Virus record (IMG/VR): IMGVR_UViG_3300049203_000265
Span: 1-58,867 of that record
Origin: a virus
Reading direction: 5' to 3' (one strand)
Length of the DNA: 58,867 bases
Made by a program: the position numbers and the translations under genes. Positions 1 to 58,867 of the stretch are shown one piece after another (the stretch's first letter is position 1; each line of letters starts with the position of its first letter). Below the pieces are notes generated by a model. It was not told the DNA's origin and ran no database searches. It saw nothing but the letters and a program-made list of their open reading frames with translations.

Positions 1-55
1 GCCGGGGTCGGGCCCTGGGGGCCGGCCGGCTCCTCGCGGGAATCCGGGGCCGAGA

Positions 56-77
56 GAGGCCGCCCGAGGGCGGCCTC
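56..77 (-). terminator. GC-rich hairpin closing the leftward operon
   Basis: A near-perfect inverted repeat (GAGGCCGCCC facing GGGCGGCCTC) lies just beyond the last stop codon of the leftward operon. It could end or stabilise that transcript. No U-run follows on the minus strand, so a classical intrinsic terminator is not proven. Confidence 0.3.
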
Positions 78-82
78 CGCGA

Positions 83-133
83 TCACCTCCTGGTCTTCTT
101 GTGCAGGAGGACCACGAGCAGCAGGAGGATCAT
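83..133 (-). CDS. 16-residue hydrophobic micropeptide (possible)
   Basis: An ATG overlapping the stop of the 94-residue gene (ATGA) opens a 16-codon frame encoding MILLLLVVLLHKKTRR. It is a hydrophobic stretch followed by a basic tail, the pattern of a minimal membrane-inserted peptide. Termination-reinitiation coupling, common in this genome, would let it be translated without its own ribosome site. The frame is far too short for statistical support and could be chance; no family is recognised. Confidence 0.3.
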   Translation of the reverse strand: MILLLLVVLLHKKTRR

Positions 134-414
134 GACTGGTTGATCCTCTCGGCGAGGACCATCGCCCACTGGCGCCGGTGGATGTCGTTCGCGAACCGTC
201 CGAAGGCGACCTCGGCGACGCCTCGGTCGAACCCGTGGGCGACGAGCGTCTCGAAGAACTCCGTGCAATCCGGCAGCTCGGCCGGGTCGCCGTCGAACTC
301 GAGTTCGAAGGTCCCGTTCTCGTGCATCACCTGCTGGAGGCCCTTGATCCGCAGGGTGATGCGGCGCTTGGTCGGCTCTTTGCGCGGAGCCTTCGCGACC
401 CTGACGTCCTCCAC
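130..414 (-). CDS. Hypothetical protein, 94 aa, leftward operon
   Basis: The protein has a basic N-terminus (KAPRKEPTKRR) followed by an acidic, mixed alpha/beta-looking body. It starts one base after the stop of the preceding gene, so it is probably translationally coupled. No family is recognised. The leftward operon sits divergently from the virion genes, a position often used for early or host-takeover proteins, but no function can be assigned. Confidence 0.6.
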   Translation of the reverse strand: MEDVRVAKAPRKEPTKRRITLRIKGLQQVMHENGTFELEFDGDPAELPDCTEFFETLVAHGFDRGVAEVAFGRFANDIHRRQWAMVLAERINQS

Positions 415-415
415 G

Positions 416-592
416 TCAGAACCCCGCCACCCAGCGGACGAAGTCCTCGAACACCCGGCGGGCGACGCTCGCGGGCGAGGGGCGGTAGAAGACCGGCCGG
501 CCGAGCCGGTAGCGGTCGTTGTTGCGGTGGACTGCGGCGACGGTCGTGCCGGACGCCAGGCGAAGGTTCGCCAGGAACTCGCTTCTTTCCAT
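416..592 (-). CDS. Hypothetical protein, 58 aa, leftward operon
   Basis: The start at 592 is chosen because GGAGG lies 5 nt upstream of the ATG; longer versions would read through that site. The small basic protein contains the phrase NNDRYRLGRPVFYR and ends in a hydrophobic/aromatic helix (FEDFVRWVAGF). The leader just upstream closely resembles the leader of the neighbouring HTH-like gene, indicating a local duplication. Function unknown. Confidence 0.6.
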   Translation of the reverse strand: MERSEFLANLRLASGTTVAAVHRNNDRYRLGRPVFYRPSPASVARRVFEDFVRWVAGF

Positions 593-639
593 GATACCCT
601 CCAAGGTAGGTGAGCACGGGATTGTGCGCACCTTATTGG

Positions 640-659
640 AGGGGACCCTCGGGTCCCCC
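640..659 (-). promoter_or_regulatory. Hairpin between two leftward genes
   Basis: GGGGACCC and GGGTCCCC form an 8-bp perfect inverted repeat with a 2-nt centre, between the HTH-like gene and the 58-residue gene. It may attenuate read-through or mark an RNA processing point. There is no U-tract. Confidence 0.35.
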
Positions 660-667
660 TGCCTAGG

Positions 668-982
668 TCACTTCGCCCAGGCGTTCTTGACTCCGGCGTC
701 CTTCATCTCCTTGTGGATGTTCTTGAAGGTGAACTCCAGCCGGCACGAGTAGACCTGCCCGTAGGACAGACCGAGGACCTTCGCCGCCTCGCGGTGCTTC
801 ATGTCCTTGAGGTCTCCGGACAGGATCCGACGAGCGTCGTCGTCGGTCATGTCACGGGTCGATTCGTCGGACTTCTTCGTGGACTCTTCGAGCGCCTTGA
901 CCCGACCTTCGAGCGCCTGCACGTAGGCGACGAGTTCCTTCAGGGTCGCCGGAACTTGGACTTGTTGGACTTGACCTTCCAT
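668..982 (-). CDS. Small DNA-binding-like protein (coiled coil plus HTH), paralogue 1
   Basis: This 104-residue protein starts at the ATG at 982, which has AGGAGAT upstream; a longer in-frame extension lacks a ribosome site. Residues 10-35 are coiled-coil-like (LKELVAYVQALEGRVKALEE). The C-terminal half carries a helix-turn-helix-like module (EAAKVLGLSYGQVYSCRLEF). That half closely matches the C-terminus of the protein at 53423-53860: both contain RDMTDDDA, QVYSCRLE, FTFK and WAK. A looser match exists in the protein at 45281-45784. A role as a phage transcription regulator is inferred from the fold and from its place beside the divergent promoters; no DNA target is shown. Confidence 0.7.
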   Translation of the reverse strand: MEGQVQQVQVPATLKELVAYVQALEGRVKALEESTKKSDESTRDMTDDDARRILSGDLKDMKHREAAKVLGLSYGQVYSCRLEFTFKNIHKEMKDAGVKNAWAK

Positions 983-1027
983 GATACTATCTCCTGGTTG
1001 TGTGCATCCCGGGATTGGGTTGCACAA
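983..1027 (-). promoter_or_regulatory. Duplicated 5' leader
   Basis: The 45 bases upstream of the HTH-like gene (TATCATGGAAG at the start codon, then a CGGGATTG..GCAC motif) are repeated in altered form upstream of the next leftward gene at about 593-632. ATCCCGGGAT within it is a 10-bp palindrome. It may be a shared operator or leader RNA. Confidence 0.4.
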
Positions 1028-1032
1028 GATAG

Positions 1033-1060
1033 ATTATACCGAGATAAACTAGCTTGTACA
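1033..1060 (-). promoter_or_regulatory. Leftward sigma70-like promoter
   Basis: On the minus strand TGTACA (1055-1060) is followed by a 16-bp spacer and a perfect TATAAT (1033-1038). It would drive the leftward operon starting at 982. Unlike the rightward promoters it lacks the GATCAAA-type box, so it may be controlled differently. Confidence 0.7.
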
Positions 1061-1539
1061 ATCCATTTACACTTTATTACATCTTCACATTCCCCTCGAA
1101 ACCGCTCAACTTCATCAACTCACAAATTCATTATACATGTAACGATGCGCGATGTACAATGCTTTTACGAATTGTTACATCGTCTACATCTCATTACCTA
1201 TTCGCGAAACATATCGGGCGTCGCGCGGCGATAAGAAAAACGTATGGGGGCCCCAAACCGGCAGGGTGTGGGGTCCAGGGTGCCAGGCATTTCGAAAATT
1301 TGCAGCCTTTACAGTATTGAAGGCGTCACCGTGCGCGATGGGCGATGCGCATTGTCCTCCGAACGATGCACGTTGCGCGATGGACGATGATTTTCGCACA
1401 ATTTTCGCGCTTTTCGCACAATTTTCGCGATTTTCCGTCCCCGGGGCGTCGCCCGTCGCCCCCGAGTCGCCCGAAAATCCGAAAAGGGCGAGTTTTCGGC
1501 CCCCGGATCGTCGGACAGTGTTCCTTCGTGAATTCCCCG
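1061..1539. other. Non-coding divergent regulatory region
   Basis: About 480 bases between the leftward and rightward promoters hold no convincing gene. The segment is AT-richer at its left end, has several CGATG-type short repeats (around 1143-1160 and 1335-1385) and the tandem repeat described separately. Open frames crossing it have shadow-like composition. Confidence 0.6.
1391..1430. repeat. Two tandem copies of a 20-bp repeat
   Basis: TTTTCGCACAATTTTCGCG plus one variable base occurs twice back to back (1391-1410 and 1411-1430), and a partial third copy begins at 1431. Each unit is itself built of two TTTTCGC half-motifs. The arrangement looks like an operator or iteron array about 120 bp before the first late promoter. 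Confidence 0.75.
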
Positions 1540-1579
1540 GACCAAAGGGGTGTACTTTTTGGTCCGGGCGCGGTAGAAT
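1540..1579 (+). promoter_or_regulatory. Late-class promoter with GACCAAA box
   Basis: Box GACCAAA (1540-1546) is followed by -35 TGTACT (1551-1556), a 17-bp spacer and -10 TAGAAT (1574-1579). Box-to--35 spacing equals that of every other member of the family. It would start transcription of the virion operon near 1586. Confidence 0.75.
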
Positions 1580-1602
1580 ACTCGGCAGGAACGGATCCCG
1601 AA

Positions 1603-1962
1603 ATGTCCCACCAAGTCGCCCGCGTTCGCACCGCACAGGAGTCGGCACTCGCGCTCGTGCAGGCGGAGTTCCGCGACTACCACCCCCTTGTCGGCCTGGC
1701 AAGGCTGGCGCACCGCACCGAGGTGCAGGCCGACCCACGCCTCGAACTGGAGGTGCACAAGGCCATCCTGCCGTACGTCACGCCGAAGTTGGCGTCGATG
1801 GAGGTCAAGGAGGTGCCCTCGGACGACCGCCGGGTGATCGTGACGCTCTTCGAGGACGTGGAGGTCGTCGAGGAGACGGCCGAGGGCCGCCTGACGACGT
1901 CCGTGCCCGTGCAGATCCCGATGGTGGTCGAGGACGCCACCGAGCTCGTTCCGTTGGATTGA
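1603..1962 (+). CDS. Putative terminase small subunit-like protein
   Basis: The 119-residue protein begins with a helical region (residues about 8-60, with DYHPLVGLARLAHR and LEVHKAILPYVTPKLASMEVK) and ends in an acidic valine-rich stretch. The phrase of long helices followed by a PYVxPKLxSxE segment resembles small terminase-type proteins of tailed phages, which recognise genome DNA for packaging. It is the first gene after the late promoter, yet the large subunit is more than 8 kb downstream, which is unusual. The assignment is a resemblance only. The ribosome site is weak (CAGGA, 12 nt away). Confidence 0.4.
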   Translation: MSHQVARVRTAQESALALVQAEFRDYHPLVGLARLAHRTEVQADPRLELEVHKAILPYVTPKLASMEVKEVPSDDRRVIVTLFEDVEVVEETAEGRLTTSVPVQIPMVVEDATELVPLD

Positions 1963-1971
1963 GGAGTGACT

Positions 1972-2217
1972 ATGGCTTTCATGCGCATGAAACTGCAGGT
2001 CCTGTCGGTCGCCAACCACGGGGGCAACTACGAGCAGGTCGAGATGTCGGCCGTGGCCAAGAGCGACGGCTACCCGGCGGACGGGTCGGACGAGGACAAC
2101 ACCTTCGCCAGGTGGACGCCGTCGGCGACCCTGAAGTACACCGTGAACAACCCCAACCTGTTCGGCAAGCTGCGGCCGGGCATGAAGCTGTACGCCGATT
2201 TCGAAGTCGCGGAATGA
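1972..2217 (+). CDS. Hypothetical phage protein, 81 aa
   Basis: The ATG at 1972 is preferred because GAGGAG lies 5 nt upstream; an alternative GTG two codons earlier overlaps that site. The sequence looks like a small beta-rich phage protein (KLQVLSVANHGGNYEQVEMSAVAK, then TPSATLKYTVNNP and a YADFEVAE end). It lies in the virion operon, so a minor virion or assembly role is possible, but no family is recognised with confidence. Confidence 0.6.
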   Translation: MAFMRMKLQVLSVANHGGNYEQVEMSAVAKSDGYPADGSDEDNTFARWTPSATLKYTVNNPNLFGKLRPGMKLYADFEVAE

Positions 2218-2264
2218 TCCGCGGAGCGCGCCTCAGGCCCCTGGGGTAGACTGGAGAAAGTACC

Positions 2265-2735
2265 ATGCCGGTTCTCGCACGTAGTCTGGTCAACTACCCA
2301 CAAACCATCAGCGGTCAGACCATCCCAGCAATGGGGCAGCGCACCTACGGTGCACTGACGGCCGCTCTCACCACCGCCGTGAACAACGGGACGATCAAGG
2401 CCCAGGAGTACGTCGACCCGCAGGCGGCGTCGATCTACGCGGGGCAGAAGGTCCAGTACGCGACGCCGCTAACCGGCGAGACGCACACCGTGGACGACGA
2501 CGCCGACGTCGTGGTCATGCAGCCGGCCGGCACCATCGCCGCGCTGACGCTGAACATGCCCGCGTCGCCGTTCGACGGCCAGGAGGTGGCGTTCGCGTCG
2601 ACGCAGGTCATCACCGCTCTGACGATGAGCGGCAACGGCAAGACGCTGCTGGGGGCGCTCACCGCGGGCTCGGCCAACGGCTTCGCCAAGTGGCGCTACC
2701 GCGCGGCCACCACGACCTGGTACCGCGTCGGCTGA
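2265..2735 (+). CDS. Putative virion decoration or head-fibre protein
   Basis: The N-terminal third is helical and alanine-rich. The C-terminal half (from about residue 80) reads as a beta-sandwich ending LGALTAGSANGFAKWRYRA..TTWYRVG, a pattern seen at the tips of head-fibre or tail-fibre proteins in many phages. GGAGA precedes the ATG. It is probably an accessory surface protein of the virion; attachment to head or tail cannot be told from sequence. Confidence 0.45.
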   Translation: MPVLARSLVNYPQTISGQTIPAMGQRTYGALTAALTTAVNNGTIKAQEYVDPQAASIYAGQKVQYATPLTGETHTVDDDADVVVMQPAGTIAALTLNMPASPFDGQEVAFASTQVITALTMSGNGKTLLGALTAGSANGFAKWRYRAATTTWYRVG

Positions 2736-2748
2736 TCGGTCACTCGGG

Positions 2749-2772
2749 GCGGCCCCGGAAGTGAGGGGCCGC
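2749..2772 (+). terminator. Hairpin, possible weak terminator
   Basis: GCGGCCCC and GGGGCCGC form an 8-bp perfect stem with an 8-nt loop, followed only by TTAAA. It lies in a 77-base gap inside the virion operon and may tune downstream expression rather than stop it. Confidence 0.4.
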
Positions 2773-2812
2773 TTAAACGACCGTCAGGCGCCCGGCCAAC
2801 TTGGAGATTGAG

Positions 2813-3001
2813 ATGGAAGAGCCATTCGAGGTCGGCGCGACGGTGCGGCAGAGGCCCGCCGAGCCGGTCGAGGGCGAGGTCGTCGAGTCCCAGTGGGACG
2901 GCAAGGCCAAGTCCTTCAGGTACCTGGTGGAGACCGCCGAGGGCGGGCGCCACTGGTTCGAGCACGCTCAGGTCGAGCGGGTCGACGGGGAGGCGCAATG
3001 A
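2813..3001 (+). CDS. Small acidic hypothetical protein, 62 aa
   Basis: The start at 2813 follows GGAG with a 6-nt gap; a TTG four codons upstream is in frame but has no ribosome site. The protein is acidic and looks like a small SH3-like or barrel domain (VGATVRQR, VEGEVVESQW, FRYLVETAEG, HWFEHAQVERV), a composition found in several small phage proteins. Its stop overlaps the next ATG (ATGA), implying coupled translation. Function unknown. Confidence 0.55.
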   Translation: MEEPFEVGATVRQRPAEPVEGEVVESQWDGKAKSFRYLVETAEGGRHWFEHAQVERVDGEAQ

Positions 3002-3774
3002 ACCTGGTTCACAGTGAAAAGGCGAGAGCCCGGGCCGTCTTCGGCGCCGGTCTGCTCGCGGAGGCGGTCGTCGCGGAGCTCGCCGCCGCCACGAGCGTGT
3101 ACGGCTTCACGGCGACGGGCCCGGTCGAGGAGTACCGCGACCGGTACGTGCGGCTGCGCGACCGGGTGCTCGAGCTGGGCATCCAGGTGCGGCGCGAGCC
3201 CCACCGCCGCGAAGAGCTGCGCCGGGAGGCGGCGTTCCTGCGCGAGCGGCTGCGGGAGATCCCACAGGAGGTCAAGTGGGTCGACGAGATCCACAACGTC
3301 GTGTGCACGGAGGGGAAGAACGCCGCTCTGACGCACATGCTGAAGGGCAGCACGTACACGGCCGCCCAGGTCATGGGGCTGATCGAGGACGCCGGTTACG
3401 GGTTCGCGGGAGCGAACGGGTCCGGCGTCGCGGCGACCAACCTGATGGGCTCGGTCACCGCCGCGGCGGGGGCCTCCCCGGCCAACGGCTGGAACGAGGC
3501 GCAGTCCTCGTCGATGGCCACCCGCGGCACGCCGGCCTTCGGTACCGCGTCGGCCGGCGCGCTCGCCCTGTCGTCCGCACTGGTGTTCAACATGTTGGCG
3601 ACGGACACCATCAAGGGGGCGTTCCTCGGGATGAGGAGCGCGGCGGGTACGGCGCCGACCACGACGGTGGGCAACACGAGCGGCGCGTTCTGGTCCGCCG
3701 GGCTGTTCAGCGGCGGCGACAAGCCGGTCGGCAACGGAGACTCGCTCTCCGTGAGCTACAGCACGAGCCTGTGA
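2998..3774 (+). CDS. Virion structural protein with conserved GDxLxVxY C-terminus
   Basis: The 258-residue protein starts with a long charged helical region (residues about 10-95, with many Arg and Glu). A glycine/alanine-rich beta domain follows and ends GGDKPVGNGDSLSVSY. The repeat-free tail domain with SAGLFSGGDK..NGDxLxVxY is shared by many phage virion proteins placed near head or fibre genes. The fusion of a coiled N-terminus to this domain is plausible for a fibre-like accessory. The precise virion location is not determined. Confidence 0.6.
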   Translation: MNLVHSEKARARAVFGAGLLAEAVVAELAAATSVYGFTATGPVEEYRDRYVRLRDRVLELGIQVRREPHRREELRREAAFLRERLREIPQEVKWVDEIHNVVCTEGKNAALTHMLKGSTYTAAQVMGLIEDAGYGFAGANGSGVAATNLMGSVTAAAGASPANGWNEAQSSSMATRGTPAFGTASAGALALSSALVFNMLATDTIKGAFLGMRSAAGTAPTTTVGNTSGAFWSAGLFSGGDKPVGNGDSLSVSYSTSL

Positions 3775-4127
3775 TGCAGCTCGATCCGGACGGCTTCGAC
3801 TGGCAGCGATGGGCGTTCCACCCGCTCGTCGCCTCGCTGTTCGGGGCCGCCATCCAAGTGGTGCACTCGGTCCCCGGCACCAGCCGGGGTATCCAGATCG
3901 CCAACGCGTTCACGGCCTTCGTCAGCGGCATCTTCCTGGGCGCCGTCGTGGTGGAGTGGCGCGAGATGTCCAGCCGGCCGCTCATCGGCCTCACTCACCT
4001 GCTCTTCGCGATCGGTGGACTGATCCTGATGGGCGGGTTCCTCAACTACCTCAAGGAGACGAAGTTCGCCGATCTGCCCTTCATAAGGGGGTTTCTCAAG
4101 GGAGTAGCCCCTAAGGAGGGCACATGA
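3774..4127 (+). CDS. Holin-like membrane protein, three predicted TM segments
   Basis: The 117-residue protein has three hydrophobic segments (about residues 18-37, 46-67 and 76-97) separated by short polar loops, and a basic C-terminus. This size and topology fit class I holins, which permeabilise the inner membrane at lysis. Its ATG shares a base with the preceding stop, and three more membrane or secreted proteins follow, forming a lysis-like cluster well upstream of the endolysin and spanin genes. Holin function is inferred from topology and context. Confidence 0.5.
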   Translation: MQLDPDGFDWQRWAFHPLVASLFGAAIQVVHSVPGTSRGIQIANAFTAFVSGIFLGAVVVEWREMSSRPLIGLTHLLFAIGGLILMGGFLNYLKETKFADLPFIRGFLKGVAPKEGT

Positions 4128-4465
4128 TGTACGATGTGATGGCCTTTTGTTTCGTTCTCGCGTGTCTCGCGATCTGGAAGTACCCGCCGATCCACACCGG
4201 CACGTTCGGGTCCCTCGGACTGGTCGTCATGGCGATCGCGGCAGTCTTCAGCATGGACGACGGCCTGTACGGCAGCCCGGACAGCATCAAGTGGTGCTTC
4301 GTGACGCTCATGGGCGGAGCGGGGCTCGTGATGCTGCACGTGCTGTTCTCCGTGCAGAAGATGCTGCGCCACATGCCGAGGCACGCCTCCGAGGTGCCGC
4401 TGCGCCGGTCCACCGACTACGGTGACTTGGACGACGGGGACCGGTCGCACGGGATGCACGCGTGA
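4124..4465 (+). CDS. Second holin-like membrane protein
   Basis: This 113-residue protein shows three hydrophobic stretches (about residues 3-18, 26-43 and 57-77) and a polar, acidic tail ending DDGDRSHGMHA. It overlaps the previous gene by 4 nt, with a second ATG one codon on. Two adjacent small multi-TM proteins could be a holin and antiholin pair. No sequence family is certain. Confidence 0.5.
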   Translation: MMYDVMAFCFVLACLAIWKYPPIHTGTFGSLGLVVMAIAAVFSMDDGLYGSPDSIKWCFVTLMGGAGLVMLHVLFSVQKMLRHMPRHASEVPLRRSTDYGDLDDGDRSHGMHA

Positions 4466-4557
4466 CTCACGGCGTCAGGATCACGACCGTGCTCGCCCTA
4501 CTGCTGTGGTGGGCATTGGTCGTGATCGTGGGCCACGTCGTACTGACGCTCTCGTAA
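4462..4557 (+). CDS. 31-residue single-TM protein
   Basis: A GTG overlapping the previous stop (GTGA) opens a 31-codon frame dominated by one hydrophobic helix (TVLALLLWWALVVIVGHVVL). Position and coupling make it a likely fourth partner in the small membrane cluster. Alternatives are a holin regulator or a chance frame, but the reading frame, length and tight packing favour a real gene. Confidence 0.5.
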   Translation: MTHGVRITTVLALLLWWALVVIVGHVVLTLS

Positions 4558-4573
4558 CAACAAGGAATAACAG

Positions 4574-5290
4574 TTGCAGATCCTAAGAACAATCTTCGTG
4601 CTCGTATTGGCCGTCCTCGCATTCGTGGTCGGCGCGCTCCTGTCCAAGGCGAACGCCCAGGTGACGGACACCCCTGTGACCGCCAGGCCGGCGCTCAACA
4701 AACTGGTGGTCGAGATGGACTCCATGGGGCGCATGTGCGCCGTGTGGTGGGCGCGCGACTCGAACCGATACGGCGACTACCACCTCGCCGCGGCCGTGCT
4801 GGACCCGACCAAAGTGGCGGCGTCCGTGCGCGACGCACTGAAGGCCGCGATCGTGGCGCAGGACGTGGCCGCACTGACCAAGATGCGGACGCACGACGTG
4901 CGCGACCTGAGGGAGGCGCTCGAGCTGTGCGTGCCGTCGGACGAGCCCTCCGTCGACCCGGCCGTCGAGGCCAAGCGGCAGCGGATGCTGGACGCACTGT
5001 CGAGGGTGCTGCAGCCGGCGGCGTGGATCGTCTCCAAGTCGTCGAGCGCGGACGGCACCAACCCGGCCTACTGCCTGAAGGCCGACGGTACGCGGGACAC
5101 GACCAAGTCCTGCGGCCGCGCGGCCAGTCTCGTCCCGGGCACCACGAAGCCCATGTGGTGCGACTGCCTCGTGCGGTCCGTCGAGACCACACAGACCTCC
5201 TACTGTTCGTGGCCGTTCGCCAGGCAGACGTTCGACCCGAACGAGCCCCAGCGAGTAACTCGGTGCACGGAGAATGTGAGTGGTCTGTGA
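4574..5290 (+). CDS. Secreted cysteine-rich protein of unknown function
   Basis: TTG is used as start, with AAGGA 7 nt upstream. Residues 1-29 form a clear signal peptide (hydrophobic core, then SKANAQ). The mature part is helical to about residue 145, then contains a cluster of cysteines (AYCLK, KSCGR, MWCDC, SYCSW, TRCTE), suggesting a disulfide-bonded periplasmic domain. It follows the membrane cluster. A lysis, envelope-protection or superinfection role is possible, but nothing in the sequence identifies an enzyme. Confidence 0.6.
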   Translation: MQILRTIFVLVLAVLAFVVGALLSKANAQVTDTPVTARPALNKLVVEMDSMGRMCAVWWARDSNRYGDYHLAAAVLDPTKVAASVRDALKAAIVAQDVAALTKMRTHDVRDLREALELCVPSDEPSVDPAVEAKRQRMLDALSRVLQPAAWIVSKSSSADGTNPAYCLKADGTRDTTKSCGRAASLVPGTTKPMWCDCLVRSVETTQTSYCSWPFARQTFDPNEPQRVTRCTENVSGL

Positions 5291-5490
5291 GCAGCCGAAC
5301 CCTGAACTTCGAGGAGCGCATCCGGGCACAGAAAGAGCGCAAGAAGCCTAAGCACCTCCTCAGGGCTCCGTACACCGACGAGGAGCTGTGCAAGGTCGAC
5401 CGCCACAATTCCCTGACGTTCGAGGAGCGCGTGCGCTGGGACCGCCTCCGCGGTGGCAAGCGCGCTCTGCCGAGGGCTCCGAAGTGCTAG
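5287..5490 (+). CDS. Small basic protein with an internal repeat
   Basis: GTG overlaps the preceding stop. The 67-residue, lysine/arginine-rich protein contains two related segments, LNFEERIRAQ and LTFEERVRWD, separated by about 30 residues, with a single cysteine in ELCKVDRH. Its basic charge suggests nucleic acid contact or virion packing, but this is only composition-based. Confidence 0.55.
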   Translation: MSSRTLNFEERIRAQKERKKPKHLLRAPYTDEELCKVDRHNSLTFEERVRWDRLRGGKRALPRAPKC

Positions 5491-6182
5491 GCCTGTTCCC
5501 GCCGGTGCGCGCCGGGATATTCAGGGCTCCGTCCGCGCGGCAGACCAACCAGCCGCGCGGCAACTTGCTCTTCGACTTCTCGACGGACGAGAACCCGCTC
5601 GCCGGTTGGCGGCACGGCCAGACCCACGGACTGGACTGGAACAACGTCCAGGCACTGGGCGGCGTGGCCTGCGGCGCTCACATCGCAGACGGCCCGTCCT
5701 ACGACGACCCGATCGCGACGCCGGACCTCGTGTTCCCGCGCAAACAGTTCGTCGAGGGCGAAGTGTACATAGCGCCCGGGTACGCCCCGGGCGCTGGCCA
5801 CGAGCTCGAGCTCCACCTGCACACGACCATCACCAACAACGGCACGGTCGGGTCGATCACCTCGTACGAGTTTCTGCACGACGTCATCAACGACACGTTC
5901 CAGGCTGTGCGATGGGATGGGCCGATCGGCACTTTCGATTTCGGCATATCGATCACGGTGTTTAATGGTGGGCCGACGGCCGCGGTGGACGGCACTGTGT
6001 TCCGGTTCCAGGACGACGGTGCGGGCAACTTCTCCGTCTACCAAGACGGCGTGCTGAAATGGACGTTCACTGACACGACGCACCAGGGCGGCGCTCCCGG
6101 CATCGCGTTCTTCTGGACGAACGCAGCCTGCGTCGCTGGCAGCGTCGGTTGGAAGTGGATTCGCATGGGAGTGAACCCGTGA
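5484..6182 (+). CDS. Putative fibre or adhesin with jelly-roll (LamG-like) domain
   Basis: The GTG at 5484 overlaps the previous gene and has CGAGGG upstream. The 232-residue protein is beta-rich throughout, with alternating phrases such as GHELELHLHTTI, GTFDFGISITVFN and GNFSVYQDGVLKWTF. These are typical of concanavalin/LamG-like lectin folds used by phage adhesion proteins. It precedes a larger fibre-like protein in the same operon. Fold assignment is by pattern, not by detected homology. Confidence 0.45.
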   Translation: MLGLFPPVRAGIFRAPSARQTNQPRGNLLFDFSTDENPLAGWRHGQTHGLDWNNVQALGGVACGAHIADGPSYDDPIATPDLVFPRKQFVEGEVYIAPGYAPGAGHELELHLHTTITNNGTVGSITSYEFLHDVINDTFQAVRWDGPIGTFDFGISITVFNGGPTAAVDGTVFRFQDDGAGNFSVYQDGVLKWTFTDTTHQGGAPGIAFFWTNAACVAGSVGWKWIRMGVNP

Positions 6183-8101
6183 CCATCGCGCGCGAGTCGC
6201 CGAGTCAGGCAACCGGCGTCATCGCGGACGCCGCGGCCAGTATCGGGCGCGCGTTCCTGAACAACGTTCAGACGGGATCGTTGGTCGTAATCGTCGTCGG
6301 CAGTGATTACGTCACCAACTTCGTCGCGGGAGACTGCACCAAGACCGCAGGCACCGCGACGCTGAGCGCGTTCACGCTCGATCGCATTCAGAACGACGGA
6401 GTCAATCAGCAGGTTGCGCACTGGTCGGCCATCGTGACGGCGGGCGGTTCGCTCACTGTCTCGGTCTCGACACCGGGCTCTCACTACTCGGTGATGGGCA
6501 TCAACGCCTACACCGGTAGCTGGGACTCGTCGCGTGTCGAGGCAGGCAATGGCGCCAACTTCACCACCAGCACCACGCCGTCGTCGGGCAATGCCACCAG
6601 TGCGGGCGAGGCCCTGTTCGTCGGCGGCTTGGCGGTGCACAACGGTGCTGTGGTCACGCTCACGCCGGGCAGCTCGTTCGCGTCGATCTTCAGCTCGCTC
6701 GACGGCACTGCCCACATCGTCGGCGACATCACCGACAAGATCGACGGTAGCGGCGCCACCGAGGCCGCGTCGTGGACCATCAGTGTCGCGCCGCTCACCA
6801 CTTCGGCGCAGGTCGTCGCGTACAAGGAGGCCGGCGTCAGTGCTACGGCCGACCAGGAGGGCGCGCGCTTCGGCAACGACGACGGGAGCGAGAGCGCCCA
6901 CACGTTCGCCGCCGCGCAGGATTCGAACGTCACCGCGCCGCTCGGGGCCAACCTCCTCGGGCGATTTCTGATCGACGGCACTCTCGACCTCCCGAACACG
7001 GCCTACACGCTTCGGTACCAGAAGAACGGCGCGGGCGGCTACGTCGCGGTACCAGTGGGCCCCACGTTCTCGACACCATCCACGTACTTCGGCGGCGCGA
7101 GCGGTGGCACGAACCCGACGACGAGCACGACGATCACCATCCCGGCGAGCCTGCCGGCGAACAGTGTATTGTCGCTCCACTTCACCAGCCGCGACCACAC
7201 GAGCGGCACGGGTCAGCCGATCGTCACCGACAACAACGGCGGTGCAGCGTGGACGCAGCGGCAGTTCTCAACCGACCGCAAGGCTCAGTGGTGGTACAAG
7301 CGCGTCGAGGCGAACCTGTCGGGCAAGACCATCACGATCAGCGGAGCGGTGGGTTCTCTGAGCGCGCGCCTGGTCGTGCTGCAGAACGTGTTCGCCACGG
7401 GCGACCCGTTCACGGACTTCGTCGAGGAGTCGAACGCTTCCGGCAACGAGACGCACGCGGCGATCACGCCGACGAACGCCGGCAGCGCTGTGGTGTTCGC
7501 CGTCTACAACTACGCGAACGACAACACGGTGACATCGGTGACTGCGGCGACCACAGGCGCGCCGGGCCAGTCGACGAGCCACGTGTCCACCGGCGGCCTC
7601 GACTCCGGGGTGCACGTGGCGGTGTGGGACAACCACCCTGCGTCGTCCTCCGGCGCGATCACCTGGGCGCAGACCGACGGCACTACTTACAGCCATGTGT
7701 ACGCGGTCAAACCGCTCGTCACCAACAACGAGATCTATGTCTCGCCGAGCAGCAACATCACCGCCGGCGGCGAGGCCACCACCGCGAGGCTGACCGCCCC
7801 GAGCGGCAAGACCACGTCGGACTTCGTGACCGGGCGTCGCTGGGACGACGAGAACGGGTCCGATTCCATCGACGTCACGGCCGACGACTACACCGAGCTC
7901 GAGTGGTGTCTGCAGGCACAGTCCCCGATGGTGAACGGTGACTACGTCGACCTACGCGTGTACGCTGGCGGAAGTGCTCTGGCCGGCTACGGCGTGACGC
8001 CTCGCTGGACTTTCGGCACGCCGACCACGTTCTCGACACCCATCGTACCGTTGCTGGTCCAACCGGCTCCGCGTCTTGCAGCCCTGCTGCGATCGTTCTA
8101 A
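6179..8101 (+). CDS. Large fibre-like virion protein with repeated beta domains
   Basis: The start is the GTG at 6179 (GGGAG upstream, 4-nt overlap with the previous stop). The 640-residue protein is Thr/Ser/Gly-rich. It seems to contain two similar beta-sandwich domains (roughly residues 1-220 and 300-520), each with SVT or VSV strands and an Ala/Gly-rich loop, then a shorter C-terminal domain ending in TFSTPIVP. It is most likely a tail or side fibre subunit. Its position before the terminase gene is unusual for siphophages. Confidence 0.5.
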   Translation: MTIARESPSQATGVIADAAASIGRAFLNNVQTGSLVVIVVGSDYVTNFVAGDCTKTAGTATLSAFTLDRIQNDGVNQQVAHWSAIVTAGGSLTVSVSTPGSHYSVMGINAYTGSWDSSRVEAGNGANFTTSTTPSSGNATSAGEALFVGGLAVHNGAVVTLTPGSSFASIFSSLDGTAHIVGDITDKIDGSGATEAASWTISVAPLTTSAQVVAYKEAGVSATADQEGARFGNDDGSESAHTFAAAQDSNVTAPLGANLLGRFLIDGTLDLPNTAYTLRYQKNGAGGYVAVPVGPTFSTPSTYFGGASGGTNPTTSTTITIPASLPANSVLSLHFTSRDHTSGTGQPIVTDNNGGAAWTQRQFSTDRKAQWWYKRVEANLSGKTITISGAVGSLSARLVVLQNVFATGDPFTDFVEESNASGNETHAAITPTNAGSAVVFAVYNYANDNTVTSVTAATTGAPGQSTSHVSTGGLDSGVHVAVWDNHPASSSGAITWAQTDGTTYSHVYAVKPLVTNNEIYVSPSSNITAGGEATTARLTAPSGKTTSDFVTGRRWDDENGSDSIDVTADDYTELEWCLQAQSPMVNGDYVDLRVYAGGSALAGYGVTPRWTFGTPTTFSTPIVPLLVQPAPRLAALLRSF

Positions 8102-8112
8102 CAGGAGGACTC

Positions 8113-8583
8113 ATGTCCGGCACGTTCCAAGTACCAATCCCGTTCACTTCGGTCTCGGCCGCGGTGGACCTCGCCGAAATCATCGGCCACGCGACCAAAC
8201 CGTACATCATCCTGGAGATCAACCTCTACCAGGTGACGGAGCTCGGCGACGCGGCCGAGGAGCAGCTCAAACTCGCCCTGAAGAGCGGCCAGACGACGTC
8301 CGGCTCCGGCGGCAACGCGGCCGTAGCGGCACCGTCCACCGACGCCGGCGCGGGCACGTCGGGCTTCACCTACGAGACAATGAACACCACGAAGGCGTCC
8401 GCAGGCACCATCACCACCCACAAAAACTTCGGATGGAACGTGCGCGGGCCGTTCGAGAAGGTGTTCACCGAGTATTCGCAGAACGTGATCCCGGCGGCCA
8501 CCAGGTCCACCCTCGAACTGGTGGACGCTCCGGCCGACGCGATCACCATCGGCGGTTACATGATCGTACAGGAAATCGGCTGA
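8113..8583 (+). CDS. Hypothetical virion-associated protein, 156 aa
   Basis: A strong AGGAGG precedes the ATG. The protein starts with a small domain (SVSAAVDLAEIIGHATKPYIILEINLYQ) and has a Gly/Ala-rich linker around residues 60-85. It ends in a beta-rich segment with ELVDAPADAITIGGYMIVQE. It lies between two fibre-like genes, so it may be a connector or capping protein for the fibre. No family is assigned. Confidence 0.55.
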   Translation: MSGTFQVPIPFTSVSAAVDLAEIIGHATKPYIILEINLYQVTELGDAAEEQLKLALKSGQTTSGSGGNAAVAAPSTDAGAGTSGFTYETMNTTKASAGTITTHKNFGWNVRGPFEKVFTEYSQNVIPAATRSTLELVDAPADAITIGGYMIVQEIG

Positions 8584-9923
8584 TGCGCACCAGGCTCTTC
8601 CAGAGGAGTCCGCGACCACAGCCGAAGGCTGTGATCCTGACCATTCTGCTCTCGAAGAGCACGATCACTTCTGCGTCCATCAGTGAGGCCGCCGCGGCCT
8701 CCGACTCGCTCTCGGCGACCGTGGTGCGAGTGGACGTGCTCTCGGAGTCCGCCTCGGGCACCGACACCGTCTCGTCGGTCCGCCAGTCGCCCGTCTCGCT
8801 CACGGAGCTCGGAGCGGGCTCCGAGACGGTCTCCGGGGCCAACCAGTCGCCCGTCTCGCTCGCCGAGGCCGGTTCGGGCTCCGATACGCTCTCGAGTGCT
8901 CTGCAGTCGCCCGTTTCGCTCTCCGAGGCCGGTTCGGGCTCGGAGACGGTGTCGGCGACACAGAGCACGACCGGGTCGGTCGCCGAGGCCGCATCCGGTT
9001 CGGACGCAATCTCGAGCGTCAGGGCGTCGCCCGTCTCGCTCACGGAAGCCGCGTCCGGCGGCGACACGACCGACGCGAGCACGTCGGGCAACCTCGTCAG
9101 CCTGGCGGAGCCGGCGAGCGCGGTGGACTCCGTCGGGACGACTCTACAGACCTCGGCGTCGGTCTCCGAGGCGGCTAGCGCGGCGGACGCGCCGTCCACC
9201 ACCCTGTCGACCGGGGCAAGCCTCGCCGAGGCGGCGTCGGCCGCGGAGGTCGTGTCGGCCGTCATGGCGGCGGTGGTGTCGATCGTCGAGGCAGCGGCCG
9301 CGGCGGACTCGCCCTCGGTCGTCAGACAGTCGAGCCACAGCCTGACGGAGCCGGCCTCGGCGGCCGACACGACCAACGCGTCCACCAGCAATCCGCTGTC
9401 CGACAGTCTGTCCGAGCCGGCGAGCGCGGCCGACACGGTGTCCACCACCGCCGCGATGGGCGTTGTGCTGAGCGAGCCGTCGCCGGCCTCGGACTCCGTG
9501 TCGGGGAGCAAGGCCACGTCGGCGGCCACCACCGAGGCCGCGGTCGCGGCGGACACGGTGTCGTCGGTCCGGACACTCGCCGTCGTGGTGCAGGAGTCGG
9601 CCAACAGCGGCGACACGTGGTCGACGATCGCGTCGATGGCGGTTCAGATCGGCGAGTTCGCCACCGGCCAGGACGTGGTGTCGACACTGTGGGCGACGCT
9701 CGCCCAGCTGACGGAGGTCGCGTCCGCACAGGACGTCATGAGCGCCAACACCCCGCAGGTGTCACTCGTCGAGGTCGCCGACGCCAAGGACTTCGTCGCT
9801 TGGATCAACTTCGACGGCGAAGAGCGACGGTACCGTGTGACGGCCGAGGCGCGCTCGTTCACGGTACCGGGCGAGGATCGCAGTATCGACGTAACCGACC
9901 AGGACAGGAGCTTCGGAGTATGA
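8583..9923 (+). CDS. Fibre or stalk protein made of about 18 tandem 20-residue repeats
   Basis: After a 30-residue basic N-terminus, residues about 33-400 consist of successive units of 20 (rarely 19-22) residues. Each begins Leu/Val-x-Glu, has Ala-Ser or Gly-Ser, then an invariant-like Asp or Glu, then Val-Ser, and ends before the next L-x-E. Examples are LSEPASAADTVSTT and LAEAGSGSDTLSSA. The last 45 residues leave the pattern (VAWINFDGEERRYRV). The regular period suggests a beta-solenoid or extended stalk. It is low in aromatic and basic residues and is flanked by other fibre-like genes. Confidence 0.65.
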   Translation: MRTRLFQRSPRPQPKAVILTILLSKSTITSASISEAAAASDSLSATVVRVDVLSESASGTDTVSSVRQSPVSLTELGAGSETVSGANQSPVSLAEAGSGSDTLSSALQSPVSLSEAGSGSETVSATQSTTGSVAEAASGSDAISSVRASPVSLTEAASGGDTTDASTSGNLVSLAEPASAVDSVGTTLQTSASVSEAASAADAPSTTLSTGASLAEAASAAEVVSAVMAAVVSIVEAAAAADSPSVVRQSSHSLTEPASAADTTNASTSNPLSDSLSEPASAADTVSTTAAMGVVLSEPSPASDSVSGSKATSAATTEAAVAADTVSSVRTLAVVVQESANSGDTWSTIASMAVQIGEFATGQDVVSTLWATLAQLTEVASAQDVMSANTPQVSLVEVADAKDFVAWINFDGEERRYRVTAEARSFTVPGEDRSIDVTDQDRSFGV

Positions 9924-10246
9924 GCGAGACATTCGTCGTCGACAGCAAGACCGGCAAGGCGTCGATCGTCAAGGACCCCAACGCCGTGCTGGACTACACG
10001 TTCGATTGGACGACGTGGATGGACGCCATCCCGGAGACCACCATTTCCGCGGCGGACATCTCCGTGGTCGGGAGCGCGGTCGGCAGCACCGCAGCCCTAC
10101 AGTCGTACACCATTGCGGGCAAGACCGTGGTGGCGTGGATCTCCGGCGGCATCGTCGGGGAGAAGGTCACCGTGCGCTGCCGGATCACCACCGCGGGCGG
10201 GCGCATCGACGACCGCACCGTCTACCTCAAGATCAAAGAGCGCTGA
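9920..10246 (+). CDS. Small Ig-like virion protein
   Basis: The 108-residue protein overlaps the fibre gene stop by 4 nt. It has the signature of a frequent phage domain: DYTFDWTTWMD near residue 24, a central VVGSAVGS region, and a C-terminus VVAWISGGIVGEKVTVRCRITTAGG followed by DRTVYLKIKER. Such proteins usually lie among virion genes and are thought to be small beta-sandwich accessories. The exact function is unknown. Confidence 0.6.
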   Translation: MSETFVVDSKTGKASIVKDPNAVLDYTFDWTTWMDAIPETTISAADISVVGSAVGSTAALQSYTIAGKTVVAWISGGIVGEKVTVRCRITTAGGRIDDRTVYLKIKER

Positions 10247-11667
10247 TGGCCGTCGAGTTCAAGCTCTACGAGAAGCAACGCCGGGCGATCATGTCCCCGG
10301 CGGAGGAGATCCTGTACGGCGGCGCGGCCGGCGGCGGGAAGAGCTACATGATGCGCGTGCTCGCCATCATCCTGTGCATGGAGATCCCGAACCTCAAGGT
10401 CTTCCTCTTCCGGCGGATGTACAAGGAGCTGTACATCAACCACGTCTACTCGCCAGACGGATTCCTCGTCATGATGAAGCAGTTCATCGACAGTGGCGAC
10501 GTGGTGTTCAACAAGTCCGACGGGGTGTTCAACTTCACCTTCAACGGAGCACAGATCTACCTCTGTCACGCCCAGCACGAGACGGACATCCAGACCTACC
10601 TCGGCGCCGAGATCCATGTGCTCCTGGTGGACGAGGCCACACAGTTCACGGAGAAGATGGTCCGCTTCCTCCGCACCCGTGTCCGGCTCGGCGGCCTCAT
10701 CCTGCCGGCCAAGTGGGCGAAGCTGCTCCCGAAGATCATCTACGGGACCAACCCCGGCGGCATCAGCCACAGTTACTTCAAGAAGGGTTTCGTGTCCCAC
10801 GGCGAGAGGAGCGTGTTCAAGGCACCGGCCAACGACGGTGGAATGACCCGAGAGTTCATCCCGGCCCTGTCGACCGACAACATCATCATGCTGAAGAACG
10901 ACCCCCGGTACGGCGACCGCATTCGAGGCATCGGCGACGACCGGCTGGCGAACGCCTACCTGCACGGCAGCTGGGACCTCGACGAGGGCAACGCGTTCTC
11001 GGACCTGTGGGACCCGCACTTTCACATCGTGCAGAACCTCTCGCTTCCCAGACACTGGAAGATCGACCGCTGCCACGACTACGGGTACTCCGCGCCGGCC
11101 GCGATGCTGCACGCCGCGGAGAGCGACGGGACCAAGGTGGTCATCAACGACAAGGAGATGATCATCCCGCGCAAGAGCATCATCTTCATCTCGGAGCTCT
11201 ACCTCGCGGACAAGGAGGACAAGGGCCTCAAGCTCCTGCCGTACGAGCTCGGACTGCGGATGTACAACCACGAGGTCGGCCAGGGCTACCGGAATCTGGT
11301 ACAGGCCGGCCCGGCGGACAGCTCCATCTTCGACAAGGACAAGGGGATGGCGTCCATCCACGACTACTACGTCCAGAAGGGCGTGCGGTTCACCCGGGCG
11401 GACAAGCGGCCCGGCAGCCGTGAGCGCGGCTACGTGCTGTGGCGCCAGGGTCTGAAGGCCGCACTGGAGCGGAATGTGGAGCAGCCGTGGATTCTCGTGC
11501 ACCGGAGCTGCTCCAACCTGATCAGCCAGATTCCTGAGCTGCCGGTGGACCCTGAGAACCCGCAGGACGTGTACAGCTCCGCCAACGACCACCTCTACGA
11601 CGCCGGGCGCTACCGGCTGCTGAAGAGCGTGCTGACCGCCGAAATGAACGAAGTTTACGGAACGTGA
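10246..11667 (+). CDS. terL: Terminase large subunit (packaging ATPase/nuclease)
   Basis: The 473-residue protein shows an N-terminal packaging ATPase: Walker A GGAAGGGKS at residues 25-33 and Walker B VLLVDEA near 124-130. A C-terminal nuclease-like half carries acidic residues (WKIDRCHDYGY and later aspartates). It docks at the portal, translocates DNA into the procapsid and cuts concatemers. It directly precedes portal, scaffold and capsid genes, as expected. Its start overlaps the previous stop (TGATG). The cut-site type (cos or pac) cannot be told here. Confidence 0.95.
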   Translation: MAVEFKLYEKQRRAIMSPAEEILYGGAAGGGKSYMMRVLAIILCMEIPNLKVFLFRRMYKELYINHVYSPDGFLVMMKQFIDSGDVVFNKSDGVFNFTFNGAQIYLCHAQHETDIQTYLGAEIHVLLVDEATQFTEKMVRFLRTRVRLGGLILPAKWAKLLPKIIYGTNPGGISHSYFKKGFVSHGERSVFKAPANDGGMTREFIPALSTDNIIMLKNDPRYGDRIRGIGDDRLANAYLHGSWDLDEGNAFSDLWDPHFHIVQNLSLPRHWKIDRCHDYGYSAPAAMLHAAESDGTKVVINDKEMIIPRKSIIFISELYLADKEDKGLKLLPYELGLRMYNHEVGQGYRNLVQAGPADSSIFDKDKGMASIHDYYVQKGVRFTRADKRPGSRERGYVLWRQGLKAALERNVEQPWILVHRSCSNLISQIPELPVDPENPQDVYSSANDHLYDAGRYRLLKSVLTAEMNEVYGT

Positions 11668-11674
11668 GGATACT

Positions 11675-13027
11675 GTGGGCAAAGACATCAAAGAGTTCGC
11701 CAACCCGCAGTATCTCAAGATGCTGCCGGACTACCAGCTCATCCGCGACTGTTTCGACGGGTCGCGCGCCGTCAAGGAGGCCGGCGTCAAGTACCTGCCG
11801 AAGCTGAAGGGCCAGTCCCAGGACGATTACGACAACTACCTCACACGGGCGCTCTTCTTCCCCATCACCGGCAAGACCTGCACCACGATGGTGGGCATGG
11901 CCACGACCAAGCCGCCCAAGGCCGTTTACCCTGCGGAATTGGAGGACTACTTCGTCGACACCAACGCGAGCTACCAGTTCACGGAGTTCTACGTGCGCAC
12001 GCTCACCGAGGTCACCCTTATGGGCAGGTGGGGCGTGCTCATCGACGGCCCGGCGAATGCTTCGGGCGAGCCGCGGCTGTGCCCGTACAGTGCAGAGAAC
12101 ATCATGCGCTGGATCGTCGACCGTGACGGCAGGCCGATCGATCTCCTGTTGAGGGAGATGCACCTCGTTTCCGGCGAGCAGGAATTCGAGCTGAAGATGG
12201 TGACGATCTACCGCAGATGCGTCGTGGCCAACGGCGTGTACACGGTGATGGAATACGACGAGGACCTGAAGCCGAGCAAGCCGCCGGTCACCCCACTCTT
12301 CTCCGGCCGGACGATCGACTACGTGCCGTTCGTCTGCATGGGCTCGACCGGCGTCCACATGGAGCCGGACCGCCCGCCGATGCTCGACATCGCGACCATC
12401 AACCACTCGCACTACCTCACGAGCGCGGACCTCGAGTGGGGTCGCCACATCACAGGCCTTCCGACGCCGGTGGTGTCGGGCGTCGACTCCAGCACCAAGC
12501 TCTCCATCGGCGGCACTTCCGCCTGGGTGCTGCCGACGCCGGAGGCGAAGGCCTACTACATGGAGTTTCTCGGCCAGGGCCTGCAGTCGCTCGAGAAGGG
12601 CATGGCCGACAAGATCAGCCTGATGGCGTCCGTGTCGGCCCGCATGGTGGACACGTCCACCCGCGGTTCGGAGGCCGCCGAAACAGTCAAACTGCGCTAC
12701 ATGAGCGAGACGGCCAGCCTGGTACACATCATCAACTCCGTGGAGGGCGGGCTGACGATGCTGTACAACATGCTCGCCAAGCTGAAACTCTCGACGGGCG
12801 AGATCAAGCTGACGTTCTCCAAGGAGATCATCGGGGCCGGCATCACGTTCAAGGACCTGGCCGCGATGTTCGAGGCCTTCTACAAACGCATGATCAGCAA
12901 AGAGACGTTGATCTACAACCTGCGACGGGTCGACGCGATCGACCCCAACAGATCGGACGAGGATGAGATGGCGGCCATCCCGGACCCTCCTGAACCCAAG
13001 CCGCCGACAATACCGACAGGAGCCTGA
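11675..13027 (+). CDS. Portal protein (DUF4055-like)
   Basis: The 450-residue protein starts at a GTG (AGGA upstream) and follows the terminase by 7 nt. Its length, mixed alpha/beta wing, the central SADLEWGRHITGLPTPVVSG segment and the long C-terminal helices with an acidic/proline end match DUF4055-type phage portals. Twelve copies would form the DNA channel at one capsid vertex and nucleate assembly with the scaffold encoded next. Order and size make the call strong. Confidence 0.88.
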   Translation: MGKDIKEFANPQYLKMLPDYQLIRDCFDGSRAVKEAGVKYLPKLKGQSQDDYDNYLTRALFFPITGKTCTTMVGMATTKPPKAVYPAELEDYFVDTNASYQFTEFYVRTLTEVTLMGRWGVLIDGPANASGEPRLCPYSAENIMRWIVDRDGRPIDLLLREMHLVSGEQEFELKMVTIYRRCVVANGVYTVMEYDEDLKPSKPPVTPLFSGRTIDYVPFVCMGSTGVHMEPDRPPMLDIATINHSHYLTSADLEWGRHITGLPTPVVSGVDSSTKLSIGGTSAWVLPTPEAKAYYMEFLGQGLQSLEKGMADKISLMASVSARMVDTSTRGSEAAETVKLRYMSETASLVHIINSVEGGLTMLYNMLAKLKLSTGEIKLTFSKEIIGAGITFKDLAAMFEAFYKRMISKETLIYNLRRVDAIDPNRSDEDEMAAIPDPPEPKPPTIPTGA

Positions 13028-13030
13028 CAC

Positions 13031-13762
13031 ATGGTTATGAAGTACAAGATCGCCGCGCTCACGGACGTGCCCGAGGCACTCCGCTCCGAGTACAAGCCGG
13101 ACCCCGCAGGCGGGTTCGTCCTGGACGCTGAGGGCGTGGTGCCCAAGGAGCGCCTGGACGAGTTCCGCAACAACAACATCGCTCTCCAGCAGCAGATCGA
13201 CAAGTACAAGGACGTCGACCCCGTCAAGTACAAAGAGCTGATGCAGATTCAGCGCCGCATTCAGGAGAAGGAACTGATCGATAAGGGCGACGTCGACAAA
13301 CTGGTCGAACTGCGCGTGGCCACCATGCGCGATGAGTTGACCGGCCAGGTCAACACGCTCAACACCAGTCTGGCCACGGCCACGCAAACTCTGTCCGTCC
13401 TGATGATCGACAACAAGGTCAAGGACGCGGCAGTGAAGCTCGGCGTGACCCCGACGGCGATGGACGACGTGGTGCTCCGCGCGCACACCACCTACAAGGT
13501 GGACAACGGTCAGGCGGTTCCGAAGGACGGCAAGGGCCAGGTCATCTACGGCAAGGACGGCAAGAGCCCGATGGACATCGAGGAGTGGATGACCGGCCTG
13601 AAGAAAACCGCGCCCCACCTGTTCCTCGGGACGACGGGATCCGGTGCCGCGGGCGGCCACCTCGGCACCGCGGGCTTCGACATCACGAAGGCCAGCCCAC
13701 TCGACAAGATCAACGAGGGTCTCAGGGCCGGCGGGCTGCTGGCCAACCTGCCGGGGGCCTGA
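13031..13762 (+). CDS. Scaffold-like assembly protein
   Basis: The 243-residue protein begins with a short globular region (ALTDVPEALRSEYKPDPAGGFVLD), continues with a long charged coiled coil (residues about 45-135, rich in Lys, Asp, Gln and Leu) and has a Gly/Ala-rich tail. That architecture and its place between portal and major capsid are typical of phage scaffold or head-assembly proteins. AGGAG precedes the ATG. A built-in protease is not seen. Confidence 0.75.
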   Translation: MVMKYKIAALTDVPEALRSEYKPDPAGGFVLDAEGVVPKERLDEFRNNNIALQQQIDKYKDVDPVKYKELMQIQRRIQEKELIDKGDVDKLVELRVATMRDELTGQVNTLNTSLATATQTLSVLMIDNKVKDAAVKLGVTPTAMDDVVLRAHTTYKVDNGQAVPKDGKGQVIYGKDGKSPMDIEEWMTGLKKTAPHLFLGTTGSGAAGGHLGTAGFDITKASPLDKINEGLRAGGLLANLPGA

Positions 13763-13778
13763 GCCCCTGAAGTCCTAC

Positions 13779-13818
13779 GACCAAAGGGGTTTACAAACAG
13801 AGAAAATCGCCGTATAAT
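13779..13818 (+). promoter_or_regulatory. Late-class promoter for the capsid gene
   Basis: Box GACCAAA (13779-13785), -35 TTTACA (13790-13795), 17-bp spacer and -10 TATAAT (13813-13818). It shares the GACCAAAGGGG variant only with the promoter at 1540, so the two appear to form a late class. It gives the major capsid gene an independent, probably strong start. Confidence 0.8.
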
Positions 13819-13824
13819 GTCACC

Positions 13825-13966
13825 CAAGCGCGAGAACCGGGGTCCGGGTGCTCGCAGTAGTGCTCGCCATCTCGAGATGCCTGGTAGGCATCTCGAAATG
13901 CGCAGGACCCTCCGGTGGAGGGGATGTTGACGCAGATCTTCATCAACTCTTCCGGAGAATTCCGAA
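13825..13966 (+). promoter_or_regulatory. Structured 5' leader of the capsid mRNA
   Basis: About 140 untranslated bases contain a perfect 11-bp hairpin (TCGAGATGCCT, loop GGT, AGGCATCTCGA at 13872-13896) and a second CCTCC-GGT-GGAGG hairpin with the same GGT loop (about 13909-13921). A possible closing pair is GGGTCC (around 13840) with GGACCC (13905-13910). It could stabilise the abundant capsid message or regulate its translation. CCGGAG lies just before the ATG. Confidence 0.6.
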
Positions 13967-14899
13967 ATGGCATCGCTCACCCTGACCGAAGCCGCCAAGA
14001 TCCAGCAGAATCCGCTGATCGCCGGCGTCATCGAGTCGATCGTCACGGTCAACCAGTTTTACCGCGTCCTGCCGTTCGACCAGATTGTCGGCAACGCTCT
14101 GCTGTACTCGCGCGAGAACGCCCTGGGCGGCGTGGCTCCGATCGGCATCGGCGGCGGGTCCAACGCCATCCCGGCGGCCGCGAAGCTCCCGGCGACCTTC
14201 ACGCCGGTCACGACCCCGCTCAAGGCCCTGATCGGCGACGCCGAGGTCGACCACTTCATCAACGTCACGATGGGTACCCAGAACAGCCAGACCGGCGTTC
14301 AGGTGATGTCGAAGGCCAAGAACCTCGGCCGCGAGTACCAGCGCCAGTTCATCCTCGGCGACTCGGCGGTCGATCCGCTGGAGTTCGACGGCCTCCAAAA
14401 GCTGACGCCCACGGCGCAGACCAAGGACTATGCGTCGGCGGCCTACACCCTGGACATGCTCGACGAGCTGATCAGCATGGTGAAGGCCAAGGACGGCGCG
14501 GTGGACTTCATCATGATGCCCGACGAAGGCCTGCGCAAGCACATGTCGGTGCTCCGCGGCCTGGGCGGCGCGAGCCTGACCGAAGTCGTGAACCTGCCCG
14601 GCGGCGGACAGCAGATGTTCTACCGCGGCATCCCGATGTTCCGCAACGACTACATCCCGGTGTCCGGCGGCGGCTCGCCCCGCAACGGCGACATCTACGT
14701 CGGGACGGTGGACGACGGCTCTCGCAAGGTCGGCATCGCCGGCCTGACTAGCCAAGTGCAGGCCGGCATCTTCGTGTCGGCGGTCGGCGAGGCCGAGCAG
14801 ACCAACGACATCATCACCCGCCTTCGCTTCTACGCGAGCATGGCGGTGTTCACGGAGCTGGGGGTCGCCCGCGGCAAAGACGTGAAGATGGTCGGCTGA
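13967..14899 (+). CDS. Major capsid protein
   Basis: The 310-residue protein lies after portal and scaffold and has its own promoter and leader. Its N-terminus is helical, then beta-rich with IGGGSNAIPAAAKLPATFTPVTTPLKALIGDAEVD-type phrases. A central helical domain (YTLDMLDELISMVKAK) follows, then PMFRNDYIPVS and a C-terminal domain TNDIITRLRFYASMAVFTELGVARGKDV. Size and these features fit an HK97-fold capsid subunit without a long scaffold fusion. The assignment rests on pattern and synteny. Confidence 0.88.
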   Translation: MASLTLTEAAKIQQNPLIAGVIESIVTVNQFYRVLPFDQIVGNALLYSRENALGGVAPIGIGGGSNAIPAAAKLPATFTPVTTPLKALIGDAEVDHFINVTMGTQNSQTGVQVMSKAKNLGREYQRQFILGDSAVDPLEFDGLQKLTPTAQTKDYASAAYTLDMLDELISMVKAKDGAVDFIMMPDEGLRKHMSVLRGLGGASLTEVVNLPGGGQQMFYRGIPMFRNDYIPVSGGGSPRNGDIYVGTVDDGSRKVGIAGLTSQVQAGIFVSAVGEAEQTNDIITRLRFYASMAVFTELGVARGKDVKMVG

Positions 14900-14905
14900 T
14901 CCGCC

Positions 14906-15454
14906 GTGAGCCTGACAGTCGACAGCGGGCCCCTCACCCAGACTTGCAACTCGTACGCAAGTCTGGGAGAGATGACGACCTACGTCACCGACATGGTGGC
15001 CGACGAGACCGTGGCCGATCAGTGGTCGGACCTCGACGCCAACGTCAAGGCTGCTTACCTGGTGAACGCCAGCAAGCGCCTGGACCAGCTGTTCGACTGG
15101 ATCGGAGAGAGGTACTCCGAGGCTCAGGGCATGAAGTGGCCGCGCTACAACGCGTGCGTGGACGGGTACCTGCTGACATCCACGGTCATCCCGCCGGCCG
15201 TGCGCGACGCGGCCTGCGAGATGGCGGTGTGGATGATGCAGAATGACGGGGTGATCTCCGTCGGCCAGTCACAGGCCTACAGCAAGATCGAGGTCGGCCC
15301 CATCCAGATCGACTTCAACCAGAACCTCGCCACTGCGGACCGCAAGTACGCGCCCGATAACGTGCCGATGATGCTGCGCGACTACGGCAGTATGAAGAAC
15401 CCTGACTTGCCGGGCGCCAAGAGCATCAGAGTCGTGAGGTTGGTCCGTGCTTAA
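14906..15454 (+). CDS. Head-tail adaptor (DnaT-like connector family)
   Basis: The 182-residue helical protein (SYASLGEMTTYV, VKAAYLVNASKRLDQLFDWIG, then PAVRDAACEMAVWMM) has the pattern of phage proteins often labelled DnaT-like. These are thought to be the first connector ring below the portal. The GTG start has only a poor ribosome site, so coupling to the capsid gene 6 nt upstream is likely. Its place directly after the capsid gene supports the connector role. Confidence 0.7.
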   Translation: MSLTVDSGPLTQTCNSYASLGEMTTYVTDMVADETVADQWSDLDANVKAAYLVNASKRLDQLFDWIGERYSEAQGMKWPRYNACVDGYLLTSTVIPPAVRDAACEMAVWMMQNDGVISVGQSQAYSKIEVGPIQIDFNQNLATADRKYAPDNVPMMLRDYGSMKNPDLPGAKSIRVVRLVRA

Positions 15455-15806
15455 GGACACCGTCGCCGACGCGGTCGTCCAGGCCCGAGAGGCTCTGGAG
15501 GACCTCCTGGTCGAGGTGCCGGTGACCAGCCGAACGCCCAACGATCACGTGCCCGGGCAAGTGCAAACGTACGTCCCGACCGTCAAGACCATGAAGATGG
15601 CGGTACTGAACTACACCGACAAGGAGATCGACGGCAACCAGGTCAAATCCGTGGACCTGAAAGCAGTCCTGTTCCCCATCGACGGTTCGGTCGAGACCAA
15701 CGACCTGATCCTCCACGGCGGCGTCACCTACCGCATCCACCGAAACGATCCAACGATGATCGGAACCACCGTACTGATAAACACCCTGCAGCTGAGACCC
15801 ACGTGA
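15447..15806 (+). CDS. Head closure / neck protein
   Basis: The 119-residue protein overlaps the adaptor gene by 8 nt. It is beta-rich, with KAVLFPIDGSVETNDLILHGGVTYRIHR and a final VLINTLQLRPT strand, consistent with stopper-type proteins that close the DNA channel after packaging. Function is inferred from size and neck-module position (adaptor, stopper, tail completion, terminator). Confidence 0.6.
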   Translation: MLKDTVADAVVQAREALEDLLVEVPVTSRTPNDHVPGQVQTYVPTVKTMKMAVLNYTDKEIDGNQVKSVDLKAVLFPIDGSVETNDLILHGGVTYRIHRNDPTMIGTTVLINTLQLRPT

Positions 15807-16180
15807 TTCAGTACTCGATCAATTCCTCTGGGTGGCCTACCAAGGAGGACCTAGAGGAATTGGCCGAAGAGAGCGTCAAGCAGTACATCGGAGAAATCTT
15901 CCGATCCGCTGTTAAGCTTTCGCCTGTCTACTCGGGAGCGTTCCGAGCCAGCTGGCGCGTGAGCTACAACGAAGTGCGGACGGACGTGACCCCAGGGCGG
16001 GGTCCAGACGACCCGGTGCGCGGCGCGGCGTTCAGGTGGCCGCCAGGATTCAAGCTGGGATATACCGTGTACGTGTCCAATGCGCAGCCGTACGCCGAGC
16101 TCATCGAGTACGGCGGATGGTCCAACCAGGCGCCCTTCGGGGTGCTGCGGCTGGCCATCGCTGGGGCGAACCTGCGATGA
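15803..16180 (+). CDS. Tail completion / HK97 gp10-like neck protein
   Basis: The 125-residue protein has an N-terminal helix (DLEELAEESVKQYIGEIFRSAVKLSPVYSGAFRASW) and an aromatic C-terminal part with YAELIEYGG. The phrase SPVxSGxFRxSW followed by YAxxIEYGG is characteristic of HK97 gp10-type neck proteins. It overlaps both neighbours by 4 nt, placing it firmly in the neck operon. Confidence 0.72.
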   Translation: MIQYSINSSGWPTKEDLEELAEESVKQYIGEIFRSAVKLSPVYSGAFRASWRVSYNEVRTDVTPGRGPDDPVRGAAFRWPPGFKLGYTVYVSNAQPYAELIEYGGWSNQAPFGVLRLAIAGANLR

Positions 16181-16596
16181 AGTACAACAACGTCCAGACG
16201 CTCGTCGAGCAGTACGCGAAGGACACCTTCGCGTCACTGAACATCCAGCTCGCCTACGAGAACGCGGAGTTCAACCCCACCCTCTACACGAAGTACGTGC
16301 AGATGACGGTCCGGTTCGGCGACTCATTCCAGCGGGCCGTGGAGAACTGCTACCGAGTCGTCGGGATACTCCTGCTTGACATCAAGACCAGACCCGGTAC
16401 GGGCAAAGTCGAGTCGCTGACATTGGCAGACCAGTTGGCACCGTTCTTCGTCAAGAAGATTCTGGTGGCGACGCCGCCTCTCACGGCACCGGTGGTGCAA
16501 TTCATGGTACCCGAACTGGTCAAGGGGGCCAACGAGTCCAACGGCTGGATGGTCGACCATTACAGCTGCCCCTTCTACTTCAACGTGGAGTTCTGA
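16177..16596 (+). CDS. Tail terminator protein
   Basis: The 139-residue protein, coupled by ATGA to the gp10-like gene, has an alpha/beta pattern (VRFGDSFQRAVENCYRVVGILLLDIKTRPGTG) typical of the ring that caps the tail tube. The GTG pattern in RPGTG and the strand-rich C-terminus ending FYFNVEF agree with that family. It directly precedes the tube gene, the usual position. Confidence 0.68.
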   Translation: MKYNNVQTLVEQYAKDTFASLNIQLAYENAEFNPTLYTKYVQMTVRFGDSFQRAVENCYRVVGILLLDIKTRPGTGKVESLTLADQLAPFFVKKILVATPPLTAPVVQFMVPELVKGANESNGWMVDHYSCPFYFNVEF

Positions 16597-16597
16597 C

Positions 16598-17896
16598 ATG
16601 GCATCAGCCGACCTACTGGTTGTTCGATACATCAAAGAAGTGACGATGGGCGTCACGCCGGACAGCGGCGCGAAGGCCACCGGCACGCTCACCGGTTCGG
16701 GCCAACCGGCCAACAGTGACACCGTCACCATCAACGGCGTCACGTACACCTTCAAGACCGCGCTCACACCGGCGGCGTACGAGGTCAAGATCGGCGCGTC
16801 CTTGCAGGCGACACTCCTGAACCTGTACAACGCCATCAACCGCGCGGGCGGCGTGCCCGACACGGACTATGGCAAGGCGACGCCGGAGCACGGCACCGTC
16901 GAGGCGACGAGCGCCTCAGCCACCACTGTGGTCGTGCGCTCGAAGCGCGGCGGCACCGCCGGCAACGCGTACGCCACGACGGATGGTTCGGTCAACTTGT
17001 CGTGGGGCGGAGCCACTCTGGCCGGCGGCACCAACTCGGGATCCACAGCTCTCAAGCAGTTGCGCTACATCACCGAGTCGCTCGTCCACAACATCGAGAC
17101 CACCCAGTCCACGGAGGTCACGCCGGACCGCGCCGAGACCGATACCATCCCCGTGTCGGTGCAGGGCTCGGGCGGCGCCAACTTCGAACTGTCGTACGCG
17201 TCGTTCGACGACTTCCTCGAAGCCGTGATGTGCGGCGCCTACTCCGGCCTGAACCTGGACAACGGCACGACTCTCTCGACCTTCATGATCCAGAAGGAGT
17301 TCGGTGGCATGGCGCCGACCCAGTTCCACGACTTCAACGGCGTGGCCGTGGACGGCATGGACCTCAACATGGACGTGGGCAAGATCGTCACCGGCGCGCT
17401 CAGCTTCCTGGCGTTCGGCGCCACGGTGTTCGAAGCACAGATCGGCGGCGCGACCTTCCCGGCCGTCTCGACCACCACGCCGATGTCCGCGGTGGCGAAT
17501 TTGCAGAACATCAGCATCGACGGCGTGCCGTACACCGGCTGCGTGATGTCGATGAAGCTGCGGATCAAGAACAACATCCGCGCCATCCGCTGTGTGGGCC
17601 AGCCGAAGCCCCGCGACATGAAGGTCGGCAAGTTCCAGGTGACCGGCGACCTCCAATTCTACTTCAACGAGGGGTCGAACTATTCCAAGTTCACCAAGAA
17701 CACGGAGTTCAGCTTCAGCTTCGAGCTGCAGGACGCGGTTAGCAACAAGTACACCTTCACCTTCCCCCGCTGCAAGTTCGAGACCGGCGAGGTCGCGGGC
17801 GGCGGCATCAACACGGACGTCATGTTCAACGCGTCGTTCCGTGCGTTGAAGGACACGGTCACCGGTCGAGTCCTTCGCATCACCAAGACGTCCTGA
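16598..17896 (+). CDS. Major tail tube protein with an inserted beta domain
   Basis: The 432-residue protein starts like a tube protein (VRYIKEVTMGVTP). It then carries an inserted domain of about 110 residues (residues 27-148, with TVTINGVTYTFKT, NLYNAINRAGG, KRGGTAGNAYATT and GGATLAGG) that is common in phage surface proteins. The tube fold resumes (LKQLRYITESLVHNIETTQSTEV... and a strand-rich C-terminus). The insert may project from the tube surface and aid adhesion. Length is well above a minimal tube subunit, explained by the insert. Confidence 0.8.
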   Translation: MASADLLVVRYIKEVTMGVTPDSGAKATGTLTGSGQPANSDTVTINGVTYTFKTALTPAAYEVKIGASLQATLLNLYNAINRAGGVPDTDYGKATPEHGTVEATSASATTVVVRSKRGGTAGNAYATTDGSVNLSWGGATLAGGTNSGSTALKQLRYITESLVHNIETTQSTEVTPDRAETDTIPVSVQGSGGANFELSYASFDDFLEAVMCGAYSGLNLDNGTTLSTFMIQKEFGGMAPTQFHDFNGVAVDGMDLNMDVGKIVTGALSFLAFGATVFEAQIGGATFPAVSTTTPMSAVANLQNISIDGVPYTGCVMSMKLRIKNNIRAIRCVGQPKPRDMKVGKFQVTGDLQFYFNEGSNYSKFTKNTEFSFSFELQDAVSNKYTFTFPRCKFETGEVAGGGINTDVMFNASFRALKDTVTGRVLRITKTS

Positions 17897-17920
17897 TAAG
17901 GACTAGAAAGAGAGCATTCA

Positions 17921-18307
17921 ATGTTCCAATTCGACGCTGACGTGCCGTCCATCGACGGCGGAACCTGGACCCAGTACCGACAGTCCAGGTTCAAGATCGC
18001 ACACGTGTCCAACATGAAGTTTCAGCGAACGCTCGCACGGCTCCAGCAGCCGCACCGCCGCAAGATCGAGCGCGGCGAGCTGGACCCCGCGCTCGGCAAG
18101 GACATGTTTTGTCGGGCGATGTCCGAGGGCATCCTACTGGACTGGGAGAACGTGACCGACAAGAGCGGCGAGAAGGTGCCGTACTCGGCGGAGAAGGGCT
18201 ACGTGGCCCTGACGAAGGACCCGGAATTCCGTGATTTCGTGAGCGACTTCGCCGTCAGCATCGCCAACTTCAGGCAAGAGGAGATCGAGGCCGCGGGAAA
18301 CGACTGA
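17921..18307 (+). CDS. Tail assembly chaperone, short form (gpG-like)
   Basis: The 128-residue protein lies between tube and tape-measure genes, the standard site of the two chaperone products. It is helical and charged. Its last codons contain the slippery heptamer G GGA AAC (18295-18301), just before the zero-frame stop at 18305-18307. It would bind the tape measure protein during tail assembly. Confidence 0.8.
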   Translation: MFQFDADVPSIDGGTWTQYRQSRFKIAHVSNMKFQRTLARLQQPHRRKIERGELDPALGKDMFCRAMSEGILLDWENVTDKSGEKVPYSAEKGYVALTKDPEFRDFVSDFAVSIANFRQEEIEAAGND

Positions 18308-18615
18308 AGGCGTGGCGGTCGTGGTACCGCCAGTGGGGTAAGGCTGAGGAGGGACTCTGGGGACTGTACGAGAACACTGGTGTTCTCGCCCAGGCCCTCC
18401 AAGACAAGCCTACACTGGATCCGGTGCTCGAAGAGTTCGTGCACGCCTACATGATTCTCGACAGACACCGCACTTGGGGGATGGAGAAGAATCCAATTCA
18501 GTTGTCCGAGATCGTCGCCTACTGCAGACTGTTCGGTCCGCCGGCGATGGACATGCAGATGTTTGAACAGCTCGTGGCCGTGATGGAAGAGCTCGATCGC
18601 GAGCAGAAAGAGTAG
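17921..18615 (+). CDS. Tail assembly chaperone, -1 frameshift fusion (gpGT-like)
   Basis: A -1 slip on G GGA AAC (18295-18301) shifts ribosomes into an open frame that continues to 18615. It adds about 104 residues (KAWRSWYRQWGKAEEGLWGLYENTG and onward to LDREQKE). The predicted fusion is about 231 residues. Programmed -1 frameshifting at GGGAAAG-type sites between the two chaperones is well established for lambda-like tails; this site is the same type with C in the last place. The downstream frame has no good start of its own near its beginning, supporting the fusion. Confidence 0.85.
18295..18301 (+). promoter_or_regulatory. -1 ribosomal frameshift slippery site
   Basis: G GGA AAC in the zero frame fits the X XXY YYZ rule, and the zero-frame stop follows one codon later. 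It is placed exactly at the chaperone overlap. Confidence 0.85.
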
Positions 18616-18617
18616 CA

Positions 18618-21305
18618 GTGGCAACAGCCATCAATGTCGGCGCAAACACCGCCCCCGCAGTAGGGGCGTTCGATGCACTGACGCGCTCGATCCTCGGTTC
18701 CAGAAACGGACTCGCGGCTCTCGACCGTGAGATGCAGCGGAACACCGCCACGTCCGACCGGCTGACACAGTCGATCGGCGGCGGGATGACCGGGGCGTTC
18801 AACCGCCTGCAGAGCATGATCAGTACCACGTTCTCGTGGATGACCCGCTTCGCCGGCGGCATCGAACTGGTCTTCAACTCCATCCTGAAGGAGGCCGACA
18901 AGCTGCAGGGCTTCAACGCCATCATGTCGGTCACGGCCGGCAGCTCCACGAAGGCCCGGCAGGAATTCGAATTTCTGCGAAAGACCGCGGACCAGCTGGG
19001 TCTGCAGTTCGACGCGCTCACGAGCAACTACGCGAAGCTCGTGGCGGCACTGCCCGAGGGCAACAACCGTCTGGAGACGGCGCGCACGCTCTTCCTCGGC
19101 ATCTCGATGGCGGCGCGCACCCTCCACGCGTCGAACCAGGACACCCAGCTGATGTTCTACGCGGTCACACAGATCGCGTCCAAGGGCGTGGTGTCGATGG
19201 AGGAGCTCCGCCGGCAACTCGGCGAGAAACTGCCGGGAGCCCTACAGATCGCGGCCCGCGCGCTGAACACCACCGCCGGCGAGCTCGAGGCGGCCATCCG
19301 CAAGGGCGTGGTGGATTCGGCCAAGTTCTTGGCGGCGTTCGGCCCGGAGCTCATCCGCACCTTCGCCGACCCGGCGGCGATCGCTTCGGGTAGCATCTCG
19401 GCGGCGGTCAACCGGCTGACCAACGTGTGGGTGGACTTCGTCAAGTCCATCCTCGACTCCGGCGCCGGCCAGGCGATCATCAACGTCTTCGACGCCCTGC
19501 GCGAGAAGCTGAGCGACCCGTACGCGATGTCCCAGTTCGCGGGAACCATCGAATACATCGCCACCAAGATCGCCGATTTCGTCAAGGCTCTGACCAAGGA
19601 CGACATCCGCAACGGCTTCGACACGTTCCGCCGCGGCGTGGAGTTCATTACCACCGCGGTGACCGGCCTGGTGTCGGCTTTCACGTGGATCATCAACAAT
19701 GCCGGGATCGTCGGCACCATCGTCGGCGCGCTCGTCGGCGGCGCCAAGGGGTTCGCGGCCGGCGGAGCCATCGGATCGGTGATCCCCGGCGTCGGCACCG
19801 CGGCGGGCGCTCTGGTCGGGCTCGGAATCGGCGCGGTCGGCGGCGCCGCGGGCGGCAGCTATCTCGGCAACAAGCTCAGTTCGAGCCCGGACGAGGTCGC
19901 GGTCCGGGCCCAACTGGACGACGCCGCCCGCAAGGCCGAGATCGAGGCGACCAAGCAGCGCGAGTTCATCGTCACGCAGTACATCAAGCCACTGCTGCAG
20001 CTGTACAACCTCAACTCCGTCGACGTGTCCCAACTGGTGCAGTCGGACCGGGCCAACATGGAGACGGTCAACGTCCTGCTGAGCACGCTCCAGGACAAGC
20101 GATTCAAGAACGACGCCGAGCGCCAGTCGGCGATCAAGATGTACGCCCGCACCGGGTACCTCATCCCCGAAAAGAGCACGACCACTCTGGAGGACGTGCT
20201 CAACGGCAAGGGCAAGGTCGACAAGACTCAGGCCCGACAGGACGAGACCACCCTGTTGGAGAGCATGGGATACCGTGGTGACTTCCTGAAAGATTGGAAC
20301 TCGCTCATCCGCCTGCAGGAGCGCGGCGTGATCACCGCCGACGAGCTCGACAAGGCTCAGGACAAGCTCCTCAGCCGCCAACCCCTCTTCATCGCGTACG
20401 CCAAGCAGGAGAAAGACGCCCAAGAGGCGTCCAACGCTGCGATGAACAAGAACATCGACTCGGCCGTGGCGTTCCTGAAGGTGAAGGAGGACCTCCACCT
20501 CAAGACGCAAGAATATACCGAGCAGGTGGAGCGCGAGCGCTACCTGCTCACGGCGAGTGCCCGTCAGCGGTTCGTCAACTCAGGTCTGGAGGACTTCGAC
20601 CGCGAGGCAGACCGCGCCCGCCTGAAGGCCAACAACCCGTACGAACTCGGCATCCTGAATGCACAGATCGACGCCGACCGGATCAAGCGCGCCCAGGAGC
20701 TGAACCAGCTGTACTCCGAACAGACGTCGGCGATCACTGGTTTGACTCAAGCCAACCAGAACTTCTTCGATTACTTCGAAGATCGGGCTTCTCGAGTGAA
20801 GGAGACGTTCGGTTCGTTCATGCAGGGTATGCAGTCGATGTGGGAGAAGTTCATCACCACCGGCAAGATCACACTGACGGACTTCGTCAACCTCATCCAG
20901 ATGGAGCTCGCCAAGGTCGTCTGGAACAAGTACATCGGTTCGGCGGCCACCGGCCTGGCCAGTTACCTGACCGGCGCTCTGTGGGGGTTCTCCGGCGGCG
21001 GCATCATGACCAGCCAGGGCCCACTGCCGATCAAGGAGTACGCCGGCGGCGGAATCGCCGACACGCCGCAGGTCTCGGTGTGGGGCGAGGGCCGCATGCC
21101 CGAAGCCAACGTGCCGCTCCCTGACGGGCGCACGATCCCCGTCACCATCAAGGGCAAGTCGGGCGGCGACCACATTACCATTCACCAAACTCTCTACGTC
21201 GGCAGCGGAGTGACCAGGTCCGAAGTGGCCGCGGCGATGGTCATGACGAAGAATGCCACGATCAGCGAAATCCTCAACGCCCGCAACCGCCGAAGGAGCG
21301 GCTGA
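18618..21305 (+). CDS. Tape measure protein
   Basis: The 895-residue protein follows the chaperones and has a tape-measure domain near residues 90-250 (LKEADKLQGFNAIMSVTAGS, then VSMEELRRQLGEKLPGALQIAARAL). A glycine-rich hydrophobic stretch lies around 360-415 and long helices in the C-terminal half. It sets tail length and is probably ejected into the envelope during infection. Using the usual 1.5 Angstrom per residue, the tail would be roughly 130 nm, an inference only. The start is GTG with a modest ribosome site. Confidence 0.93.
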   Translation: MATAINVGANTAPAVGAFDALTRSILGSRNGLAALDREMQRNTATSDRLTQSIGGGMTGAFNRLQSMISTTFSWMTRFAGGIELVFNSILKEADKLQGFNAIMSVTAGSSTKARQEFEFLRKTADQLGLQFDALTSNYAKLVAALPEGNNRLETARTLFLGISMAARTLHASNQDTQLMFYAVTQIASKGVVSMEELRRQLGEKLPGALQIAARALNTTAGELEAAIRKGVVDSAKFLAAFGPELIRTFADPAAIASGSISAAVNRLTNVWVDFVKSILDSGAGQAIINVFDALREKLSDPYAMSQFAGTIEYIATKIADFVKALTKDDIRNGFDTFRRGVEFITTAVTGLVSAFTWIINNAGIVGTIVGALVGGAKGFAAGGAIGSVIPGVGTAAGALVGLGIGAVGGAAGGSYLGNKLSSSPDEVAVRAQLDDAARKAEIEATKQREFIVTQYIKPLLQLYNLNSVDVSQLVQSDRANMETVNVLLSTLQDKRFKNDAERQSAIKMYARTGYLIPEKSTTTLEDVLNGKGKVDKTQARQDETTLLESMGYRGDFLKDWNSLIRLQERGVITADELDKAQDKLLSRQPLFIAYAKQEKDAQEASNAAMNKNIDSAVAFLKVKEDLHLKTQEYTEQVERERYLLTASARQRFVNSGLEDFDREADRARLKANNPYELGILNAQIDADRIKRAQELNQLYSEQTSAITGLTQANQNFFDYFEDRASRVKETFGSFMQGMQSMWEKFITTGKITLTDFVNLIQMELAKVVWNKYIGSAATGLASYLTGALWGFSGGGIMTSQGPLPIKEYAGGGIADTPQVSVWGEGRMPEANVPLPDGRTIPVTIKGKSGGDHITIHQTLYVGSGVTRSEVAAAMVMTKNATISEILNARNRRRSG

Positions 21306-21913
21306 TGACGATCTACGCCTACGAAACCACCGGCGTCTTCATCCCGAGCAAACAGAACCTCCTGATCAACGGCAACCAAATCGTGACCGAGAGCTTTCTC
21401 TCAGGCTACGTGCAGGTCGCGACCCGACCCGGCGCCAAGTGGGGTTGGGACATCACCCTCGGCGACTGCACGCCGGAGGAGTTGGCGGTGGTCGAGGCCT
21501 TCATCACCCGCCTCGACGGTCGAGAACACTGGACGACCATCTACGACTTTCTCCGGCCAAAACCGCGCGGCACGATCAACCTGTCCGGGGTCACCAACAA
21601 CGGCGTGATCGCACAGTTCGCCACTACCTGCAACCTCGCGGGTTGCGGCAACACGAAAACTCTGCTGCGCGGCGACTGGCTCAAACTGGGCACCCAACTG
21701 GTCATGAACGTGACGGACGCCACGTCCGACGCCGGCGGCAACATGGCCATCGAGTTCCGCCACAGGATGCGCGCGCAGGTATCGAGCGGCCAGCCGGTCA
21801 CACTGGACGGACCGACGAGCAACTACATCCTCGAGTCGTCCAACTTCGAGTCGATCCGCCAGGAGGGGTACGCACAGAGCGGACCTACTTTCAGACTTGG
21901 GGAGATCTTCTGA
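21305..21913 (+). CDS. Distal tail / minor tail protein
   Basis: The 202-residue protein is the first gene after the tape measure (1-nt overlap). It is beta-rich with VQVATRPGAKWGWDITLGDCTPEELAVVEAFITRL and WTTIYDFLRPKPRG, and ends NFESIRQEGYAQSGPTFRLGEIF. This matches minor tail proteins at the tail tip base, analogous in position to lambda gpM or to the DUF2460-type protein of gene-transfer-agent tails. Confidence 0.65.
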   Translation: MTIYAYETTGVFIPSKQNLLINGNQIVTESFLSGYVQVATRPGAKWGWDITLGDCTPEELAVVEAFITRLDGREHWTTIYDFLRPKPRGTINLSGVTNNGVIAQFATTCNLAGCGNTKTLLRGDWLKLGTQLVMNVTDATSDAGGNMAIEFRHRMRAQVSSGQPVTLDGPTSNYILESSNFESIRQEGYAQSGPTFRLGEIF

Positions 21914-22482
21914 TGCCTGACCGTGGCGTAAACGCGACAGCACTGACCAACCTCACCTCGCAGGTCGTCACCGATTTTCCGCTGATCGAGATGCAGCTGG
22001 CGAGCGGTATCCTGCGGATCGCCGCGCTCAACCACTCCGTCGACTGGAACGGGTTCACTTGGCTACCGGACCGGGGCCTCGGACGGATCGAGGCGATCAA
22101 GGAGTCCGGCGCGGAGATGGCCGGACTCTCGTTCGAGCTGAGCGCGGTTCCGACGGCGTTGATCAGCGCGGCCCTCTCGGAGAACGTGCGGGGCCGCCCG
22201 ATCATCGTGCGCAACGCCACTCTAAACGGCACGGTCGTGAGCGTCGACGACAACGTGTGGACCGGGCAACTGGACACGATGACGATCGAGGACGGCAAGG
22301 ACTCCGCGGTGATCCGCGTGACCGCCGAGCACCGGATGGTCTTCTGGCAGTCGCCCCACCCGGTGGACTTCTCGCACGCCGCCCAGCAGCTCGTGGACCC
22401 GACCGATACGTTCTACAGCCGCATGGCCGACATCGCCAACAAGACTCTCGTGTGGCCGAGCGCGGCCTTCTTCAAGAAATGA
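21913..22482 (+). CDS. Baseplate hub-like tail protein (DUF2163-like)
   Basis: The 189-residue protein shows a hub-type pattern: LASGILRIAALNHSVDWNGFTWLPDRGLGRIEAIKESGAEMAGLSFELSAVP, then ENVRGRPIIVRNATL and RVTAEHRMVFW. Order (distal tail, hub, endopeptidase-like, J-like) parallels the tail tip cassettes of many siphophages and gene transfer agents. Overlap with both neighbours implies coupled expression. Confidence 0.72.
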   Translation: MPDRGVNATALTNLTSQVVTDFPLIEMQLASGILRIAALNHSVDWNGFTWLPDRGLGRIEAIKESGAEMAGLSFELSAVPTALISAALSENVRGRPIIVRNATLNGTVVSVDDNVWTGQLDTMTIEDGKDSAVIRVTAEHRMVFWQSPHPVDFSHAAQQLVDPTDTFYSRMADIANKTLVWPSAAFFKK

Positions 22483-22898
22483 GACTGCAAAACTGGGAAT
22501 CTCTCCTGTACGAATTCGTGCAGGATCCGGCCAACCACGAGTTCAAGTGGGGCGCGAACGACTGCGTCATGTTCTGCGGGCGGTGCATCGCGTTCATCAC
22601 CGACGAGGACCCGCTCGCCAAGGTGCTCGACGTGTGGACCGACGAGGCCTCCGCCGAGCAGGTGATCGAGCAGTACGGGTCGCTCCACGGTGCGGTGTGC
22701 TCAGTGATGGGCCAACCGCTCGAGAACCCTCTGATGGCCAAGCGCGGCGACCTGGCCCTCGTGCAGCTCGGCGAGATGGACTTCCTCGCCATGCACCTCG
22801 GTGACTGCCTCGTGGCGCCTTCCAGAGCGGGCGGACTCGTGAGGGTGCACACGCACCACGCCGACGTCGTGTGGCCGGTGGGTCGAGTCCATGGTTGA
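22479..22898 (+). CDS. Tail tip peptidoglycan endopeptidase-like protein (DUF6950 / NlpC-P60-like)
   Basis: The 139-residue protein has the signature WGANDCVMFCGRCIAFITDEDP, in which the first cysteine sits where NlpC/P60 enzymes have their nucleophile. A histidine-containing segment follows (DFLAMHLGDCLVAPS). It is encoded between hub and tip genes as in other siphophages, where such proteins aid tail assembly or local cell-wall opening. Whether it is catalytic is not shown. Confidence 0.7.
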   Translation: MRLQNWESLLYEFVQDPANHEFKWGANDCVMFCGRCIAFITDEDPLAKVLDVWTDEASAEQVIEQYGSLHGAVCSVMGQPLENPLMAKRGDLALVQLGEMDFLAMHLGDCLVAPSRAGGLVRVHTHHADVVWPVGRVHG

Positions 22899-25800
22899 GC
22901 CGTTCACCGCATTCTTCGCGTGGCTAGGCACCGCCATCGGCGGCACCACGGGCGCGTTCCTGATCATGAACGCCACCGCCCTGGCCTACACGGCCCTGGT
23001 GGCGGCGTCGATCGCGTACGGCAACGCTCAGCAGCGCAAGGCCGAGCGGCGCGCGATCAACGCGTACAACGACACCCTCCGCGACCGGCACATCATGATC
23101 CGGACGGCCTCGTCGCCGTCTCCGTGGGCGCTCGGCCTGTCGAAGCTCAGCGGCCCGGTGGTGTTCGCCCACACCACCAGCTCGTCTCCCGGCTGGAACG
23201 ACATCCTACACCTGGTGATCCCGCTCGCCCGCCACGAGTGCGACGCGATCGAAGCGATCTACTTCAACGAGATCGAGCTGGACCCGGAGAACCCCGTCAC
23301 CGGCGCGGTGGAGACCGGGCCGTTCTCCCTCACGCGCAAAGAACTCTTCATCGAGGACTACACGTCCAACGGTTCGGGCGTGATCACGTTGGTCCGCAAC
23401 ACTGCCGAGGCTCCGTCGGTTTCGAACGGCATCAATAGTGGAAACCCGCTCGATAACCCCTCGATCCCAGTCGGGTACACGCACACCGTCGGCACGAACA
23501 CGATCAGCGGGCTCGCGGCCAGTACCCTGTACACCGTCACCTACTACGGCACGAACATCAATTCGTTCGTGAAGATCCGCAAGCACCTCGGTGCGCCGGG
23601 CCAGGTCGCCGACGCGGACCTCGTCGCCGACTCCGGCGGCGCGTGGACGTCGAGTGACAAGGGCACCAACACCTGCTACATCTACGTCCGACTGATCTAC
23701 AACCAGGACGTGTTCGGACAGATCGGTATCCCGAACATCTCGGCGCGCGTGCGCGGCAAGAAACTCTTCGACCCGCGGACCGGCCTCACGGTGTACAGCA
23801 CGAACGCCGCGCTCGCGGCCGCGGCCTACCTGAAGGACCAGACGTTCGGCATCCGTAGTGCGTCGGGCGAGGTGCCGGACGCGGAGCTCATCACCGCCGC
23901 CAACATCGCCGACGAGGACGTCACGATGTTCAACACCGGCACGGTGCAGGTGCAGAACGGCTCGCCCTCGATCACTTTCAGCGACACGACCAACGCCAAG
24001 AAGCGCGTGCGCAAGGGCATGACGCTCGTCGTCGGCGCCAACCGCGTCAAGCTCAAGACGTTCAACAACGGCCCGGGCGCGGCGACCGGGGTGCTGGAAT
24101 CCAACTACCCCGGAACGACCAACCTCACCGCGCCCTTCGCGGTGGTCCAGACCCGCTACACCGTCAACGGCGCGCTCAGCTCGGCCAACACTCCGTGGGA
24201 CAACCTGGAGGAGATCTGCAAGTCGATGGCCGGCTCGTCGGTGTGGTGCCAGGGCCGGTGGCTGGTGCGGGCCGGCGCGTACGAGGCACCGTCCCTCACG
24301 CTCAACGAGGACTACTTCGCGAACGCGTCGGTACAGATTCTTCCGCGAAAGGGCCGGCGCGACCTCTTCAACGGCGTTCAGGGCCGGTACGTCAACGTCA
24401 ACCTGAACCTCGCCGAGGACACCTACCCCTCGTACACCAGCTCGGCGTACGAGACGGAGGACGGCGAGCAGATCCTGATCCCATACAACTTCGACCTGGT
24501 CATCGACGGCACGGCGTGCCAGCGGCTGGCGAAGATCCTGGTGCTGCAGGGGCGGCAGGCCCTGACAGTCAAGATCACGACCAACCTGCGGGCGTACAAC
24601 CTCACGCCGATGGGTTCGGTAACTCTGAACGTCGCGCGCTACGGGTGGTCGAGCAAAGTGTTCGTGGTGCTGAGCCGCGAGTACAACATCGTCGAGAAGA
24701 AGATCGAGTACCTCTTGCAGGAGACGTCCCCGACGGTGTGGGACTGGCTCTACGCGGAGCAGGCCGGCATCGACCCCGCGCCGAACACCACCCTGCCGAG
24801 CCCGAACACTCCGCCCGCCAGGCTCACGTCGTTCGCGGCCGTGGCCGGTACGAGCGAGTTGGCCCGCCTGTCCGACGGCACCATCGTCAGTCGCGCCAAG
24901 GTCACGTGGGACATGCACCCGGAACTGTTCGTGCGGGAGGGCGGCCGCATCGAACTGCGCTGGAGGTACGCCAACGCGACGACGTCCGGATCCATTTCGT
25001 CCGCGCCGGGCGACTCCACCTCGGCGTACCTGGACAACATGCCCGAAGGCCGCTACGTCATGATCGACGGGCGTGCCGTCACCGCCAACAGCAAAGAGAG
25101 CGACTGGACCACGTACGGCCCGCTCCTGATCACCGGCAAATCGGCGCCCCCCGCGAACGTGTCCGGCCTGACGTACGACCAGATGCCGGACGGCATTCGC
25201 GTGAGGTGGACGCCCAATACGGAACTCGACTACCTCGAGACAGAGCTCCGCGTCGGCGCGTCGTGGGTCGCGGGCACGTTCCTCTTCAAGGGCGCGACCA
25301 GCCAGTACCCGTGGATCAATCCACTCTACGGCAGCTACACGGTGTGGGCGGCTCACCGCGACACGTCGCTCAACTACAGTGCGACTCCGCAGAGCATCTC
25401 GATCGTGGTGCTCAACAAGTCGGACACGACGTTCGTGGCCCACGGCTCCGGCGTCATGGACCTAGTCGGCCAGACGGCTCTCAAGTCCTCGGGCTCGTCG
25501 GCGTGGGACACCGGCGTGTACAGCCAGAACGGCATCCAGGGCGCATGCTCCGCATCGGCGAGGGTGTACGGCACCACGACGCTCCGCATGTTCGGTCTGA
25601 ACACGGATCCGACGACGGATGCGAGCTACTCGTCACTCGATCACGCGATCTATGTGGACACTACCGTGGTACGGATTTACGAGAGCGGCTCGCTCATCGT
25701 GGACCTCGGAGCTATTCACGCATCTGGGTATCAGTACGAGGTGCTCTACGACGGCTCATCCGTCAAATACTACCAGAACGGAGGCCTGCTGTTCCAGCGC

Positions 25801-27657
25801 GGCGTGGCTCCGAACCAGACGTTCTACTTCGACTCGTCGTTCTACTCGGTCGGCGCAGACCTGACCAACATGCTGTTCCGGCCGATGAGCGCCGGGCAGC
25901 GCGGCAACCTGCTCGACGCGAGCACGTGGACCGCCGGCAGCAGTGACAAGGGCGTCGCCGGCGGCAGTCGCTGGGTGCGTGCAGCCACTCCGACCTCCGA
26001 AGATACAGTGGTCTTCGAGCCCGGGCCGGACGGCCTCGTCGTACCTCTGTGGAAATCGACGTCGTCGGATAACGAACCTACGAACTCCGCAGACGGCGGA
26101 TACGTGACAGATTGGGTACCGATCGATCACCTGAAGGCATACCGCCAGGCCGTGTTCGTCATGTGCAACGCGTCCGGCGCGCTCGACGGCACTGTGTACC
26201 TCGGCATCGCAAACAACACTGTGCGGTCGATTCCCGGTACACTCGACGGCAACCCGTACACGAACGTCGTAAGTCGGTCGAATCTGGCGAAGCTTCGCTG
26301 GTATCTCGTGGTGGGCTACGTACTTCCGAGCAACTTCGGCACTACGGTCCCGAACCCTGTGATCGGAGCCGTGTACGACTGTTCGACCGGACAGCGAGTT
26401 CGAGAGGCGGACAACGATTACAAGTGGGAAGTCGGCATCGGACAGACCTATTTGCGCGCGTACCAGTTCTATGCGTCCAGTGGTCAGGTGCAGTACTTCT
26501 GGAACCCGCGCTTCGAGATGATCGACGGGTCCGAGCCGACCGTCGACCAGCTCCTCGCGCTCGCCAAACCGTCGCTCAGCCGACCGCTCACCAACGACTT
26601 CGAAGCGCTCTACGACCTGAACGGGCAGTTCCACAAGTGGCCGCTCGGAGCTTCGGCGCCGTCCGGGTGGATAGCGAATGGTTCGCCGACCATACGGAAC
26701 GAGACGACAGTTTTTCGGACCGGGCCGAACGCGGTGTACCTGTCGTCGGGGAGCGACGGTCACGGTCTGCGCCGAGAGCTATACTGGACTTCGCAACCGT
26801 ACGAGGCCGGCACGTTCATCGAGGGTACAGTCGACGCGTATCTCGTGGTGCACACGAGCGGCGGATACCCCGGTATACTGTTGCGGGTGTACGTCGACGC
26901 CGCGCTCACGACGTACCGTGACAACATATATCAGCTGCCGAACACCGCGACCGGCGCTTGGCAGACCATCGCGTTCAAGGCGTCCGTGCTGCCCGGCGAG
27001 CGGATTTACGGTGTCATCATCTATTTGCTGTGTAGTTGGGTCAGTTTGCCGAGCGGCGTCGGCAACAACGACGTGATCTTCGACTCCGTCACGGCCCGAG
27101 CCGTCCGTCCGTCGGACACACTTCAACTGCGGGAGAGCTCCGTCACTTCGAAATCTGTCGCCGCGGCGGGCGGGTCGTCGGTGTCGTGGACGAACGCGGC
27201 GTCGGACTTCGACGCATGGACCGGATCGAACAACGGTCCGACCGGCTCGGTGCTCTTCACCCACGAGTCGTCGCGGAACGAGTACCTCATCGACATGCAC
27301 TCTCAGATTCAGCTGGCCGCCGGCAGCAACCTCGTGGAATCGGTCTCCGGATTCGCGAAGCTCGTCCTCAGAGACATAACCGCGAACACCGCCGGCGTCG
27401 TCCACACCTTACTGAAGTTCGTGCACCGGACGTACGTGGACCCGCTCAACGTGACCGGGCGCAACGGCAACGCGAACGTCACACTCAGCTACGCCATTAC
27501 CACTTCGGCCGGCCTGACCGTCGGAAACCAGTACCGGGCCACAATGTACGTAACGGGCATAAGAGCGATCAACTCCGCCGGATCACAGATCGCGCCGGGA
27601 GCCTCGTCCTCTGTTTCTGCAGAATTGAACACTCGAGTGATGATAACCAAAGCATAG
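22891..27657 (+). CDS. Tail tip attachment protein (J-like) with C-terminal fibre domains
   Basis: The 1588-residue protein begins with a hydrophobic segment (residues about 5-45) followed by a tip core (CDAIEAIYFNEIELDPE, then CYIYVRLIYNQDVFG and PWDNLEEICKSMAGSSVWCQGRWLVRAG). These resemble the central domains of lambda J-type proteins. From about residue 640 there are fibronectin-like phrases (KVTWDMHPELFVREGGRIELRWRYA). Beyond about residue 850, jelly-roll-like domains follow (YEVLYDGSSVKYYQNGGLLFQRG) that probably bind the host. Codon use is less biased in the C-terminal third, which may be a more recently exchanged receptor-binding part. Confidence 0.85.
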   Translation: MVEPFTAFFAWLGTAIGGTTGAFLIMNATALAYTALVAASIAYGNAQQRKAERRAINAYNDTLRDRHIMIRTASSPSPWALGLSKLSGPVVFAHTTSSSPGWNDILHLVIPLARHECDAIEAIYFNEIELDPENPVTGAVETGPFSLTRKELFIEDYTSNGSGVITLVRNTAEAPSVSNGINSGNPLDNPSIPVGYTHTVGTNTISGLAASTLYTVTYYGTNINSFVKIRKHLGAPGQVADADLVADSGGAWTSSDKGTNTCYIYVRLIYNQDVFGQIGIPNISARVRGKKLFDPRTGLTVYSTNAALAAAAYLKDQTFGIRSASGEVPDAELITAANIADEDVTMFNTGTVQVQNGSPSITFSDTTNAKKRVRKGMTLVVGANRVKLKTFNNGPGAATGVLESNYPGTTNLTAPFAVVQTRYTVNGALSSANTPWDNLEEICKSMAGSSVWCQGRWLVRAGAYEAPSLTLNEDYFANASVQILPRKGRRDLFNGVQGRYVNVNLNLAEDTYPSYTSSAYETEDGEQILIPYNFDLVIDGTACQRLAKILVLQGRQALTVKITTNLRAYNLTPMGSVTLNVARYGWSSKVFVVLSREYNIVEKKIEYLLQETSPTVWDWLYAEQAGIDPAPNTTLPSPNTPPARLTSFAAVAGTSELARLSDGTIVSRAKVTWDMHPELFVREGGRIELRWRYANATTSGSISSAPGDSTSAYLDNMPEGRYVMIDGRAVTANSKESDWTTYGPLLITGKSAPPANVSGLTYDQMPDGIRVRWTPNTELDYLETELRVGASWVAGTFLFKGATSQYPWINPLYGSYTVWAAHRDTSLNYSATPQSISIVVLNKSDTTFVAHGSGVMDLVGQTALKSSGSSAWDTGVYSQNGIQGACSASARVYGTTTLRMFGLNTDPTTDASYSSLDHAIYVDTTVVRIYESGSLIVDLGAIHASGYQYEVLYDGSSVKYYQNGGLLFQRGVAPNQTFYFDSSFYSVGADLTNMLFRPMSAGQRGNLLDASTWTAGSSDKGVAGGSRWVRAATPTSEDTVVFEPGPDGLVVPLWKSTSSDNEPTNSADGGYVTDWVPIDHLKAYRQAVFVMCNASGALDGTVYLGIANNTVRSIPGTLDGNPYTNVVSRSNLAKLRWYLVVGYVLPSNFGTTVPNPVIGAVYDCSTGQRVREADNDYKWEVGIGQTYLRAYQFYASSGQVQYFWNPRFEMIDGSEPTVDQLLALAKPSLSRPLTNDFEALYDLNGQFHKWPLGASAPSGWIANGSPTIRNETTVFRTGPNAVYLSSGSDGHGLRRELYWTSQPYEAGTFIEGTVDAYLVVHTSGGYPGILLRVYVDAALTTYRDNIYQLPNTATGAWQTIAFKASVLPGERIYGVIIYLLCSWVSLPSGVGNNDVIFDSVTARAVRPSDTLQLRESSVTSKSVAAAGGSSVSWTNAASDFDAWTGSNNGPTGSVLFTHESSRNEYLIDMHSQIQLAAGSNLVESVSGFAKLVLRDITANTAGVVHTLLKFVHRTYVDPLNVTGRNGNANVTLSYAITTSAGLTVGNQYRATMYVTGIRAINSAGSQIAPGASSSVSAELNTRVMITKA

Positions 27658-27666
27658 GGGAAAACC

Positions 27667-28089
27667 GTGAAACTTCACCTCGATCGGCTGCAATTCGGCC
27701 ACACCTTCACCATCGGCGATCTGCGGGTCGACGACGAGTGGCAGTGCTGGACTCTCGAAGACCGACGACGAGATCCCGGCGTCAAGGTGGCCCACGAGAC
27801 GTGCATCCAGGCCGGCGAGTACGAGGTCGTGGTGAACTTCAGTCAGCGGTTCCAGAAACTGATGCCGCTCCTCGTCGACGTGCCGATGTTCTCCGGCGTA
27901 CGCATCCACCCCGGTAACACGTCGGAGGACACCGAGGGCTGCATCCTCGTCGGCGACGTGCGACTCGCGTCGTCGATCGCCGGCAGCCGTGACGCCTACA
28001 GTTCGCTCATGGCCAAGATCAACGAGGCCTGGGGCAAGAACGAGCGGATCGTCATTTCCATCACCGAGAGCGGGCTGGGCGCATCATGA
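27667..28089 (+). CDS. DUF5675-type protein, endolysin candidate
   Basis: The 140-residue protein carries the DUF5675 signature FSGVRIHPGNTSEDTEGCILVG, with a histidine and a cysteine spaced as in L,D-transpeptidase-like folds. It is encoded directly before the spanin pair and after the tail tip gene. No other lysozyme, amidase or peptidase candidate for lysis is visible. Together these make it the best endolysin candidate, acting on peptidoglycan cross-links. That activity is inference; the family has no firmly known reaction in this context. Confidence 0.55.
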   Translation: MKLHLDRLQFGHTFTIGDLRVDDEWQCWTLEDRRRDPGVKVAHETCIQAGEYEVVVNFSQRFQKLMPLLVDVPMFSGVRIHPGNTSEDTEGCILVGDVRLASSIAGSRDAYSSLMAKINEAWGKNERIVISITESGLGAS

Positions 28090-28607
28090 ACCTCACCACT
28101 CTTCTGATGGGCCTGCTCGGCGTGGCCATGGCCTTCGGCCTCGGTCACTGGCGCGGCGACTCGGTCGGCTACGACCGCGGCGTCCAGGAGAAGCAGCTTG
28201 AGATCAACGGGATGGTGATCGACCACCAGAACGCCCTCATCCTGAAGAACGGACAGATCAACGACCTCTCTACGAGGCTACAGGAGCAGAAAGATGAAGC
28301 CGACGCTGACCGCGTTGCACTGCACGACAAGAACCGTGTTATCAGTGCTGAGTTCGACCGCGTTCGCTCTGAGCGCAACGGGTTGCGCGGCACCCTCGAC
28401 GCCGCGCTCGCTACCCGTATCGACGCAGCAGGAGCTGAGGCTGCCCTCCAAGCCTGTCGTGAGCACGGAGAGTCTCTCAACCGACAGCTGGACCTTGGTG
28501 TGCAGCTACTTGCAAAACTTGCAAACAGAGCTCAGGGTTGCGCTATCGACCTCCGAGCTGTGCTCCAAGCTTGGCCCGCCTCCGGCTCCGAGTTCAGCTC
28601 CGAGTAA
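28086..28607 (+). CDS. Inner-membrane spanin (Rz-like)
   Basis: The 173-residue protein has one N-terminal membrane segment (residues about 4-20) followed by a long periplasmic coiled coil (ILKNGQINDLSTRLQEQKDEADAD...) with two later cysteines. This is the i-spanin architecture. It overlaps the endolysin candidate by 4 nt. The outer-membrane partner is encoded inside it in another frame, the classical Rz/Rz1 arrangement. Confidence 0.85.
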   Translation: MNLTTLLMGLLGVAMAFGLGHWRGDSVGYDRGVQEKQLEINGMVIDHQNALILKNGQINDLSTRLQEQKDEADADRVALHDKNRVISAEFDRVRSERNGLRGTLDAALATRIDAAGAEAALQACREHGESLNRQLDLGVQLLAKLANRAQGCAIDLRAVLQAWPASGSEFSSE

Positions 28608-28611
28608 GTAG
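28294..28611 (+). CDS. Outer-membrane spanin lipoprotein (Rz1-like), nested in the i-spanin gene
   Basis: The ATG at 28294 has AGGAG 7 nt upstream and opens a 105-codon frame in the +1 register inside the i-spanin gene. Residues 1-30 form a signal sequence ending LSATG before Cys31, a lipobox-like site. The mature part is Ser/Pro/Leu-rich with a PPPAPSSAPSK end. With the i-spanin it would fuse inner and outer membranes at lysis. The lipobox has Ala rather than Leu at -3, a minor oddity. Confidence 0.8.
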   Translation: MKPTLTALHCTTRTVLSVLSSTAFALSATGCAAPSTPRSLPVSTQQELRLPSKPVVSTESLSTDSWTLVCSYLQNLQTELRVALSTSELCSKLGPPPAPSSAPSK

Positions 28612-28659
28612 CCGACCGCGGTTTGGGTGTGTCAGCGTCGCCGTCTAGCCCAGCGGCTT

Positions 28660-28689
28660 GGGACGGGTGCTGGAGCCCGTCCCCTTTTT
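28660..28689 (+). terminator. Intrinsic terminator of the late operon
   Basis: GGGACGGG and CCCGTCCC form an 8-bp perfect stem with an 8-nt loop, followed by C-TTTTT. It lies 50 bases after the spanin genes, ending the 27-kb rightward virion operon. It is the clearest rho-independent terminator in the window. Confidence 0.85.
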
Positions 28690-28720
28690 AACTCCGGCGC
28701 CCGGCGCCGCACAATTACCG

Positions 28721-28800
28721 CTCTCCGGGACGTTTTGGTGCGTATCCGGGAATCCCGGACGCTCTCTTCGTAGTTATACAAAGGTGCCGGCTCCCGGACG
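28721..28800 (+). repeat. 80-bp dispersed repeat, copy 1
   Basis: It holds four TCCGGGA/TCCCGGA half-sites in the order right, right, left, left (28724, 28745, 28753, 28792). The middle two form the palindrome TCCGGGANTCCCGGA. Near-identical copies of the same length occur at 48974 (direct) and 56494 (inverted). It sits between a terminator and a promoter. Confidence 0.85.
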
Positions 28801-28820
28801 AATGGGCACAAAACGTTTAT

Positions 28821-28860
28821 AATCAAAGTAGTTTACACATCGCGCGTCAGGTGGTATAAT
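28821..28860 (+). promoter_or_regulatory. Boxed promoter for the replication operon
   Basis: Box AATCAAA (28821-28827), -35 TTTACA (28832-28837), 17-bp spacer, -10 TATAAT (28855-28860). It leaves a leader of about 55 bases before the primase ATG, which has no clear ribosome site. Confidence 0.85.
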
Positions 28861-28922
28861 AGTTGAGTCGTTCGGACGGCGTATCACCTCCGCGGGCTTC
28901 GTAATCCCGCCACAACCATCGT

Positions 28923-31331
28923 ATGTCAGAAGATCTCCAGACGGATCTGATCAGCGAGTTTTTCTCCGCAGGGTGGCGCGTCGCCCCCTTCATCAAGACC
29001 TCCGACGGGTATCTCGGGGTCAAGGCCTGGCCGAAGCGGGCGGCCAAGAACCACGCCGAACTGACCGAGCTGCTCGCCGAGCAGGCGGCGAAGTCCAGCA
29101 AAGTGCCGCTGATGGGCATCGTACCGGCGGCCGGAAGGTTCGTGGTCGACATCGACCTGAAGAACAACATCGGGGCACTCGACCTGTGGCGGAGCAAGGT
29201 CCACGAGATGACGGGCGACCTGTCACTCGCCACTCCGAACATGATCGTCAAGACCAAGTCGGGCGGGTACCACCTGTACTACTCCGATGGGTCCGACAGG
29301 CAGATCCACTCGCCGATCAGTGTGTTCGGCAAGGACTCGGGCATCGACGTGCGGGGCTTCACCGGGATGGTGATAGCCCCGACTTCCATCGGGACCGCCA
29401 ACGAGTGGCAGCCCGGCGAGTACACCATCATCAAGGGCCGGCCGTCCGACAAGCTGACCGTCCTGCAGATCGGCAAGGTGCTCGGGGACTCGTACGACGA
29501 GGTCGACCACTTCGTCCGCAACCTACTGGCCACCGTCAACGAGTGTCTGCGGAACGACTCCGTCGGCGAGCTGCACCGGCACAAACTGATCCCCGACTCG
29601 CTCGTCATACCGTCGTCCAGCCGCGACAACACCCTGTACCGGTGCGCGAGGCTCTGCCGGCTGTCCGGCATCTCGCAGGACGCCGCGCTCCAGTTCATGC
29701 ACGTGCTCGCCGCCAGGTGCGAGGCCACGCCCGAGGAACCGCTCGAACACTGGATAGCCCTCGCCTCCGACAAGGTGCGGCGCGTGTACGCCGACGAGAA
29801 GGAGATGCGGCTCAAGACCGTGTCGGCGCTCTACGAGGAGCTCGACAACGCCGGCACGGTGCTGCTGCGCGAGGTCGGTCGGGCCTTTTACTACTTCAGG
29901 CACGGCTCGAAACTGCTGAGGATCGAACCGAGGTCGATGTTCTCCACCGAGAACATCGGCAACGTGCTCCAGGGAATACAGATCGTCGGCGAGGAGGAGA
30001 CCGTCCCGGCCAAGAAAGTCGTCGGCTCGTACGCGCCGAAGGACGTGGCGGCCAACGCGGCGTTCTACCCCAAGAAGGACATGCCGTACTTCGAGTTCGA
30101 GGGCAAGCGCTTTGTCAACACCTACCACGACCCCTTCGCCACCTTCGAGCCCAACCGGGACTACTTCGAGCAGGCTCAGCCGTACGTCGAGCGGTTCACC
30201 CAGCTCGTGCGCCACATCACCGGCCACGAGGACAACGACGATGTGCGATTGCTTGACAAGCTCGCGTGGATCGTGCAGCGCCCCTACCGCAAGCTGCCCA
30301 CTGGTACGATCATCTACTCGCACACGCGGGGTTCGGGCAAGGACGTGTTTATGTCTGTCGTTCGGGAGCTGATCGGCCGGCAGTACTACATGCCCATCAG
30401 CCTCAGCTCCATCGAGTCCAAGCACGCCATCTTCCACGAGCGGATCATGTGCGTGGCGTCGGAGGTCCAGCTGCAGACGAGCGCCCGCGGCAATATCGCG
30501 GCCGCCAGCTTCATGGGCAAGATCAAGGACCTCGTGACGGCGAAGAACGTGCAGGTCGAGCCGAAATTCCAGCAGCCGTACAACGCTCCCTTCTTCGCCA
30601 ATTTCACCATCCTGTCCAACTTCGAGCTGTCCTCGATCATCGAATCCGGCGACCGGCGGTGGGACATCTACCACGCCACCGAGGAGAAGCTCGACCAGAA
30701 GCTCTTCGGCGAGCTGGCCGACGTGGGCAACGACGGCGTGTGGCTCGACAAGCCCGCCAAGATGCAGGAGCTGCGGCGCCACATCGTCTACGTCATCCGG
30801 CAGTCACTCATCGAGCGGCACATCGACCCGCACTTCGACCGCACCGAGGCGGTGATGAACGAGGTGAAGGCCACTCTGATGGAGCACCACAACCCGCCGG
30901 CGATGGACTGGATGTTCAACTCACTGCCGCCCTACTTCACCGAGGACGTGGCACAGGTCGCCTGCCTGTTCTGCCCGATGCGGGCGCACCCCGAGTACAT
31001 CATGAAGCAGTTGCGGGAACACTTCGGCCCGAAGATGCAGCCGGTCTACCGCTCCGGCCGGCAGGCGTTCAGGCTGAACGGTGCTCCGAAGCTGGAGCTT
31101 AGGACGGACGGCACCCACAACGTGCCGGTGCTGAACTTCGACGTGAAGACGAACGACTCGTCCTGCCGCAAGCCGGTGTACACGTTCGGCAAGCTGCGGG
31201 ACGCCGTGCCGAGCGACGCACAGGTCCGCCACATCCTGATGGACTGGTACCGTGCGATGCGGGAACGGTACCTCGGCGCCACGACCAACCTGCCCAGCCA
31301 GAAGCCCGTTGCAGGGCCCGAATTGATTTGA
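28923..31331 (+). CDS. Primase-polymerase/helicase replication protein
   Basis: The 802-residue protein has an archaeo-eukaryotic primase-type N-terminus: VVDIDLKNN supplies D76 and D78, and SGGYHLYY supplies the conserved Gly-Gly-x-His. A linker follows, then a helicase-type ATPase with Walker A GSGK at residues 470-473. It would prime and unwind DNA at the phage fork. It is the first gene after the boxed promoter and precedes the DNA polymerase, as in other phages with a bifunctional primase-helicase. Confidence 0.85.
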   Translation: MSEDLQTDLISEFFSAGWRVAPFIKTSDGYLGVKAWPKRAAKNHAELTELLAEQAAKSSKVPLMGIVPAAGRFVVDIDLKNNIGALDLWRSKVHEMTGDLSLATPNMIVKTKSGGYHLYYSDGSDRQIHSPISVFGKDSGIDVRGFTGMVIAPTSIGTANEWQPGEYTIIKGRPSDKLTVLQIGKVLGDSYDEVDHFVRNLLATVNECLRNDSVGELHRHKLIPDSLVIPSSSRDNTLYRCARLCRLSGISQDAALQFMHVLAARCEATPEEPLEHWIALASDKVRRVYADEKEMRLKTVSALYEELDNAGTVLLREVGRAFYYFRHGSKLLRIEPRSMFSTENIGNVLQGIQIVGEEETVPAKKVVGSYAPKDVAANAAFYPKKDMPYFEFEGKRFVNTYHDPFATFEPNRDYFEQAQPYVERFTQLVRHITGHEDNDDVRLLDKLAWIVQRPYRKLPTGTIIYSHTRGSGKDVFMSVVRELIGRQYYMPISLSSIESKHAIFHERIMCVASEVQLQTSARGNIAAASFMGKIKDLVTAKNVQVEPKFQQPYNAPFFANFTILSNFELSSIIESGDRRWDIYHATEEKLDQKLFGELADVGNDGVWLDKPAKMQELRRHIVYVIRQSLIERHIDPHFDRTEAVMNEVKATLMEHHNPPAMDWMFNSLPPYFTEDVAQVACLFCPMRAHPEYIMKQLREHFGPKMQPVYRSGRQAFRLNGAPKLELRTDGTHNVPVLNFDVKTNDSSCRKPVYTFGKLRDAVPSDAQVRHILMDWYRAMRERYLGATTNLPSQKPVAGPELI

Positions 31332-31369
31332 TCAAAGCGGTGTACATTCCGGAAAGAACGAGGTATAAT
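31330..31369 (+). promoter_or_regulatory. Boxed promoter directly before DNA polymerase
   Basis: Box GATCAAA (31330-31336), -35 TGTACA (31341-31346), 17-bp spacer, -10 TATAAT (31364-31369). The polymerase ATG starts 8 nt after the -10, at the expected transcription start, so the mRNA is probably leaderless. Confidence 0.88.
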
Positions 31370-31376
31370 AGCTGAC

Positions 31377-33221
31377 ATGCACGCACTGGACTTGGAGACG
31401 GCGCCCAACACCGGCGACCTGTCCAACGGTTGGGCCCTCGAGCCGTGGCGCGCCCGGCAGGGCAAGGCCCGCATCACGAGCGTCGCCGTGTACGGCGACA
31501 AGGTCCGCAAACAGATCCTCGAGCCGAAGCGCGAGCAGCTGATCGAGCTGCTCGAGGAGCTGGCCGGCGAGGAGGTGTACGCGCACTGGGCACTGTTCGA
31601 CATCGCGTGGCTGATCGCCTCGGTCGAGCCGAACCGGATGGCCCGCCTGCACGAGGCGGTCAAGCGTGTGAGGTGGCGCGACACGGCCCTCCTCGCCAAG
31701 TGGTGCATCAACGGCCGCAAGGCCGACGACATGTACTTCAGCTACGCACTGCTGAACCTCATCAACGTCTTCAAGGGCAAGATGGGATACGAGGGCGCGG
31801 ACGAATTCATCCGCATGAAGCAGGCCGAGGCGCTCGAACAGACCGACGAGTACTGGCAGAAGCGCGGCGAGCAGGACGTGCTGTGGACCTACCGCCTGGC
31901 CAAGTTCCTCGAGTCGCAGCTGCCGGCGCCGTGCCGCCGCGGCTTCGTCATCGAACAGAGGTCCCTACCCCAAATCGCCAACAGCTGGCTGATAGGCATG
32001 TATGTCGACCAGGATGCGTTCAAGAAAGCGGAGGCTCAGATCGAGAGCGACATCGCCGCGGGGTGCCGGGAGCTCGGACTTTCTGAGGCAGTTGTCGGAT
32101 CTCCAGCTCAGCTTGGCCGCGTTGTCTTTGGCGAGTGGGGATTTCAGCCTATCGCTACGACTCCTACGGGACAGCCTAAGGCCGACGCGGATACGTGGAT
32201 TGTTCTGGCGTACCAGTTTGGCGACCCGAGACTTAAGACTCTTCTCAAAACTCGGCAAGCACTTACCCTTCGATCCAAATACATCCGCACCGTTTACGAT
32301 GCTCTCGCTCACACCGGCGACGGGTACATGTACGGGAAGCCCCAGCTGTTCGGGACCACCTCCGGTCGGCTGACGATGACGAGCGAGACCGTCAAGGGCA
32401 TGAAGGTCTCCATGGCGATGCACCAGATACCGCGCAAGGACAAGATCATCCGCGCGTTCATGTCGCCCCCGCCGGGCTACAAGATCTTCGAGACCGACGC
32501 CGCGGCGCAGGAGTCGCGCATCATGGGCATCTGGTCTGGTGACGAGGAGATCACCCGCATCTTCAACGAGGGGATCAACTTCCACTCGAGCATGGCGTGC
32601 GAGATCTACCACATCCCGTACGAGACGTTCCAGGCCGAGCTGAAGAGGGAGAATCCGCAGTACATCGAGTTCCGGCAGATGGGCAAGCTGACCAACCTGT
32701 CGTGCAACTTCCGCATCGGCGGCAAGAAGCTGGCGATGAAGTCCCTGACGGAGTACGACAGCTACATGACCGAGATGGACGGCCGCAAACTGGTCCGGAC
32801 CTTCCAGCGCAAGTATCCGATGGTGCCGGCCTACTGGAACGCCATCATCGAGTTCGCTAAGCAGAACGGCTACAGCTACACGCTAGCCCAGCGCAGGTGG
32901 AAGGTGCCGACCGAGATGCTGAACTCCGGCGACGCGTGGAAAGTCGAAGGTACGGTCATCAGCCACCCGATCCAGGGCACCGGCGGCGAGATGTTTTTGG
33001 CAGCCCTTAGCCAGGTGCCGGAGGCGAGGATGCAGACCAGCCTACACGACGGCATCTTCTGGATGGTGGAGGACTCTCCGTACGGTCAGCAGGAGGCCGA
33101 CGAGATCCTGCACCGCATGAACAGCACCCCGTACGCCAAGCTGTGGGACATGGCCGAGCTGCCGATCCCGCTGCTGTACGAGGGCACGCGACTCGGGAGC
33201 TCGTATGCCGACGTCAAGTGA
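31377..33221 (+). CDS. DNA polymerase, family A, with 3'-5' exonuclease domain
   Basis: The 614-residue enzyme starts with the exonuclease motif ALDLET (Asp5, Glu7) and has HWALFDIAWL as the second exonuclease motif. The polymerase part shows motif A ETDAAAQESR (Asp374), motif B RQMGKLTNLSCNFRIGG (from Arg433) and motif C SLHDGIFW (Asp558). Motif C has HDG instead of the usual HDE, and motif A has lost the common YS-Q-I-E phrase; similar variants occur in phage enzymes. Codons 232-314 use many T-ending codons unlike the rest of the gene. No ribosome site is present, fitting leaderless translation. Confidence 0.92.
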   Translation: MHALDLETAPNTGDLSNGWALEPWRARQGKARITSVAVYGDKVRKQILEPKREQLIELLEELAGEEVYAHWALFDIAWLIASVEPNRMARLHEAVKRVRWRDTALLAKWCINGRKADDMYFSYALLNLINVFKGKMGYEGADEFIRMKQAEALEQTDEYWQKRGEQDVLWTYRLAKFLESQLPAPCRRGFVIEQRSLPQIANSWLIGMYVDQDAFKKAEAQIESDIAAGCRELGLSEAVVGSPAQLGRVVFGEWGFQPIATTPTGQPKADADTWIVLAYQFGDPRLKTLLKTRQALTLRSKYIRTVYDALAHTGDGYMYGKPQLFGTTSGRLTMTSETVKGMKVSMAMHQIPRKDKIIRAFMSPPPGYKIFETDAAAQESRIMGIWSGDEEITRIFNEGINFHSSMACEIYHIPYETFQAELKRENPQYIEFRQMGKLTNLSCNFRIGGKKLAMKSLTEYDSYMTEMDGRKLVRTFQRKYPMVPAYWNAIIEFAKQNGYSYTLAQRRWKVPTEMLNSGDAWKVEGTVISHPIQGTGGEMFLAALSQVPEARMQTSLHDGIFWMVEDSPYGQQEADEILHRMNSTPYAKLWDMAELPIPLLYEGTRLGSSYADVK

Positions 33222-33387
33222 GGGTCGCCTGCACGTACACCCGCTGAACGACTTGCGAGAGCACGTCGTCGACCCCGACGTCGAATGTTGGTGCAATCCG
33301 ACGTACGACGAAGAGTACGATCTCGTGATTCACAACTCGCTAGACGGCCGGGAACTGTACGAGACCGGCGAGAGGCTGCCGCAATGA
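33205..33387 (+). CDS. Small conserved phage protein, 60 aa
   Basis: It overlaps the end of the polymerase gene by 17 nt. The sequence LHVHPLNDLREHVVDPDVECWCNP, with an acidic centre and a charged end, matches a recurrent type of small phage protein of unknown role. The CWC motif with nearby His could bind a metal. Coupling to the polymerase suggests a replication-period function. Confidence 0.65.
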   Translation: MPTSSEGRLHVHPLNDLREHVVDPDVECWCNPTYDEEYDLVIHNSLDGRELYETGERLPQ

Positions 33388-33620
33388 ACTGGGACGTCGA
33401 GCGGCGAGAGCCGTATACGGTCGTCGGTATCCGCCGGCTGGCGTGCATCAGGTGCGGTGGAGCCGCCGAGGAGCAGTGGCAGATCTGTGCGGACCGGAAC
33501 CGGTTCAGGCCGATATGTCTGCCGTGCGACGTCGCGCTCAACCGCCTCGTCCTCGAATTCATGAGGCACCCGAACGTCGAAGACGTGATGCAACGGTACA
33601 CGAAGGAGAAACTGGTTTGA
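33384..33620 (+). CDS. Small zinc-ribbon-like protein, 78 aa
   Basis: It overlaps the previous gene by ATGA. Two cysteine pairs (CIRCGG and CLPCD) about 30 residues apart with a tryptophan between them suggest a zinc ribbon, seen in similar small phage proteins. The C-terminus is helical (LNRLVLEFMRHPNVEDVM). It probably contacts nucleic acid or protein; the exact role is unknown. Confidence 0.65.
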   Translation: MNWDVERREPYTVVGIRRLACIRCGGAAEEQWQICADRNRFRPICLPCDVALNRLVLEFMRHPNVEDVMQRYTKEKLV

Positions 33621-34300
33621 TCGCACTATCCTGGTCGCGCCTCTCGGACTACATGCAGTGTCCGAAGAAGTTCCACCTCAAATACATCTCGAAGTCGTTC
33701 CCGAAGGAGGACGAGAACAACGTCCACTTTGTGAAGGGCCGGTCCATCCACAAGCAGCTGGAGGACTACGTGATCGCCAAGAACGGGCAGGGCGAGATGC
33801 CGTTGGGCTTCACGCCCGAGGTCAAGCAGGCCCTGCCGTACGTGGACAAGCTCTATGCCAAATTCTCCCAGGTCCACCCCGAAGCACAGATCGCCACCGA
33901 CGTCAACTGGAAGCCGACCGACTGGTTCGCACCCAACACGGCTTGGCGGGCTATTTGGGACGTTGTCGGACTCGCACCTGCTACGTGTTACGTCGGTGAC
34001 TACAAGTCCGGCAAGGTCTATCCGTACGGTAGTTCATACGGCCAGCTGCACCTATCAGCTGTCATTGCGCTCAATCGATTTCCCGAAGTGCCGGAAGTCA
34101 ATTCTGCCTACATCTACGTCGAGCACAAGCAGATCATGCCGGTGAAGGTGACGCGCGCCGACCTGCCGCAGGTGCAGGCCCACTTCGAGGCCAAGTTCCA
34201 GGAGGTACAGCACGAGACGGCGTGGGAGCCCAAGCAGAACGAGAACTGTAAGTGGTGCCCCGCCACCAAGGGACAGTGCAAGTATTCGAGGAAGCTTTGA
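33617..34300 (+). CDS. PD-(D/E)XK nuclease, Cas4/RecB-like
   Basis: TTG overlaps the previous stop (TTGA). The 227-residue protein begins SWSRLSDYMQCPKKFHLKY, contains RSIHKQLEDY, WDVVGL and GDYKSGK (Asp-x-Lys), then YGQLHLSAV. That is the ordered set His, Asp, D-x-K, Gln of RecB-type nucleases. Cys15 with Cys211, Cys214 and Cys221 forms the four-cysteine pattern of a Cas4-like iron-sulfur cluster. It likely processes DNA ends during replication or recombination, beside VRR-NUC and SNF2 genes. Confidence 0.85.
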   Translation: MIALSWSRLSDYMQCPKKFHLKYISKSFPKEDENNVHFVKGRSIHKQLEDYVIAKNGQGEMPLGFTPEVKQALPYVDKLYAKFSQVHPEAQIATDVNWKPTDWFAPNTAWRAIWDVVGLAPATCYVGDYKSGKVYPYGSSYGQLHLSAVIALNRFPEVPEVNSAYIYVEHKQIMPVKVTRADLPQVQAHFEAKFQEVQHETAWEPKQNENCKWCPATKGQCKYSRKL

Positions 34301-34671
34301 CGCCCGAGGGCAAGGTAAAGGAGTGGATCAAGCGTTGGCTCGACAAGCACGAGCCGACACACTGGCGCGTCATGCCGCGGGGAGGCCCGTTCGGCAAGGG
34401 CGGAACGCCTGACTTCATCCTCTGCTGGAGGGGCATCTTCGTCGCCATCGAGGCCAAGGCCGAGGACGGCACAGTGTCACCGCTGCAGATGAATCAGCTG
34501 AGGAACATACAGGCGGCCGGGGGTGTGGCCGCTGTGGTCCGAGGCAAGGACGAGACGCGCATGCGCGCCATCATGTACGAGGTGCACAGAAGATGTCATT
34601 CAGTATTGACCAGTACGCCTGGCCAGCTTTCCAGGGCCGAAAGCCCTTCAGCCACCAGCGCAGTACAGTAG
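34297..34671 (+). CDS. VRR-NUC family nuclease
   Basis: The TTG at 34297 is chosen because GAGGAAG lies just upstream and it overlaps the previous stop. A longer GTG version would overlap the Cas4-like gene by 49 nt. The 124-residue protein shows GTPDFILCWRGIFVAIEAKAEDG and a following Gln, the VRR-NUC core, as in phage Holliday-junction-type nucleases. Its 3' end overlaps the SNF2 gene by 79 nt. It probably resolves branched intermediates before packaging. Confidence 0.85.
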   Translation: MTPEGKVKEWIKRWLDKHEPTHWRVMPRGGPFGKGGTPDFILCWRGIFVAIEAKAEDGTVSPLQMNQLRNIQAAGGVAAVVRGKDETRMRAIMYEVHRRCHSVLTSTPGQLSRAESPSATSAVQ

Positions 34672-35981
34672 CTTTCCTCCTCCGCAACAAGCGGGCGTTC
34701 GTGCTCAACGACATGGGCACGGGCAAGACGCTCTCCGCCGTCTGGGCGGCCGACATACTGCTGGAGGCCCAGAAGATCAGGCGCGTGCTCGTGGTCGGAC
34801 CGCTGTCCACCATGAAGTCGGTGTGGGGCAACGAGCTGTACCTGAACGTGCCCCACCGCAAGTTCGCCATCCTCCACGGCACCAGGCAGCAGCGCCTGGA
34901 GCGGCTGCACTCCGGCGCGGAGTTCTTCATCATCAACCACGACGGCATCAAGTCGATCGAGGACGAGCTGATAGCCTTCGGCTTCGACGTGCTGATCATC
35001 GACGAGCTGACGGCTTTCAAGTCGCACAGCTCCGACCGGTCCAAGACGATGAAGCGGATCGCGGACACGTGCCGCGCGGTGTGGGGCATGACCGGCGACC
35101 TGACGCCGAACTCTCCGCTCGAGGCCTACATGCCGGTCAAGATCGTGAACCCGGCCAGCCACTACCTGCCGAGGTACTTCGGCGTGTACCGCGACGCGTG
35201 CATGATACAGGTCAACGAGCAGTACTGGGTGCCGAAGCCCGAGGCCCCTCAGATCGTGTCGATGTGCGTTCAGCCGGCGATCCGCTACACGCGAGAGCAG
35301 TGCCTCGACCTGCCCGACACCACCTACCAGGTGCTCGAGATCCCGATGACCGCCGAGCAGCGGAAGTTCTACGACGCGATGAAGAAGCAGGCCCTCATCG
35401 ATACGGAGAACGGGACGATCACCGCGGCCAACGCGGCGGTCGTGCTGAACAAGCTCCTGCAGATCTCGGCCGGCGCGGTGAAGAACGACGACGGTGGGGT
35501 GGTCGAGATCGGCTGCCAGGACCGGATGGAGGCGCTCCTCCAGCTGTACGACGAGACGCCGCAGAAGAAGCTCGTGATATTCGCGACGTACCGTGCTACG
35601 ATCGACATGCTCGTGCGGGAGTTCACCAAACACAAGATTTCGGTGGCGAAGATCGACGGCGACGTGCCGCAGAACCTACGCGCGTCGCACATCGACCGCT
35701 TTCAGCGCGGCGACCTGAGCGTGCTCGTGCTGCAGCCGCAGTCGTCGGCGCACGGCATCACACTGACCGCGTCGTCCACCGTCGTGTGGTTCAGCCTCGT
35801 GCCGAGCAACGAGCTCTTCCAGCAAGGCAACGCGCGCATCGTGCGCGCGGGCCAGAACTTGAAGACCTTCATCTATCTGATGGTGGGTAGCAAGGCCGAG
35901 AAGCACGTGGCCCGCATCCTGCAGCGCAAGGACAACTTGTCTCGGGAGATTCTGGATCTGTTCCGGGCCGGGGATCTCTAA
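34593..35981 (+). CDS. SNF2-type DEAD/H helicase
   Basis: The 462-residue protein has a Q-motif-like PFSHQ near residue 18, Walker A MGTGKT (41-46), DELT at 137-140 as motif II and a helicase C-terminal domain ending QQGNARIVRAGQN. It is a compact SNF2-family ATPase like those next to VRR-NUC genes in many phages. It probably remodels forks or recombination intermediates. The start must lie near 34593 because the Q motif is so close, so the overlap with VRR-NUC is real. Confidence 0.9.
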   Translation: MSFSIDQYAWPAFQGRKPFSHQRSTVAFLLRNKRAFVLNDMGTGKTLSAVWAADILLEAQKIRRVLVVGPLSTMKSVWGNELYLNVPHRKFAILHGTRQQRLERLHSGAEFFIINHDGIKSIEDELIAFGFDVLIIDELTAFKSHSSDRSKTMKRIADTCRAVWGMTGDLTPNSPLEAYMPVKIVNPASHYLPRYFGVYRDACMIQVNEQYWVPKPEAPQIVSMCVQPAIRYTREQCLDLPDTTYQVLEIPMTAEQRKFYDAMKKQALIDTENGTITAANAAVVLNKLLQISAGAVKNDDGGVVEIGCQDRMEALLQLYDETPQKKLVIFATYRATIDMLVREFTKHKISVAKIDGDVPQNLRASHIDRFQRGDLSVLVLQPQSSAHGITLTASSTVVWFSLVPSNELFQQGNARIVRAGQNLKTFIYLMVGSKAEKHVARILQRKDNLSREILDLFRAGDL

Positions 35982-36019
35982 TCAAAACGGTGTACACATA
36001 CGATCAACCGTGTTATAAT
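35980..36019 (+). promoter_or_regulatory. Boxed promoter
   Basis: Box AATCAAA (35980-35986), -35 TGTACA (35991-35996), 17-bp spacer, -10 TATAAT (36014-36019). The box overlaps the stop codon of the SNF2 gene. The next ATG is 13 nt after the -10, with AGGTGA between. Confidence 0.85.
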
Positions 36020-36031
36020 AGGTGAACGACG

Positions 36032-36577
36032 ATGAGCAACATCCCTGATTTCGAGGACAGTGATCTCGACCCGGAGTGGGGCGAGGTGGACTTCGACGAT
36101 ACCAGCAAGAGCCCGAAGTTCTTCCCGATGCCGGCGCACGCGGTCGAGGATCCCGAAGTGTTCAAGACGATGCTCGAGAGCAAGGTCGACGGGCTGATCC
36201 TGATGTACCGTGAGATCCGTGACCAGCTCGGGACCGACCGCCATGGCTGGAAGGCCCGAGACGAGCTCATGAAGCGGCGCATGCTGCTCATCAGTTCGGA
36301 GCTCATGCGCCGTGGCGAGGCGCTCGGCGTGGACTCCTTCCGCACCGACCAGGGTACTGCCTACAAGCACACTAAGGAGAAGTTCAAGATCGAGAACTGG
36401 GACGAGGTGCGCGAGTACCTCGACGAGACCCACAACTACCACATCCTGCAGAAGCGCGTGTCGCCCGACGCGGTGCGTGGCATCCGCACGGAGGACGGCT
36501 CGCTCCCGAAGGGCGTGGGCGTCTTCGAAGAAGTCGAATTTGCGGTTCGCACGCCGACCGTCCGCAAATTCAAATAG
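36032..36577 (+). CDS. Conserved replication-module protein, 181 aa
   Basis: The N-terminus is acidic, the middle is a long helix (FKTMLESKVDGLILMYREIRDQLG), and the C-terminal half contains SFRTDQGTAYKHTKEKFKIENWDEVREYL and PKGVGVFEEVEFAVRTPTVRK. This last pattern is common in phage proteins encoded immediately before ssDNA-binding-like genes. Its role is not established; co-expression suggests a partner of the next protein. Confidence 0.65.
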   Translation: MSNIPDFEDSDLDPEWGEVDFDDTSKSPKFFPMPAHAVEDPEVFKTMLESKVDGLILMYREIRDQLGTDRHGWKARDELMKRRMLLISSELMRRGEALGVDSFRTDQGTAYKHTKEKFKIENWDEVREYLDETHNYHILQKRVSPDAVRGIRTEDGSLPKGVGVFEEVEFAVRTPTVRKFK

Positions 36578-36595
36578 TCGGCTGGAGTAATAGAC

Positions 36596-37492
36596 ATGAG
36601 CATGGAAGTTCCGGAGTATCTGCGATCGGGCCCCGGCGCCGACGCTGCCAAGAAGGCCCTGGCGGACGCGGCGTCGATGGCCGCCTCGTCCAACAGTGTG
36701 CCCCGCATCAGCCTTCGAGGCCGCGAATTCCGCGTCATCGAAAACGGCGAGGAGATCAAGAAGTACCGCGACGAGATGCAGTTCGTCATCGTCGGCGTCG
36801 AGCCGGACGCGGGCTTCATGATCAAGACGTTCTACTCCAAGGGTTACCAGTCCGGCGCGAAGGAGCCGCCGTCCTGCAGCTCGGAGGACGGCATCGCGCC
36901 CGCGCCGTGGGTGCAGGAGAAGCAGGCTCCGACCTGCCGTCAGTGCCCGAAGAACGTGTTCGGTTCGGCCATCAGCCCGAGCGGCAAGCAGACCAAGGCC
37001 TGCCGTGACAGCAAGCGGGCGTGGATCGTGCTGGCCGACGACCCGAGGCCGGTGCACGAGCGCACTCTCTACGGCCTGAACGTGACGGTCGCCTCGCTGA
37101 AGGCGTTCTCGGACCACGGCCGCAAGCTGCACGCGGCCGGCGTGGCGCCGTTCATGGCGATCACGCGCGCCAAGATGATGGACGCGGAGTTCCCGCAGCT
37201 CGACTTCGAGTTGGCGGGGTGGGTCAGCCAGTCGGACCTGCCGCAAGTGACGAAGCTGAACATGGACAAGCCGTGGAAGATCCAGTTCGCCGGTGCGGGC
37301 CTCGCACTGGCAATGAGCGGCGGTGCGGACGCGTCTACGGCGCGGGCCACCCTGCCCACCAGCCTGCCGGGCCAAACGGAGCGAGCGGCGCAAGCTCCAG
37401 TGATGCAGGCGCCTGCATCGCAGCCCGTGCAGGACGCGGTGGTCCGCTCGCCCATCCCCGACGTCGGCAACACGGACGTCGACAGCTGGTAA
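36596..37492 (+). CDS. Putative ssDNA-binding protein
   Basis: The 298-residue protein has a helical alanine-rich N-terminus. A core with four cysteines follows (PSCSSEDG, TCRQC, KACRDSKR), then an OB-like strand-rich part, a Pro/Ala-rich linker and an acidic C-terminal tip ending DVDSW. An acidic aromatic tail is the hallmark of single-strand binding proteins that recruit partners. Together with the replication context this supports an SSB-like role; a direct family match is not claimed. Confidence 0.55.
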   Translation: MSMEVPEYLRSGPGADAAKKALADAASMAASSNSVPRISLRGREFRVIENGEEIKKYRDEMQFVIVGVEPDAGFMIKTFYSKGYQSGAKEPPSCSSEDGIAPAPWVQEKQAPTCRQCPKNVFGSAISPSGKQTKACRDSKRAWIVLADDPRPVHERTLYGLNVTVASLKAFSDHGRKLHAAGVAPFMAITRAKMMDAEFPQLDFELAGWVSQSDLPQVTKLNMDKPWKIQFAGAGLALAMSGGADASTARATLPTSLPGQTERAAQAPVMQAPASQPVQDAVVRSPIPDVGNTDVDSW

Positions 37493-37616
37493 CACCGGAG
37501 ACCGAATGGCGGGGTGCCGAGGCAGGTAGCCCGTCGCTCAGCGTATGAGCAGAATTAGGTCGTAGTTCCGGTCGAGCTGGGCATCTCTCGAAACTGCCCA
37601 CCAATTCGGAGGAATC
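37493..37616 (+). promoter_or_regulatory. Leader region with UGGGCA hairpin
   Basis: A 124-base gap ends in GGAGGAATC before the GTG of the carbamoyltransferase. TGGGCA (37578-37583) and TGCCCA (37595-37600) form a 6-bp hairpin with an 11-nt loop, closely resembling one at the 5' part of the structured RNA at 45895-45918. No boxed promoter is present, so the gene may depend on read-through. Confidence 0.45.
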
Positions 37617-39242
37617 GTGAAGAGTTTGCTGCTGACCCTCGGCCACAACAGCTCGGCCGTCCTGATGGACGACAACCGTGTGGCTTGGGGCTACGAGACC
37701 GAGCGGATTTCCGGGGCGAAGTCCGACAGCAATTTCCCGGCCCGAGTGCTCGAGCGCCGCCTGTGGTCGAGCGTGGACATGGTCTACGTCACTCACTGGG
37801 CGCCGACCGGCCAGCTGATCGACATGTCGCACAAACACTGGCGGCCGGAGTTCTTCGACGGCATACCCGTGCGGTCGCTCTCTCCGTCGTGCTCGCACCA
37901 CGACACCCACATCGCGGGCGCGATGTGTTACGCCGGCCCGCGCTTCCCCTACGGGCGGAAGACCATCGGCGTGGTGGTCGACGGGTTCGGCATCCTCGGC
38001 GAACACTTCAGCGTGTACCAGCTCGAGGCTCACCAGAAGCCGAGGCTCCTGCGCCGCGTGCACGGCTACGGCACCAGCCTCGGGCTGTGGTATCAGTACG
38101 CCACCGCCTTCATGGGTATGAAGATGCACGAGGACGAGTACAAGCTGCTCGGCTACGAGGCGCATATCCGGGAGGAGGACGCAGAAGACCTCGACCGCCT
38201 GTCCAAGAGCGCCTCGGAGAAGTGGCTCGAGTGGATGGGGCAATCCGTCTACGGGTCCGAGTTCGACCCAGTCTACAACCTCGCCGCGCTCGAGGAGGTC
38301 AAGAAGAAGGTGTTCGGCCAGCTTCTGGCCGTGTGCAAGTACTTCGGCCTCGCCGACCCGTCAGCCGACCTCTCGCGCCGCATCCTGTCGTACTACGTGC
38401 AGAGGGTGCTCGAGCGCGTGGTGGTCGGCCTGATCGACCTCAGCGCGGGCGACTACACCAACATGATCTGCTCGGGCGGTGTGTTCTACAACGTCAAGCT
38501 CAACAAGATCCTTCTCGACCAGGTGGCCGAGCGCGGCGGCCAGATGTGCGTGTACCCTCTGGCGGGCGACCAGGGCTGCGCTCTAGGCCTCTACGCCATC
38601 GACCACCCGGCACTGGAGTTTCCGAAGGACCTGAACTGGGGCGTGCGCGAGCTCTACGACGTCGGCGAGGTCAAGGGCCTCATCGTGTTCGAGAACGAGC
38701 TCGAGGCCGTCGACTACTCGATCCACCGCCTCCGTACCAAGGGCGTGGTGAACCTCGTGCGGGGCGCGATGGAATTCGGGCCTCGCGCCATGTGCAACAC
38801 GTCGACCATCGCCTTGCCCAACCGCAAGGTGGTGCGCAAGATCAACACGGCCAACGAGCGGAACACCGTCATGCCGATGGCTCCGGTCATGAGCGAGACG
38901 CAGTACACGTCGCTCCTCGAGAAGACCCCGCACGTGTGGCGCTCGCACCGCCACATGATAATGGCGATGGAGATGAAGGAGCACCCGTTGGACAACATGC
39001 TGGGCTGCACGCACGAGTACCATCGCCCGACGAAGCACCACACGTGCCGCCCGCAGGTGGTGGGCCCGAGCGACGGAGTCATGACCAAGATGCTGTCGGC
39101 CTTCGGGCACCCGCTCATCAACACCTCTTTCAACTATCACGGCATGCCCATCGCGTTCGACATGCCGTCGATCATACAAAACCACAACATGCAGCACCAG
39201 CGCGACAACGACTTTCACACAGTGGTGATCCAAAATGTCTAA
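37617..39242 (+). CDS. Carbamoyltransferase (NodU/TobZ family), candidate hydroxymethylcytosine modifier
   Basis: The 541-residue protein shows the whole family plan. The N-terminal carbamoyl-adenylate-using domain has LGHNSSAVL, CSHHDTHIAGAM, VVVDGFGILGEHFSVYQ, GGVFYNVKLN and GDQGCALGLYAI. The C-terminal YrdC-like part has RGAMEFGPRAMCNTSTIALP, RNTVMPMAPVM and HPLINTSFNYHG. The family transfers carbamoyl groups from carbamoyl phosphate with ATP to hydroxyl groups. A phage member has been linked to 5-carbamoyloxymethylcytosine in DNA. Downstream dCTPase-like, kinase and dCMP-hydroxymethylase-like genes support that role here; this remains inference. Confidence 0.85.
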   Translation: MKSLLLTLGHNSSAVLMDDNRVAWGYETERISGAKSDSNFPARVLERRLWSSVDMVYVTHWAPTGQLIDMSHKHWRPEFFDGIPVRSLSPSCSHHDTHIAGAMCYAGPRFPYGRKTIGVVVDGFGILGEHFSVYQLEAHQKPRLLRRVHGYGTSLGLWYQYATAFMGMKMHEDEYKLLGYEAHIREEDAEDLDRLSKSASEKWLEWMGQSVYGSEFDPVYNLAALEEVKKKVFGQLLAVCKYFGLADPSADLSRRILSYYVQRVLERVVVGLIDLSAGDYTNMICSGGVFYNVKLNKILLDQVAERGGQMCVYPLAGDQGCALGLYAIDHPALEFPKDLNWGVRELYDVGEVKGLIVFENELEAVDYSIHRLRTKGVVNLVRGAMEFGPRAMCNTSTIALPNRKVVRKINTANERNTVMPMAPVMSETQYTSLLEKTPHVWRSHRHMIMAMEMKEHPLDNMLGCTHEYHRPTKHHTCRPQVVGPSDGVMTKMLSAFGHPLINTSFNYHGMPIAFDMPSIIQNHNMQHQRDNDFHTVVIQNV

Positions 39243-39696
39243 CATCTCAGCAGAGATCGTCGAGCCAGTCCATTCGACGGACCCCGTCTTCGACGCGATC
39301 TACGACTTCAACGAGATGGTCGTCGGCGTGGCCGTCGACCTGAAGATCAACGGCCTGACCGACGACCAGCGCAAGTGGATGTCGAAGGCTCTCCGCGAGG
39401 AAGCGAAGGAGTTCGACGATGCCGAGGCCGTCATGAGTCATAGCTTCGAAGATTTCGTGGTGGCTCAGGTCGACGCGCTCCTCGACTCCATCTACTTCGC
39501 GGTGGGCGGGCTCAAAAAGATGGGTCTCACCCGTGCCCAGGCCTACGAGTGCATGATGGCAGTGCACCGTGCCAACATGAACAAGAAGCGCGGCGGCAAG
39601 GCCAGCCGTGGCAACTTCGCGGAGGACGCCGTCCGGACGGAGGAATTCGTGCCGCCCGAAGCCGCCATCAAGCGCATCATCTTCGGAGGCATCTGA
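39235..39696 (+). CDS. MazG/HisE-like all-alpha NTP pyrophosphatase, dCTPase candidate
   Basis: The 153-residue helical protein has REEAKEFDDAEA (Glu56, Glu59) and VDALLDSIYFAVGGLKKMG (Asp80, Asp84), the acidic metal-binding pattern of MazG/HisE/dCTPase enzymes. NKKRGG and a C-terminal PPEAAI segment follow. It would hydrolyse a (d)NTP to the monophosphate. Beside a dCMP hydroxymethylase candidate, a dCTPase role as in T4 would remove plain dCTP and supply dCMP. Substrate is not determinable from sequence. Confidence 0.7.
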   Translation: MSNISAEIVEPVHSTDPVFDAIYDFNEMVVGVAVDLKINGLTDDQRKWMSKALREEAKEFDDAEAVMSHSFEDFVVAQVDALLDSIYFAVGGLKKMGLTRAQAYECMMAVHRANMNKKRGGKASRGNFAEDAVRTEEFVPPEAAIKRIIFGGI

Positions 39697-40263
39697 ATGG
39701 CGATCGTACTCGAGGGGCCCGACAACGCCGGCAAGACGACGCTCGCTCAGGCCCTGCAATCCGCCATCCCGTGCCACTACGTGCACGCGGGTGGGCCGCC
39801 CGCGAGTTCCCAGGTCGAGCTCGATTGCCTCGCCAAGCAGCAGGCCCTCTTTCTCGAGCCGGACGCGGTGCTGGACCGCGTCACGTGCGTGAGTCAGTCG
39901 GTGTACAACCCGTCGGAGAGCATGGATCCCATCCGGCGCCACGCCCGCGCCCACATGGTGCACCAGGGCGTGCTGCTCGTGTTCTGCCGGCCGAGCACGG
40001 ACCGACTCATGCGGACCAACGACTTCACCTGGCGGGTGGACGAGCCCGACGAGCTGAAGCAGAAAATCGTGCACAACCAACAGACGTTCGTTATGCGGTA
40101 CGACCACGTCATGGCCGTCACGCCGCACGTGCACTACAACTTCGAAGAGCCGGGCATCGCCACACAGATCGCCGAGATGCTGGTGGACGTGCTGAAGGGG
40201 GACCTCGGAGCCTACAACGCACTGCACCGCATGATGCACATGCGAGGGGGAATCGTCGGATGA
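39697..40263 (+). CDS. P-loop (deoxy)nucleoside monophosphate kinase
   Basis: The 188-residue protein has a thymidylate-kinase-type P-loop, EGPDNAGKTT (residues 6-15), a short body with DRVTCVSQSVYN and a lid-like region with RTNDFTWRVDEPDELKQK. GGAGG lies upstream of the ATG. In this operon it may phosphorylate the modified dCMP made by the next enzyme, the job done by the T4 dNMP kinase for hydroxymethyl-dCMP. Plain dTMP kinase is the alternative. Confidence 0.75.
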   Translation: MAIVLEGPDNAGKTTLAQALQSAIPCHYVHAGGPPASSQVELDCLAKQQALFLEPDAVLDRVTCVSQSVYNPSESMDPIRRHARAHMVHQGVLLVFCRPSTDRLMRTNDFTWRVDEPDELKQKIVHNQQTFVMRYDHVMAVTPHVHYNFEEPGIATQIAEMLVDVLKGDLGAYNALHRMMHMRGGIVG

Positions 40264-41081
40264 AGGTCCTCAATTCCGGCCACAACGCCGTCTCGATGCT
40301 GGCCATGTACCGCATGGCCCTGTCCGGCGTCGAGATCCACGCCCGAGGCACGACGAGCCGCAACGTGCGCAACCTGTGCATCGTGCTGAACCCGCAGGAC
40401 TCGTGCCTCACCTCGTTCGACGCCCGCAAGCTGAACCTCGACTACTGCAAGAAAGAGTGGCTGTGGTATCTGCGGGCGGACAAGTACGACGACTCGATCG
40501 AGAAGCACGCCAGCATGTGGGCCAAGATCAAGCAGCCGGACGGGTCCTACTACAGCAACTACGGCCAGTACCTCTTCGCCCCCGGGCCGGTCGAGAGCGG
40601 CGCCTCGCAGTTCGAGTACTGCGTGCACACGCTGCGGAAGGACCCTGACTCGCGGCGGGCCTCCATTGTTCTGCTCCAGCGGAACCACCTCTTTCCCGAC
40701 AACGCCGACGTGGTGTGCACGTACGCCATCCACTTCTGCATCGAGCTCGGGCGCCTGCACATGACGGTCCACATGCGGAGCAACGACGTGGTGTTCGGCT
40801 TCACCAACGACTCGTTCTGCTTCTGGCAGCTGTACCGCTTCATGTTCGTACTGCTGAAGCTGAAGTACCCCGACCTCAAGTTCGGCACGTACACCCACAC
40901 GGCCAACTCCATGCACGTGTACGACCGGCACTACGAGATGCTGACCAAGATCGACTCGGCCGGCCTGGCTGGCCACACCGACGTCGACGTGCCGATGCCG
41001 ACGGCCAACGAGGTCGCCATCCTGATCAGGTCGAGGGGCGAGGACGGCGAAGGAGCGTACAGTGACTGGCTCAAGGCTTGA
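40260..41081 (+). CDS. Thymidylate synthase-fold enzyme, candidate dCMP hydroxymethylase
   Basis: The 273-residue protein keeps the thymidylate synthase core: Arg132-Arg133 of DSRRASIV, catalytic Cys153 in VVCTYAIHF, RSNDVVFG at 173-180, and the nucleotide-binding HVY in MHVYDRHYEM. Where thymidylate synthase has the Asn that selects dUMP (LPFN), an ungapped alignment gives FTND, placing Asp184 there. Asp at that site is typical of dCMP-specific hydroxymethylases. A one-residue gap would change the reading. The enzyme would turn dCMP into 5-hydroxymethyl-dCMP with methylene-tetrahydrofolate. Confidence 0.8.
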   Translation: MKVLNSGHNAVSMLAMYRMALSGVEIHARGTTSRNVRNLCIVLNPQDSCLTSFDARKLNLDYCKKEWLWYLRADKYDDSIEKHASMWAKIKQPDGSYYSNYGQYLFAPGPVESGASQFEYCVHTLRKDPDSRRASIVLLQRNHLFPDNADVVCTYAIHFCIELGRLHMTVHMRSNDVVFGFTNDSFCFWQLYRFMFVLLKLKYPDLKFGTYTHTANSMHVYDRHYEMLTKIDSAGLAGHTDVDVPMPTANEVAILIRSRGEDGEGAYSDWLKA

Positions 41082-41634
41082 CGTCGATGAGTATTTCCTC
41101 CTTATGGCGGAGCTTGTGGCACGACGCTCCACGTGCTCGCGCCGAAGCGTTGGCTGCGTACTCGTCAGCGCTAGCAACCACGTTCTCGCCACCGGATACA
41201 ACGGCGTTCACAAGGGCGCTGATCACTGCACTGAGGTACCGTGCGCAGGTGCATCGCTCCCGTCCGGCACGGGTCTCGACAAGTGCGAGGCTGTCCACGC
41301 GGAGCAGAACGCGATCATTCAGTGCCATGACACCGAGGCTATCCACACGGCTTACGTCACGGCTCGGCCCTGCGTGTTCTGCATGCGGATGCTCGCGAAC
41401 ACGAGTGTTCGACGAATCGTCTACCTAGAGGAGTACCCCCATGTCGAGACAGAACGGATCGCCCGAGTCCGAGAAATCGAGCTCGCCCACCGCCCTCGGA
41501 CCGGTGGCCCAGACGTTCCAGCACTGTGTGGACCAGTACGGGCTGATCGGGACGGCGCAGTGCAAATTGGTGTGGTACCACGCGAGTCTCCAGATGTACA
41601 ACCTGATGGTCGACGTGCTGCGGACGAACCCTGA
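41062..41634 (+). CDS. Deoxycytidylate deaminase
   Basis: GTG with AGGAG 6 nt upstream starts a protein with the zinc deaminase core HAEQNAI (His79, Glu81) and PCVFCMRML (Cys104, Cys107). It would convert dCMP to dUMP. The family core ends near VYLEEYPH (residue about 126). The frame stays open for some 60 more codons over the start of the next gene, with Pro/Arg/Gly-rich, shadow-like sequence, so the native C-terminus is uncertain. Its codon use is more T-rich than the neighbours. Confidence 0.82.
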   Translation: MTGSRLDVDEYFLLMAELVARRSTCSRRSVGCVLVSASNHVLATGYNGVHKGADHCTEVPCAGASLPSGTGLDKCEAVHAEQNAIIQCHDTEAIHTAYVTARPCVFCMRMLANTSVRRIVYLEEYPHVETERIARVREIELAHRPRTGGPDVPALCGPVRADRDGAVQIGVVPRESPDVQPDGRRAADEP

Positions 41635-41698
41635 GGTCATCGCGGCCGTCACGGCCGCGGTCAAGCACGACATCGACAAGTACTTCGAGGACCAGTAA
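41441..41698 (+). CDS. Hypothetical protein, 85 aa
   Basis: An ATG preceded by GAGGAG at 41430-41435 opens this frame inside the deaminase 3' region. The first 20 residues are Ser-rich and uncertain. The rest (VAQTFQHCVDQYGLIGTAQCKLVWYHASLQMYNLMVDVL...) looks like a genuine helical protein with the genome's usual GC-rich third positions. Function unknown. Confidence 0.6.
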   Translation: MSRQNGSPESEKSSSPTALGPVAQTFQHCVDQYGLIGTAQCKLVWYHASLQMYNLMVDVLRTNPEVIAAVTAAVKHDIDKYFEDQ

Positions 41699-41708
41699 GT
41701 CCGCCACT

Positions 41709-41749
41709 GATCAAATACGTTTACAAGGGGCGCCGGGACGGCGTACAAT
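41709..41749 (+). promoter_or_regulatory. Boxed promoter before the ligase gene
   Basis: Box GATCAAA (41709-41715), -35 TTTACA (41720-41725), 18-bp spacer, -10 TACAAT (41744-41749). The ligase ATG lies 7 nt after the -10, so the mRNA is probably leaderless. Confidence 0.82.
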
Positions 41750-41755
41750 AGACAT

Positions 41756-42835
41756 ATGGACGAGATCCGACTATTCCGGAAGAACCAGCTGGGCATCGGG
41801 ACCTGGCGCATCTGGGCCGAGGACGTGCGGCCCGACCAGGCTCACCTCTGCTACGCGCACGCCGTCACCGAGGGCGGGACCGAGGTACCGCACCGTGACA
41901 CGATCGTCATGAACGGGTCGGGGCGGAACATCGAGGAGCAGCTCAGGCTCGAGCGGGACTCGCGCGTGCGCCGCATGATGGATAAGGGGTATAAGCCCAC
42001 CCGCGACGAAGCCCTGCTCGGCGCCACCAACCAGCTCGGGCTGCTGAACCCGATGCTGGCCCAGACCATCGAGAAGGTGGCGTCGTTCGAGTTCGAGGGC
42101 GTCTTCGTGCAGCCAAAGCTGGACGGTCACCGCTGCATGATCACCAACCAGGGCGGTAACATCTTCGCGTACACGCGCAAGGGCCGGCCCATCGAGACGA
42201 TCCCCCACGTGCTGAACCAGTTCGGCTGGCTGCTCGAGGGCAAGACCGTGGACGGCGAACTGTACATCCACGGCGAGAAGCTGCAGACCATCAGCAGCCT
42301 CATCAAGCGGGCCCAGCCGAGGAGCTCCGAACTGCGCTTTCACTGGTACGACTGGATCTCGCCGCGCCCGTTCATCGCGAGGTGGGCCGAGATGAAGCAG
42401 GCCTATGCCACGAAGAAACCGGAATTCGTGGACCTCGTGCCGACGGTCGAGGTGTACAGTATGGAGGACGTGTACAGCCACTTCAAGGTGCACCGCGCAT
42501 CGGGCTACGAGGGTACCATGGTGCGGAGGTCGGTCGCGGGCTACGAGGCCAATTACCGCTCGCCCCAACTGTTGAAGGTCAAGGAGCGGCACGACTGCGA
42601 GGTCACCGTACTCGGCGGCAGGCCGTCGCGCGAGGGCTGGGCCATCCTGCAGGTGCGGATGGACAGTGGTAAGACGTTCGACGTGAGCGCGCCGGGGTCG
42701 GTCATCGAGAAGACGAAGGTCCTCGCCGAGATTCCGAAGTACGTCGGGCGGCGCCTGACGATCGAGTACGCCCACCTGACCAACGACGGCATCCCGTTCC
42801 ACGCCGTCGCGCTCCGGTGGAGGGAGGATCTGTGA
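41756..42835 (+). CDS. ATP-dependent DNA ligase with an N-terminal WGR-like region
   Basis: The 359-residue protein begins with about 70 residues resembling a WGR-type domain (GTWRIWAEDVRPDQAHLCYAHAVTEGG). The ligase core follows: KLDGHR with the nucleotidyl-accepting Lys121, then VDGELY, FHWYDW, GYEGTMVRR and LLKVK, the ordered ligase motifs. It would seal nicks in the phage fork. The WGR-like addition may target special DNA ends. The lack of a ribosome site agrees with the leaderless promoter. Confidence 0.88.
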   Translation: MDEIRLFRKNQLGIGTWRIWAEDVRPDQAHLCYAHAVTEGGTEVPHRDTIVMNGSGRNIEEQLRLERDSRVRRMMDKGYKPTRDEALLGATNQLGLLNPMLAQTIEKVASFEFEGVFVQPKLDGHRCMITNQGGNIFAYTRKGRPIETIPHVLNQFGWLLEGKTVDGELYIHGEKLQTISSLIKRAQPRSSELRFHWYDWISPRPFIARWAEMKQAYATKKPEFVDLVPTVEVYSMEDVYSHFKVHRASGYEGTMVRRSVAGYEANYRSPQLLKVKERHDCEVTVLGGRPSREGWAILQVRMDSGKTFDVSAPGSVIEKTKVLAEIPKYVGRRLTIEYAHLTNDGIPFHAVALRWREDL

Positions 42836-43062
42836 GCCCCATCGAGCACTCATCGAACAACATCGTCATGAAGGCGCCGGAGGACATGCCCGACTGCATC
42901 GACCTTCTAGCCACCCGGTTGGAGGTCGACGGCTACCACGTCATCCAATCGTACTGGCAACCGTCCGAGCACGAGCTCAAACTGCTCGCGGCCGGCAAGC
43001 CGGTCATGCTGAGCATCTTCGGTCGCTCGATGTCCCCTGTCTGGATCACCGTTCCCGAATAG
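42832..43062 (+). CDS. Small conserved phage protein, 76 aa
   Basis: GTG overlaps the ligase stop and follows GGAGGGAGG. The part YHVIQSYWQPSEHELKLLAAGKPVMLSIFGRSMSPVWITV is a pattern found in many phages as a small protein of unknown function. The N-terminus is polar. It is probably co-translated with the ligase. Confidence 0.65.
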   Translation: MSPIEHSSNNIVMKAPEDMPDCIDLLATRLEVDGYHVIQSYWQPSEHELKLLAAGKPVMLSIFGRSMSPVWITVPE

Positions 43063-43079
43063 CCCCGGGGAGAGGGTAG

Positions 43080-43096
43080 GATCAAAATTTGTAACA
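43080..43096 (+). promoter_or_regulatory. Isolated GATCAAA box without a good promoter
   Basis: GATCAAA (43080-43086) is followed 11 bases after its start by GTAACA, a weak -35, and no good -10 is found. It may be a degenerate promoter or a regulator site only. Confidence 0.3.
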
Positions 43097-43108
43097 CCGC
43101 GTAACACA

Positions 43109-43339
43109 ATGACCTACGAATCCGACGAGATGGTCGGGCGCGCGTTCGGCCGCCTCACCGCGGTGGCTCGCGTCGGGAGCGACAAGTGGAAATCTGCCCT
43201 GTGGCTGTGCAGGTGCAGGTGCGGAAGAGAGACCACAGCCTCCGCGAGCAAGTTGGTTCGGGGCGAGCGGAAGTCGTGCGGGTGTCTAAAACTCGAATCA
43301 ATCGCGTACATCAACGCAGACCGAAGGGGGTCGACATGA
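43109..43339 (+). CDS. Zinc-ribbon protein of the AP2/HNH-associated type
   Basis: The 76-residue protein reads VGRAFGRLTAVARVGSDKWKSALWLCRCRCGRETTASASKLVRGERKSCGCL. This is the zinc-binding N-terminal domain commonly attached to AP2 or HNH homing-type endonucleases. The nuclease domain is absent, so it is either a stand-alone DNA-binding ribbon or a remnant. It overlaps the NUDIX start. Confidence 0.7.
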   Translation: MTYESDEMVGRAFGRLTAVARVGSDKWKSALWLCRCRCGRETTASASKLVRGERKSCGCLKLESIAYINADRRGST

Positions 43340-43755
43340 AAGCGTACGTACTGGGGTTCGCCTTCGACGACGTGGGCCGGGTGGTGCTCATGCGCAAGAA
43401 CCGTCCCGACTGGCAGAAGGGCCGTTGGAACGGCGTGGGTGGGCTCATCGAGGGCGGTGAGACACCGCAGGTGGCCATGGCCCGCGAGTTCAAGGAGGAG
43501 ACCGGCGTAGACGTGCACCCGGCCCACTGGACGAAGATCGGCAACATGGTCGGCACCGTGGGATGGTTCGTGCACGTGTATACCACGAAGGGCGTTGCCG
43601 TGCGGGACTGCCACACGTGCACCGACGAAGAGGTGAGCCACTTCGTGCCCTGGAAGCTCCCGGAAGGCATGATTCCGAACCTGCCGGCGATGATCAGCAT
43701 CGCGCAGATCGCCGAGGGCGACGAGCGGCCAGAGTTCGTGTTCAGTTACCGTTGA
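43336..43755 (+). CDS. NUDIX hydrolase
   Basis: Residues 36-58 match the NUDIX box exactly (G-x5-E-x7-REF-x-EE-x-G-V). The protein is 139 residues, a normal single-domain length, with AAGGGGG before the ATG. NUDIX enzymes hydrolyse nucleoside diphosphate derivatives. Here it could clean up damaged or unmodified nucleotides, or act on other host metabolites; the substrate is unknown. Confidence 0.9.
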   Translation: MKAYVLGFAFDDVGRVVLMRKNRPDWQKGRWNGVGGLIEGGETPQVAMAREFKEETGVDVHPAHWTKIGNMVGTVGWFVHVYTTKGVAVRDCHTCTDEEVSHFVPWKLPEGMIPNLPAMISIAQIAEGDERPEFVFSYR

Positions 43756-43793
43756 TCAAACTGGTGTACTTCCGAGCTCGGACGTGTTATAGT
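43754..43793 (+). promoter_or_regulatory. Boxed promoter
   Basis: Box GATCAAA (43754-43760), overlapping the NUDIX stop, -35 TGTACT (43765-43770), 17-bp spacer, -10 TATAGT (43788-43793). The next ATG is 9 nt after the -10, suggesting a leaderless message. Confidence 0.82.
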
Positions 43794-43801
43794 AGCTACA
43801 A

Positions 43802-43999
43802 ATGACTAAAGCGCGCACCTCCGACCGTGACGGGGCAGCGGTACTCCGGGCGCCCCGCGCGCCTCTTGATACAAGGCGCCCGGAGCCCCAACAGATCTGT
43901 AAGGACCTCGACGGAGACTGCGACGAGGTCGCCGACAAAGTCAAGTGCTGGCTGTACATGCCGTGCCGCGGTATGTGCCCGTACCTGCGAAGCCGCTGA
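43802..43999 (+). CDS. Cysteine-containing hypothetical protein, 65 aa
   Basis: The leaderless-type start is set by the promoter just upstream. The N-terminal half is polar and basic. The C-terminal half has five cysteines (ICKD, GDCDE, VKCWLYMPCRGMCPYL), which could form a small metal site. No family is recognised. Confidence 0.5.
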   Translation: MTKARTSDRDGAAVLRAPRAPLDTRRPEPQQICKDLDGDCDEVADKVKCWLYMPCRGMCPYLRSR

Positions 44000-44490
44000 T
44001 GGACAGCTACATAAAAGCGTACGTGCGAGTGCACGTGCACATCGACGCCGGCGCCAGGGTCTGGTGCAAGGGCGAGCAGCTCAAGGTCCACACCTCCGGG
44101 GACGGCACTCTCAAGGTGGTGCTGCCGATCTCGAAGATCCTCTTCAGCTTCGACGACCTGAAGCGCATGGGAGCCCGGTGCGATGTCCAGACGCTCAAAA
44201 CACTCGCGATGGCCGGCGCCGACGCGCGATGGTCTGACGAGCAGGTGGCGCGGCGCGAGAACGGACTTCCGAAGAACGTCTATGTCGCGAATGCACGGAC
44301 CATCCAGCTGGCCATCGCGGCCGGCAAACCTGCCCCGCCCGCGCGCTTCCTGGCGCGCAAGCGAGACCGCATGACGGACGTGTACGCCACCGCCGACGAG
44401 GCCGTTCTGGCCATGCACGAGGAGCGGTGGCGCACGAAGTTCAGCAAGGGACAGTTCGCCAAGACGGGCTACGTGGAGAAAAAGCGATGA
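43999..44490 (+). CDS. Hypothetical protein, 163 aa
   Basis: ATG shares its first base with the previous stop. The protein has an N-terminal beta region (YIKAYVRVHVHIDAG, LKVHTSGDGTLKVVLPIS) and a helical, basic C-terminal part (RKRDRMTDVYATADEAVLAMHEERW). No family is recognised. Confidence 0.6.
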   Translation: MDSYIKAYVRVHVHIDAGARVWCKGEQLKVHTSGDGTLKVVLPISKILFSFDDLKRMGARCDVQTLKTLAMAGADARWSDEQVARRENGLPKNVYVANARTIQLAIAAGKPAPPARFLARKRDRMTDVYATADEAVLAMHEERWRTKFSKGQFAKTGYVEKKR

Positions 44491-44705
44491 GGATCCCCCG
44501 AGCGGTCGCGCACCCGGTCAGGAGCGCGAAGCTACTGTTCAGGCACCTGTACGTGGCGTGGAACTACGCCATGGACCTGCAGCACTTCCGCGCCCTCAGG
44601 CAGCAGAACATGCTGACCGAGCGCGAGCGCAGGTGCTGGGTCGGCCGGCTCGAGACGTGGGAGACCTCGCTCGAGGCCGTCCGCTTCGAGTGGAGGCACC
44701 TGTGA
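44487..44705 (+). CDS. Hypothetical basic protein, 72 aa
   Basis: It is coupled by ATGA to the previous gene. The protein is basic and helical with aromatic residues (LLFRHLYVAWNYAMDLQHFRALRQQNMLTERERRCW). No domain is recognised. Confidence 0.55.
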   Translation: MRIPRAVAHPVRSAKLLFRHLYVAWNYAMDLQHFRALRQQNMLTERERRCWVGRLETWETSLEAVRFEWRHL

Positions 44706-45148
44706 CGGAGTACCTCGTCCTGCACAAACTCGGCAACATGTCGGGTATCTCGGTCGAGCCGGCCGGCGGCACGTACGAGCACCCCACGGAGTGCTGGGCC
44801 CTCGACACCGGCAAGAAGGTGATGTACGCGCGGCGCCGCATCGTGGGCGACCTCGCGACGTTCCACCTCGGCGGCACGTTCGAGTCCAGGGCCCGGTACG
44901 TGATGCCGTACGACGAGCTGTACGCGGTGCTCACGGAGCGCATGGGGCCCTGCGACCGCGTCAAGTACCTTCTGGTCAGGGAGCGCGCGGCACAGACGCC
45001 GTACGTCGGCCTCCGGTCGAGGGGCGAGTTCGCCAGCCGGTCCGCGGACCTGCTACTGTTCACGGTCGGCAAGGCCCTGAAGTTCCTGACGATCGTGCTG
45101 CTCTTCCCCTTCCTGATCATGTGGTTCAACAAGAGGACGCGCCGTTGA
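44702..45148 (+). CDS. Hypothetical protein with C-terminal membrane anchor, 148 aa
   Basis: GTG overlaps the previous stop. The body is a soluble beta-rich domain, and the last 25 residues are hydrophobic and then basic (LKFLTIVLLFPFLIMWFNKRTRR), a tail anchor placing the bulk in the cytoplasm. Function unknown. Confidence 0.6.
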   Translation: MTEYLVLHKLGNMSGISVEPAGGTYEHPTECWALDTGKKVMYARRRIVGDLATFHLGGTFESRARYVMPYDELYAVLTERMGPCDRVKYLLVRERAAQTPYVGLRSRGEFASRSADLLLFTVGKALKFLTIVLLFPFLIMWFNKRTRR

Positions 45149-45156
45149 ACGACCTC

Positions 45157-45197
45157 GATCGAAACGTTGTACATCCGGGGCAGGGGCGGTGTACAAT
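45157..45197 (+). promoter_or_regulatory. Boxed promoter with hairpin leader
   Basis: Box GATCGAA (45157-45163), -35 TGTACA (45168-45173), 18-bp spacer, -10 TACAAT (45192-45197). The roughly 75-base leader holds ATCGCTAA and TTAGCGAT (45209-45216, 45239-45246) as an 8-bp inverted repeat before AGGAGAAAGAA and the ATG. Confidence 0.8.
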
Positions 45198-45280
45198 ATG
45201 AACTGCAAATCGCTAATGAGGCGTCGCCCACAGCCGCTTTAGCGATCCTCCAGCAAGTGGGCATTTTCCAGGAGAAAGAA

Positions 45281-45784
45281 ATGACCGAAGCAACCCAAAC
45301 CGCCGACGCCGCGGGCGAGGCCCGCAAGCGCGCGGCCGCATCGAACTTCCTCGCCATCGTGCGCGGCCGCCTGCCGCTGATCTTCGTGCACGCCATCCGC
45401 TTCGACGAGGTGGTTTCGAAGATGGGCAACAAGGACGCCGCCGCCAAGTTCGGCACGTCCGTCGGCAAGGTGTTCGACATCCGCAAGGGCCGCAACTTCT
45501 CGTACGTCGACCAGGGCTTCAAGCCGAACGCCGACGACGTGGCCCAGGCCAAGTCGTGGGCCGAGCAGGTCGGCGCGCAGAACGCCAAGGGGCTGACTGC
45601 CAGCGGCGACAAGGACCTGATGCTGAAGATCGTGGGCGAGTACGAGGCGCGCGGCCTCGGGACCGGTGCACAGCGCCCGGCCCGCACGCCCGGCGAGAAA
45701 CAGCCCGCAGCGGCGGCCGCGGGTGCCGGTGGTGAACAGACGCAGGCGGCGGGTGCCAACACCGCCGACGCGCTCCTGAGCTGA
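45281..45784 (+). CDS. Conserved phage HTH-like protein, paralogue 3
   Basis: The 167-residue protein contains VRGRLPLIFVHAIRFDEVVSKMGNKDAAAKFGTSVGKVFDIRKGRNFSYV. Its centre aligns with the helix-turn-helix-like module of the 668-982 and 53423-53860 proteins (AA-x3-G-x-S-x-G-x-V and an Arg three residues on). The C-terminus is a low-complexity Ala/Gly tail. It is the last gene before the structured RNA. A DNA- or RNA-binding role is likely but untested. Confidence 0.65.
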   Translation: MTEATQTADAAGEARKRAAASNFLAIVRGRLPLIFVHAIRFDEVVSKMGNKDAAAKFGTSVGKVFDIRKGRNFSYVDQGFKPNADDVAQAKSWAEQVGAQNAKGLTASGDKDLMLKIVGEYEARGLGTGAQRPARTPGEKQPAAAAAGAGGEQTQAAGANTADALLS

Positions 45785-46549
45785 ACACGCAGGCAGCAAG
45801 AGTAGCCTCCCACTCTTTGTTCGGGGCCGGTCCGTACGGACACCATCCGGGCGCTAAACGAAGGCCGTTGACGAGACGTAAACTCGCCTAGACCTGGGCA
45901 TGTCGACAAAACTGCCCACTTATCTGTTTCGGCCGGAGAGGGGGAGGCGATGGCCCCCGTAAAGGTAAATCGAGGTGTTGCTGCGGCTTGCTGCATTTGT
46001 CGCACCGAACAGGCGCTCGGGCCGAAACAGATAAGTTGCAAGGCCAGTTAAGGTCGCGTTCGTTCCATGTCGCGGCAGTGACGCAGGCCCCAATCGGCGG
46101 CAGATCGTGATGAGAGTTGTCCCGGGCGCATCTCCAATGTGCCGCCAGCCCGGACGGACGTTTGTAGTTGGCTTCAGGCATCAAGTCTCGACAAAGCGGC
46201 AATTCGGCGGAATTAATGCCGTGAAAACGAGAGCCCCCGCCGGGGAAGCATAGGGCGATTTGAGGACGAGCCGGGTTTACTGGTCAACTCTTAAAGTTCC
46301 GAAGAGGGCGGCAGCCCCTGGCGCCTGAGGTTAACTACAAGGGTCCGGAGCGACGGCCGACCGCGGGATGTGAAGCCCTCGCGGAGAGCCGCCGGGCTCT
46401 TGACGAGTTCTGTGGGCCGCTCTAGCTCAGAAAGCTCAGCCGAATTCTAGACAAGGCCGAGTGCGGTAGAGCCCCGGGCTAATAACCCGGTACGTGCGGA
46501 GAGATGGGCCTCCTCCGGAGCGGCCCACAGAGCTTATCGGAGGTCTGTC
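45785..46549 (+). ncRNA. Large structured non-coding RNA candidate with a tRNA-like 3' domain
   Basis: No convincing gene lies in these 765 bases, yet they are dense in complementary segments. The best is a perfect 17-bp pair ACTTATCTGTTTCGGCC (45918-45934) with its complement at 46020-46036. Others are hairpins at 45895-45918, 45940-45958, 46197-46221, 46288-46306, 46361-46384 (5 bp plus 2) and 46385-46400 (6 bp, GCCG loop), and GGCGGCA/TGCCGCC at 46096/46140. It ends in the tRNA-like fold. Size, phage location and an attached tRNA-like part recall GOLLD and ROOL RNAs, but identity is not established. Confidence 0.65.
46409..46531 (+). ncRNA. tRNA-like domain with long closing stem
   Basis: A 15-bp outer stem (TCTGTGGGCCGCTCT with GGAGCGGCCCACAGA, last pair G-U) encloses a D-arm core GCTC/GAGC (46425-28, 46469-72) separated from an anticodon-type hairpin by one base, as in tRNA. 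The hairpin is CCGGG-CTAATAA-CCCGG (46474-46490), giving an AAU triplet at the anticodon place. The D-loop has an extra hairpin (about 46435-46461). The T-arm lacks TTCGA. It is tRNA-like, not a canonical tRNA. Confidence 0.6.
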
Positions 46550-46981
46550 ATGATCAGTCGCAGAGGCCTGCTGGCCGGGTTCGCCGCGAGCGCGGCTGGC
46601 GTTCTGGTGCCGCAAGCGCCGGCCATCGTGCGCAGCACATCGCTCATGCCGGTGCGGCCGCTCGAGGACTTTCTCGTGTACTCCGTCAGCTACCGACATG
46701 TTGGAGTGTTCGGAGACACGTTCGTCGCCCGGGCCTGGTGGCATGCGGCCACCAAACGGTGGTACCAGCCCGTCGCCGAACACGAGTACGACCGTGACAG
46801 ACCCAGCGGGATGTGGATGCGCCGGAACGGCACGTACTTCGCCAGTGACGTCGACGGCTCCGGCGATGGCTGGGAACAGCGCCGCGTCGAAGTGCCGGTG
46901 CTTCGCACCATGGAGCTCTGTGAAGTGAAATTCGGGTCCAGAGGATCCATCGAGATGGTGACAAAGGAGATAGATTTGTGA
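46550..46981 (+). CDS. Tat-signal-like exported protein
   Basis: GGAGG precedes the ATG. The N-terminus MISRRGLLAGFAASAAGV has the twin arginines at 4-5 and a hydrophobic core, then APAIVRS as a likely cleavage region. The mature part is beta-rich with several aromatic motifs (YSVSYRHVGVFGDTFVARAWWHAATKRWYQP). Tat-like phage proteins of this type occur in proteobacterial phages, but their function is unknown. It overlaps the exonuclease gene by 4 nt. Confidence 0.6.
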   Translation: MISRRGLLAGFAASAAGVLVPQAPAIVRSTSLMPVRPLEDFLVYSVSYRHVGVFGDTFVARAWWHAATKRWYQPVAEHEYDRDRPSGMWMRRNGTYFASDVDGSGDGWEQRRVEVPVLRTMELCEVKFGSRGSIEMVTKEIDL

Positions 46982-47505
46982 GAGATCTGATGCTGGACCT
47001 GGAGACGATGGGCGTCCGCCCGACGTCGGCCATCGTGTCGATCGGGGCCGTCATGTTCGACGAGAACGGCCTCGGCTCGGAGTTTTACACCCCGGTCAGT
47101 CTGCAGTCGTGCGTGCGCTTCGGGCTCACCACCGACGCGGACACCGTGAAGTGGTGGGAGACGCAGCCGGAGCTCGTGCGCAACGCGTGGGCGGACGAGC
47201 ACGCTCCCCTCATGGACGTCGCGCTCAAGGCCTTCAACGACTGGTGCGTCAAGAACGGCGTGCAGCGGGTCTGGGGCAACGGCGCCGACTTCGACCCGCC
47301 GATCATCGTCAACGCCTTTCGCGCTCTCGACGCCGAGGCGCCGTGGCCGTGGCACGGGCACCGCTGCTACCGCACGGTGAGGAACATGTTCGACGACCCG
47401 CAGACGCCGCGGACAGGCACGCTCCACCACGCCCTGGACGATGCCAAGTACCAGGCACAGAACCTGCTGGCCATCATGTCGATGAACCGGCTGCACCTCG
47501 GCTAA
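46978..47505 (+). CDS. DnaQ-like 3'-5' exonuclease
   Basis: The 175-residue protein has DLMLDLETMG (Asp-x-Glu) at its start, WGNGADFDPPIIVNAF in the middle and HHALDDAKYQAQNLL at the end. These are the three DEDDh exonuclease motifs. AAGGAG precedes the GTG. It may degrade host DNA or RNA or trim ends. Confidence 0.85.
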   Translation: MRDLMLDLETMGVRPTSAIVSIGAVMFDENGLGSEFYTPVSLQSCVRFGLTTDADTVKWWETQPELVRNAWADEHAPLMDVALKAFNDWCVKNGVQRVWGNGADFDPPIIVNAFRALDAEAPWPWHGHRCYRTVRNMFDDPQTPRTGTLHHALDDAKYQAQNLLAIMSMNRLHLG

Positions 47506-47514
47506 GGAGTCCGT

Positions 47515-47736
47515 ATGGCAAAGTTCGCGATGTACCTGGTGAACCTCGGAGAGGGCACTGTCCACGGCTGCAACGACACGGAGCGCATCGGAGCCGTCAT
47601 CGAGGCGGACGAGGACTACGATTCCGACAACTTCCTGATCATCCACGCCACCAACGGCCAGGTACAGCAGTGGCACCTGCCCGCCAACGAGATCGCCGAA
47701 TTGCCGGACCCCGACGAGGCCGCCGACTCCGAATAG
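47515..47736 (+). CDS. Small acidic hypothetical protein, 73 aa
   Basis: It has a good ribosome site (AAGGAG) after the exonuclease gene. The protein has short strands (AMYLVNLGEGTVHGC, NFLIIHATNGQVQQWHL) and an acidic tail (LPDPDEAADSE), a possible small beta-barrel fold. Function unknown. Confidence 0.55.
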   Translation: MAKFAMYLVNLGEGTVHGCNDTERIGAVIEADEDYDSDNFLIIHATNGQVQQWHLPANEIAELPDPDEAADSE

Positions 47737-47766
47737 CCCGCCGAGAACGAGGACGATGATTGATTT

Positions 47767-47807
47767 GATCGAAACGGTGTACAGGGAGCACCGGGACGGC
47801 GTACAAT
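47767..47807 (+). promoter_or_regulatory. Boxed promoter
   Basis: Box GATCGAA (47767-47773), -35 TGTACA (47778-47783), 18-bp spacer, -10 TACAAT (47802-47807). The next ATG at 47815 is 8 nt after the -10, again a leaderless arrangement. Confidence 0.82.
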
Positions 47808-47814
47808 AGTCGAC

Positions 47815-48021
47815 ATGCACATACAGCTAAAGCACGCGGTCAACGTGCGCAGCTCCACGGGGCGGCTCCACATCGTCCTGCGGGGCAAGCAGGTCAACTA
47901 CTCCCGCAAGCGGCTGGACGAGCACCACGTCGAGCACAGATTCAGCGTGGCGCTCCCGAACGGGCAGTTCCTCGAGCACAAGCAGGTGAGCGTGAAGGGC
48001 GCGGTGCCGTCGTGGCTGTGA
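47815..48021 (+). CDS. Small basic hypothetical protein, 68 aa
   Basis: The start is fixed by the leaderless promoter. The protein is basic and histidine-rich (KHAVNVRSSTGRLHIVLRGKQVNYSRKRLDEHHVEHRFSVAL) with strand-like repeats. No family is recognised. Confidence 0.55.
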   Translation: MHIQLKHAVNVRSSTGRLHIVLRGKQVNYSRKRLDEHHVEHRFSVALPNGQFLEHKQVSVKGAVPSWL

Positions 48022-48359
48022 TCCGGAGCGACTATCTGCGGAACGCGATGGCCGCGCCGGCCGCCAACCACCTGGCTGTGTTCGGCCTCCAGTCGATACT
48101 CCGGTTCCACTGGCGGCGGATGGAGGATGACCTCGCTGCACTGGAGCACGCGGGGCACAGGTTCACTGTCCGACCGATGGCCCGCCTGGTGTTCGCCGAG
48201 GGTGGGATGCTGTGGTTCGCCGTGGCGAGCCACGTGAGGGACATCTACAAGTTCCAGGGCATCGAACTTGCCGATTTCTGGATAGACGTGTCCGTGCCTT
48301 ACCCTGTGCACGGTCCGCTAAAGTCGGTTCTACAGGGTCGAATCCGTCATCAGATATGA
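48018..48359 (+). CDS. Hypothetical protein, 113 aa
   Basis: The GTG at 48018 overlaps the previous stop as GTGA; a GTG two codons earlier is also possible. The protein is hydrophobic/aromatic in places (FGLQSILRFHWRRMEDDLAALEHAGHRF, RLVFAEGGMLWFAVASHVRDIYKF) but has no clear membrane span. Function unknown. Confidence 0.55.
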   Translation: MIRSDYLRNAMAAPAANHLAVFGLQSILRFHWRRMEDDLAALEHAGHRFTVRPMARLVFAEGGMLWFAVASHVRDIYKFQGIELADFWIDVSVPYPVHGPLKSVLQGRIRHQI

Positions 48360-48370
48360 GCGAGGAAACC

Positions 48371-48955
48371 ATGAGCAATCCGTTCGCGGCGTACGTGGGA
48401 AATTACTGGCCGAGGCGCCTGGAGTCGGACTACGACCACGACCGCCGTCAGCGGCAGAAGCTGTTCAACCACGTGGTCACGCGCGGAGGGGCCGACCGCC
48501 TCGACCCCGCGCTCTTCGTCCACCGCTACGGCAGCAGCCCCGCGCTCTACCCGAAGCCCAACGGCGGCAAGCGCACGCTCCCGTCCGTGTACGTGCAATT
48601 GCGGGCCGGTACGTGGCTCAACGCCGTCGGCGAGTACCTCGACGTGGTGGGGATGAACCCTGGCCACATCGAAAACTGCTGCAAGCTCCTGAACGAGTCG
48701 CACGGCAACGTGGTGGCCAAGTGCACCGAGCTGCTCGGCCGGATGGCCAACCACTTCGCGAACCAACCCGACATCGTCGAGCGATTGGAGGCCGTCTGCC
48801 GCCGGATGCAGGAGGTGGACGTGTCGGAGATGTACCCGATCATGGAGGACCTCCGCGCCGAGCTGCACGACCGGCCGGCGTCGCCGAGGACGACGGTGGA
48901 CCCGGAGAACCTCCGGGACACGCTCGATCTCTGGAACGACGACGAACCGTACTAA
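48371..48955 (+). CDS. Hypothetical helical protein, 194 aa
   Basis: The ATG at 48371 has GAGGA 5 nt upstream; a second in-frame ATG at 48356 overlaps the previous stop and is possible. The protein is largely helical (HIENCCKLLNESHGNVVAKCTELLGRMANHFANQPDIVERLEAVCRRMQEVDVSEMYPIMEDL) with an acidic end. No family is recognised. Confidence 0.6.
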   Translation: MSNPFAAYVGNYWPRRLESDYDHDRRQRQKLFNHVVTRGGADRLDPALFVHRYGSSPALYPKPNGGKRTLPSVYVQLRAGTWLNAVGEYLDVVGMNPGHIENCCKLLNESHGNVVAKCTELLGRMANHFANQPDIVERLEAVCRRMQEVDVSEMYPIMEDLRAELHDRPASPRTTVDPENLRDTLDLWNDDEPY

Positions 48956-48973
48956 AGTAGCACACTGGAGGCG

Positions 48974-49053
48974 CTCTCCGGGACGATACGGGGTATATCC
49001 GGGACTCCCGGACGCCGTTCTAGTAGTTATACATAGGAGCCGGCTCCCGGACG
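48974..49053 (+). repeat. 80-bp dispersed repeat, copy 2
   Basis: It has the same length and half-site order as the copy at 28721, with most bases identical, including TAGTTATACA in the centre-right and GCCGGCTCCCGGACG at the end. It fills almost all of the gap between the operon ending at 48955 and the gene at 49060. Confidence 0.85.
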
Positions 49054-49059
49054 ACGAAC

Positions 49060-49296
49060 ATGTACAAGGTGTTTTGTGACATTTGTGGAACAGAGATTAC
49101 CGGCTACAGCCGCATGACCCGTTCTGGCAACGGTCGGTTGATGGTCGAGAGGCAGGCGGCGCACGGGTCCGGCCACAACTACTTCCGGTTCGAGGTGATG
49201 GTCGGTACGGACGGAGTCGCCAACCAGGGCGACTTCTGCAAATACTGCATCATCGATTCGATCAACTGCGCCGACGACCGTGCTAGGGCAGCATGA
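49060..49296 (+). CDS. Zinc-binding small protein, 78 aa
   Basis: The protein has two cysteine pairs, CDICGTE near the start and CKYCIID near the end, around a Gly/His-rich middle, a likely zinc site. It begins 7 bases after the dispersed repeat, with no ribosome site. It overlaps the next gene by ATGA. Confidence 0.6.
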   Translation: MYKVFCDICGTEITGYSRMTRSGNGRLMVERQAAHGSGHNYFRFEVMVGTDGVANQGDFCKYCIIDSINCADDRARAA

Positions 49297-49613
49297 GCAA
49301 GCTCGTGAACCTCTTCGAACCATTCACGCCGGTGCAGGAGATTTCGACCGGCACGGTGTTCCTCGGAGCGGCCAACCGCCCGTGGCAAGAGCCGCCGAAC
49401 TTCGACCCGCAGAGCCAGCCCGACCCTGTGGCCGGCGACCTGTGCTGGTACTTCCTGAAGGACAGCGACTCTCCGTGGCCGCGCCTCGCGCACCGCCCGG
49501 TGAGGGTGTACGACGTCAGGCCGGATTGGGTACTGGAGGCGTACGAGGGCAACACCCCGGACGCAACGAAGATGGCCACGTTCAAGCGGCTCTACCGGAG
49601 GGTTACGTCATGA
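49293..49613 (+). CDS. Hypothetical protein, 106 aa
   Basis: It is coupled to the previous and next genes. The protein is Pro- and Trp-rich (NRPWQEPPNFDPQSQPDP, CWYFLKDSDSPWPRL), with a C-terminal helix (KMATFKRLYRRVTS). No family is recognised. Confidence 0.55.
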   Translation: MSKLVNLFEPFTPVQEISTGTVFLGAANRPWQEPPNFDPQSQPDPVAGDLCWYFLKDSDSPWPRLAHRPVRVYDVRPDWVLEAYEGNTPDATKMATFKRLYRRVTS

Positions 49614-50023
49614 GCCCGTACCAGCTCTGTCAGGAGCTCGCCGTTCAGCACGAGCCCAAACTGTGGCGACTGATCACGGCCTGCGCACTGCTCAACAAGA
49701 CGAGCGGCAATCAGGTCCGCCCGATGATCGAGCGGTTCTGGGAGCTGTGCGGCGAGCCGGCGAAGTGCATCCACAACGTGCGCACCGCGGAGGTAGCGAC
49801 CCTGCTACAGCCTCTTGGCCTGTACACGCGACGGGCATCGCTCCTCGCGCGGATGGCGGACGACTACCTGTCCGGAATACCACTCGAGCGCACCGCCGGC
49901 GTGGGCAAGTACGCCCTCGACTCGGTGAAGGTCTTTATCGAGGGTCACTCCGACGTGGTCACCGACGACCCGTGGATCAGCAAGTATTTGGAGTGGCGCA
50001 GGTCGCCGGAGTGCACGGAGTGA
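49610..50023 (+). CDS. HhH-GPD DNA glycosylase, MBD4-like
   Basis: The 137-residue protein has LITACALLNKTSG, LLQPLGLYTRRASLLARMADDYLSG and the helix-hairpin-helix GVGKYALDS (residues 97-105). DDPWISKYLEWR (from Asp119) follows. This order and the final KYLEWR closely resemble the catalytic domain of mismatch-specific MBD4-type glycosylases, which remove T or 5-hydroxymethyl-U opposite G. It is compact but contains the whole helix-hairpin-helix core and the aspartate position. Confidence 0.75.
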   Translation: MSPYQLCQELAVQHEPKLWRLITACALLNKTSGNQVRPMIERFWELCGEPAKCIHNVRTAEVATLLQPLGLYTRRASLLARMADDYLSGIPLERTAGVGKYALDSVKVFIEGHSDVVTDDPWISKYLEWRRSPECTE

Positions 50024-50241
50024 ACACATTCTTCGTCAAGATCAAGGGCCGCAAGGAGTACGTCCGTGACGACGAGGTCCGCCACGACTGGGAAGCCGGC
50101 GTGGAGTTCAAGTCGCACCTCACCGACGAGCCGGTCACAGTGAAGGACGAGCTGCGCATGCGCATGGCCGGCTTCACGGAGCTGTGGATCGTGTGGTGGG
50201 ACGGCGAGCGGGTCCGCCACGTCAAGAAGGAACTGAAATGA
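50020..50241 (+). CDS. Hypothetical protein, 73 aa
   Basis: It overlaps the glycosylase stop (GTGA). The small alpha/beta protein has FFVKIKGRKEYVRDDEVRHDWEAGVEF and FTELWIVWWDGERVRHV. Function unknown. Confidence 0.55.
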   Translation: MNTFFVKIKGRKEYVRDDEVRHDWEAGVEFKSHLTDEPVTVKDELRMRMAGFTELWIVWWDGERVRHVKKELK

Positions 50242-50459
50242 GCGATCCCGCGATCGACTGGGAACCTCTCCAGAAGTATAAGAAGGACACGGTCGAGTGT
50301 CACTGCGGCACCGTCTACATGTCCCACAGCAAGGGCGTGATCCACGAAAAACAGTTCGCGGTCTACACGCAAGAGCCCTGCCCCAAGTGCGGCAGTTACA
50401 TCAACCCACGACGGGTCTCCAGCCTCGTAGAGCCATGGGACATTCCAGCAAAGAGATGA
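50238..50459 (+). CDS. Zinc-ribbon small protein, 73 aa
   Basis: Two knuckles, ECHCGTVY and PCPKCGSY, about 38 residues apart form a zinc-ribbon pattern. It is in a run of ATGA-coupled small genes. A nucleic-acid-binding or adaptor role is possible. Confidence 0.6.
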   Translation: MSDPAIDWEPLQKYKKDTVECHCGTVYMSHSKGVIHEKQFAVYTQEPCPKCGSYINPRRVSSLVEPWDIPAKR

Positions 50460-50659
50460 GCACCTACGGCGACGACTTCGTGTCGTCCATGAAGCACGCG
50501 GCCAACGAGCGCCACGCCCGAGCCATCTACGGCCGCCTCATGATGAGGATCTGGTCAGTGGCCCACATCGGGTGGCCCAAACTCCTGTCGTCGTGGAACG
50601 ACGACGTCGAGCGGGTCGAGCGCGTGGCGAAGGAGCGGGGATTCGACCTGTCCAGGTGA
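50456..50659 (+). CDS. Hypothetical helical protein, 67 aa
   Basis: It is coupled by ATGA. Mostly helical and amphipathic (SSMKHAANERHARAIYGRLMMRIWSVAHIGWPKLLSSWNDDVERVERV). No family is recognised. Confidence 0.5.
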   Translation: MSTYGDDFVSSMKHAANERHARAIYGRLMMRIWSVAHIGWPKLLSSWNDDVERVERVAKERGFDLSR

Positions 50660-50662
50660 CCG

Positions 50663-50905
50663 ATGCCGCATCCCGATCCGAAGTGTGCGGGGTGCGGCCG
50701 GCGCCCCAGCACGTGCACCTGTCTCGGCGGGCCGTCGTACAGCATATCCGGCTACGTGTGGACCTGCCGGAGTGACCCTCGCATCAGGGCCTGGGTCGCG
50801 ACCGATCCCCCGGGCCTCCGACAGCGGGTTAGATTATCCGCGATCAAACTGTTGTACAAGGAGAGCATGGGCGGCGTAAGATACTACTATCGCGATAACA
50901 CTTGA
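50663..50905 (+). CDS. Cysteine-rich small protein, 80 aa
   Basis: The protein begins MPHPDPKCAGCGRRPSTCTCLGG, a four-cysteine knuckle. Its last third runs through the boxed promoter at 50842-50882, so either the promoter lies inside the gene or the true gene is shorter. Function unknown. Confidence 0.45.
   Translation: MPHPDPKCAGCGRRPSTCTCLGGPSYSISGYVWTCRSDPRIRAWVATDPPGLRQRVRLSAIKLLYKESMGGVRYYYRDNT
50842..50882 (+). promoter_or_regulatory. Boxed promoter inside a 3' gene end
   Basis: Box GATCAAA (50842-50848), -35 TGTACA (50853-50858), 18-bp spacer, -10 TAAGAT (50877-50882). It precedes CGGAGG and the gene at 50921. Confidence 0.7.
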
Positions 50906-50920
50906 TCGGAGGTAACCGCG

Positions 50921-51217
50921 ATGAAAGTAGCCAACCGGACCGTCGTGATCCCACCCCAACTGGACGGCGACGGAAGGGCCGCCGTGCCCGTCACCCTCGA
51001 ACGGGAGTGCGTGCTCTACGGCACGCGCCCCGTGCCCAACCTGCGGTACGGGCACGTGAGAAACTGCATCGAGCGCTTCGTCGAGACGCGCCGCTCAGTC
51101 CACAGTCAACTCGGCGGCATGCTGTGGATCGTGCTGTGGTTCTGCCAGCTCAACAAGCTGCGCTACACCATGATGGCGGACCCGAACCACGGGTACGTCG
51201 TGGAGCTGCTGCCGTGA
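50921..51217 (+). CDS. Hypothetical protein, 98 aa
   Basis: A clear CGGAGG ribosome site lies upstream. Strand-rich N-terminus (TVVIPPQLDGDGRAAVPVTLERECVLYG) and hydrophobic helix (LGGMLWIVLWFCQLNKL), which may touch a membrane. Function unknown. Confidence 0.55.
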   Translation: MKVANRTVVIPPQLDGDGRAAVPVTLERECVLYGTRPVPNLRYGHVRNCIERFVETRRSVHSQLGGMLWIVLWFCQLNKLRYTMMADPNHGYVVELLP

Positions 51218-51495
51218 GGGCCCGCCGCAAGTCGGCTCCCGTCACGGCGGAGCGCCCCTTCGAGACCGACTACGCCGGAGCCTGGCACGGCCGGTGCAAG
51301 TCGCGCGAGTCCGCCGTGAACGCGGCATCCAAGCACATCCAGAGCGACGGCTACGCGAAGTGCACGGTCACCGACCTGCGCACGAACTACATCGTCGCCG
51401 AGGTGTTCCGCGAAGGTCAGTACGGGTTCCGCGTCAAGTTGTACGGGACGCCGCTCATGCCAGTCCGCCGCCCGAACCTGCGGAGAGTCAAGTGA
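51214..51495 (+). CDS. Hypothetical basic protein, 93 aa
   Basis: GTG overlaps the previous stop. Basic termini and a central ESAVNAASKHIQSDGYAKCTVTDL segment suggest a small RNA- or DNA-binding fold, but no family is certain. Confidence 0.5.
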   Translation: MRARRKSAPVTAERPFETDYAGAWHGRCKSRESAVNAASKHIQSDGYAKCTVTDLRTNYIVAEVFREGQYGFRVKLYGTPLMPVRRPNLRRVK

Positions 51496-51659
51496 GAGCC
51501 GCTCTCATCGTCGCCCTCCTCCTGGCCGCCTGCGGCGGAGGAGATCCCTGCGCCGACGGGTACGAGTGGGCCGAGTCGCTCGGGCAGTGCGTGCGCTGCC
51601 CGCCCGGGTTTCACTGGAACGATCGCGCTGGCAAGTGCCAGGGAGGTGCGGTGTCATGA
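51492..51659 (+). CDS. Small cysteine-rich lipoprotein
   Basis: GTG overlaps the previous stop. A 14-residue signal (VRAALIVALLLAAC) ends in a good lipobox LAAC, so Cys14 would be lipidated. The mature part has four further cysteines (DPCADG, GQCVRCPP, GKCQGG) around aromatic residues, a compact disulfide-bonded knot. Early phage lipoproteins of this size can block superinfection by the same phage, but that is inference. Confidence 0.65.
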   Translation: MRAALIVALLLAACGGGDPCADGYEWAESLGQCVRCPPGFHWNDRAGKCQGGAVS

Positions 51660-51919
51660 GCTTCTTCTGGGTCCAATTCTCCGGACCGTCCGACGTCGCG
51701 TCCAGAATCCACGACGGCTGCACCGTCCGGGCCAAGGACAAGGACGAAGCCGTGGTGGTCGCCACGCAGGAGACCGGCAAAGTCGTCGTGAGGGCCGACT
51801 TTCTGCCGTACCCGGCGCACCCCTACATCAGGAGCGACGGCCACCCGACGTTCTGCCACGACCCGGAGCGGTGCCGCGGCCGGACCAGTTGCCCGAAGTC
51901 GTACGCCTGCTCGGAGTAG
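51656..51919 (+). CDS. Small conserved phage protein with a C-terminal cysteine/histidine motif
   Basis: It overlaps the lipoprotein gene. The C-terminus CHDPERCRGRTSCPKSYACSE is a cysteine-rich motif recurrent in small phage proteins. The body is beta-rich with KDKDEAVVVATQETG. Metal binding is likely; the role is unknown. Confidence 0.6.
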   Translation: MSFFWVQFSGPSDVASRIHDGCTVRAKDKDEAVVVATQETGKVVVRADFLPYPAHPYIRSDGHPTFCHDPERCRGRTSCPKSYACSE

Positions 51920-51923
51920 CGAA

Positions 51924-52529
51924 GTGAAAGTCATCGAGGCCATCCAGAACATCGCCGCCGTCAAGGGCGTGCGCTACGCCCGCAACTGTGCGGTCGTGGC
52001 GAGCGCCCTCGACCTCATCCTCCAGATGGAGACGGCCCTCAGACAGGGGCAGAAGCTCGAGCCGGACACGCCCGCCGAGACGAACCTCATCCTGTCCCGT
52101 AACATGACGACGGTCAACCTTCTGAAGGCGCTCGGCGTCGACCTCGCCGACGTGAACACGATCATACAGATCGCCGAGGCTGACGGCTCGGAGGTCAACC
52201 GGGCCATGTCGGAGGACGGCCTCGTCGGCCTCGGCCGCGTGCTGACCAAGTGGTCGCGCGAGATGAACCGCCCTGAGACCGAGGTCCAGCCCGACCTCAT
52301 GGGGTTCAGCGCCGAGGGCCGGGTCATGCGCCTCGTCCGCCGCGGAGTGCTCCTCAAGATGCACGACGTGGTCAGCACGGCGGACGGTACTCGAGAGGTG
52401 GTGGGCGGTTCCCCCGGGACAGACTCCGTCCTGCTGTACCGACCGGGCGGCGTGACCACCGAGCATCGCACATCGCACATCGAGGCCCAGTGGCTCGAGG
52501 TGCAACCCGACAACAACCCGTCTTTCTGA
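51924..52529 (+). CDS. Hypothetical protein, 201 aa
   Basis: GTG start with CGGAG upstream. N-terminal half helical (IQNIAAVKGVRYARNCAVVASALDLILQMETALRQGQ), C-terminal part strand-rich. The DNA near 52463-52481 contains a CATCGCACATCG repeat echoed in non-coding regions, though here it is coding. No family is recognised. Confidence 0.55.
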   Translation: MKVIEAIQNIAAVKGVRYARNCAVVASALDLILQMETALRQGQKLEPDTPAETNLILSRNMTTVNLLKALGVDLADVNTIIQIAEADGSEVNRAMSEDGLVGLGRVLTKWSREMNRPETEVQPDLMGFSAEGRVMRLVRRGVLLKMHDVVSTADGTREVVGGSPGTDSVLLYRPGGVTTEHRTSHIEAQWLEVQPDNNPSF

Positions 52530-52542
52530 CAAGGAGCTTCAC

Positions 52543-53169
52543 ATGGGAACCGACATTCACGCAGTATTTCAGGCCCGCACGCCGACCGGGTGGAAGGACG
52601 TGCCCTCCAAGTACCGAGAGGAGCGGCACTACCAGCTCTTCGCGGTGTTGGCCGACGTGCGCAACGGCCGCGGCTTCGCCGGCATCCCGACGGGCGAGGT
52701 TGTGACCCCGATCGCCGAGCCGAGGGGGCTCCCCGACGACTTCGAGATGTCGGCCGACTGCCACCCCGTGGCGACGCTCGAGTTGCTCGGCCGCCGAGCC
52801 GAGTGGCACGAGCCGAACGAGCCTCTCGAGGTATGGATGGGCGACCACTCGTACAGCTGGCTCACGGCCGACGAGATTCTCGCATGGTCACCGCCCCGGG
52901 TGCTGAAGACAGGTATCATCGACCGCAAGGACTACGAGACGTGGGACCACAAGACGCCGCCGTCCAGTTACTGCGGTGGGATCAGCGGACCCAACGTCGT
53001 CGTAGTCAGGGACAACAAGCGAGAGCTCGAGACCAATCCGAAGTGGACGCACGTCCGCGTCGAGTGGGAGGCTGACCTCAGGGAAGAGCTTTCGTACTTC
53101 ATCGAAGAGATAGCGAGGCTGCGGGCCGAGCACGGCGACGTGCGGATGGTCTTCGGGTTCGACAGCTGA
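52543..53169 (+). CDS. Conserved protein of unknown function (MGTDIH family)
   Basis: AAGGAG precedes the ATG. The protein begins MGTDIHAVFQARTPTGWKDVP and contains RHYQLFAVLADVRNGRGFAGIPTG, IAEPRGLPDDF and WMGDHSYSWLTADEI. These phrases recur in phage and bacterial proteins of unknown function. Several conserved acidic, His and Trp residues suggest an enzyme or binding protein. Confidence 0.7.
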   Translation: MGTDIHAVFQARTPTGWKDVPSKYREERHYQLFAVLADVRNGRGFAGIPTGEVVTPIAEPRGLPDDFEMSADCHPVATLELLGRRAEWHEPNEPLEVWMGDHSYSWLTADEILAWSPPRVLKTGIIDRKDYETWDHKTPPSSYCGGISGPNVVVVRDNKRELETNPKWTHVRVEWEADLREELSYFIEEIARLRAEHGDVRMVFGFDS

Positions 53170-53170
53170 C

Positions 53171-53317
53171 GTGGCCGACGACTGGTACAAGCCCGTGGCG
53201 TGCGTGGCAGCCGGAGTTGCCGCCGGCGCGCTCGCGTGGCTGCTCGGGGCGGACGCCGTTACGTCCGTCGTGCTGGGAACGGTCGTCTTCGCGGGCTTTG
53301 CAATATTTTCCTCCTAA
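53171..53317 (+). CDS. 48-residue two-TM membrane protein
   Basis: The GTG one base after the previous stop opens a 48-codon frame with two hydrophobic segments (VACVAAGVAAGALAWLLG and VTSVVLGTVVFAGFAIF) and a short loop. Small size and topology suggest a membrane effector. Function unknown. Confidence 0.5.
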   Translation: MADDWYKPVACVAAGVAAGALAWLLGADAVTSVVLGTVVFAGFAIFSS

Positions 53318-53365
53318 AAGGAGTAACAAAGTTACACCTCGTCACGGATCCTATTCGGAATCAGG

Positions 53366-53394
53366 TGGCAGGGGTGGCCAGGGGGCAGTACAAT
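53366..53394 (+). promoter_or_regulatory. Possible unboxed promoter
   Basis: TACAAT (53389-53394) is preceded at 17 bp by TGGCAG, a weak -35. No GATCAAA box lies upstream. It would transcribe the HTH-like gene at 53423, leaving a short leader with GGAG. Confidence 0.4.
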
Positions 53395-53422
53395 ATCGTT
53401 ACGATCAACTCGGAGTTAGCAC

Positions 53423-53860
53423 ATGACGGGGACACCTGAACTGACGGGACTGGCCAAACTGGAGCAGATGGAGGCTCCGGAGCGGGTCCGGAAGGCCGCG
53501 ATCAAGTCGGCCGAGGCGATGGCCGCGGCGCTCGACCTGGGCAACCGGGTCGCCGAGATGGAGGCGAGGTTCGAAAAGTTCGTCCTGGAGGAGCACCTGC
53601 CGCTACTCGACCGCCTCGACGCCATCGAGCGGCGCCTGATGGCCCGCAACAAGTCCAGCTCCACCAAGCGGGACATGACGGACGACGACGCCAAGGAGGT
53701 GCTGATCGGCGCCTACAAGGACATGTCGCACAAGACGGCCGAGGGCGCGTCGAACCTCACCTACGCGCAGGTCTACTCGTGTCGGCTGGAGTACACCTTC
53801 AAGCACGTACACAAGGAACTGAGACAGGCCGGCTGGAAGAACCCGTGGGCTAAGAAATAG
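53423..53860 (+). CDS. Small DNA-binding-like protein (coiled coil plus HTH), paralogue 2
   Basis: The 145-residue protein has a longer N-terminal coiled coil (residues about 20-70) and then a C-terminal domain. That domain shares RDMTDDDA, DM, TYAQVYSCRLEYTFKHVHKE and WAKK with the leftward protein at 668-982. The two are clear paralogues at opposite ends of the genome. A regulator of the boxed or unboxed promoters is a reasonable hypothesis. Confidence 0.7.
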   Translation: MTGTPELTGLAKLEQMEAPERVRKAAIKSAEAMAAALDLGNRVAEMEARFEKFVLEEHLPLLDRLDAIERRLMARNKSSSTKRDMTDDDAKEVLIGAYKDMSHKTAEGASNLTYAQVYSCRLEYTFKHVHKELRQAGWKNPWAKK

Positions 53861-53869
53861 ATAGTCCTC

Positions 53870-53909
53870 GATCAAATGTGTGTACATCCGCGTCCGGGAG
53901 CAGTACAAT
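53870..53909 (+). promoter_or_regulatory. Boxed promoter
   Basis: Box GATCAAA (53870-53876), -35 TGTACA (53881-53886), 17-bp spacer, -10 TACAAT (53904-53909). The leader ends in a 6-bp hairpin TCGCAC/GTGCGA (53936-53953) five bases before the ATG at 53958. Confidence 0.82.
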
Positions 53910-53957
53910 AGCTCTAGGCGCGCGGATGTCGCGCGTCGCACATCGGAGTGCGAACCA

Positions 53958-54269
53958 ATGAAAGTCTTCATCCCCCATCCGGACGTTCCACAGTGGAACG
54001 CTCACAGCATCCACGTGATGCGGATGCTCGGCCTCCGACCGGGCGGGCACCTCCCCGCCGAGGGCATGCCCGTCCGGGTGATCCAGGGCATCAAGGTCTG
54101 GGTGACTCCGTACGTGGCGCGCACGTACGTCGAGCCCTGGTCTGGCATGGCGAGGCGCGTGAAATCGTCCAAGCACCGCGTAATGGCCGAGTGCCCGCAC
54201 TGCGGCAAGCACCTGTCCGCGGGGCGCCTGCACCAGCACAAGTGCAAGACGCCGGGAGAGCGCACGTGA
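53958..54269 (+). CDS. Zinc-finger-like protein, 103 aa
   Basis: The C-terminal part, CPHCGKHLSAGRLHQHKC, is a two-cysteine, two-histidine-like finger. The N-terminal part has PVRVIQGIKVWVTPYVARTYVEPW. It follows a boxed promoter and a leader hairpin that may hide the ribosome site. Confidence 0.6.
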   Translation: MKVFIPHPDVPQWNAHSIHVMRMLGLRPGGHLPAEGMPVRVIQGIKVWVTPYVARTYVEPWSGMARRVKSSKHRVMAECPHCGKHLSAGRLHQHKCKTPGERT

Positions 54270-54385
54270 AGTGCGCGAAGTGCGGCGCGAAGCGGTGGGC
54301 GCCGTGCCTGGGAGTCCGCGGAAAGCCGAGGTCGTCGGTCCACATCGAGCGGTGGTCGAGGCTCCTGAATCGGAGACAGAAATGA
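54266..54385 (+). CDS. 39-residue zinc-ribbon peptide
   Basis: GTG overlaps the previous stop. The small protein CAKCGAKRWAPCLGVRGKP with a later HIERW segment is a recognisable mini zinc-ribbon found in other phages. Coupled on both sides. Confidence 0.55.
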   Translation: MKCAKCGAKRWAPCLGVRGKPRSSVHIERWSRLLNRRQK

Positions 54386-54636
54386 AGAACTACACTGTGG
54401 TCCTCCTCGTGCCAGAGTACATGTGCGTCGAGGCGGCGTACGGTCAGGAGATCTACGTCTCGCTCACCCGAGGCGACAGCACCGTCGAGGCGATAGACCG
54501 TGCCAAGGACGAGGCGTACGCGGCCCACATGAGCGACCGTCCCGAGGTAATGCCCGAGAGCCCCAAGGATTACAAGCTTTGCGTGATGTTCGAGGGCCAC
54601 CACGACGTCGCGCTCTTCGGATGGCAGGCCCACTGA
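54382..54636 (+). CDS. Hypothetical protein, 84 aa
   Basis: It is coupled by ATGA. Small alpha/beta protein (YTVVLLVPEYMCVEAAYG, STVEAIDRAKDEAYAAHM, YKLCVMFEGHHDVALFGW). No family is certain. Confidence 0.55.
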   Translation: MKNYTVVLLVPEYMCVEAAYGQEIYVSLTRGDSTVEAIDRAKDEAYAAHMSDRPEVMPESPKDYKLCVMFEGHHDVALFGWQAH

Positions 54637-54654
54637 CATGATCGGAGCGGTGAA

Positions 54655-54744
54655 ATGATGTACTTCATGTTCTTCTCGGGCATGACCGCCGGCATGATGC
54701 TTGGCGCGGCGATTACCATGTGGTGCTATAGGCAACGCAAATGA
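54655..54744 (+). CDS. 29-residue single-TM peptide
   Basis: GGAG lies 7 nt upstream of ATG-ATG. The peptide is methionine-rich and hydrophobic (MMYFMFFSGMTAGMMLGAAI), ending in CYRQRK, a membrane helix with a basic tail. It overlaps the next start. Function unknown. Confidence 0.5.
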   Translation: MMYFMFFSGMTAGMMLGAAITMWCYRQRK

Positions 54745-55040
54745 CCAAAGTCGTCCCCACCCCCGACGAGTACTTCCGGGCCCACCCGCTCAAGACCTGC
54801 GAGCGGTGCGAGGTCGAGAAGCCCAACAACTTCGAGAACTTCCCGAAGCGGCTGTACAAGACCCGCTTCTGGTTCATCACGGCCAACGTGTGCTTCGCGT
54901 GCCGCACCGCCAAGTCGGCGGCGACCCGCAGCATGAACCGCAAGGCCGGCCTCCCCGACGCCGACCTGGCGATAACGGCCATCGCCGACGCGGTGGCGTC
55001 CCGACCCATCTCCCCCGACGAGTGGGAACAGAACCTCTGA
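54741..55040 (+). CDS. Zinc-binding-like protein, 99 aa
   Basis: The pairs CERCE and CFAC about 30 residues apart form a zinc-ribbon pattern (KTCERCEVEKPNNFENFPKR and NVCFACRTAKS). A helical, acidic tail follows. Similar small proteins occur in many phages and may bind nucleic acid. Confidence 0.6.
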   Translation: MTKVVPTPDEYFRAHPLKTCERCEVEKPNNFENFPKRLYKTRFWFITANVCFACRTAKSAATRSMNRKAGLPDADLAITAIADAVASRPISPDEWEQNL

Positions 55041-55050
55041 GAGGAACGCA

Positions 55051-55440
55051 GTGAACAGATTTATCCTCGTGACCGTCAAGGTCAAGCTCCCGGTCACCGA
55101 CCTCGCGAACTGGGACGACCCGGACTCCGGCCCCGCGACCGACGTGCGGACCGCGGCCCTCTACCAGCAGAAGTGGTACGAGGACGGCAGTGTCGACCTG
55201 ATCGAGACGATTGCCATGGCCGACAAGGAGAACATCGAGGTCTCCTGCCACGGCTTCGACCTGCCGGTCGTGCCCGAAGTGCCGACCCCGGCCCAGCGCG
55301 CGATGCTCGCGGCCAACGCTCCGGGCAAAGCGCCAGGCCGCCCGGTCGACGGCCTCGGTCCGGCCATACCCGCCGAGCCGCCGGGAGCAGTGCCGGCCCC
55401 TCCGCCCGAGGCGGACGGCTCCCCCGGGAGGCAGCCGTGA
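55051..55440 (+). CDS. Hypothetical protein with a proline-rich tail, 129 aa
   Basis: AGAGGAACG precedes the GTG. The N-terminal 75 residues are alpha/beta (ILVTVKVKLPVTDLANW), and the last 50 residues are rich in Pro, Ala and Gly (PTPAQRAMLAANAPGKAPGRP). Function unknown. Confidence 0.55.
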   Translation: MNRFILVTVKVKLPVTDLANWDDPDSGPATDVRTAALYQQKWYEDGSVDLIETIAMADKENIEVSCHGFDLPVVPEVPTPAQRAMLAANAPGKAPGRPVDGLGPAIPAEPPGAVPAPPPEADGSPGRQP

Positions 55441-56486
55441 ACGAGCTGAACGTCAGAGCGTTCGCCAAGTGCGACGGCACGGACGAGACCGCCGCGCTGA
55501 AGCGCGCGATCGACGTGGCCAGGTACCACAAAGTCGAGCTCCTCGTGCCGGCCAACACGGCCGTGCACTACTCCGAGGTCCTGACCCTCGACGGGGTGTC
55601 CGTCCGGGGCTTCGACGACACCTCGCAGCTCATCGCCCTCAACGAGGCCAAAGCCGCGATCGTCGTGCGCGGCAAGGGGCCGTCTCTGCGGAACCTCAGG
55701 CTCGGCATGGTGCCGAACCCGACCGCCCGCAAGGCGCCCTTCGAGTTCAGCCGCGTGGCGGTGCTGTGGGCCCAGGACTGGCACCTGGCCGACCTGCTCA
55801 TCGAGCGGGCCGCCGGCTGCGGCATCATCTCGTCCCGCGGCAGCTGCAACGGGTGGATCGAGAGCGTGACCGTGCGCGGCACCCTCGCCGACGCGGTCCA
55901 CATGACGGACGGCACGTCTCACGTGACCGTCTTCGACTGCGACGCCGAGGGCTGCGGCGACGACGGGATCGCCGTGGTCAGCAAGCGGGAACAGGCCGCG
56001 ATCTGCTCCAACATCCGCGCCTACCACAACCGCGTGCGCAACAGCCGGGGCGGCCGGGGGCTCACCGTGGTGGGCGGTCAGGACGTGGCCTACACCGACA
56101 ACTTCGTCGAGAACGTCCTCTCCGGCGCCGGCATCCTGGTGGCGCAGGAGGACGCGTACACGACCCGCGGCTGCAAGAACGTCACGGTAGCCAACAACAC
56201 GGTCCGCAACTGCGGGAACGTGGCGAACGGGCACACCATGGTCATGGTCCACTCGTCTGGTACGGAGCCGAACGAGGGCGTGCTCGTGTCGCGCAACCTC
56301 GCCGAGCAGACCACGACCGACGGATGGGCGACGCCCACGCCCTACGGCTACCGCGCGACGGGACCGGGGTCGAACATCGAGCTCAGCGGAAACGTCTACG
56401 TCGGGCCGCCCGACCGGGCGCGCGGGAACGTCTCCTCGGCGCTCTGGACGCCGTACACCGGCGGCCCGGTCGGGGTGATGTCGTGA
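55437..56486 (+). CDS. Right-handed beta-helix protein, pectate-lyase-like
   Basis: GGGAGG precedes the GTG, which overlaps the previous stop. The 349-residue protein starts LNVRAFAKCDGTDETAALKRAID, the usual entry of phage beta-helix spikes. Many short coils follow (GGRGLTVVGGQDVAYTDNFVENVLSGAGILVAQED, NVTVANNTVRNCGNVANGH). Such domains bind or cut polysaccharides. Its position among early-type genes, not with the tail, is unusual. No catalytic triad is evident. Confidence 0.72.
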   Translation: MNELNVRAFAKCDGTDETAALKRAIDVARYHKVELLVPANTAVHYSEVLTLDGVSVRGFDDTSQLIALNEAKAAIVVRGKGPSLRNLRLGMVPNPTARKAPFEFSRVAVLWAQDWHLADLLIERAAGCGIISSRGSCNGWIESVTVRGTLADAVHMTDGTSHVTVFDCDAEGCGDDGIAVVSKREQAAICSNIRAYHNRVRNSRGGRGLTVVGGQDVAYTDNFVENVLSGAGILVAQEDAYTTRGCKNVTVANNTVRNCGNVANGHTMVMVHSSGTEPNEGVLVSRNLAEQTTTDGWATPTPYGYRATGPGSNIELSGNVYVGPPDRARGNVSSALWTPYTGGPVGVMS

Positions 56487-56493
56487 GCGGAGT

Positions 56494-56573
56494 CTCCGGG
56501 AGCCGGCACCTTGGTATACTTACGGGAGAGCGCTCCGGGAGTCCCGGAACCGCCCCGTATCGTCCCGGAGAGC
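56494..56573 (-). repeat. 80-bp dispersed repeat, copy 3 (inverted)
   Basis: The reverse complement matches the copies at 28721 and 48974 over the full 80 bases, including the TCCGGGANTCCCGGA palindrome and GCCGGCTCCCGGA end. It follows the beta-helix gene directly. Confidence 0.85.
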
Positions 56574-56617
56574 GCTAGTTGCGTTCAACTAACGTTCGTA
56601 CGAACTAGGAGGACAGT

Positions 56618-56812
56618 GTGTTCGAGATGCCGTTTCAGTGCGTACGGATCATGTGGTTCAGCCACCCTCAGTCCGGACAGGTCCGGTACCCCGTCTACGG
56701 AGTACCGGAGGCCGCGGCCCGCGACGTGATCGCAGTCATGAAGACTTACGACTTCAAGTTCGAGCCGGAGGCGTCGTCGAGCCTCGCGCACTGCGGAAAG
56801 GGGAGACTGTGA
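56618..56812 (+). CDS. Hypothetical protein, 64 aa
   Basis: AGGAGG precedes GTG-containing bases; the GTG at 56618 keeps proper spacing. Small alpha/beta protein (CVRIMWFSHPQSGQVRYPVYGVPEAAARDVIAVMKTYDF). No family is recognised. Confidence 0.5.
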   Translation: MFEMPFQCVRIMWFSHPQSGQVRYPVYGVPEAAARDVIAVMKTYDFKFEPEASSSLAHCGKGRL

Positions 56813-57048
56813 TGCCGATCACACAGGGAACGGGTCACATGTTCGCCTACGGCGACACGGTGGTCCACTTGACTGACGGTGGCAAGTACGTCGTCACGGG
56901 CACGCCGCCGCTCGTGAAACTGAAGAGCCCCACGACCGGGCTGTGGCACAACGCCTACCAGTACGTCCCGTGCGACGGCCGCCCCGCGACGACGTACGTC
57001 CGCGAAGCGATCGCGTTCGAGGCCAAATTCGGGAGGATACCTCAATGA
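56812..57048 (+). CDS. Hypothetical protein, 78 aa
   Basis: ATG shares a base with the previous stop; a GTG one codon earlier is possible. Small beta protein (HMFAYGDTVVHLTDGGKYVVTGTPPLVKL) with a helical end. Function unknown. Confidence 0.55.
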   Translation: MPITQGTGHMFAYGDTVVHLTDGGKYVVTGTPPLVKLKSPTTGLWHNAYQYVPCDGRPATTYVREAIAFEAKFGRIPQ

Positions 57049-57275
57049 CCATCGACGAGCTCATATCCGTCCTCTACCGGGCGGGCGAGCAGTTCGGGAC
57101 CGGCGCCGAGGTGGTGCTGTGGGACCTGGACAGCTCGGGATACTTCGTGCTGCGGCCCGAGCACGTGGAGGGCCAGACCGGCCCGGACGGCGTGTCCCGC
57201 GTGTCGATCGGCCTCAACGCCTGGACCGACGAGTCGGCCGGGCAGCCACTGGCGAGGCCGACGTGGCGGCCGTGA
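57045..57275 (+). CDS. Hypothetical protein, 76 aa
   Basis: It is coupled by ATGA. N-terminal helix (IDELISVLYRAGEQFG) followed by strands (AEVVLWDLDSSGYFVLRPEHVEG), a recurrent small phage fold. Function unknown. Confidence 0.55.
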   Translation: MTIDELISVLYRAGEQFGTGAEVVLWDLDSSGYFVLRPEHVEGQTGPDGVSRVSIGLNAWTDESAGQPLARPTWRP

Positions 57276-57484
57276 CGATTCCCCGCTGCTGGGTGTGCGG
57301 CAAGGAGCTCGGCCCGGCCTACGGCAGGTTCGACGCCCGCGGCCGGCTGCGCCGCTTCACCTACTCCCTCGTGACCGACGCGACTGGCATCGCGCACCGC
57401 ACGCACCACAGGTGCGCCCCGGACGGCGACGGCCGCGTGACCGGCCGGGGATTGGCCGACTGCCTTCTGGGGGACCGACTGTGA
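57272..57484 (+). CDS. Cysteine/histidine small protein, 70 aa
   Basis: GTG at 57272 gives the usual GTGA overlap; a GTG three codons earlier is possible. CWVCGKEL near the start and HRTHHRC later suggest a metal site. Function unknown. Confidence 0.5.
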   Translation: MTIPRCWVCGKELGPAYGRFDARGRLRRFTYSLVTDATGIAHRTHHRCAPDGDGRVTGRGLADCLLGDRL

Positions 57485-57765
57485 CGCTCCCGCGCCTGAC
57501 GGGCGAGGCTCCGGTGAACCACCGCCGCCTCAGCCGAACCAAGCCGCACATCTGGCGGCAGTACGACGCGCACCCTCCGGTCGGAGAGCCGGGCTGGACG
57601 TGGATGGCGGCGTACGGAGCGCACCGCGCGTCGGCCCCGACCCCGGCGGCCGCGTACAAGATCGTGACCTTCCTGCAGAAGATGCACGAACAGGCGATGG
57701 ACCGCGCCTTCGGGCGCCGCCGCGGCCTGCGCTCGTACTCCGACCCGGGCCTCTGGCAGACGTGA
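57481..57765 (+). CDS. Hypothetical basic protein, 94 aa
   Basis: It is coupled by GTGA. Tryptophan and arginine rich, with a helix (AAAYKIVTFLQKMHEQAMDRAF) and a basic C-terminus. No family is recognised. Confidence 0.5.
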   Translation: MTLPRLTGEAPVNHRRLSRTKPHIWRQYDAHPPVGEPGWTWMAAYGAHRASAPTPAAAYKIVTFLQKMHEQAMDRAFGRRRGLRSYSDPGLWQT

Positions 57766-57989
57766 CGTACGCCTACATCGCGCAGGAGGGCTGGCTCAAC
57801 CGGCTCCCAGCCGAGCCGGGCAGCACGTGGGTCTCGCTCCCGGAGGCCGCGCTCCCGCAGGTGCTCAGATCGACGCGGCGGTCAGTCGCGTGGCTCAACG
57901 CGGGCGACGGCCGGTGGTCCGGTCCGTTCGTCGAGGCCGACGACCGCGACCCGCCGGACGCCCTCGAGCGCAGCGTCAGAGGACTGTAA
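57762..57989 (+). CDS. Hypothetical protein, 75 aa, last gene
   Basis: It is coupled by GTGA and is the last rightward gene before the non-coding right end. Small, mixed alpha/beta (TYAYIAQEGWLNRLPAEPGSTWVSLPEAALPQVL). Function unknown. Confidence 0.5.
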   Translation: MTYAYIAQEGWLNRLPAEPGSTWVSLPEAALPQVLRSTRRSVAWLNAGDGRWSGPFVEADDRDPPDALERSVRGL

Positions 57990-58173
57990 CAGGAGGTGCC
58001 CGCCCACCGGCGGCATGATCGGGCGGCGCCGCGAGCGCGGGGCATGGATCCATAGGCCGGCTCCCGGAAACGGGGATCAGCCCGGGCCGTAACAGGTGAG
58101 CATCAGCCGCCCGGCGGGGGCAGGGGCCGCGATCAGGGGGACGGGCCGTACCGTAAGTTATCGGCACAAAAAA

Positions 58174-58643
58174 CTTATGGTAAACGTTTACGGTAAAACG
58201 AAAAGTTCAATCCGGATAATAACTTAAGTGCGAAACTGCGCCGTGGCGTGCTCTGAGCGGCTCCCGGAGTAGGCAGGGGCGTGTGCAGGGGACCGTGCGA
58301 GTTGTGCATCGCACATCGCACGCGGTGGACGGAAACGTTACCGTAACGTACCGTAACTGCGTGACGGACGGGCTCGGTTTCAGCCAGTTTCTACCCGCGG
58401 CGTCGGCCGAAGCCCGTACACTTAAGTTATTAATTTTGTTGAACTTTAGTATTTACCATATATTTACCATAAATATAATAAAAGTATATAAATGAATATA
58501 TTCCATGATTAGGTCCTATTCAATTGTAATATACAATTTATACTTAAAACCATATATATTCTATTATATAATTAAGTTTTGAAAAGTTATGGTAAACGTA
58601 TGGTAAACCCTAAATATCGTTATAAATTAATAACTTAAGTGCG
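58174..58643. other. Putative replication origin (iterons and AT-rich core)
   Basis: ATGGTAAA-type iterons occur at 58177, 58589 and 58600, with TTTACCAT at 58452 and 58463. A variant CGGTAAA lies at 58191. TTAATAACTTAAGTG occurs at 58627-58641 and inverted at 58419-58433, with a third, slightly shorter copy at 58218-58232. The segment between the inverted pair is strongly AT-rich in an otherwise GC-rich genome. Iterons plus an AT core are the usual signature of an origin. Confidence 0.6.
58419..58641. repeat. 15-bp inverted repeats flanking the AT-rich core
   Basis: CACTTAAGTTATTAA (58419-58433) and TTAATAACTTAAGTG (58627-58641) are perfect inverted copies, 193 bases apart, bounding the AT core. 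Confidence 0.8.
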
Positions 58644-58867
58644 CGGATTCTAGCCGAGCGCCCGGGTAGCACAACTTGTCCCGGACGTCGCACGAGGCAC
58701 AAAAGGTCCCGGAGAGCACTCCGGCGACGCAGGTTGGCCCACTGGGGCGATGGCCGACGCGCGAAGTCCGACGAGCGTGGGCGAAGCCCGTCGCACATCG
58801 CTCCCGGAGGCCCCTGGAACGATTCCTAGATCCGGGGGCGCAGGCTCGTCGGGCGGGCGGCCGGGCG

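What the first reader, a model, noticed from the sequence alone, without database searches (positions are those of the whole stretch)
45785..46549. 765-base structured non-coding RNA with a tRNA-like end
A gene-free stretch in a genome otherwise packed with overlapping genes is rich in complementary segments. The strongest is a perfect 17-bp pair 85 bases apart, with six or more good local hairpins, two of them adjacent (46361-46400). Phages are known to carry giant ornate RNAs (GOLLD, ROOL) of 500-800 nt, sometimes with tRNAs, but I cannot place this one in either class from memory. It could be a new member or a new class.
Basis: partly seen in the sequence, partly recalled or inferred. Interest (0 to 1): 0.88.

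Follow-up and report, generated by a model that had tools for sequence, protein, structure and literature searches.

The report
Phage structured RNA with tRNA-shaped end
A virus of bacteria carries a 765-base stretch that codes for no protein but looks like a large folded RNA ending in a tRNA-shaped piece that cannot be a normal tRNA; a related virus keeps the same first fold in the same place beside real tRNA genes, so this looks like a new large viral RNA of unknown job rather than chance.

Summary
45785-46549 is non-coding in all six frames, and the perfect 17-bp pair (45918-45934/46020-46036, 85 nt apart) exists. The region (1.3% of the window) holds three of the four longest inverted repeats in 58.9 kb. 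The 3' end folds, unprompted, into a cloverleaf with tRNA geometry (46416-46524), found nowhere else in the window and never in 200 shuffles. It is not a working tRNA: 34-nt D-loop insert, no T-loop consensus, AAU anticodon, and an acceptor stem running on to 17 bp. No Rfam family fits, including GOLLD and ROOL. No nucleotide relative turned up in named phages or plasmids. One syntenic relative (L118, same gene order, 40% GC against 64%) has in the same gap a shared motif (CCTGGGCATG...AACTGCC) followed at once by a 23-bp helix of quite different sequence, then tRNA-Pro. That is covariation for the first domain, from two sequences only. The second domain and the tRNA-like end have no proven homologue. 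Most likely this is a processed, stable phage RNA from a tRNA locus, GOLLD/ROOL-like in setting but of another family. Transcription and function are untested.

The parts
45785..46549 (+). non-coding structured region (candidate RNA gene; true 5' and 3' ends unknown)
   Evidence: no coding signal in six frames; fold z -4.04; gap between genes
45803..45811 (+). sequence motif UAGCCUCCC (UAGUCUCCC in L118)
   Evidence: visual comparison with L118 5484-5723; suggestive only
45805..45816 (+). possible pseudoknot strand 1, pairs with 45937-45948 inside helix 1 (11 of 12 pairs; 6 bp possible in L118)
   Evidence: inference
45937..45948 (+). possible pseudoknot strand 2
   Evidence: inference
45893..45916 (+). 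conserved motif CCTGGGCATG-N7-AACTGCC forming a small GGCA/UGCC hairpin
   Evidence: only the window and L118 among the loci then held; local alignment p = 0.015 for the 5' domain
45918..45934 (+). helix 1, 5' arm (17 bp perfect)
   Evidence: mean pair probability 0.98
46020..46036 (+). helix 1, 3' arm
   Evidence: 17/17 pairs kept in L118, 11 changed on both sides
46161..46179 (+). helix 2, 5' arm (19 bp, 4 G-U)
   Evidence: mean pair probability 1.00
46323..46341 (+). helix 2, 3' arm
   Evidence: sequence; fold uses the first and part of the second
46406..46534 (+). tRNA-like domain with a 17-bp closing (acceptor) helix, 46406-46422/46518-46534
46425..46472 (+). D-arm: GCUC/GAGC stem; loop begins AG and ends GGUA as in tRNA, with a 34-nt insert at 46431-46464
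   Evidence: sequence
46474..46490 (+). anticodon-like arm CCGGG-CUAAUAA-CCCGG (would read AAU)
   Evidence: sequence
46497..46517 (+). T-arm position: CGGAG/CUCCG stem, 11-nt loop without UUCRANY
   Evidence: sequence
46201..46211 (+). possible docking site for the D-loop insert (pairs with 46436-46446, 10 of 11)
   Evidence: inference
46539..46544 (+). Shine-Dalgarno-like CGGAGG of the next gene, just after the tRNA-like helix
   Evidence: sequence
45281..45784 (+). conserved upstream gene, unknown function (65% identical in L118)
46550..46981 (+). downstream ORF, 143 aa, twin-arginine-like N-terminus, no family
46978..47505 (+). Rv2179c-like 3'-5' exoribonuclease, next conserved gene in both phages
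   Evidence: PF16473 E = 1e-46; 44.5% identical in L118

Best explanation
45785-46549 most likely encodes a phage structured RNA of up to about 760 nt, read from the + strand with the surrounding genes and then cut out and kept as a stable RNA. Two domains closed by long helices are followed by a tRNA-shaped 3' domain that is kept folded but cannot work as a tRNA. I think the long perfect helices are sites for RNase III-type processing and give stability, and the tRNA-like end protects or docks the 3' end (host tRNA-handling enzymes, the ribosome, or another part of the RNA through its D-loop insert). Shown: non-coding, helices, cloverleaf, synteny and compensated helix of domain 1 in one relative. 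Inferred: one molecule, transcription, processing, all function.
For: No coding signal. Three of the window's four longest helices. In about 600 kb of related phage sequence only three other helices of 17 bp or more with a loop over 45 nt pass the same filter. Cloverleaf unique in the window, 0 in 200 shuffles, with all stems perfectly paired. Syntenic L118: gene order shared with proteins 27-65% identical around the locus, same motif then a 23-bp helix with a 91-nt loop; 17 of 17 aligned pairs kept, 11 changed on both sides. Control: none of the 51 chance motif matches in genome contigs is followed by a helix over 10 bp. The L118 locus holds genuine tRNAs. More distant relatives end the upstream gene mostly with a plain terminator hairpin instead.
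Against: Only two sequences, so no statistical covariation test (R-scape) is possible. Any register of two perfect helices gives 17 of 17 pairs, so the weight rests on position and synteny. Sequence similarity alone is weak (p = 0.015 for the 5' domain; 46037-46405 and the tRNA-like end not significant). Fold energy is not exceptional for this genome. No dedicated promoter or intrinsic terminator was found on the + strand at the region's edges.
Confidence: 0.6

Rival explanations
1. It is the remains of a phage tRNA operon: leader and spacer RNA with processing hairpins around tRNA genes. In this high-GC phage the tRNAs were lost or turned into a tRNA-like relic, and the RNA has no job of its own.
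For: L118 has tRNA-Pro immediately after the helix, a defective tRNA (8-nt anticodon loop, two T-stem mismatches) and tRNA-Thr in the same gap, and three more tRNAs upstream; the window has none.
Against: The window's cloverleaf stems are all perfect, unlike a decaying gene; module 2 and the extended acceptor helix are elaborate, and helix 1 has been kept across a 24-point GC difference, more than a spacer needs.
Confidence: 0.27
2. It is a long 5' untranslated region that controls translation of ORF 46550, whose ribosome-binding site directly follows the tRNA-like helix.
For: 46539-46544 CGGAGG lies a few nt after the helix.
Against: In L118 the conserved first module is followed by tRNA-Pro and an unrelated-looking ORF, so it is not tied to this gene; 765 nt is very long for such a leader.
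Confidence: 0.07
3. The inverted repeats act at the DNA level (replication, packaging or recombination), or the region is a decayed protein gene.
For: Long inverted repeats also occur in DNA-level elements, e.g. the AT-rich repeats at 58160-58640.
Against: tRNA-specific geometry and letters on one strand, neighbouring tRNAs in L118, no coding trace in any frame.
Confidence: 0.06

Closest known systems
GOLLD RNA (Rfam RF02032)
   Same: Large phage/prophage RNA of unknown function near tRNA genes, sometimes with tRNAs in its linker (PMC12286853)
   Different: No match to the GOLLD model at E up to 10; here a non-functional tRNA-like domain closes the 3' end
ROOL RNA (Rfam RF03087)
   Same: Large ornate phage RNA, often beside tRNA islands (PMC12286853)
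   Different: No match at E up to 10 (the direct search had no positive control)
ICP1 ~800-nt abundant non-coding transcript (PMC7567579)
   Same: Orphan large non-coding RNA in an ORF-less gap of a phage without tRNA genes
   Different: That one was seen by RNA-seq; sequence relation not tested here
tRNA (Rfam RF00005)
   Same: Cloverleaf geometry, U8 A9, D-stem GCUC/GAGC with AG...GGUA, 7-nt anticodon loop with U33, T-stem abutting acceptor
   Different: 34-nt D-loop insert, no T-loop consensus, acceptor extended to 17 bp, no Rfam or ARAGORN hit
Stable RNAs C and D of the T4 tRNA cluster (from memory)
   Same: Non-tRNA stable RNAs made from a phage tRNA operon
   Different: Those are only about 120-140 nt; no sequence test made

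Membership tests
GOLLD | match to the RF02032 covariance model above 150 bits | tested here: not met
   no match at E up to 10 in the window or the L118 record
GOLLD | forms a homo-oligomeric RNA cage | not testable with these tools
   needs cryo-EM or mass photometry
ROOL | match to the RF03087 model above 99.1 bits | tested here: not met
   no match; the direct search lacked a positive control
tRNA | Rfam RF00005 or ARAGORN match | tested here: not met
   (ARAGORN also with the insert removed)
tRNA | cloverleaf geometry with tRNA spacing | tested here: met
   single hit 46416-46524, 0 in 200 shuffles
tRNA | TPsiC loop (UUCRANY) and free acceptor end with CCA | tested here: not met
   T-loop AGAUGGGCCUC; acceptor helix continues through the CCA position (sequence)
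large structured phage ncRNA (broad kind) | long non-coding gap with conserved elaborate structure | tested here: inconclusive
   structure kept in domain 1 in one relative only
large structured phage ncRNA (broad kind) | abundant transcript during infection | not testable with these tools
   no RNA-seq
any other Rfam family, including group I/II introns and tmRNA | covariance model match | tested here: not met
   only a chance mir-942 match to the helix 1 hairpin at E = 0.21, on the minus strand

The most novel reading that the evidence does not exclude
A new class of large ornate phage RNA, unrelated to GOLLD and ROOL, that carries a built-in tRNA-like 3' domain whose enlarged D-loop docks onto the RNA's own core, and that acts as a structured RNA scaffold or tRNA mimic during infection.
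Probability: 0.3. Interest if true: 0.85.

Novelty: new variant of a known kind. Interest (0 to 1): 0.6.

Why it matters
Large phage RNAs such as GOLLD and ROOL have known structures but no known function, and why they sit beside tRNA genes is open. A separate family that contains a tRNA-shaped but non-tRNA domain, with its first domain also beside genuine tRNAs in a relative, would tie the tRNA link to the RNA's own architecture and make it testable in vitro.

Tried and rejected
Nucleotide searches with the 765 nt in phages and plasmids, in 30 records chosen through the terminase plus named phages and in four 72%-terminase fragments: no homologue. Protein-anchored scans with the upstream gene alone, ligase and exonuclease: nothing; thymidylate synthase: relatives without the locus. 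Pattern scan for tRNAs with a D-loop insert: five of six hits were ordinary tRNAs or neighbouring tRNAs and the sixth holds no tRNA, not relatives. Motif scan of genome contigs: chance level. Gaps after the homologous gene in Xp15, Effie and HHU4 and in L119-L129: no counterpart. Fold energy as sole evidence: rejected, not unusual for this genome. Similarity of the second half to L118 segments B or C: not significant. Considered L118 segment C plus its odd tRNA as counterpart of module 2 plus tRNA-like end: attractive in layout, unproven. A first fold scan timed out.

Full report
What was checked. The window is an IMG/VR virus record of 58,867 bases. The stretch 45785-46549 lies between a gene that stops at 45784 and an ORF that starts at 46550. 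A codon score trained on 18 genes of the same window is +0.58 to +0.83 bits per codon for neighbouring genes and -0.60 to -0.73 in all six frames of the stretch, so it is not a hidden or decayed gene. The weakest neighbour is the downstream ORF 46550 at +0.2.

The helices. Two more long helices follow, at 46161-46179/46323-46341 and 46405-46423/46517-46535. These three are among the four longest of the whole window when at most four G-U pairs are allowed and the span is limited to about 260 nt. In about 600 kb of DNA from related viral contigs only three other helices of 17 bp or more with a loop over 45 nt pass the same filter, apart from the relative discussed below. Fold energy gives z = -4.04, but this must not be overrated: other 765-nt pieces of the window reach the same values and 150-nt windows are not outliers. 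Pair probabilities for the main helices are 0.94-1.00 (T-stem 0.82), with or without flanks.

The tRNA-like end. 46416-46524 has seven acceptor pairs, UA, a D-stem GCUC/GAGC with AG...GGUA in the loop, one base, a five-pair anticodon stem with loop CUAAUAA, a six-base variable loop, and a five-pair T-stem that abuts the acceptor strand, as in tRNA. A descriptor with these rules (written after seeing the sequence, with loop lengths set to admit it) hits once in the window on either strand and never in 200 dinucleotide shuffles. It is not a functional tRNA by sequence: 34 extra bases in the D-loop, a T-loop without consensus, an AAU anticodon (unusual in bacteria, from general knowledge), and an acceptor helix that runs on for ten more pairs, so that the CCA position is base-paired. 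ARAGORN and Rfam find no tRNA.

Relatives. The phage is distant from named phages: terminase 47% identical to Xanthomonas phage Xp15 and 46% to Acinetobacter phage Effie. Using the conserved protein just upstream as an alignment found L118, on a 35-kb contig. Its genes run in the same order and are mostly 42-69% identical at protein level, yet its GC content is 39.6% against 64.0%. In the same gap L118 has CCTGGGCATG-N6-AACTGCC (the window has N7), and a few bases later a 23-bp helix (one G-U) with a 91-nt loop, ending directly at a tRNA-Pro gene. In the register set by the common TTAT, all 17 pairs of the window helix are kept and 11 differ on both sides. Because both helices are perfect, any register gives 17 of 17, so the force of the argument lies in position: same gap, same motif, helix starting within a few bases of it. 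The 51 motif matches in cellular genomes serve as a control: none has a helix longer than 10 bp. Sequence similarity by itself is weak (p = 0.015 for the 5' domain), and for 46037-46405 and the tRNA-like end it is not significant.

The L118 locus further holds an ORF, a second non-coding segment with a long G-U-containing helix, a defective tRNA with an 8-nt anticodon loop and two T-stem mismatches, a GC-rich hairpin, and tRNA-Thr, before the same exoribonuclease gene. Its layout resembles module 2 plus tRNA-like end in the window, but homology is not shown. More distant relatives (L119-L129) end the upstream gene mostly with an ordinary terminator hairpin.

Mechanism. I favour a stable RNA released from the polycistronic transcript: long helices as processing and stability elements, a tRNA-like domain that guards or docks the 3' end. 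Possible tertiary contacts are 45805-45816 with 45937-45948 (11 of 12 pairs; 6 bp possible in L118) and the D-loop insert 46436-46446 with 46201-46211 (10 of 11). All of this is inference. The main rival is a tRNA-operon spacer with a relic tRNA. The perfect stems speak for upkeep, but one relative cannot decide.

Place among known kinds. GOLLD and ROOL are large phage RNAs of unknown function near tRNAs that form RNA cages, and GOLLD linkers sometimes hold tRNAs (PMC12286853). ICP1 makes an abundant ~800-nt non-coding transcript of unknown role (PMC7567579). The present RNA resembles these in setting and size but matches neither Rfam model. I therefore file it as a new variant of a known broad kind, not as a member of GOLLD or ROOL. 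The literature searches found no description of it; subscription papers were not covered.

Noticed in passing
window 58160-58640: AT-rich island in a 64% GC genome with repeated TTATGGTAAACGT-like units and 14-18 bp inverted repeats around TTAATAACTTAAGTG; possibly a replication origin.
   Followed up: partly
L118 6533-6611: Defective tRNA: 6-bp anticodon stem with an 8-nt loop (GACUAGUA) and two mismatches in the T-stem but a normal T-loop and encoded CCA.
   Followed up: partly
L108 7338-7500 and L111 3973-4135: A complete tRNA-Ile(GAT) gene appears to sit inside the anticodon loop of another tRNA in a viral contig, a nested tRNA.
   Followed up: no
window 37617-41078: Carbamoyltransferase (PF02543/PF16861) next to a thymidylate-synthase-like gene, also paired in L113-L115 and L118; might be a DNA base modification pathway.
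   Followed up: no
window and L118 contig: Two phages with the same gene order and mostly 42-69% identical proteins differ by 24 points in GC content (64% and 40%).
   Followed up: no
window 46550-46981: Small ORF with a twin-arginine-like start (MISRRGLLAGFAASAAG) and no known family, beside the RNA in this phage only.
   Followed up: no
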